From NCBI RefSeq assembly GCF_017888745.1, contig NZ_JAGHFM010000327.1, forward strand, positions 1-32,207: DNA of 32,207 nt, read 5' to 3'. This stretch comes from Terrisporobacter sp. GTDB taxonomy: Bacteria > Bacillota > Clostridia > Peptostreptococcales > Peptostreptococcaceae. This document shows, piece by piece, positions 1 through 32,207 of the stretch (positions within the stretch are counted from its first letter, which is position 1; each line of letters starts with the position of its first letter). Under the pieces are notes generated by a model, which did no database searches, was not told where the DNA came from, and saw only the letters and a list, made by a program, of their open reading frames with translations. Both the position numbers and the translations under genes were made by a program.

Positions 1-40
1 ATACTAGATAATTTATATTTTATAAATTTGAGGTGGCCAT

Positions 41-268
41 ATGAATAATAAAAGTGAACATAACAATCTATTTAACTTAGATCATAAAGCTAATTTTTAC
101 TTAATTAATAACTATTATGATGTTTTTGAAAATAATGAATGGAATATGGATGAAATTTTAAGTGTTGATAGTAATTTGTATATTGATGAAAATATTTATG
201 AAAATGAATATAGAATGTTAAATAAAAGATATTCTTTTCCACAAAAAAAAGGTTATAAATTTAAATAA
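41..268 (+). CDS. hypothetical small Asn/Glu-rich protein (75 aa)
   Basis: ORF with ATG preceded by gaggtgg RBS-like sequence and followed by a strong hairpin; no recognised family. Confidence 0.5.
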   Translation: MNNKSEHNNLFNLDHKANFYLINNYYDVFENNEWNMDEILSVDSNLYIDENIYENEYRMLNKRYSFPQKKGYKFK

Positions 269-287
269 AGTAAATATAGATAGAATG

Positions 288-335
288 AATAAAGAAATAC
301 TTTATCTAGAGTTATAAAGTATTTCTTTATTTGTT
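288..335 (+). terminator. intrinsic terminator-like hairpin
   Basis: AATAAAGAAATACTTTA (288-304) / TAAAGTATTTCTTTATT (315-331), 17-bp perfect arms. Confidence 0.7.
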
Positions 336-399
336 TAATAGAAATAATATAATTTATGCTAAAATAATAATTAAGATGTTTATAAGGGAGAGATTTAAA

Positions 400-1041
400 A
401 TGAATGAGAATTTAAAATGGGTGAATGAAAAAAAGATAGAAAGAACAATTAAAAATTTAGAAAAAAATAACATGAAAGGATATTTTGCAAAAGATAATGA
501 AGAGCTTCTTGATATAATTGGAAATATTGCAAAAGAAGGGGAAGTCGTTTCTGTTGGTGGTTCAATGACATTGTTTGAAACAAATGTTATTGATTTCTTA
601 AGGAGTGGAAGATATAACTTTTTAGATAGATATAAAGAAAATTTAACTGCTAAAGATTTAAAAGACATATACAGAAGAGCTTTTAGTGCTGATACATATT
701 TTTCTAGTGCTAATGCAATAACTGAGGATGGTGAAATATTTAATGTAGATGGCAATGGAAATAGAGTAGCAGCTATATTATATGGGCCTGATAAGGTGAT
801 ATTAGTTGTAGGGGTAAATAAAATAGTAAGAAATTTAGATGAAGCTATACTAAGAAATAAAGAAGTATGTGCTCCTGCTAATGGAAAAAGATTTAACACA
901 GCTACTCCTTGTGCCAAAGTAGGTTACTGTATGGACTGTGATAGCAAAGAGAGAATCTGTTGTGAATACACATTTATAAAAAGACAAAAAGTCTCAAATA
1001 GAATACATGTTATATTTGTAAATGATTATTTAGGTTTTTAG
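400..1041 (+). CDS. LUD-domain (lactate utilization / DUF162-like) protein
   Basis: Protein MNENLKWVNEKKIERTIKNLEKNNMKGYFA...GEVVSVGGSMTL...NVDGNGNRVAAILYGPDKVILVVGVNKIV; ATG at 400 has a gggag RBS, preferred over the upstream start at 331. Confidence 0.85.
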   Translation: MNENLKWVNEKKIERTIKNLEKNNMKGYFAKDNEELLDIIGNIAKEGEVVSVGGSMTLFETNVIDFLRSGRYNFLDRYKENLTAKDLKDIYRRAFSADTYFSSANAITEDGEIFNVDGNGNRVAAILYGPDKVILVVGVNKIVRNLDEAILRNKEVCAPANGKRFNTATPCAKVGYCMDCDSKERICCEYTFIKRQKVSNRIHVIFVNDYLGF

Positions 1042-1053
1042 ACTGGAGGACGT

Positions 1054-1941
1054 ATGAAAAAAGTTAAATTTATATATAATCCTAATTCGGGAGAGAGAAA
1101 AGTAGCTCATGAATTGGATAAGATAGTTGAAATATATCAGGAAAATAATTATACAGTAGTTCCTTTTAGGCTTTGCAAATCTCAACCAATAAGTAATGCT
1201 TTTGAAGATATAAATGAAAATTACGATCACATTTTAATATCTGGAGGGGATGGTACAATTGATTTAATAGTGAATGCTATGAAACAATTGAATATAAATA
1301 TACCTATTGGAATTTTACCTTCTGGGACAGCTAATGATTTTGCTAAAGCAGTTAACTTATCTTTTGATATAAGAAATTGTATTTATAAGATTATTAAGTC
1401 TAAGCCCAAAATGATTGATATAGGAAAAATTAATGACAAATACTTTATAAATGTTGCCAGTGCAGGTATGTTTACTGACGTATCACAAAAAATTAATCCT
1501 GAAATTAAAAACTCTATAGGAAAGGTATCATATTATTTAAAAGGTATAGAAGAAGCTTTATATATGAGAAAGTTTTACATTGAAGTAAGTTCAAAAGAAG
1601 TAAGCTATAAGGGTGATATGTATCTAATGTTAATTTTTAATGGTAAAACAGCAGGAAATATAAATTTAGCTTATAAAGCAAAAGTAGATGATGGACTATT
1701 AGATGTAATAATTGTAAAAAATGTACTATTACCTAATATGCTTCCACTACTTATAAGCATATTGAAAGGTGAGCATCTAGAAAATTATAACGAAGATGAA
1801 ATTTTATATTTTAAAACTAATAAATTAAAAATAGATTGTAAAGATAATTTAATAACTGATATAGATGGTGAAAAGGGACCTGATTTTCCACTTGAAATTG
1901 AATGCATTGAAGAAGGAATTGAGTTATTAGGATATGTATAA
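1054..1941 (+). CDS. diacylglycerol kinase family lipid kinase (YegS/DagK-like)
   Basis: FIYNPNSGERK, ISGGDGTIDLIVNAM, GILPSGTANDFAKAVN motifs. Confidence 0.9.
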   Translation: MKKVKFIYNPNSGERKVAHELDKIVEIYQENNYTVVPFRLCKSQPISNAFEDINENYDHILISGGDGTIDLIVNAMKQLNINIPIGILPSGTANDFAKAVNLSFDIRNCIYKIIKSKPKMIDIGKINDKYFINVASAGMFTDVSQKINPEIKNSIGKVSYYLKGIEEALYMRKFYIEVSSKEVSYKGDMYLMLIFNGKTAGNINLAYKAKVDDGLLDVIIVKNVLLPNMLPLLISILKGEHLENYNEDEILYFKTNKLKIDCKDNLITDIDGEKGPDFPLEIECIEEGIELLGYV

Positions 1942-1952
1942 TAAAACTATAC

Positions 1953-1984
1953 AAAAAAGAAGGCTAAAATAGCCTTCTTTTTTA
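1953..1984. terminator. bidirectional terminator between convergent genes
   Basis: AAAAAGAAGGCT aaaat AGCCTTCTTTTTT. Confidence 0.8.
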
Positions 1985-1997
1985 TGTTAATTATAAA

Positions 1998-3662
1998 TTA
2001 TTTATTTAATTTAAATGAACTCTTAAGTGGAACTATTCTATTAAATACAAGTTTTTCAGGTGTTGTGTATTTTGTATCAACACTATAGAATCCATTTCTA
2101 ACAAATTGGAATTTGTCTAATGGTTTTGCATCTTTAACTTGTGTAGGTTCTACAAATCCTTGAAGAACTGTTAAAGAGTTTGGATTTATTTGATCTAAGA
2201 AATGTTTACCTTCATTTTCTGGAGTATCATCTAAGATTAATGGCTCAAATAATCTAAACTCACATGGAAGAGCAGTTTTAGCATCTACCCAATGTACAGT
2301 ACCTTTAACTTTACGTCCAGTAAATCCAGAACCACTCTTAGTTTCAGGATCGTAAGTTCCGTGTATTTCTATCACATTTCCATTTTCGTCCTTTATTACA
2401 TCAGTACATTTTACAAAGTAAGCACCTTTTAAACGAACTTCATTTCCAGGGAAGAATCTACGATATTTAGCTACAGGTTCTTCCATAAAGTCATCTCTTT
2501 CTATATAAAGCTCTCTACTAAATGGTATTTCTCTAGTACCAGCAGTTTCATCCTTAGCTATATTTTCTAATTCTATCATTTCACTTTGATTTTCTGGGTA
2601 GTTAGTTATAACTAATTTAAGAGGATTGATTACAGCCATAGCAAGTGGAGCTTTTGGTTGTAAATCTTCTCTTAAGAAATGATCAAATAATTGGCTATCT
2701 ACTTTCGAATCAGCTTTTGATACACCTATTTCTCTGCAGAAATTACGCACAGATTCTGGAGTATATCCTCTTCTTCTTACACCTGATATAGTAGGCATAC
2801 GAGGGTCATCCCATCCATCAACTACAGCTTCATCAACTAACAATTTAAGTTTTCTTTTACTCATTAATGTATTTGTTAGATTTAATCTAGAAAACTCAAT
2901 TTGTCTAGGAACTTTTTCCATTTCACATTCTCTAACAACCCAGTCATATAAAGGTCTTTGATCTTCGAATTCTAGTGTACATATAGAGTGTGTAATTCCT
3001 TCTATAGCATCTTCTAGTGGATGTGCAAATGAATACATAGGGTATATGCACCATTTATCTCCTGTGTTATGATGAGTAGAATGAGCTATTCTATATATTA
3101 CAGGATCTCTAAAGTTTATGTTAGGAGAAGACATATCTATCTTAGCTCTTAAAACTTTTTGACCATTTTCGAACTCACCATTTTTCATTCTTTCAAATAA
3201 ATCTAAGTTTTCTTCTATAGATCTATTTCTATATGGACTCTCTTTTCCTGGCTCAGTTAAGCTTCCACGAGATTCTCTTATTTCATCTTGTGTTAAATCA
3301 CACACATAGGCTTTTCCTTTTTTTATTAAAAGTACAGCTCTATTATACATTTCATCGAAATAATCAGAAGCAAAATATAGATTATCCCAGTTGAATCCCA
3401 ACCATTGTACATCTTTTTTAATAGAGTTAACATATTCTTCATCTTCTTTAAGTGGATTTGTATCATCAAATCTCATATTTACTGTACCTTTAAACTCATT
3501 TGCTAGTCCAAAGTTTAAGCAAATACTTTTAGCATGACCTATATGTAAATAACCATTTGGCTCTGGTGGAAAACGAGTTACAATATGATCATGTTTTCCA
3601 GTTTTTAAATCGTCAACTATTATATTCTTTATGAAATTATTCGAAATTGTTTCGTTTGACAT
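1998..3662 (-). CDS. glnS: glutaminyl-tRNA synthetase
   Basis: [23 protein letters not shown] (HIGH motif), MSKRKL (KMSKS-type) motif; 554 aa. Confidence 0.95.
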
Positions 3663-4013
3663 AGTTTGTACCTCTCAATTCATTTTATTAATTATTAATA
3701 TGTAATAAGTCCTAGCATAATTATATAATACTAATTTTAATTCAATATGAAAAAAAAATAAAGTATATTTATAGATTTTACTAATTAAAAAATACTATAT
3801 TTAACATTATTATACAAAATTAATATTTTTATTATATATAAATGTAAAAATTGTATTATATTTTACAATACTTAATAAATAATAGTCAATACAATATTGA
3901 TTTAATAGTTGGCAAATCATTAATTTGAATATTCTATCTTAATTCATACTATCAATTAATTGAATACAGTTTAAATATATGGTACAATGAAGTGTAGAAC
4001 TTGGGGGTGTGCA

Positions 4014-4577
4014 ATGAAAAAGATATATATTGTGACAACATATACAGGAACATTTTTATCATTTCTGATTAGAAAGATAAGTAAAAGTCCATATGCACAT
4101 ATTTCTTTATCTCTTAATAAAGAATTATCACCAATGTATTCTTTTGGAAGACTCAATCCGAAAACTCCTTTATTTGCAGGATTTGTTGAGGAGAATATTA
4201 ATGAAGGATTATATGAAATTAAAACCGATGCGTTGTGTAGAGTTTATTCATTGGACGTTAAATATATTGAGTATGAAAAGTTAAGGCAAAATATTGAAAA
4301 GGTTAATAATAATAGAAATAGATATAATTATGATATATTAGCATTGATATATTTATCATTTAATAAATCTAGAGAGTCAGAATATAAGTATGTTTGTTCT
4401 CATTTTGTAGCTGATATGTTATATAAAAGTGATGTGCACATATTTGATAAATCTCCTTCTTTAGTTAAACCAGAGGATTTCTATAATAATGCTAATCTTC
4501 AATTAGAATACGAAGGCCTATTGTGTAACTATAACCTAGAAAATAAAGAAAATATGTTAAAACATGCGACTTGTTAA
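4014..4577 (+). CDS. putative NlpC/P60-like (YiiX/YaeF-type, permuted) cysteine peptidase family protein
   Basis: MKKIYIVTTYTGTFLSFLIRKISKSPYAHISLSLN...YVCSHFVADML; H and C motif order as in permuted papain-like folds; ATG at 4014 preferred over the track start at 3987. Confidence 0.55.
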   Translation: MKKIYIVTTYTGTFLSFLIRKISKSPYAHISLSLNKELSPMYSFGRLNPKTPLFAGFVEENINEGLYEIKTDALCRVYSLDVKYIEYEKLRQNIEKVNNNRNRYNYDILALIYLSFNKSRESEYKYVCSHFVADMLYKSDVHIFDKSPSLVKPEDFYNNANLQLEYEGLLCNYNLENKENMLKHATC

Positions 4578-4607
4578 AAATTACCATATATATTATGGTA
4601 ATTTTTT
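4576..4607 (+). terminator. intrinsic terminator
   Basis: AAAAATTACCAT atatatt ATGGTAATTTTTT. Confidence 0.75.
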
Positions 4608-4701
4608 GTTTTATAATATATTATTATTTATTATCAATAAACTAAAATTAACAAAAAAAGGTTATAATGATAATAATAGGAATAGTATGAAAGGAGAAAA
4701 A

Positions 4702-6378
4702 ATGAAAAGAATATTAAAATCATATGGTATTGCATTAATAATAGTTGCTATTTATGCATTTATTAAATTACCTGTACTTAGATTAGATTTTACATCAGGC
4801 TTTACGACTTTAATTTTATTTTTCGTATTAGCAGGAATACTTGATATGATGCTAGATAGAGGCGATCAAACATCAAAGCATGCGAAAAATAATTTTTTAA
4901 TTGCGGGGATATTATTGGTAGTAATAATTGTAATACCTTTCTTTGTTACAACACCTATATTTAGAGCAAGTTCTTATAGAGAATGATTAGGTGATGTTGA
5001 AGAAAGTGTATTTACCGAGGATGTGAGTCCTGTTAGCGTAGATAAGATAAGAATAGTAGATAAAGATATGGCGATGAAGCTTGGAGACAAAAAACTTGGA
5101 GAAATACCTGCTATAGGAAGTATATCAAAAGTAGGAGACTATGCAATACAAAGTGTTAAAGGAGAGTTATATTGGGTAGCTCCTCTTGTTCATAGAGATG
5201 CTATTAAATGGATTACAAACCTTAACGGTACAAATGGATATATAATGGTATCAGCAACTAATCCACAGGATGTTAGATTAGTACAAAGTTTAGATGGAAA
5301 ACAAATTAAAATAGTATATCAAGAAGAGGCATACTTCTTACAAGACCTACATAGACATATTTATTTAAATGGTGTTATAAACTATGGTATGACTGAATTT
5401 ACTTTTGAAATTGATGATAATGGAAGACCTTATTGGGTAGTTAGTTTATATGATCACCAAATAGGATATGGTGGTGCAAATGCAGTAGGTACAGCTGTAG
5501 TAGATGCTCAAACTGGAGAGGTTAATGTTTACTCAATCGAAGATACACCTAAGTGGGTAGATAGAATACAACCAGAAAGTTTTGTAGTTGATCAAATAAG
5601 AGACTGGGGTCTTTATGTTAATGGATTCCTAAATTCAGTAATATCTGAAGAAGGTGTATTGCTTCCTTCAGAAGGAACTTCTTTGGTATATGGTAATGAT
5701 GGAAAATCATACTGGTACACTGGAATAACTTCTTCTGGTTCAGAGGAGTCTACTGTTGGATTTATGCTAGTTGATTCTAGAACAAAAGAAGCTAAGTTAT
5801 ATATGCAAACTGGAGCGACTGAAGTGGCAGCTATGTCAACTGCGGAAGGTAAGGTTCAAGAAAAAGAATATCAAGCAACATTTCCAGTTATGTATAATAT
5901 ACTTGGAAAACCAACATATGTTTTAGGCCTAAAGGATAAAGCAGGTTTAGTTAAGATGGTTGCTTTTGTTTCAGTTGAAGATTATAGTATGATAGGCTTA
6001 GGAGAAACTAAACAAGAAGCATATAGAAGTTATAAAGAGGTCTTAGAAGCAGAAGGAAATGATATTCAAATTGATAAAAATGAAGAACTACAAACTATAG
6101 AAGGTACTATATCAAGAATTAGTCAGGATATAAAAGATGGTGATGCGGCTTATTACTTTACTTTGAGTAATAGTAATGAATTAATATTTACTGCAACTTC
6201 AAAAGTTTCAGATGAATTGCCTTTAACTATGGTTGGAGATAAAGTTATAGTTTCTTATGACAAAACAAATTCTAAAGTAATCAGTATATCAGAATTTGAT
6301 AATAATAACTTAGGAAGTAAAAAATCTGACAATGAGAAAGATAAAAAAGAAAATGAGAAAACTAAAGAAGTAGAGTAG
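4702..6378 (+). pseudogene. membrane-anchored protein of unknown function interrupted by an in-frame TGA (4984-4986)
   Basis: ORFs ending at 4986 and starting at 5023 are in the same frame; joined reading ...FRASSYRE*LGDVEESVFTEDVSPVSVDKIRIVDKD...; N-terminal part carries the TM helices; aaaggag RBS before ATG 4702. Confidence 0.7.
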
Positions 6379-6380
6379 TT

Positions 6381-6426
6381 ACTCATAAAAAAAGGAAGAA
6401 AATTTTTTCTTCCTTTTTTTATGAGT
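6381..6426 (+). terminator. intrinsic terminator, very long perfect stem
   Basis: ACTCATAAAAAAAGGAAGAA (6381-6400) / TTCTTCCTTTTTTTATGAGT (6407-6426), 20-bp perfect arms. Confidence 0.85.
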
Positions 6427-6493
6427 AAATTTTATTTTATTTTTTAATATAATAATAGTACAATGTGGCAAATTGACTTCAAGGAGATTGACT

Positions 6494-7099
6494 ATGGTGG
6501 GACTAGAAAAAGAAATTCTATATTTAGTTAGTAGAGTAAGATACGTCACAGAAACACAAGTGGGGAAGGTATTTAGTAATAAAAAAAGAAATGGAAAAAG
6601 AACTTTAAAAAAAACCTTAAGAAAAATGTGCAACGATTATACCTTAAGAAAAATTCCTTGTAATATAAATTACACAAATTTTAAAGATAATACCTATGTA
6701 TATTATTTGAATGGATCTTCAGTAATAAAAGGGAAAAACTTAACTAAAATGTTAATAGGATCTGAAATTAATATAAGATTTAACAATTCAGGATACGAAA
6801 CTATACGTTTTTATAGAAATGCAAAAGTAGGAGATCAAAAATATGATATTTTTATCGAGTATATAAACAATAATAAAGTTCGATTACAAGCTTTAATAGA
6901 TATAGACTTAGATGGGAATATTAGTACTAGTAAATATGATGACTTGAAAAATGATATAGAAAATTCGACTATACCATTTTTTATGATACCAAAGGTTATT
7001 ATAATATCATCAGATGAACAAAGGTGTATAGGAAGCAATGAACAAAGTAATATCTATTTTTTAGATACATCTTTGCATAAATTATTTAATTATTTATAA
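6494..7099 (+). CDS. hypothetical protein, possible winged-HTH / replication-relaxation-like N-terminus
   Basis: aaggag RBS, ATG 6494; MVGLEKEILYLVSRVRYVTETQVGKVFSNKKRNGKRTLKKTLRKM. Confidence 0.55.
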   Translation: MVGLEKEILYLVSRVRYVTETQVGKVFSNKKRNGKRTLKKTLRKMCNDYTLRKIPCNINYTNFKDNTYVYYLNGSSVIKGKNLTKMLIGSEINIRFNNSGYETIRFYRNAKVGDQKYDIFIEYINNNKVRLQALIDIDLDGNISTSKYDDLKNDIENSTIPFFMIPKVIIISSDEQRCIGSNEQSNIYFLDTSLHKLFNYL

Positions 7100-7184
7100 A
7101 AATTAATTATATTTATGAAATTTATTGCGTATTAATAGATATTATGCTAATAATATATTATTACCAAAAATTGTTAAATTCAAA

Positions 7185-7358
7185 AAGCCTAAGGTAGAGG
7201 TGCTGTACTTAAGAGTACTTACAGTGAGCTGACAAGCAATGATTTGTAAGGAAAGGAATTATGGCCGAAGTTAGTTTATAGGTATATAAATTAGCTGGAC
7301 TTATGCAGAATATGTATAAGGCTGTCACTTTAAAACAAAGTGTTGAGCTACAAGGTTT
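7185..7358 (+). ncRNA. lysine riboswitch (L-box)
   Basis: AAGGTAGAGGTGC, AAGGAAAGG, ATGGCCGAAG, AGCTGG, AAGGCTGTC conserved blocks in order; P1 AAGCCT/AGGTTT; directly upstream of aspartate kinase. Confidence 0.93.
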
Positions 7359-7370
7359 ACTATGGTTATG

Positions 7371-7407
7371 AAAAACGTCCAGAGTATACCTTTGGACGTT
7401 TTATTTT
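7371..7407 (+). terminator. riboswitch expression-platform terminator
   Basis: AAAACGTCC agagtatacctt TGGACGTTTTATTTT. Confidence 0.85.
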
Positions 7408-7431
7408 GCTTATTTTTTAGGGGGAATATTT

Positions 7432-8628
7432 ATGAGTAGAGTAGTTGTACAAAAATATGGCGGAAGTTCTGTTTCAAGTACTGAGAAGATTAAAAAAATT
7501 GCTAATAAGTTAATCGAAAGAAAAAAAATAGATTCTAAAATAGTTGTAGTAGTATCTGCTATGGGGGATACTACAGACGATTATATTAGCATGGCTAAAG
7601 ATATAACTAAATATCCGGATAAACGAGAACTAGATGTATTAATGTCAACGGGGGAAATGATATCAGCATCACTTTTATCTATGAGTTTGAATTCTTTAGG
7701 ATGTGAGGCTGTGAGTTATAATGCTTATCAGCTTAATATACAAACAAGTGGTTTACATGGTAAAAGCTATATAAATGATATAGATGTAAGTAAAATAACA
7801 GAAAGTTTGGATAGTGGAAAGATAGTTATAGTAACAGGATTTCAAGGGTTAAATGATGAAGGTGATATAACTACTTTAGGTAGAGGTGGGTCTGATACTT
7901 CTGCAGTTGCTTTAGCAGTTAAATTAAACGGAAGTTGTGAAATATACACAGATGTGGATGGTATATATTTTACTGATCCTAGAAAATATAAAGAAGCTAA
8001 AAAGTTGGAAGAAATTGAGTATGAAGAAATGTTAGAATTAGCAAGCTTAGGCGCTCAAGTGATGCATTCTAGAAGTGTTGAATTGGCACAAAAGTATAAT
8101 GTGGAATTATATGTAGGATTATCATGTAGTGATATAAAAGGAACTTATATAAGGGGGATTGAGGATATGAAATTAGAAGAAAAGGTGATAACAGGACTTG
8201 CAACGTGTGATAATGATGCAGCGATAACTATTGTAGATATTGAAATGAGTAATGTAGCTAAATTATTTGAAAAAATAGCTATAGACGGCATAAGTGTGGA
8301 TATGATAAGTCAAACGGCTCCAGTTGGAAGTAAAGTAAATGTATCATTTACTATACCAAAGGAGGAGTTAGATCAATGTGAAAAAATTGCAAAACTATTT
8401 GTAGATAAAGAACAAATAGTTATAGATGAAGATATAACAAAATTCTCTATAGTAGGATTGGGAATGAAAAATACTAGTGGTGTAGCTTCAAAGGTATTTA
8501 AAATACTAAGTGAAAATAAAATTGAAGTGAAATTAATTACTACATCAGAAATTCGTATAACATGTGCAATAAGTTCTAGCTGTAAACAGATAGCAATACA
8601 ATCGATTGCTAAAGAATTCAATATTTAA
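7432..8628 (+). CDS. lysC: aspartate kinase
   Basis: VVQKYGGSSV, TLGRGGSDTSAVALA motifs, C-terminal ACT domains; lysine riboswitch upstream. Confidence 0.95.
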   Translation: MSRVVVQKYGGSSVSSTEKIKKIANKLIERKKIDSKIVVVVSAMGDTTDDYISMAKDITKYPDKRELDVLMSTGEMISASLLSMSLNSLGCEAVSYNAYQLNIQTSGLHGKSYINDIDVSKITESLDSGKIVIVTGFQGLNDEGDITTLGRGGSDTSAVALAVKLNGSCEIYTDVDGIYFTDPRKYKEAKKLEEIEYEEMLELASLGAQVMHSRSVELAQKYNVELYVGLSCSDIKGTYIRGIEDMKLEEKVITGLATCDNDAAITIVDIEMSNVAKLFEKIAIDGISVDMISQTAPVGSKVNVSFTIPKEELDQCEKIAKLFVDKEQIVIDEDITKFSIVGLGMKNTSGVASKVFKILSENKIEVKLITTSEIRITCAISSSCKQIAIQSIAKEFNI

Positions 8629-8644
8629 TTCAGGGGGCGTAAAT

Positions 8645-9940
8645 ATGAGATTACATGGAACAATGAAAGTAATAGAAGATACATTATATATAGGAGGGGT
8701 AAGCTCACTTGACTTAGTAAAAAAATATTCTACACCATTATATGTATTTGATGAAGAATTAATAAGAAATAACTGTAAGGATTATGTCACAAGTTTTAAA
8801 GTAAAAGAAAATAAAAATAAAGTGGCTTATGCAGGGAAGGCATTTTTACCTACATATATGTGTAAACTAATAGACGAAGAAGGATTATATTTAGATGTTG
8901 TATCAGGTGGAGAATTATACACTGCTTATAAAGCAGACTTTCCTATGGAAAAAATACTTTTTCATGGAAATAATAAAACATTAGAAGAAATAAAAATGGG
9001 AGTAGATTTTGGTGTAGGTGTATTTGTTGTTGATAATTTCTATGAACTAAGCATATTAGAAAAAATATGTGCAGAAAAAAATATAATTCAAAATATATAT
9101 TTTAGAATTACTCCTGGTATAGAAGCTCATACACATGAATATATAAAAACAGGTCAAATAGATTCTAAATTTGGATTTGCACTAATTAATGGAGATTTTC
9201 ATGTGGCTATAGAAAATTTAAAAAAACATAAGCATATTAACTTAATAGGGTTGCATGCACATATAGGATCTCAAATATTTCAAGTTGAACCTTTTGAACA
9301 AGAAGTAGAAGTTATGCTAGAGTTGGTTAAAGATTTAAAAGATAATCATAATATAGATATTATAGAGTTAGATTTTGGTGGTGGAATAGGTGTATATTAT
9401 GTGGAAGGTGATGAGCCTAAAACTATCAAAGAATATTGTGAAGCTATAATAAATAAATGTGAAGAAAAATGTAAAGAACTGAAGATAAATGTACCAACTT
9501 TAATTATAGAACCAGGAAGATCATTAGTAGCAAATGCAGGAAGTACATTATATTCAATTGGATCTATAAAGGAAATAAAAGATGTAAGAATATATGTAAG
9601 CGTTGATGGAGGTATGACAGATAATATAAGACCATCTTTATATCAAGCTGGATATGAGTGTGCTATTGTAAATAAAATGAATAGTACTACTAAAAAACAT
9701 AATGTAACAATAGCTGGAAAATGCTGTGAAAGTGGAGATATACTAATATCAAATACAGATGTATTGGATATAGAAAGTGGAGATATATTAATTACAACTT
9801 CAACAGGTGCATATGGTTATTCTATGGCATCAAACTATAATAAAATTCCTAAAAATCCAGTAGTATTTGTTAACAAAAATGAAGATAGATTAGTATGTAA
9901 AAGACAAAGTTATGATGACTTACTATCATTAGAGTTATAA
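8645..9940 (+). CDS. lysA: diaminopimelate decarboxylase
   Basis: VAYAGKAF (PLP lysine), GLHAHIGSQI, DFGGGIGVYY, EPGRSLVANAG, CCESGD motifs; ATG 8645 after aggggg-type RBS. Confidence 0.95.
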   Translation: MRLHGTMKVIEDTLYIGGVSSLDLVKKYSTPLYVFDEELIRNNCKDYVTSFKVKENKNKVAYAGKAFLPTYMCKLIDEEGLYLDVVSGGELYTAYKADFPMEKILFHGNNKTLEEIKMGVDFGVGVFVVDNFYELSILEKICAEKNIIQNIYFRITPGIEAHTHEYIKTGQIDSKFGFALINGDFHVAIENLKKHKHINLIGLHAHIGSQIFQVEPFEQEVEVMLELVKDLKDNHNIDIIELDFGGGIGVYYVEGDEPKTIKEYCEAIINKCEEKCKELKINVPTLIIEPGRSLVANAGSTLYSIGSIKEIKDVRIYVSVDGGMTDNIRPSLYQAGYECAIVNKMNSTTKKHNVTIAGKCCESGDILISNTDVLDIESGDILITTSTGAYGYSMASNYNKIPKNPVVFVNKNEDRLVCKRQSYDDLLSLEL

Positions 9941-9960
9941 TAATAAATATAGAAATTTAA

Positions 9961-9996
9961 AGCCATTTATTGAATATTATCAATAAATGGCTTTTT
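9961..9996 (+). terminator. intrinsic terminator
   Basis: AGCCATTTATTG aatattat CAATAAATGGCT TTTT. Confidence 0.85.
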
Positions 9997-10123
9997 AAGT
10001 GAGAAAACTAAATTGAGAATTATAATAATATATTAAATATGCAAATATAATTATAGAGATTATTTTAATAGACAAGATTAAACTTTATGGTAAACTATAT
10101 ATAATAAAATAGGGAGGATTTTA

Positions 10124-10721
10124 ATGAAAATAAAATTATTAACAATATTAATATTTATAATACTTACTTTTACTGGTTGTTCTAAATCATCTGAAAGTAA
10201 TCTTCTAAATGAAGCAAAAGATAAATTAGAAAATTATGAATACAAATCTGCTATGACTATATTATCACAGATAATCAATGAAGATGGTAACAACGATGAA
10301 GCTAGAGCAATGTATATACAAGCTAGGAAGATGTTTAATGCACAGCAGTATGAATCAAACAATGATTTTGAAAAGGCTATTAAAGAATTAGAAGATATTG
10401 TAGATATAAATAATGGTTCCAAGTTAATAAAAAAAGAAGCTATAAACAAAAAATCTGAGTTAGAAAAGCTACAGGAAGAAAAAGAAAAAAATTTTTAACA
10501 AAAAATATAATGACAAAGAATCTTCAAAAGAGCATATTAATAAGATTGAATATGAAATAAAAAACAACTATAAAGAAGAGCGAAAAGAAGAAGAGCCTAA
10601 AGACGGAGCTGATTCTAAAGAAAATAATAATGCAGAAAATATATAATAAAAACCTAGTGAAGACACAAATACTCTAGAACAAGGGAATATGAATCAAGGA
10701 AATAATATTGAAGAGAATTAA
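10124..10721 (+). pseudogene. lipoprotein with TPR-like region; frame broken at an A7T5 run and by tandem stops
   Basis: Lipobox LTFTGC; intact ORF 10124-10498 ends EKEKNF*; the +1-shifted frame continues KKYNDKESSKEHINKIEYEIKNNYKEERKEEEPKDGADSKENNNAENI**KPSEDTNTLEQGNMNQGNNIEEN*. Confidence 0.6.
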
Positions 10722-10843
10722 AAATGTTTATATCTGTAAAATAGATATATAAATAATAATTTAGGTAACATATATAATATTGTTACATAATAAAAAGTTT
10801 TACAATTTAGTTAAAGATTTTTGGACATTACACAAAATACAAC

Positions 10844-12442
10844 ATGATAGGAGGAATCTTTATCGACGTTAATATTAGAGATATAAGGCAAGTTTCAAAT
10901 AACTTGTGCAAAGAAAATTTAAATACACATATAATTATCACTTTAGTTATAACGGCTATTACAATGAGTTTTGAGGCAATATTCCATATAGGTCATGATT
11001 ATAGTGTTTATCCTATATCTAAAGAAGCAATATATTTTATGTTTCAACATTTTATAATATCTTATATAATATCTACTAGTATGAGAAACCATGAATATTC
11101 TGCTAAAGAAGTATTTAAAGAGTTTTTGTCTAAAATTACTCAGGTAGTACTTACAGGATTGGTTGTTTCTATTTTATCTTTTGGACTTATTTTTATAATA
11201 AATCAATTGTCCAAAGTATTAAGTGTATTATTATCTTATTTTGCAGCTTCTTTTGGAATGGAGTATGCAGATAATATTATTGAATTTATAGTTATAACAG
11301 GATCTTACTTATTTTCTATAATCGTATATTCCTTAATACCTGTATTATCTGCTTGTATACTATCTAATGACACAGAACACAAATTAAATGCTTTTAGTAT
11401 TTTTATAGAAAGTGAAATATTAGTAAATAGGAGATTAATAGAATACGTAATATATTTTATAAGTAGTAAACTTATTGTTTTTTCTTTATTATCTTATATT
11501 GCAAAATTATATATAGAAAATTCGCCAATTTACTTATTAATAATACTATATCCTATATCAATTATGTTAGAAATATATGCTGAAATATACATATTAAACT
11601 TTTTCATGCATATAGGAGATAAGCATGTATATAATATTCCAATTGATACTATTATGAAGTTTAATCATGCTAAGTATGAAATTGATATTTTGTTTAAGAA
11701 AAAATTTGGTGAGGTTGGTTTAAAGTCACTATCACTTACTTTAATTTATACGTTAGTATTTATGGTAATAAGAAGTTTTTTATTAGATTCTTTTAAATAT
11801 AATGATTTGATGCAAGATATAACAAGAGTAATGCTCGATGTTATACAGTTTGGTCTTATACTTAGAGCAATTAATAAGTCTATGAAATATCCAGATTACA
11901 ATACTAAAGAAATTGTTACTATGAATATAAAAAGTGTCTTATATATCATACCGGTTTCAATATTTGTTGGAATAACATCAGTATTATTTTTCAGACCATT
12001 ATTAGATTTTTTTAATAAACAATTAATATTATTTGAAAAAATATTAGAATCTCCAGTTTTTATGGTAATAGGAGTGCTGGTTTGGATATTTATAATGTAC
12101 ACTATAGTAATTATCACTGAAATGGTAATTATATCAATATATGGTATTGAAATTTATAGACATGATGAATTAAACCCAATAAAAGAATTAATTAAAAGTA
12201 ATGAGATGCTAACTGGCAAAAAAGTTAACTTTTTTAAATTTATGGTTGTACATGTCTTTGATATAATTTTATGGATATCAATATTACAATTTTTATCCAC
12301 TATCATATTACCAGGAGACATAGCAACAGTAGTAGAGTATAGTATATTTATATTAAAAGCCGTGTTTATAGCTAAATCAGCTTTAGGTATTTTAATATTT
12401 ATGCCTGAAAGCATGGATGATTATATGTCTAATAGCAATTAG
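10844..12442 (+). CDS. polytopic membrane protein of unknown function
   Basis: 532-aa ORF with many hydrophobic segments; start uncertain (AGGAGG at 10849-10854 lies inside the ORF and points to ATC at 10862). Confidence 0.75.
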   Translation: MIGGIFIDVNIRDIRQVSNNLCKENLNTHIIITLVITAITMSFEAIFHIGHDYSVYPISKEAIYFMFQHFIISYIISTSMRNHEYSAKEVFKEFLSKITQVVLTGLVVSILSFGLIFIINQLSKVLSVLLSYFAASFGMEYADNIIEFIVITGSYLFSIIVYSLIPVLSACILSNDTEHKLNAFSIFIESEILVNRRLIEYVIYFISSKLIVFSLLSYIAKLYIENSPIYLLIILYPISIMLEIYAEIYILNFFMHIGDKHVYNIPIDTIMKFNHAKYEIDILFKKKFGEVGLKSLSLTLIYTLVFMVIRSFLLDSFKYNDLMQDITRVMLDVIQFGLILRAINKSMKYPDYNTKEIVTMNIKSVLYIIPVSIFVGITSVLFFRPLLDFFNKQLILFEKILESPVFMVIGVLVWIFIMYTIVIITEMVIISIYGIEIYRHDELNPIKELIKSNEMLTGKKVNFFKFMVVHVFDIILWISILQFLSTIILPGDIATVVEYSIFILKAVFIAKSALGILIFMPESMDDYMSNSN

Positions 12443-12443
12443 T

Positions 12444-12478
12444 AAAAAAAGAAATCATATTTTATGATTTCTTTTTTT
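12444..12478 (+). terminator. intrinsic terminator
   Basis: AAAAAAAGAAATCAT atttt ATGATTTCTTTTTTT. Confidence 0.85.
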
Positions 12479-12897
12479 ATTTAAGCATATAGATTTTTCC
12501 ATTGTGATTAATTGATTTTCTACAAAATTATTACTTAAACCTATAAAAATATTGTATCTAATTCATTTCATTATAACATATAAAAAACTTTTCTCTGAAG
12601 AGATTTTTAGAATGAACAGTCTCTTAAATATTATAATAAATCTTAGTTAATTATATACTTTTAATATTCATGAGTATTTTACTCATAAATTCTAAAATCA
12701 TAATTAAATTTTTATAGAAGCACCTAAGAATATATCTAGATAAAAGTTTAAATTAAAATTATTATATATCTTTTCAAGAAGGATTATTTTTATTATTTAG
12801 GAAATAATAACTTATGTAATTATGGTTATATAAAAAGTTTACAATAATAATATTAAGTATCATTTAAATAAGACTAAAGACAGCGGAGGTATATTAT

Positions 12898-13935
12898 ATG
12901 AAATCTAGAAAAATTTTAATATTATTTATGACATTTATTGTGGGAGTATCTTCATTTACTGGATGTTCTAGAAAAACAAATCAAGAAGCAACAAATAATA
13001 ATTATACTATAGCTATGATTACTGATGTTGCAGGTGTTAATGATCACTCATTTAACCAATCTGCATGGGAGGGTCTTCAAAAAGCTAAAAAAGACTTAGG
13101 GGTGAATATAAAATATCTAGAATCAAAACAAGATGCAGATTACACTACAAACGTTGAAACATTAGTTGATGAAGAGGTAGATTTGATATTAGGTGTTGGT
13201 TCGAAGTTAGCTCCAACTATAGAACAAGCAGCAAAAGATTATCCTGAACAAAAATTTATAATTGTTGATGAGACTTTTGAAGAAGTACCATCAAATGTTG
13301 AATCCGTATTATTTAATGCGGAACAATCTGCATTTTTGGTAGGTCTAATAGCTGGAAAAGTAACAAAAACAAATAATGTTGGATTTATTGGTGGAATGAA
13401 ACTAGCCGTTATAGATACATTTAAATATGGATATATGGCAGGTGTTAAAACAGCAAATTCTGCATGTGAAATTCAAACTCAATATGCAAATTCATTCACC
13501 GACCAAGCTAAAGGAAAAGCAATTGCAACACAAATGATGTCGAATGGAGCAGATACAATATTTATAGCTGGAGGAGATGTTGGTACTGGAGCTATAGAAG
13601 CAGTTAAAGAAGCAGGAAAATATGCTATAGGTGTTGATAGAGACCAAAGCGATTTAGCTCCTGATAATGTGTTAACTTCTGCAATAAAAAGAGTAGATGT
13701 AGGAGTGTATGAATCTGTAAAAGATTTTATAGAAGGAAAATTTGAGGGTGGATCTACAACTATTTATGGATTAGGAGAAGAAGCTGTTGGAATACCAGAT
13801 ACAACTTCAAAATTAGTTTCACAGGATATAATAAACTATGTAAATAGTGAAAAGAAAAAACTAGAAAATGATGAAATAAAGGTACCAAAAACTGAAGAAG
13901 GATATAATGAATTTTTAAAGACTTTAAACAAATAA
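12898..13935 (+). CDS. BMP-family (basic membrane protein / PnrA-like) nucleoside ABC transporter substrate-binding lipoprotein
   Basis: Lipobox FTGC; AMITDVAGVNDHSFNQSAWEGL, GVGSKLAP, FIGGMKLAVIDTFKYGYMAGV motifs. Confidence 0.92.
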   Translation: MKSRKILILFMTFIVGVSSFTGCSRKTNQEATNNNYTIAMITDVAGVNDHSFNQSAWEGLQKAKKDLGVNIKYLESKQDADYTTNVETLVDEEVDLILGVGSKLAPTIEQAAKDYPEQKFIIVDETFEEVPSNVESVLFNAEQSAFLVGLIAGKVTKTNNVGFIGGMKLAVIDTFKYGYMAGVKTANSACEIQTQYANSFTDQAKGKAIATQMMSNGADTIFIAGGDVGTGAIEAVKEAGKYAIGVDRDQSDLAPDNVLTSAIKRVDVGVYESVKDFIEGKFEGGSTTIYGLGEEAVGIPDTTSKLVSQDIINYVNSEKKKLENDEIKVPKTEEGYNEFLKTLNK

Positions 13936-14103
13936 TGTCTATATTAGCCTTATTAAGATTATATTTTATCTTGATGAGGCTTTTATTTTCTACAATATAA
14001 ATTAACAACAAACTGAAAACTATATATACATAATCATATTTTTATTTTATTTTGATATATGGTAAAATGAACTTTATTAATTAAGTTTTAAAGGAGGATG
14101 AAA

Positions 14104-14631
14104 ATGACCCAATTTATAAGTAAAGAAAAGATATTTGCAAATGCAACCCAATTAACAGAAATATTATTAGTAAGTTCAAATTATGAAGATTTTCATCAAA
14201 AACTAGTAAGTAGTAATTTAGATTATAAAGAAAGCAAAACATATGAGTTAGCTACAAGTGGATTTATTGATTTTAATCACCACTTATATGAAGATATAAA
14301 TCATATGAATTCTATCAGCACAGGTTTATATTTGGAAAGATCTTTAGTTACTTTTAGAATATTCATATGGTCTTCTGTTGGAGAAGGTTTTGAAATATTT
14401 AAGCATGTACTTAGAGGAGTGGAAATAAATAATTTAAAAACTATAGAAGATATTAGAGAATATATTTTTAAATGTGTAAACGAGCTTGAGCAAGGGATAG
14501 TAAAAACCTATAATATGAGTTTAGAAAAATCTTTTGAACAATTTGGAAAAGGAATAGAAAATAAAAAATTACCTTTACCTAGTATATTAAGTTGTATAAC
14601 TATAGAAAATAATTTACAAGATTTTAGATAA
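14104..14631 (+). CDS. hypothetical protein
   Basis: Strong aaggagg RBS at 14091-14097; spacing favours ATG at 14104 over 14098; no recognised domain. Confidence 0.6.
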   Translation: MTQFISKEKIFANATQLTEILLVSSNYEDFHQKLVSSNLDYKESKTYELATSGFIDFNHHLYEDINHMNSISTGLYLERSLVTFRIFIWSSVGEGFEIFKHVLRGVEINNLKTIEDIREYIFKCVNELEQGIVKTYNMSLEKSFEQFGKGIENKKLPLPSILSCITIENNLQDFR

Positions 14632-14671
14632 TAATATTTATTAAAAAATAGATAAAAATTAAAATCTTTAT

Positions 14672-14703
14672 AAAGAAAGGGAATTTATATACCTTTCTTT
14701 TTT
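14672..14703 (+). terminator. intrinsic terminator
   Basis: AAAGAAAGG gaatttatata CCTTTCTTTTTT. Confidence 0.75.
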
Positions 14704-14810
14704 GTTAAATAAGGATACATATACATTGACAATAATTAAAATTAAATATAAGATAAAGTAACTAATTTTAGAAAATAACAAAAATAAAATAATAGATTTA
14801 GAGGAAAAAA

Positions 14811-15548
14811 ATGAGAAATATAAAAATGATAGTACAATACGATGGTAGTAATTTTAAAGGATTTCAAAGATTAAAAGATAATGATAATACAATACAAGGA
14901 AAAATAGAAGATGTTTTATGCAAACTTACTAATGAAAAAATTGAAATAATAGGTTCTGGAAGAACAGATATGGGTGTACACGCCATAGGGCAAACTGTAA
15001 ATTTTAAAACTAATTCGAAAGAATCAGTTGAAAGGATTCAAAAATATCTTTATAATTATTTACCTGAGTCAATAGTAATAAAAAGTATTGAGGAAGTAAA
15101 TGATAGATTTCATTCTAGATATAATGCAAAATCAAAGACATATTTATATAAAATAGATAATAATAAATTCCATAATCCTTTTAATAGAAAATACTCTTAT
15201 CATATAGATAAGTTATTAAATTTAGAACTTATGAAAGAAGGAAGTAAGTATTTAATAGGAGAACATGATTTTTCAAGCTTTGCATCATCGAGATCAAAGA
15301 AAAAAAGTCATGTAAGAACAATTCAATCAATTAGTATTCAACAGGAAAATGATTTAATAGAAATTTATGTTCAAGGTGATGGTTTCTTGTATAATATGGT
15401 TAGAATTATAGTAGGAACTTTGGTAGATGTAGGATTAGGGAAAATAAGTCCGGAAGAAGTAAAAACTATATTAGAAGCTAAAGATAGAAAAATTGCTTGT
15501 GATACTGCACCAGCTAAAGGATTATTTTTATATAAAGTTCAGTATTAA
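14811..15548 (+). CDS. truA: tRNA pseudouridine synthase A
   Basis: VQYDGSNFKGFQRL, GSGRTDMGVHAIGQTVNF, FLYNMVRIIVGTLVDVG motifs. Confidence 0.96.
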   Translation: MRNIKMIVQYDGSNFKGFQRLKDNDNTIQGKIEDVLCKLTNEKIEIIGSGRTDMGVHAIGQTVNFKTNSKESVERIQKYLYNYLPESIVIKSIEEVNDRFHSRYNAKSKTYLYKIDNNKFHNPFNRKYSYHIDKLLNLELMKEGSKYLIGEHDFSSFASSRSKKKSHVRTIQSISIQQENDLIEIYVQGDGFLYNMVRIIVGTLVDVGLGKISPEEVKTILEAKDRKIACDTAPAKGLFLYKVQY

Positions 15549-15616
15549 TTTTAAAATTATAGAGGAATATAATTTATCTCTATTAACTTAAAAATATTAA
15601 AAAAATATTTGATTGC

Positions 15617-15645
15617 TTGACAAAATAATAGTTTTAAACTACTAT
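15617..15645 (+). promoter_or_regulatory. sigma-A promoter of the argG T-box leader
   Basis: TTGACA (15617-15622), 17-nt spacer, TACTAT (15640-15645). Confidence 0.75.
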
Positions 15646-15680
15646 TTAAACATATTTAATTAAATACTATAAATTCTATG

Positions 15681-15900
15681 AAAAAGAAAAGTAACTTAAG
15701 GATGTTTTATAGAGAGTTGGGGATGGTGGAAGCCTGATGAATAGATTTAAGTGAATAGAGCTTTTGAGAAGATTTTGGGAAATTTAAGTATCTTAATCGG
15801 TGGCCTTGCCTTAAAAGGAAGAGTGAATAAGTTTAACTTATTAATTAGAGTGGTAACGCGGATAATATTCGTCTCTTGGTAATTCCAAGAGGCGTTTTTT
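15681..15900 (+). ncRNA. T-box leader, specifier read as AGA (Arg)
   Basis: AGAGAG, GGTGGAAGCC, UGAA-U-AGA-G (15752-15760), CTTTTGAG, AGAGTGGTAACGCGG T-box sequence, terminator CGTCTCTTGG/CCAAGAGGCG + T6 (15870-15900). Confidence 0.93.
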
Positions 15901-15942
15901 ATTACTTAAAAATAGTTTGATTATAAAAAGGGGGATTAAAAA

Positions 15943-17145
15943 ATGAAAGAAAAAGTTATTTTAGCATACTCAGGAGGACTTGATACATCAATAATAATAC
16001 CATGGTTAAAAGAAAATTATGATATAGATGTAATAGCAGTTTGTGCAAATGTAGGTCAAGATGATGATATGGAACAAATACATGAAAAAGCAATAGCTAG
16101 TGGAGCTATAAAAGCATATTGTGAAGATTTAAAAGAAGAATTTATAACTACTACAATATATGCAGCAATAAAATCTGAAGCTAAATATGAAGGAAGATAT
16201 TTACTTGGAACTGCTCTTGCAAGACCTATAATAGCAAAGAAATTAGTTGATATAGCTCATAAAGAAGGTGCTAAATATATTTGTCATGGATGTACAGGAA
16301 AAGGAAATGATCAAGTAAGATTTGAAGGAACAATAGCTGCTTTAGATCCAGATATAAAAGTTATAGCTCCATGGAGAATGTGGGATATTAAATCAAGAGA
16401 AGATGCTATTGATTATGCTAATGAGCATAATATTCCAGTTGTAGCAACTAAGAAAAAAATATATTCAGTAGATGATAACTTATTCCATGTTTCTACTGAA
16501 GGTGGAGATATAGAATCTCTAGAAAATGAACATAAAAAAGATATTTACAAAAAAACTATGGATCCTTTAGATGCATGTAATACTCCAGAATATGTAAATA
16601 TTTACTTTGAGCAAGGAATACCTAAAAAAGTTAATGATGAAGAATTGTCACCTGTTGAGTTATTAGAAAAATTAGATAAATTGGGATGTAAACATGGTAT
16701 AGGTATAGTAGAAATATTAGAAAATAGACTAGTGGGAATGAAATCAAGAGGTATATATGAGACTCCAGGAGGGGAAATATTATATGCAGCTCATAATTTT
16801 TTAGAAAGTGCTACATTAGATAAAGATTCTCTTCATTTAAAACAAAAATTATCATTAGAATATGCTGATTTAATTTATAATGGTAAATGGTATTCAAAAG
16901 CATGTAAATCAATAAGTGCATTTATGGATGAAACTCAAAAAAATGTGACTGGTAGTGTTAAATTAAGATTATATAAAGGTAATATAAAGCCTGCTGGTAT
17001 ATTTACAGATAATGCCTTATACGATGAAAGTATCTCGTCATTTGGAGATAGCGAGTTATATGATCATAAGGATGCTGAAGGATTTATAAATTTATTTACT
17101 CTTCCATTAAAAATAAATGCAATGAAAGTAAATAAGTTAAAGTAA
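15943..17145 (+). CDS. argG: argininosuccinate synthase
   Basis: [37 protein letters not shown] motifs. Confidence 0.97.
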
Positions 17146-17163
17146 AATATTTAAATTATATAG

Positions 17164-17198
17164 GAGTAAGCTCATAATATTATGTGTTTACTCTTTTT
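17164..17198 (+). terminator. intrinsic terminator after argG
   Basis: GAGTAA ... TTTACTC followed by TTTTT. Confidence 0.65.
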
Positions 17199-17540
17199 AT
17201 ATTTTAAGAAATTATAAATTATATTAATTATGGATAATTTATAATCCAAACTGATAAATTTGAGCAACAGGCAAAGCCCTTGGTGATATGAAGTGGAGCG
17301 CTCAGGCAATGGTTCAAGCGAAGTAAATTTTTTTTATTTACTATTGATAATTTAGAATTTAATAAGAATAAGAGTTATTATATATATAGTAATACTAATT
17401 AAAATAGAATAAAATTAAAGCTTTATAATAAAAATACATATATATATAGAAAAATTATCTTGTAGAAATTTGATACATATATTAGTATTTACTATGGACA
17501 CAATTAAAATTGAAATATTCAATAGTGAAAAGGAGAACAA

Positions 17541-18254
17541 ATGAGAATTAATAAATATATAGCATCATGTGGAGTAGCATCTAGAAGAAAAGCAGAAGAA
17601 CTTATTTTAGATAAAAAAGTTAGAGTAAATGGCAATATAATAGAAGAATTATCTTATCAAGTTGATGAAAATAAAGATATAGTAGAAGTTGATAATATAA
17701 AAATTACTTTAGATGAAAGAATGGTATACTTACTATTAAATAAGCCAGAAGGATATATAACAACTGTTAAAGATCAATTTGATAGACCTAGTGTGCTTGA
17801 TTTACTAAGTGATGTCAAAGAAAGAGTATTTCCTGTAGGTAGACTTGACTATGAAACAAGTGGGCTTTTATTACTAACTAATGATGGAGATTTGACATAT
17901 AAATTAACACACCCTAAACATGAAATAGATAAAACTTATGTGGCTAAAGTAAAAGGAATTTTAATTGAAGATGAAATTAAAAACTTTAGAGAGGGCTTAT
18001 ACATAGAGAATTACAAAACTGCGCCTGCTAAGTTAAAAGTATTAGATTCAGATAAAGTAAAAAATATATCTACTTTAGAAATAAAAATACATGAAGGTAA
18101 AAATAGACAAGTTAGAAAAATGTGTAAAGCTATTAATCATCCTGTTTTAAGATTAAAAAGAGTAGCTATGGGTAAAATTAGTTTAAAAAATTGTAAAATA
18201 GGTGAATACAGGTATCTAACAGAAGATGAAGTCAAATACTTAAAAAATATTTAG
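17541..18254 (+). CDS. RsuA/RluB-family rRNA pseudouridine synthase
   Basis: S4 domain MRINKYIASCGVASRRKAEELI; GRLDYETSGLLLLTNDGDL; EGKNRQVRKM. Confidence 0.95.
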   Translation: MRINKYIASCGVASRRKAEELILDKKVRVNGNIIEELSYQVDENKDIVEVDNIKITLDERMVYLLLNKPEGYITTVKDQFDRPSVLDLLSDVKERVFPVGRLDYETSGLLLLTNDGDLTYKLTHPKHEIDKTYVAKVKGILIEDEIKNFREGLYIENYKTAPAKLKVLDSDKVKNISTLEIKIHEGKNRQVRKMCKAINHPVLRLKRVAMGKISLKNCKIGEYRYLTEDEVKYLKNI

Positions 18255-18263
18255 AGGTGTAAA

Positions 18264-18839
18264 ATGTTAAGAGCAAAATATATAAATAAAATTACAGAAG
18301 TAAATAAACTTTTTTTAGACAAAATTATAAATAAAGATGATATTGTAATAGATGCAACTATGGGAAATGGATATGATACTATTTATCTTAGTAGATTAGT
18401 AGGAGAAAATGGAAAGGTATATGCTTTTGATGTTCAGGAAGAGGCTTTAAAATCAACTAGAAAAAAAATTGAAAAAGAAAATATGAATAATAGAGTAGAA
18501 CTTATACTTGATGGCCATGAAAACTTAGATATATATGTTAAAGATCAAGTAGCTTGTGTAGTTTTTAACTTAGGTTATTTACCCAGAGCAAAGCATCAAA
18601 TAATAACTAAGCCAGATACAACTTTAGAAGCTATTAAGAAGAGTTTAAATTTATTAAAGCCTAACGGAGTTATTAGTATTGCAATATATACTGGACATGA
18701 AGGTGGAATGGAAGAAAAAAATTATATAAGTGAATATTTAAATCATTTAGATCAAAATGAATTTAATGTTTTACATATGGAGTTTACTAATCAAATAAAT
18801 AATCCACCAGAATTAATTTTAATCGAAAAAAAAGGATAG
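18264..18839 (+). CDS. class I SAM methyltransferase, YtqB/MnmM-like (putative tRNA/rRNA methylase)
   Basis: VIDATMGNGYDTIYLS, FNLGYLPRAKHQIITKPDTT, IYTGHEGG motifs. Confidence 0.88.
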   Translation: MLRAKYINKITEVNKLFLDKIINKDDIVIDATMGNGYDTIYLSRLVGENGKVYAFDVQEEALKSTRKKIEKENMNNRVELILDGHENLDIYVKDQVACVVFNLGYLPRAKHQIITKPDTTLEAIKKSLNLLKPNGVISIAIYTGHEGGMEEKNYISEYLNHLDQNEFNVLHMEFTNQINNPPELILIEKKG

Positions 18840-18968
18840 AAGTATTATAATTTAAAAAAATTCTAACAATTTTAATTATCTTATTGATAAATAGTGTTAT
18901 AATAAAATTGCTAGAATTAGCAATTCTAACAATTATGATATGTTTTTTACGAAGAAGAGGAGCAGATT

Positions 18969-19844
18969 ATGGAATTAAAGAATAATGTGAATGATAGTAA
19001 ACAATTAATTTCAATTATACAAGCACGTTACTCGAAAATGAGTAAAGGTCAAAAGCTAATAGCACAATATATTATAAAAAATTACGATAAAGTTGCTTTT
19101 ATGACTGCAAGTAAATTAGGGGAAACTGTAGGTGTTAGTGAATCAACAGTAGTTAGATTTGCAAATGCACTAGGTTATTCAGGATACCCTAAACTACAAG
19201 ATGCATTACAAGAGCTTATAAAAAATAAACTTACTACTGTACAAAGGGTTGAAATGTCTAATCAAGATTATTCTGATGATGCTACAATTCTTAGTAAGGT
19301 TTTAAAAAGTGATATAGATAATATTAGAGGTACATTAGAAGAAATTGATCCTAAAACATTTAAAGATGCCTCTGAAGAGATTTTAAAAGCTAGAAAAATA
19401 TACATACTAGGTATGAGGAGTTCTTATGTTATAGCACAGTACTTAGGCTTTTATTTAGATTTAATTTTAGATAACGTACATATAATAAGAATGGATATGG
19501 GAGATGTATTTGAGCAAATAGTCCGTATAAACGAAGAAGATGTAGTTATAGCATTTAGTTTCCCTAGATATTCAAAAAAATCATATCAAGTTGTTGATTA
19601 TGCAAAAAGTAAAGGAGCTCATATAATTTCTATAACGGATAGTTATTTTGCTCCTGTTGCATGTTTATCTGATAATACTTTACTTGTTAAGAGTAATATG
19701 GCATCTTTTGTAGACTCGTTAGTACCAGCAATGACTATAGCTAATGCTTTAGCCATATCAGTTGGTATGAAAGAGAAGGAAGAAATTAAAAAATATTTCG
19801 ATGACTTAGAACAAATTTGGGAAGAATATTCTATTTACGAATAA
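18969..19844 (+). CDS. MurR/RpiR family transcriptional regulator (HTH + SIS domain)
   Basis: N-terminal HTH VGVSESTVVRFANALGYSGYPKLQDAL; SIS domain IYILGMRSSYVIAQYLGF. Confidence 0.93.
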   Translation: MELKNNVNDSKQLISIIQARYSKMSKGQKLIAQYIIKNYDKVAFMTASKLGETVGVSESTVVRFANALGYSGYPKLQDALQELIKNKLTTVQRVEMSNQDYSDDATILSKVLKSDIDNIRGTLEEIDPKTFKDASEEILKARKIYILGMRSSYVIAQYLGFYLDLILDNVHIIRMDMGDVFEQIVRINEEDVVIAFSFPRYSKKSYQVVDYAKSKGAHIISITDSYFAPVACLSDNTLLVKSNMASFVDSLVPAMTIANALAISVGMKEKEEIKKYFDDLEQIWEEYSIYE

Positions 19845-19856
19845 CTTAAAAAAACA

Positions 19857-19885
19857 TTGACAAATAAAATAAAAATAAATATCAT
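19857..19885 (+). promoter_or_regulatory. sigma-A promoter of the argF T-box leader
   Basis: TTGACA (19857-19862), 17-nt spacer, TATCAT (19880-19885). Confidence 0.75.
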
Positions 19886-20105
19886 TAATAATAACTAGTT
19901 AATATATTAAATTCTATGATAAAGAGAGTAGGTTAAATTAAGTTTATAGAGAGCTGGGAATGGTGGAAGCCTGGTATCGAGATTTAAGCTGAAAAGAGCT
20001 TTGGAGAAGATTATTTGAAATTAAGTATGATAATCGGTTTTCCGCCTTAAGGATTTGAGTGGTTAAGATTATCTTAGCAATTAGAGTGGTAACACGGTAT
20101 ATATC

Positions 20106-20137
20106 GTCTCTTGGTTTTAAAACCAAGAGACTTTTTT
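20106..20137 (+). terminator. first T-box terminator of the argF leader
   Basis: GTCTCTTGGTTTT/AAAACCAAGAGAC perfect 13-bp palindrome + T6. Confidence 0.9.
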
Positions 20138-20184
20138 AATTGTGAAATTTAATTTTAGCAATTAGAGTGGTACCGCGAGTTTTC

Positions 20185-20215
20185 GCCTCTTAGTAATATT
20201 ACTAAGGGGCTTTTT
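20185..20215 (+). terminator. second T-box terminator of the argF leader
   Basis: GCCTCTTAGTAAT/ATTACTAAGGGGC + T5. Confidence 0.9.
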
Positions 20216-20246
20216 GATTGCTTTAAAATAAAAAGGGGGTAATTAT

Positions 20247-21269
20247 ATGAAAAAAATAAGTTTAAAGGGAAGAAGTTTTTTAACATTAAAGGATTTTACA
20301 AAAGACGAAATCAAATATCTTTTAGCATTGTCAAGTTATTTAAAAACGAAGAAGAAAGTAGGAATAAAGGGGAACTTGCTAGAAGGTAAAAATATCGTAT
20401 TAATATTTGAAAAAAACTCAACAAGAACAAGATGCTCTTTTGAAATTGCTGCAAATGATGAGGGAGCATATACTACATTTATAGGACCAGCAGATTCTCA
20501 TATAGGTAAAAAAGAGTCTATAGAAGACACAGCAAAAGTTTTAGGAAGATATTATGATGGTATAGAATTTAGAGGCTTTAAGCAAGAAACTGTTGAAATA
20601 TTAGCAAAATACTCGGGTGTTCCAGTATGGAATGGACTTACAGATACTTACCATCCAACACAAGTTTTAGCGGATTTACTTACAGTTACAGAATATGTAG
20701 ACAAATCTTTTGATAAAATAAAATTTGTATATGTAGGGGATGCAAGAAATAATATGGGAAATTCTCTTATGATAGGATGTGCTAAATTAGGTATAAACTT
20801 TGTTTCTTTAGCTCCAAAAGAATTATGGCCAGATAGAGAACTTTTAGATGAAATGGAAGAAGTAGCTAAAAAATCAAACGGTAGTATTACTTTAACAGAA
20901 AATATACATGATGTAAAAGGTGCAGATGTAATTTATACAGATGTATGGGTATCTATGGGTGAAGAAAATCAGTATGGAGAAAAAATTAAATTATTAAAAG
21001 ATTATCAAGTTAATATGGAAATGATAAAGAAAACAAAAAATGATGATGTGATTTTTTTACACTGCTTACCTTCATTTCACGATTTAAATACTAAAGTAGG
21101 TCAGGATATTTATGAAAAATTTGGATTAAAAGAACTTGAAGTTACAGATGAAGTATTTAGATCTAAATACTCAAAAGTATTTTATGAGGCTGAGAATAGA
21201 ATGCATTGTATTAAAGCTGTTATGGTAGCGACTTTAGTAGATGTTGATATGAGCGTAAAACATAATTAA
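20247..21269 (+). CDS. argF: ornithine carbamoyltransferase
   Basis: [34 protein letters not shown] motifs. Confidence 0.96.
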
Positions 21270-21281
21270 ATATAAGTTATG

Positions 21282-21315
21282 AAAAAAGGATTAATCTATT
21301 ATTAATCCTTTTTTT
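21282..21315 (+). terminator. intrinsic terminator after argF
   Basis: AAAAAAGGATTAAT ctatt ATTAATCCTTTTTTT. Confidence 0.85.
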
Positions 21316-21596
21316 GTTTATGAGAAAACTATATTGCTTAGGTATTTGTAGGTTATCTACGAAGTAAATGAATATCAACAAATGTACAGATAAAAACACT
21401 TTGAATAAATGAATTCTCTAAAGTGGTCAAGAAGGAATTGCGTTGGTGATATTAGCTGATAGAGTGTTTATAATTATTGATTATGTTTAAAGATAGTTAG
21501 AAAAAATATTATCCAGTAAATATAATTAAGTCAAAAGTTAATATTCAAATAAAACACTTTGATTTTTAATAAATATTGCAAGTTATAAAAAAAATA

Positions 21597-21625
21597 TTGC
21601 AAAAAATCACAAATGTAATTATAAT
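21597..21625 (+). promoter_or_regulatory. candidate sigma-A promoter of the citrate/homocitrate synthase operon
   Basis: TTGCAA (21597-21602), 17-nt spacer, TATAAT (21620-21625). Confidence 0.6.
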
Positions 21626-21758
21626 CTTATTATAATATAAGTATTGATATAGCTATATAATAATGTTTATAATTAAATGCTAATAAATAACTTTTATAAA
21701 ACGTGAAAGTTTATTTTGTTGTATTGCAAAAACTTGTGGAATTTATAGGGGGATAAGT

Positions 21759-22916
21759 ATGTGTGTATTAGATAAAGTAAAGGGAAAAAAAATAAGAATA
21801 GTAGATACAACTCTTAGAGATGGAGAGCAAACAGCTGGTGTAGCTTTTGCAAATCAAGAAAAAATTGCTATAGCTGAGACTTTAAGCGATATGGGTATAG
21901 ATCAATTAGAAGTTGGAATTCCAACTATGGGTGGGGATGAAAAGGCTGCAATAAAATCCATATGCAAAAGAAATTTAAAATCTAGTATCATGGCATGGAA
22001 TAGGGCTGTGATAAAAGATATAGAAGAGTCTATAGACTGTGGAGTTGATGCAGTAGCCATATCTTTATCTGTTTCTGATATTCATATAGAGCATAAGTTA
22101 AAAAAATCTAGAGAATGGGTACTTGAGAATATGTATAACTCAGTAAGTTATGCTAAACGTAATGGATTATATGTATCTGTAAATGGAGAAGATGCATCTA
22201 GAGCAGATACAGACTTTTTAATAGAATTCATTAATATTGCAAAGGAAGCAGGAGCTGATAGATTTAGATATTGTGATACTGTTGGAGTAATGGAACCTTT
22301 TACTATTAGAAAAACTATTGAGAAATTATACAAGACAACAAATTTTGCTATAGAAATGCATACTCATAATGATTTTGGAATGGCGACTGCAAATGCAATT
22401 GCAGGAATTTTAGGTGGAGCAAACCATATAGGTGTCACAGTTAATGGATTAGGTGAAAGAGCAGGGAATGCAGCTCTTGAAGAAGTTATAATGTCTTTAA
22501 AATATGTTTATGGTTATGAAACTAATATAGATACAAGAATGTTTAGAGAAATATCTAAATATGTGTCACAAGCATCTGGAAGGGAATTACCATCATGGAA
22601 AGCTATTGTTGGGACAAATATGTTCAGACATGAGTCAGGAATTCATGCAGATGGAGCTATGAAGAATCCTAAAAATTATGAGGCCTTTGATCCTAGTGAA
22701 GTAGGTCTTGAAAGACAAATAGTAATAGGTAAACATTCTGGTAAAGCTGCTATAATAAATAAATTTAAAGAATATGGAATTGAGTTAAGTAATAAAGAAG
22801 CAGATGATATGCTCATATTAATAAGACAAACAGCAGTAAGTATGAAAAGAAATTTATTTGATAAGGAAATTGTATCAATATATAAAGATTTAAAAAATAA
22901 TAGAATATATCTATAA
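21759..22916 (+). CDS. homocitrate synthase/isopropylmalate synthase family; candidate Re-citrate synthase
   Basis: IRIVDTTLRDGEQTAGVAF, EMHTHNDFGMATANA, GLGERAGNAALEE, HESGIHADG motifs; followed by aconitase and IDH genes. Confidence 0.9.
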   Translation: MCVLDKVKGKKIRIVDTTLRDGEQTAGVAFANQEKIAIAETLSDMGIDQLEVGIPTMGGDEKAAIKSICKRNLKSSIMAWNRAVIKDIEESIDCGVDAVAISLSVSDIHIEHKLKKSREWVLENMYNSVSYAKRNGLYVSVNGEDASRADTDFLIEFINIAKEAGADRFRYCDTVGVMEPFTIRKTIEKLYKTTNFAIEMHTHNDFGMATANAIAGILGGANHIGVTVNGLGERAGNAALEEVIMSLKYVYGYETNIDTRMFREISKYVSQASGRELPSWKAIVGTNMFRHESGIHADGAMKNPKNYEAFDPSEVGLERQIVIGKHSGKAAIINKFKEYGIELSNKEADDMLILIRQTAVSMKRNLFDKEIVSIYKDLKNNRIYL

Positions 22917-22954
22917 AAATATAATAAACAGTAATAGTTAGGGGAGGAAAGTCA

Positions 22955-24916
22955 GTGGGAGAAAATTTAACATATAAAATATTAAAAAAACATTTAGTAA
23001 GTGGAGAATTGAAATCAGGCAATTTTATTTCTATAAAAATAGACCAAACACTTACTCAAGATTCAACAGGAACAATGGCATATTTACAGTTAGAAGCAAT
23101 GAATATAGATAAAGTAAATACAAAAAGAAGCATTGCATTTATAGATCATAATATGCTTCAACAAGGATTTGAGAATGCAGATGATCATAAATATATTCAA
23201 ACTGTTGCTAAGAAACATGGGATTTATTTTTCTAAACCAGGTAATGGAATATGTCATCAAGTATTCTTAGAACGATTTTCTACACCTGGAGACACTTTAC
23301 TAGGATCTGATAGCCATACACCAACAGCTGGTGCAGTAGGGATGATTGCTATTGGTGCAGGTGGATTAGATGTAGCTTTAGCTATGGCTGGTAATACTTA
23401 TAGTTTAAAATGCCCTAAAGTTGTAAAAGTAAATTTAACAGGCAAACTCGGGTATATGACATCTTCAAAAGATATAATTCTTGAAATCTTAAGAAAATGT
23501 AGTGTTAAAGGTGGAGTAGGAAAAGTATTTGAATATTGTGGGGAAGGTGTCAAAACATTGTCTGTACCACAAAGAGCTACTATAACTAATATGGGAGCTG
23601 AATTAGGAGCTACTACTTCAATTTTTCCAAGTGATGAAAATACATTAAAGTTTTTGAAAGCTCAAAATAGAGAGGATGAGTTCATAGAACTAAAAGCAGA
23701 TGATGATGCTATTTATGATGAAGAAATAAATATAAATTTAAATGAATTAGATCCATTAGCGGCTATGCCTCACTCTCCAGATAATGTGAAAAAGGTAACT
23801 GATATAGGAAAAATAAAAATCGACCAAGTTGCCATAGGAAGTTGTACAAATTCATCATATGAGGACTTGATGAAAGTTTCACAAATACTAAAAGGAAATA
23901 AGGTTCATGAAGATGTAAGTTTAGTAATAGCACCTGGTTCGAGACAAGTTATGGAAATGTTATCTAGAAATGGAGCCTTAGGAGATATAATAAGTTCAGG
24001 AGGTAGAATATTGGAAAATTCATGTGGACCATGTATAGGAATGGGGCAATCTCCTGGGACAAATAGTGTGTCTTTAAGAACATTTAATAGAAATTTTTAT
24101 GGAAGAAGCGGAACACTTACTGCTGATGTATATTTAGTGAGCCCTGAGGTTGCAGCTGTATCAGCTATAAAAGGAGAGTTAACAAATCCTAAAGAATTAG
24201 AAGTAAATTTTAATCAAATAGAAATAGATAGATTTATTATAGATGATTCTATGATAATTAAACCTGAAGAAGGTACCAATGAAGTTGAAGTAAAAAGAGG
24301 TCCAAACATAAAACCATTCCCTTTGAATACTCCTCTAGAAAATCAATTAACAGGAAAAGTAGTTTTAAAGGTTGGAGATAACATAACAACAGATCATATT
24401 ATGCCTTCAGATGCTAAGTTACTGCCATTTAGAAGTAACGTACCATATTTATCTGAATACTGTTTTAATACAATCGATAAAGATTTTCCATCTAGAGCTA
24501 AAATAAATCCAGGAGGATTTATAATTGGTGGAGAAAATTACGGTCAAGGATCATCAAGAGAACATGCAGCTTTAGCACCTTTATATCTAGGTATAAAAGC
24601 TGTTATTGTTAAAAGTTTTGCAAGAATTCACAAAGCTAATCTAATTAATAGTGGAATAATACCGATGGTTTTTTCAAATATAGAAGACTATGATGACATA
24701 TGCCTTATGGACGAATTAGAGATTGATGATTTAACTAAAGTTATTGAAAAAGGAACTATAAAAATAAAAAATATGACAAGACAAAAAGAATACGATATAA
24801 AAATTGAATTATCTGAAGATGAAATTGAAGTAATAAAGCATGGAGGTAAGTTAAATTATACTAAAGCAATTATTAATAAAAAGGAAAATTTAAATGAGGT
24901 GAGTATAAATGTATAA
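22955..24916 (+). CDS. aconitate hydratase (653 aa, swivel domain fused)
   Basis: DSHTPTAGAVGMIAIGAGG, IGSCTNSSYEDL, ENSCGPCIGMGQSPG, YGQGSSREHAAL; GTG start after ggggagg. Confidence 0.94.
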   Translation: MGENLTYKILKKHLVSGELKSGNFISIKIDQTLTQDSTGTMAYLQLEAMNIDKVNTKRSIAFIDHNMLQQGFENADDHKYIQTVAKKHGIYFSKPGNGICHQVFLERFSTPGDTLLGSDSHTPTAGAVGMIAIGAGGLDVALAMAGNTYSLKCPKVVKVNLTGKLGYMTSSKDIILEILRKCSVKGGVGKVFEYCGEGVKTLSVPQRATITNMGAELGATTSIFPSDENTLKFLKAQNREDEFIELKADDDAIYDEEININLNELDPLAAMPHSPDNVKKVTDIGKIKIDQVAIGSCTNSSYEDLMKVSQILKGNKVHEDVSLVIAPGSRQVMEMLSRNGALGDIISSGGRILENSCGPCIGMGQSPGTNSVSLRTFNRNFYGRSGTLTADVYLVSPEVAAVSAIKGELTNPKELEVNFNQIEIDRFIIDDSMIIKPEEGTNEVEVKRGPNIKPFPLNTPLENQLTGKVVLKVGDNITTDHIMPSDAKLLPFRSNVPYLSEYCFNTIDKDFPSRAKINPGGFIIGGENYGQGSSREHAALAPLYLGIKAVIVKSFARIHKANLINSGIIPMVFSNIEDYDDICLMDELEIDDLTKVIEKGTIKIKNMTRQKEYDIKIELSEDEIEVIKHGGKLNYTKAIINKKENLNEVSINV

Positions 24917-25901
24917 AATAACTCTAATACCGGGTGATGGAATAGGTCCAGAGGTGACAGAGGCTATGGTTAGAGTAGTAGAAGCATCTGGCATTAACAT
25001 AGAATGGGAAAGGATATATGCAGGAGAAAAAGTAATAGAAGAATATAATACACCAATTCCAAATTATGTAATAGACAGTATAAAGAAAAATAGAATTGCA
25101 ATTAAAGGACCAATTACAACTCCAATAGGTGAAGGTTTTAAAAGTGTAAATGTAACACTAAGACAAAATCTTGATCTATATGTAAATTTAAGACCAATAA
25201 AAAGCTTCAAAGGTATAAAATCAAAATATGAAGATGTAGACTTAGTAATTGTTAGAGAGAATACAGAAGATTTATATGCAGGAATAGAGCATAAAATAGG
25301 AGATTATGGAGCTGAAAGTATAAAATTAATTACTAAACCTGCTTGCGAAAGAATAATCAATTTTGCCTTTAATTATGCAAAAGAAAATAATAGAAATAAG
25401 GTTACAGGAGTACACAAGGCAAATATAATGAAGCTTAGTGATGGATTATTTTTAAATACATTTAAAGAAATTTCTAAATCTTTTAATGTAGAATCAGATG
25501 ATTTAATAGTAGATGCAGCAGCGATGAATCTTGTATTGAACCCAGAAAAGTACGATGTCATGGTTATGCCCAATTTATATGGAGATATATTATCTGATTT
25601 ATGCGCTGGACTTGTGGGAGGACTGGGAATAATACCAGGTGCAAATATTGGCAAAGAGTATGCAGTTTTTGAAGCAGTACACGGTAGTGCACCACAAATA
25701 GAAGGGAAAAATGTTGCTAATCCAACTGCACTAATACAATCAGCAATAATGATGTTAAGATATTTAGGAGAGCATAAATATGCTAGAAAAATAGAAAAGG
25801 CACTAGAAACGGTATTTATTAAAGGAGAAAAATTAACTGTAGATTTAGGTGGAAAAAGTAGTACTCAAGAGTTTACGGATGAAATTATAAAAAACTTATA
25901 A
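24909..25901 (+). CDS. NAD(P)-dependent isocitrate / isopropylmalate-family dehydrogenase
   Basis: LIPGDGIGPEV, VIVRENTEDLYAGIEH, MPNLYGDILSDL, EAVHGSAPQIEGKNVANP. Confidence 0.93.
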   Translation: MYKITLIPGDGIGPEVTEAMVRVVEASGINIEWERIYAGEKVIEEYNTPIPNYVIDSIKKNRIAIKGPITTPIGEGFKSVNVTLRQNLDLYVNLRPIKSFKGIKSKYEDVDLVIVRENTEDLYAGIEHKIGDYGAESIKLITKPACERIINFAFNYAKENNRNKVTGVHKANIMKLSDGLFLNTFKEISKSFNVESDDLIVDAAAMNLVLNPEKYDVMVMPNLYGDILSDLCAGLVGGLGIIPGANIGKEYAVFEAVHGSAPQIEGKNVANPTALIQSAIMMLRYLGEHKYARKIEKALETVFIKGEKLTVDLGGKSSTQEFTDEIIKNL

Positions 25902-25904
25902 AAT

Positions 25905-25927
25905 AGCTTCCATTTGGGAGCTTTTTT
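25905..25927 (+). terminator. intrinsic terminator
   Basis: AGCTTCC attt GGGAGCT TTTTT. Confidence 0.7.
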
Positions 25928-26051
25928 ATTTTTTTAATAAAGAAAATTAAGAAATTGTAATGAGAATACTTCCTAGTAGAATTTAATAATAAATTAAAAT
26001 ATTATTGATATTAATATGATATAATATTAAATAAAAAGCAATGGAGTCAAA

Positions 26052-26663
26052 ATGAAAGAAAAATACTATGATAAACTATTTAATATTAATACTATAGGAA
26101 ACCAAAACTGGAAAATAACATCTATACATAACCATCCATATGAACCTACACTGTACATTGCACTAGAAGAACTATTTAAAAATTATCAACTTTTAGAAAA
26201 TGATTATGTAGTTGACTTTGGATGTGGTATGGGAAGATTACTATTTTTTATTAATTACTATTTCAAGTCTAATGTTACAGGTATAGAAGTAAATGAAAGA
26301 TACTATAAAGAAGCATTATACAATAAAATTAATTATGGAAAAAAAAATAAGAAATGTCTAGATAAAATAAATTTTATCTGTACCAAGGCACAAAATTACA
26401 AAATTAAAAGCTTAGAAAATAAATTTTATTTCTTTAATCCTTTTTCAATTCAAATATTTTCTAAAGTTATAGATAATATATTAGAATCTTATGAAAAAAA
26501 TCCTAGGAATATGGATATCATCATGTACTATCCATCTCAAGATTACTTAGATTTTTTAGATTATAAGACACCTTTTATGATGCATGAAGAAATATTATTA
26601 AAGGATTTATATTGTAAAGATGACAAAGAAAAATTTGTGATTTATTCTTTACATTACTATTAA
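26052..26663 (+). CDS. class I SAM-dependent methyltransferase-like protein
   Basis: YVVDFGCGMGRLLFFINYYFKSNVTGIEVNERYYKEA motif I/II. Confidence 0.75.
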   Translation: MKEKYYDKLFNINTIGNQNWKITSIHNHPYEPTLYIALEELFKNYQLLENDYVVDFGCGMGRLLFFINYYFKSNVTGIEVNERYYKEALYNKINYGKKNKKCLDKINFICTKAQNYKIKSLENKFYFFNPFSIQIFSKVIDNILESYEKNPRNMDIIMYYPSQDYLDFLDYKTPFMMHEEILLKDLYCKDDKEKFVIYSLHYY

Positions 26664-26819
26664 TTATATTAATACCACAAATGAGAGTAATAACATTAAA
26701 ATATTTATTAAGTATTATTTCATATGTAATTTGCATATTATCATTAGTTTTGAAAGTTATATATTATGAAAGATAAATCAAACTAACAAAATTAAAATAT
26801 ATTAAAAATGAGGTAAAAT

Positions 26820-27563
26820 ATGAATACTAAAAAAACAGCATTAATAACAGGCGCATCTAGAGGTATTGGTAGAGAAGTAGCTAAGTTATTCGCTAAAAAT
26901 AATTATAATGTAGTGATTAACTATAATAAATCAGAAAAAGAAGCTCAAGATCTATTAGAAGAATTAAATAATGAAAACTTGAGTGTTAGAATTTTCAAAG
27001 CAGATATCTCAAATCCTCAAGAAGCTAATTCATTAGTAAACTATACAATAGGCCAATTCGAAAGAATTGATGTATTAATAAATAATGCGGGAATAAGTAA
27101 ATTTAATTTATTTACAGATATAAGCTATGAAGAATGGCATGAAGTAATGAATGTTAACTTAAATTCAGTTTTTTATGTGACAAAAAAGGCTTTACAATAT
27201 ATGATTCCCGAGTTACAAGGAAAAATCATAAATATATCGTCTATATGGGGAATAGTAGGAGCTTCAAATGAAGTTCATTATTCAGCTTCTAAGGCAGCTT
27301 TAATAGGAATGACAAAAGCTTTAGCTAAAGAACTTGGTCCATCAAATATACAAGTGAATGCTATTGCACCAGGTGTTATAGAAACAGATATGATAAAAGA
27401 TATAGATGATGATACTATAGATATGTTAAAATATGATACACCTCTTATGAGAATAGGCAAACCAATAGATATTGCAAAATGTGCTTTATTTTTAGCACAA
27501 GATGGGGGTGACTTTATTACAGGTCAAGTAATAAGTTCCAATGGAGGTTTTGTAATATATTAG
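26820..27563 (+). CDS. SDR-family 3-oxoacyl-ACP reductase-like (FabG-like)
   Basis: ALITGASRGIGREVAKLF, INNAGISKFNLF, YSASKAALIGMTKALAKEL, VNAIAPGVIETDM. Confidence 0.9.
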   Translation: MNTKKTALITGASRGIGREVAKLFAKNNYNVVINYNKSEKEAQDLLEELNNENLSVRIFKADISNPQEANSLVNYTIGQFERIDVLINNAGISKFNLFTDISYEEWHEVMNVNLNSVFYVTKKALQYMIPELQGKIINISSIWGIVGASNEVHYSASKAALIGMTKALAKELGPSNIQVNAIAPGVIETDMIKDIDDDTIDMLKYDTPLMRIGKPIDIAKCALFLAQDGGDFITGQVISSNGGFVIY

Positions 27564-27754
27564 TCAAGTTATTTATGATTAATTTAAACTTCATCTACAA
27601 AAGAAAAGATATTATAAAATTCTTATGTGCCTTTGGCTAGTAATCTTCAAAACTACATTTTGTAGTTATAAAATGTAAACAAAAAATTAATTCACCTTCT
27701 TAATCTATTCATGATAAAGATGGTTAATACATAAGTATAATTTTTAAAACTCAA

Positions 27755-27785
27755 GGTGAACTGATAATAGTTCATCTTTTTATTA
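27755..27785 (+). terminator. intrinsic terminator / possible attenuator
   Basis: GGTGAAC tgataata GTTCATC TTTTT; upstream TTCACCTT (27691-27698) can compete for AAGGTGAA (27753-27760). Confidence 0.65.
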
Positions 27786-28026
27786 TATAACAATAACTTG
27801 GCTAATATCATTAGTTAAAATCAAATCTAGATAATATACCATCTTAACTTAATTTTAGCTTCTTTAAATAATTAAATATATATTAAGGGCACTTAATTTA
27901 AAATTTTATACAAAATTATTTTATTATATAGTGTTATGAACTGTGTATATAAAATATAGTGTAGATTGATTTACATTTTATGTATAATATTAAATGTAAG
28001 GAGTATTTAAATATTGGAGGTAAAAT

Positions 28027-29049
28027 ATGTATAGTTTTACAAATGATTATAGTGAAGGGGCTCACGAAAATATACTTAATGCACTAATGGAGAGCAATTT
28101 AAAACAAAGTTCAGGTTATGGATTAGATGAATACTGTGAAAAAGCAAAGGATATACTAAAAAATGTATTGAAAAATGATGATATAGATATTCATTTTATA
28201 CCAGGGGGTACACAAGTCAACCTAATATGTATATCATCATTTCTGAGACAACATGAAGCTGCTATCGCTGCTAATACAGGACATATTGCAGTTCATGAAA
28301 CTGGAGCAATAGAAGCCTGCGGCCATAAAGTCATTACTGTAAACAGTAATGATGGAAAGCTTAATAAAGAAATGATTAAAAATATATTAAAAATTCATAA
28401 TGATGAACATATGGTTAAACCTAAATTAGTTTATATTTCCAATTCAACCGAAATAGGAACAATTTATAATAAAAAAGAACTAAGTGATTTATACAGTTTT
28501 TGTAAAGAAAATAATTTAATATTATTTATAGATGGAGCTAGAATGGGCTCTGCTATTACAAGTAAAGAAAATGATTTATTACTAAGTGATTTAGTAAATT
28601 TATGTGATGCATTTTATATAGGAGGTACAAAAAATGGGGCACTATTTGGTGAAGCATTAATTATATGTAATGATAATTTAAAAGAAGACTTCAGATATAA
28701 TATAAAACAAAAGGGTGCTCTTCTTGCAAAGGGAAGACTATTAGGTATACAATTTATAGAGTTATTCAAAGATGATCTATTTTTTGATTTAGCTAAACAT
28801 GCCAATGATATGGCTTCGCTTATACAAGATGAGTTGATTAATCAAGGTTATAAATTATTAATTAAATCACCTACTAATCAAATTTTTCCTATACTTCCTA
28901 ATAAATCAATAGAAAAGTTAAGAGATAAATATACATTTAATACTTGGGAAGAGTATGATGAAAACCATACTATAATTAGGCTTGTAACTTCATGGGCTAC
29001 TGATAAAAATAAAGTAATATCATTCATAGAAGATTTAAAACAAATTTAA
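28027..29049 (+). CDS. low-specificity threonine aldolase family protein (PLP)
   Basis: SGYGLDEYCEKAKDILK, FIPGGTQVNLICISSFL, LFIDGARMGSA, FYIGGTKNGALFGEA; ATG after ggagg. Confidence 0.9.
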   Translation: MYSFTNDYSEGAHENILNALMESNLKQSSGYGLDEYCEKAKDILKNVLKNDDIDIHFIPGGTQVNLICISSFLRQHEAAIAANTGHIAVHETGAIEACGHKVITVNSNDGKLNKEMIKNILKIHNDEHMVKPKLVYISNSTEIGTIYNKKELSDLYSFCKENNLILFIDGARMGSAITSKENDLLLSDLVNLCDAFYIGGTKNGALFGEALIICNDNLKEDFRYNIKQKGALLAKGRLLGIQFIELFKDDLFFDLAKHANDMASLIQDELINQGYKLLIKSPTNQIFPILPNKSIEKLRDKYTFNTWEEYDENHTIIRLVTSWATDKNKVISFIEDLKQI

Positions 29050-29080
29050 TTACTATTCAATTTAAGAAAGGAAGTTTAAA

Positions 29081-29839
29081 ATGCTTGAACTAAAGAATAT
29101 ATCTTTTAAAGTAAAAGCTTTAGACAACTCAGAAGAAATAACAATACTAGATAATATAAGCTTTGAAATAGAAAATGGAAAAATTTTAGTAATAACTGGT
29201 CCAAATGGTGGAGGTAAGTCAACTTTAGCAAAAATAATAATGGGAATTGAAAAACCAACTGGTGGTAAAATTATTTTTGATGGAGAAGACATAACTAATC
29301 TAAGTATTACTGAAAGGGCTAAACTTGGTATAGGATATGCTTTCCAGCAACCTCCTAGGTTCAAAGGTGTAACGGTTGAAAAATTATTACATCTAGCATC
29401 TGGGGAAAATTTATCAGAAGAAAAGTGTTGTGAATATTTATCTAAAGTAGGTTTATGTTCAAGAGAGTATTTAAAAAGGGATGTGGATAACTCACTTTCT
29501 GGAGGAGAATTAAAAAGAATAGAAATCGCTTCTTTAATGGCTAGAAATCCAAAAGTTTCTATATATGATGAGCCAGAAGCAGGTATAGATTTATGGAGTT
29601 TTTCCATGCTTGTAGATATGTTTAATAATTTTAAAAGTTACAATGAACAAAGTATAGTCATAATTTCTCATCAAGAGAGAATAATTGAATTAGCAGATAA
29701 TCTTATGATAATTGCAGATGGAAAAATAAAAAAATTAGGACAAAAAAATGAAATTTTACCTTTATTACAAAGTGGAATGAAAGACTGTTTATGCCAAATG
29801 AAGGAGGTTGCACTTACTCATGAGCAATATAATGATTAA
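29081..29839 (+). CDS. SufC-like (SmsC-like) Fe-S assembly ABC ATPase
   Basis: ITGPNGGGKSTLAKIIMG Walker A, NSLSGGELKRIEIASLMARNPKVSIYDEPEAGIDLWS. Confidence 0.9.
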   Translation: MLELKNISFKVKALDNSEEITILDNISFEIENGKILVITGPNGGGKSTLAKIIMGIEKPTGGKIIFDGEDITNLSITERAKLGIGYAFQQPPRFKGVTVEKLLHLASGENLSEEKCCEYLSKVGLCSREYLKRDVDNSLSGGELKRIEIASLMARNPKVSIYDEPEAGIDLWSFSMLVDMFNNFKSYNEQSIVIISHQERIIELADNLMIIADGKIKKLGQKNEILPLLQSGMKDCLCQMKEVALTHEQYND

Positions 29840-30557
29840 AAACTTATTAAAAACTATTGCAGATATAACAGGAGAGGAAGAGGGTGCTTTTAATCTTCGC
29901 AGTAATGGTTGTGGTGTAGAAAGAAGATCTAGTGATAATATCATAATTACACCAAAAGAAGATAAACCAGGTATAAACATAACAATAAAACCTAATACAA
30001 ATAATGAAACAGTGTATATACCTGTTGTTATAACAGAAGCTGGTGTGAATGATTTAGTATATAATGATTTTTATATTGGAGAAAATTCTAATGTAACAAT
30101 AGTTGCTGGATGTGGTATACATAATGATGGAGACAATAATAGTCAACATGATGGTATTCATACATTTTATATAGGAAAAAATTCAAAAATAAAATATAGT
30201 GAAAAACATTATGGTGAAGGAAACGGTATAGGTGAACGTATTTTAAACCCTACTACTATAGTAAATATGGAAGAAAATTCTTATTGTGAAATGGATATGA
30301 CACAAATTAAAGGTGTTAACTCTACTAAAAGACAAACAGAAGTTAATTTAAATAAAGGAGCAAAGCTTATAATAAATGAAAAGTTAATGACCCATGATAG
30401 CCAAAGTGCTCACTCAAATATAATATGTAATTTAAATGGTGAGAACTCTGTCTTACAAATAATTTCTCGCTCTATTGCTAAAGACAACTCTGTTCAAGTA
30501 TTTCATCCTATAGCAGTTGGAAATAATAATTGTAAAGCTCATATTCAATGTGCATAA
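29820..30557 (+). pseudogene. SufB/SufD-like (SmsB-like) Fe-S scaffold protein, apparently 3'-truncated by a mobile element
   Basis: FNLRSNGCGVERRSSDN, YIGENSNVTIVAGCGIHNDG, GEGNGIGERILNP, STKRQTEVNL; reading frame stops at KAHIQCA* where the family normally continues with a conserved C-terminal segment. Confidence 0.75.
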
Positions 30558-30647
30558 ATAACCTTTTTACCAATTTATACTACATAACAACACTGTATTT
30601 CCAACGTATTCAGCTGCAAATTACCAATTTTTAGGATATATTCTTTA

Positions 30648-30712
30648 CTGACAATATACTGACAATTAGTTTTTTAAACTTCCGCTGACAATATACTGAC
30701 AACAAACTGACA
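30648..30712. repeat. five CTGACA repeats, candidate integrase arm-binding sites
   Basis: CTGACA at 30648, 30659, 30685, 30696, 30707 (spacing 11, 26, 11, 11). Confidence 0.75.
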
Positions 30713-30714
30713 CT

Positions 30715-30760
30715 ATTAAAATAAAAGAAAAGGAGAAAAATCCTTTTCTTTTATTTTAAT
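30715..30760. terminator. terminator overlapping the integrase 3' end
   Basis: ATTAAAATAAAAGAAAAGGA (30715-30734) / TCCTTTTCTTTTATTTTAAT (30741-30760), 20-bp perfect arms. Confidence 0.85.
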
Positions 30761-31881
30761 GATAGTAAGCTTTCTAAATTAGAAGTAGCATTTTTATCCA
30801 TTTCTTCTAAAGTATGAGTGTATATATTTAATGTTGTTCTTATATCAGAGTGACCTAATCTTGAGCTTACAGTTTTAATATCTGTATTAGCAGCAATAGA
30901 TAAAGTTGCAAAGCTATGCCTTAAATCGTACATTCTTATTCTTCTTAAATTATATTTCTTACAAAACCTATCAAATTGGTAATATAAGGTAATCATTTTC
31001 CACATTTCTAATTTTGTATTTAAACATACTAAATTATAAGTGTTATAGAGAACTCCTTCACTGTGTAATTTTTCTTGTCTCTGTTTTTCATTTTCTAGTT
31101 TTTTTAATAAATAAGATGGTATAGATATTACTCTTTTAGATCTTTTCGTTTTAGGTTCTTTGAAATAAGATTCTCCATCAATTTCATAAACACTCTTATT
31201 TATAGATAGAGTTCCTTTATTAAAATCTACATCATCCCAACTTAAAGCCATCGCTTCACCTTTTCTTAATCCAGCTAACATCATAAGTAAAAGAGGTAAC
31301 TCTAGCACTTTTCCATCGACATATTCCATAGCTTTTAGTGCTTCTTCTTTACTCCAGCTAGAAGCTTGTACTTTTACATTTTTCTTAGGTACTTTTATAA
31401 AGTCTGTTAAGTTTTCAGGGATTTCTTTAAATCTATATGCTTCCCTTAGTGTTACTCTTAAAATAGCATATCTAGATTCAGCACTGCTTCCTCCGTGTTC
31501 TTTATATATAAGATTAACCCATTTTTGTAATTGATATATTGTAACATCTTTCAATAAAATATCTTTAAAGAAAGGTTCTATAGAAGCTCTTATAATACTT
31601 TCTCTTTTTTTTATTGTATATGGAGATAAATTATTTTTATTATCTTCTAAAAACTTATAACATCTATCAACTAAGCTTATGTTCTTATTAATTATAAATT
31701 TATTGTTATTTATAGAACTCTTTAAATCAATTAAATGCCTTTCTGCTTCTTTTTTTGTTTTATATTTCCCTATACTTTTTTGCTTTGATTTTCCGTTTTC
31801 ATCAATATACTCTATATAGACATTATAGTTTTCACTTCTTTTTCTTATAAATGTACTTTTAATTTCATAATTATCTAACAT
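30751..31881 (-). CDS. int: tyrosine-type site-specific integrase (phage/ICE)
   Basis: AP2-like N-terminus; catalytic blocks LAGLRKGEAMALSWDDVDF, YDLRHSFATLSI, LGHSDIRTTLNIYTH; start probably MLDNYEIK at 31881 rather than 31911. Confidence 0.93.
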   Translation of the reverse strand: MLDNYEIKSTFIRKRSENYNVYIEYIDENGKSKQKSIGKYKTKKEAERHLIDLKSSINNNKFIINKNISLVDRCYKFLEDNKNNLSPYTIKKRESIIRASIEPFFKDILLKDVTIYQLQKWVNLIYKEHGGSSAESRYAILRVTLREAYRFKEIPENLTDFIKVPKKNVKVQASSWSKEEALKAMEYVDGKVLELPLLLMMLAGLRKGEAMALSWDDVDFNKGTLSINKSVYEIDGESYFKEPKTKRSKRVISIPSYLLKKLENEKQRQEKLHSEGVLYNTYNLVCLNTKLEMWKMITLYYQFDRFCKKYNLRRIRMYDLRHSFATLSIAANTDIKTVSSRLGHSDIRTTLNIYTHTLEEMDKNATSNLESLLSLK

Positions 31882-31897
31882 TGTATCACTCACTTTC

Positions 31898-32207
31898 TTA
31901 AAAACTCTCATAAATATATATATTTGGAAGCTTAGTAAGTATTAGATGTTTATTATTACTTACTTTTATACTTTGTTTTTGAAGTGATAAATATTCTAAT
32001 CTTTTTTTTAGGATATTCAAAGAAATATCTAAATACTCAGCCATATCATATATATTAGTTATATTTTTATTTAAAGCACAAATTATTTCCTCTTCTGTTA
32101 CAAGAAACTCACAAGCCCATTTATCTGCTTTATTTTCAAATTTATTATTATATAATCTTTCTCTGTAATTTTTATTTTCTAATGTATTACCTATAGTTGT
32201 GAAGTAA
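31898..32207 (-). CDS. ImmA/IrrE-like metallopeptidase (partial; 5' end beyond window)
   Basis: Own translation of minus strand: ...NKFENKADKWACEFLVTEEEIICALNKNITNIYDMAEYLDISLNILKKRLEYLSLQ..., typical of the post-HExxH region of ImmA proteins; stop at 31898-31900. Confidence 0.75.
   Translation of the reverse strand, partial: YFTTIGNTLENKNYRERLYNNKFENKADKWACEFLVTEEEIICALNKNITNIYDMAEYLDISLNILKKRLEYLSLQKQSIKVSNNKHLILTKLPNIYIYESF

Follow-up and report, generated by a model that had tools for sequence, protein, structure and literature searches.

T-boxes with duplicated terminator–antiterminator elements were reportedly described by Vitreschak et al. in 2008, in a study that is also said to have found the arginine T-box regulon expanded in Clostridium difficile, a species that we take to belong to the same bacterial group as the genome examined here. 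That study predates the 2019 finding that Stem III is part of the discriminator. Arrangements of this kind have one Stem I followed by two or more modules, as does the argF leader described below. They were named partially tandem T-boxes in a 2020 review, which stated their mode of action to be unknown (PMC7583486). Full tandem T-boxes, such as those of the trp operon and thrS/thrZ, likewise place serial T-box gates before one gene, but with a separate Stem I and specifier in every unit, whereas the argF leader repeats the output part only (PMC12452182, PMC2494555). Pseudo-cooperative tandem riboswitches resemble the argF leader in having two terminators in series that respond to one ligand, with a steeper response expected; they carry an aptamer for every gate, however, whereas in the argF leader one sensor would serve both (PMC9481103). 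A further dual-terminator likeness is found in the c-di-GMP riboswitch Bc1, where one aptamer is followed by two terminators 28 bp apart. In Bc1, T2 is folded even with ligand and the response is masked, whereas the second module at argF has a complete antiterminator and a ligand-contact motif of its own (PMC11218506).

We analysed a stretch of 32,207 nucleotides (the window), one contig of a 417-contig draft genome, for which an initial annotation had proposed one Stem I and two decision points before argF. A full-length T-box was recovered there with Rfam (RF00230, 123.4 bits, E = 3.6e-27, cut-off 93); this single match spans Stem I to module 1, and module 2 lies outside it (Table 1). The 18-mer TTAGCAATTAGAGTGGTA is present in two exact copies, 81 nt apart (20074–20091 and 20155–20172), at the annotated positions, and the 17 nt between the first T-run and the second copy leave no room for a second Stem I. 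At a permissive Rfam threshold, the module 2 region matched neither a second T-box nor any other credible family, and with one Rfam match across the leader there is no separate Stem I and specifier for each unit, as a full tandem T-box would have. A search for the two-core pattern gave one occurrence in the window and none in 100 shuffles, and a terminator consensus scan found exactly two terminators in the leader (0.1 ± 0.4 in shuffles), recovering both of the hairpins proposed earlier. UGGU and a strong hairpin are present in each module, as had been noted from the sequence; the bases after the first 18-mer read ACACGG, not AACACGG as annotated. In both modules the right-hand strand of A1 is also part of the terminator 5′ arm, which makes antiterminator and terminator mutually exclusive. 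The proposed arrangement of one codon-reading domain and two decision points before argF is upheld.

The specifier, an arginine codon, agrees with the pathway of the regulated gene, and its position also agrees in register with the specifier of B. subtilis glyQS. The same genome encodes a tRNA-Arg(UCU) with A73 that matches this codon; because its discriminator base is A, its ACCA end fits the UGGU bulge of both modules. ARAGORN labels the tRNA-Arg(UCU) gene tRNA-Pyl (CTA) at L231 and L246; its anticodon loop, CTTCTAA, corresponds to UCU. From these sequence features we consider it probable, jointly with the strand-exchange model set out below, that the argF leader is a transcriptional tRNA-Arg(UCU) T-box in which one sensor serves two output gates in series.

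Table 1 Features of the argF leader and flanking sequence (positions in the window)
Feature	Position	Strand	Basis
Candidate sigma-A promoter, TTGACA-17-TATCAT	19857–19885	+	11/12 consensus positions; shuffles give equally many sites, weak alone
T-box leader (Stem I, Stem II, Stem III, antiterminator 1)	19907–20114	+	Rfam RF00230
Stem I apex, AGAGA 19948–19952 and GGUGGAA 19962–19968, two T-loops contacting the tRNA elbow	19948–19968	+	Rfam alignment; motif names from PMC7583486
Specifier codon AGA (Arg), context GAA-A-AGA-G	19995–19997	+	Position in Rfam alignment
RRRxG purine string GAGUG 5′ of Stem III, single copy	20057–20061	+	Sequence; motif from PMC7583486
Stem III 5′ strand and loop, GUUAAGA-UUA, single copy, proposed to be shared	20062–20071	+	7 bp with 20072–20078, 10 bp with 20150–20159
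Stem III 3′ strand UCUUAGC, copy 1, then AA	20072–20080	+	Sequence and pairing
Antiterminator 1: A1 AGAG 20083–20086/CUCU 20108–20111, bulge UGGUAAC 20087–20093, A2 ACGGU/AUCGU	20083–20111	+	−3.2 kcal/mol without tRNA; within Rfam match
Terminator 1: 11-bp hairpin 20106–20131 and U6 20132–20137; 5′ arm includes A1-right of antiterminator 1	20106–20137	+	−15.2 kcal/mol
Stem III 3′ strand, copy 2 (UAAUUUUAGC), then AA; own RRRxG and 5′ strand absent	20150–20161	+	10 bp with 20062–20071; complementarity conserved across loci
Antiterminator 2: A1 AGAG 20164–20167/CUCU 20187–20190, bulge UGGUACC 20168–20174, A2 GCGA/UCGC	20164–20190	+	−4.6 kcal/mol without tRNA
Terminator 2: 11-bp hairpin 20185–20210 and U5 20211–20215; 5′ arm includes A1-right of antiterminator 2	20185–20215	+	−15.1 kcal/mol; covariation
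argF, ornithine carbamoyltransferase, 340 aa, controlled gene	20247–21269	+	NCBIfam NF003286 and TIGR00658 above cut-off

Among 71 genomes of the family, 18 had the two-core pattern with a spacing too tight for a second Stem I, as had 10 of 391 genomes of the class; a reversed control pattern had no match in these same genomes. Scanning one genome per species yielded at least 115 stretches with the pattern, part of which were verified; among the matches listed were Clostridium, Veillonella, Dialister, Alicyclobacillus, Paenibacillus, Lysinibacillus, Gemella, Desulfoscipio, Pyramidobacter, Chloroflexi and others. T-box matches above the Rfam cut-off were obtained at 13 of 18 checked loci. At least 124 distinct groups of two or more modules were found and scored, seven of them with three modules, in Bacillota and beyond; none of the 124 loci had a Stem I motif between modules. 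Core-to-core spacing ranged from 68 to 159 nt, on the basis of which we rejected a strict inter-module spacing. Within the genome of the window, three of five Arg(AGA) T-boxes are doubled, as are none of the other T-boxes in which the core was found. This wide occurrence, together with the published mentions, makes the partially tandem T-box a known and widespread kind, and the partial duplication is not the novelty that it had been taken for.

Three-module T-boxes after one Stem I were seen at L088, L104, L140, L149, L162, L169 and L071; those of Paenibacillus and Lysinibacillus have a Phe (TTC) specifier and lie upstream of a sodium-dependent transporter-like gene. Alicyclobacillus fastidiosus has, at L083, two full T-boxes in tandem with an extra module after the second, and two further full T-boxes nearby on the opposite strand.

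Three genomes of the genus (G000, G002 and G004) have a two-module leader before argF, as have at least two other genera; single-module argF leaders are found in other relatives, one of the same genus included. Because the modules differ in sequence and argF has the same two-module order upstream of it in two further genomes of the genus as well as in other genera, the 81-nt duplication is not an assembly artefact, the error that the initial annotation had allowed for. The second module is therefore old but losable, and the single-module argF leaders of close relatives indicate that the second gate is dispensable. Among 35 two-module Arg T-boxes, CUCUUGG is typical of module 1 (26/35) and CUCUUAG of module 2 (26/35), a split that marks the modules as distinct lineages rather than fresh copies. 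Covariation was evident in the terminator of module 2: across 32 sequences, 43 cells had changed on both sides, compared with 10.9 after shuffling and with register shifts that came nowhere near, and five pairs had changed on both sides. In the module 2 antiterminator, 98.4% of cells were paired among 32 homologues. Of the 124 two-module loci, 99% had an antiterminator in module 2, 95% had a terminator there and 90% had the mutually exclusive layout of the two, a layout seen in 0 of 620 shuffles. Together with the old divergence of the two modules, this covariation and retention bear out the earlier suggestion that both are maintained. Conservation of the T-box core was left out of the evidence because the loci had been found by the core pattern. 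The variable base of UGGN is the same in both modules at 120 of 124 loci, which fits shared tRNA reading, a weak concordance because the base is mostly U and the loci are related. In G002 and G004, argF itself is broken and the two-module leader is kept (L264 and L265): about 78 codons remain in one gene and stops interrupt the other. The Stem III 5′ strand is deleted from the argF leader of G004.

Stem III and its flanks (5′-RRRxG-Stem III-AA-3′) belong to the sensor of the tRNA 3′ end, and an antiterminator without Stem III shows no appreciable tRNA binding (PMC7583486). In the window, the first bases of the 18-mer are part of the Stem III 3′ strand, a feature that the initial annotation had passed over, and either copy can pair with the one 5′ strand present; module 2 lacks an RRRxG, a Stem III 5′ strand and a Stem III hairpin of its own. 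The duplicated segment extends from the 3′ strand of Stem III through the terminator, and Stem I, Stem II, RRRxG and the Stem III 5′ strand are single. We carried the comparison to 96 non-redundant loci, locating Stem III by anchoring on AA and RRRxG, and scored complementarity at the 55 non-redundant loci with a clear RRRxG-Stem III-AA before module 1. With this detector, the canonical RRRxG-Stem III-AA was found before module 1 at 53 of the 96 loci but before module 2 at only 7. A Stem III hairpin belonging to module 2 was not enriched (32% versus 46% in shuffles). The six bases before the module 2 flank were fully complementary (6/6) to the upstream Stem III 5′ strand at 40 of 55 loci; 5,000 permutations, which keep composition and do not keep relatedness, gave on average 7.1 such loci of 55 and never more than 15. 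Shifting the register by 1–5 bases left 0–2 of the 55 loci fully complementary. The AA flank of the strand copy was kept at 52 of 55 loci, and 6/6 complementarity held both within the family (25/30) and outside it (15/25), each count exceeding all 5,000 permutations. About a quarter of the loci with a clear Stem III were without perfect complementarity, mainly in Clostridium, Chloroflexi and a few others, and lineages without the strand copy may work another way.

The boundary of the repeat was also visible in the identity between modules 1 and 2 across the 96 loci. Upstream of helix A1, positions −40 to about −12 showed background identity; the value jumped exactly at the Stem III 3′ strand (0.64–0.71 at −9 to −5, compared with 0.36–0.47 when permuted) and was also high in the AA flank. 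Of the 74 differences between the two 3′ strands, 63 face a G or U, with which a wobble can maintain pairing (p ~2e-6), a pattern that could partly reflect constraint on module 1. Complementarity reaches into the Stem III loop beyond the permutation expectation. Counted without interruption, the exchanged helix exceeds the local one in length at 33 loci and falls short of it at 16. Both copies 2 and 3 were 6/6 complementary in three of the five three-module loci examined (L088, L140 and L169, not L071 or L104). We conclude that extra modules mostly have no Stem III of their own but carry a copy of its 3′ strand with the AA flank. We found no earlier description of this strand copy, although the 2008 study or subscription literature may hold one. 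An interspersed repeat, GTTGGCGAYATGAGC..AGYGAA, with about 45 copies in the genome, is inserted in the Stem III region of several T-boxes (L018, L014 and L258–L262) and greatly enlarges that region.

With antiterminator 2 imposed, the minimum-energy fold of the window pairs 20062–20071 with 20150–20159, an exchanged Stem III of 10 bp compared with 7 bp for the local one. The exchanged state is 4.6 kcal/mol better than local Stem III with antiterminator 2, a gain that is due in part to a further helix in the loop and is given by energies that omit tRNA, tertiary contacts and timing. We think it probable that the shared Stem III 5′ strand re-pairs from module 1 to module 2 and that the same Stem I-held tRNA is read again, a hand-over that the initial annotation had raised as one possibility. 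Module 1 would act as usual: the uncharged tRNA held by Stem I would put its ACCA end in the UGGU bulge, and Stem III and the purine string would lock antiterminator 1, so that terminator 1 is blocked. At that time, with polymerase at terminator 1, the second 3′-strand copy would still be unmade. Once polymerase had passed, terminator 1 could fold harmlessly, taking a strand of antiterminator 1, and the newly made second copy would invade from the Stem III loop and pair with the single 5′ strand. This pairing would rebuild RRRxG-Stem III-AA beside antiterminator 2 and loop out module 1 and terminator 1, and the same Stem I-bound tRNA would be tested again, at terminator 2. Leakage would multiply down across the serial gates, and a tRNA lost, replaced or charged between them would lead transcription to stop; the uncharged state would be needed at two times. 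The bound complex of tRNA and antiterminator 1 may, however, be too stable to release in the time available. What the sequences show is the two gates, their pairing and conservation and the complementarity of the shared strand; exchange over time, hand-over of one tRNA and the consequences for leakiness and steepness are inferred from them.

An arrangement in which the gates act independently, module 2 being read by another tRNA in trans or its antiterminator forming without Stem III, would suit the retention of UGGU and the antiterminator in module 2, and the 68–159 nt spacing, which implies no strict geometry. We regard it as unlikely: an antiterminator alone, lacking Stem III, does not bind tRNA appreciably (PMC7583486), and a Stem III strand copied in exact register is left unexplained. 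It is doubtful that module 2 is a back-up terminator that cuts basal leakage, with an antiterminator that forms once module 1 is passed and does little further tRNA sensing. Terminator 2 is as strong as terminator 1, and a second terminator may dominate, given that in the c-di-GMP riboswitch it hid the response of the first (PMC11218506); but a back-up terminator needs no UGGU bulge, covarying antiterminator helix or Stem III strand, all of which are kept.

Some relatives have a single module, and direct repeats are easily deleted; both points would suit an account in which module 2 and its Stem III strand are the decaying leftover of a duplication that started inside Stem III by chance. Set against this are the status of the modules as old distinct lineages with pairing kept by covariation, the decay to background of sequence outside the functional parts, and the strand complementarity, which together make a decaying leftover very unlikely. 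The unconstrained fold of the window pairs the first bulge region with the second, and the bulges GGUAAC and GGUACC, or other pairings between modules, might form a repressive structure, the duplication mainly strengthening the off state. GGUACC is nearly palindromic in all T-boxes, however, so such pairing is expected by chance, and we give this account next to no weight.

Returning to re-pairing of the shared strand, its extension to partially tandem T-boxes in general seems to us somewhat better than an even prospect: every extra module would have only the 3′ strand of Stem III, a single 5′ strand and purine string would move along, and one Stem I-bound tRNA would be read two or three times. 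If this is true, RNA would have a general means of reading out one bound ligand repeatedly and at separate times, with nascent RNA shifting one sensor between successive decisions by strand exchange. The shared strand offers a concrete and testable answer to which bases pair, in what order, and which compensatory mutants rescue. Repeated checking of this kind could steepen the response and make a genetic switch sharper, and it could be imitated by designers of RNA devices.

Other elements of the window lie on either side of the argF leader. Another Arg(AGA) T-box (15669–15879), upstream of argG (argininosuccinate synthase, 15943–17145), has only one module. A lysine riboswitch (Rfam RF00168, 110 bits) at 7187–7358 is followed on its 3′ side by an aspartate kinase-like gene (7432) and a diaminopimelate decarboxylase-like gene (8606), both named from sequence only. 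After argF, at 21759–25901, come genes for a homocitrate synthase-like protein, an aconitase and an isocitrate dehydrogenase-like protein, which may provide a route to 2-oxoglutarate.
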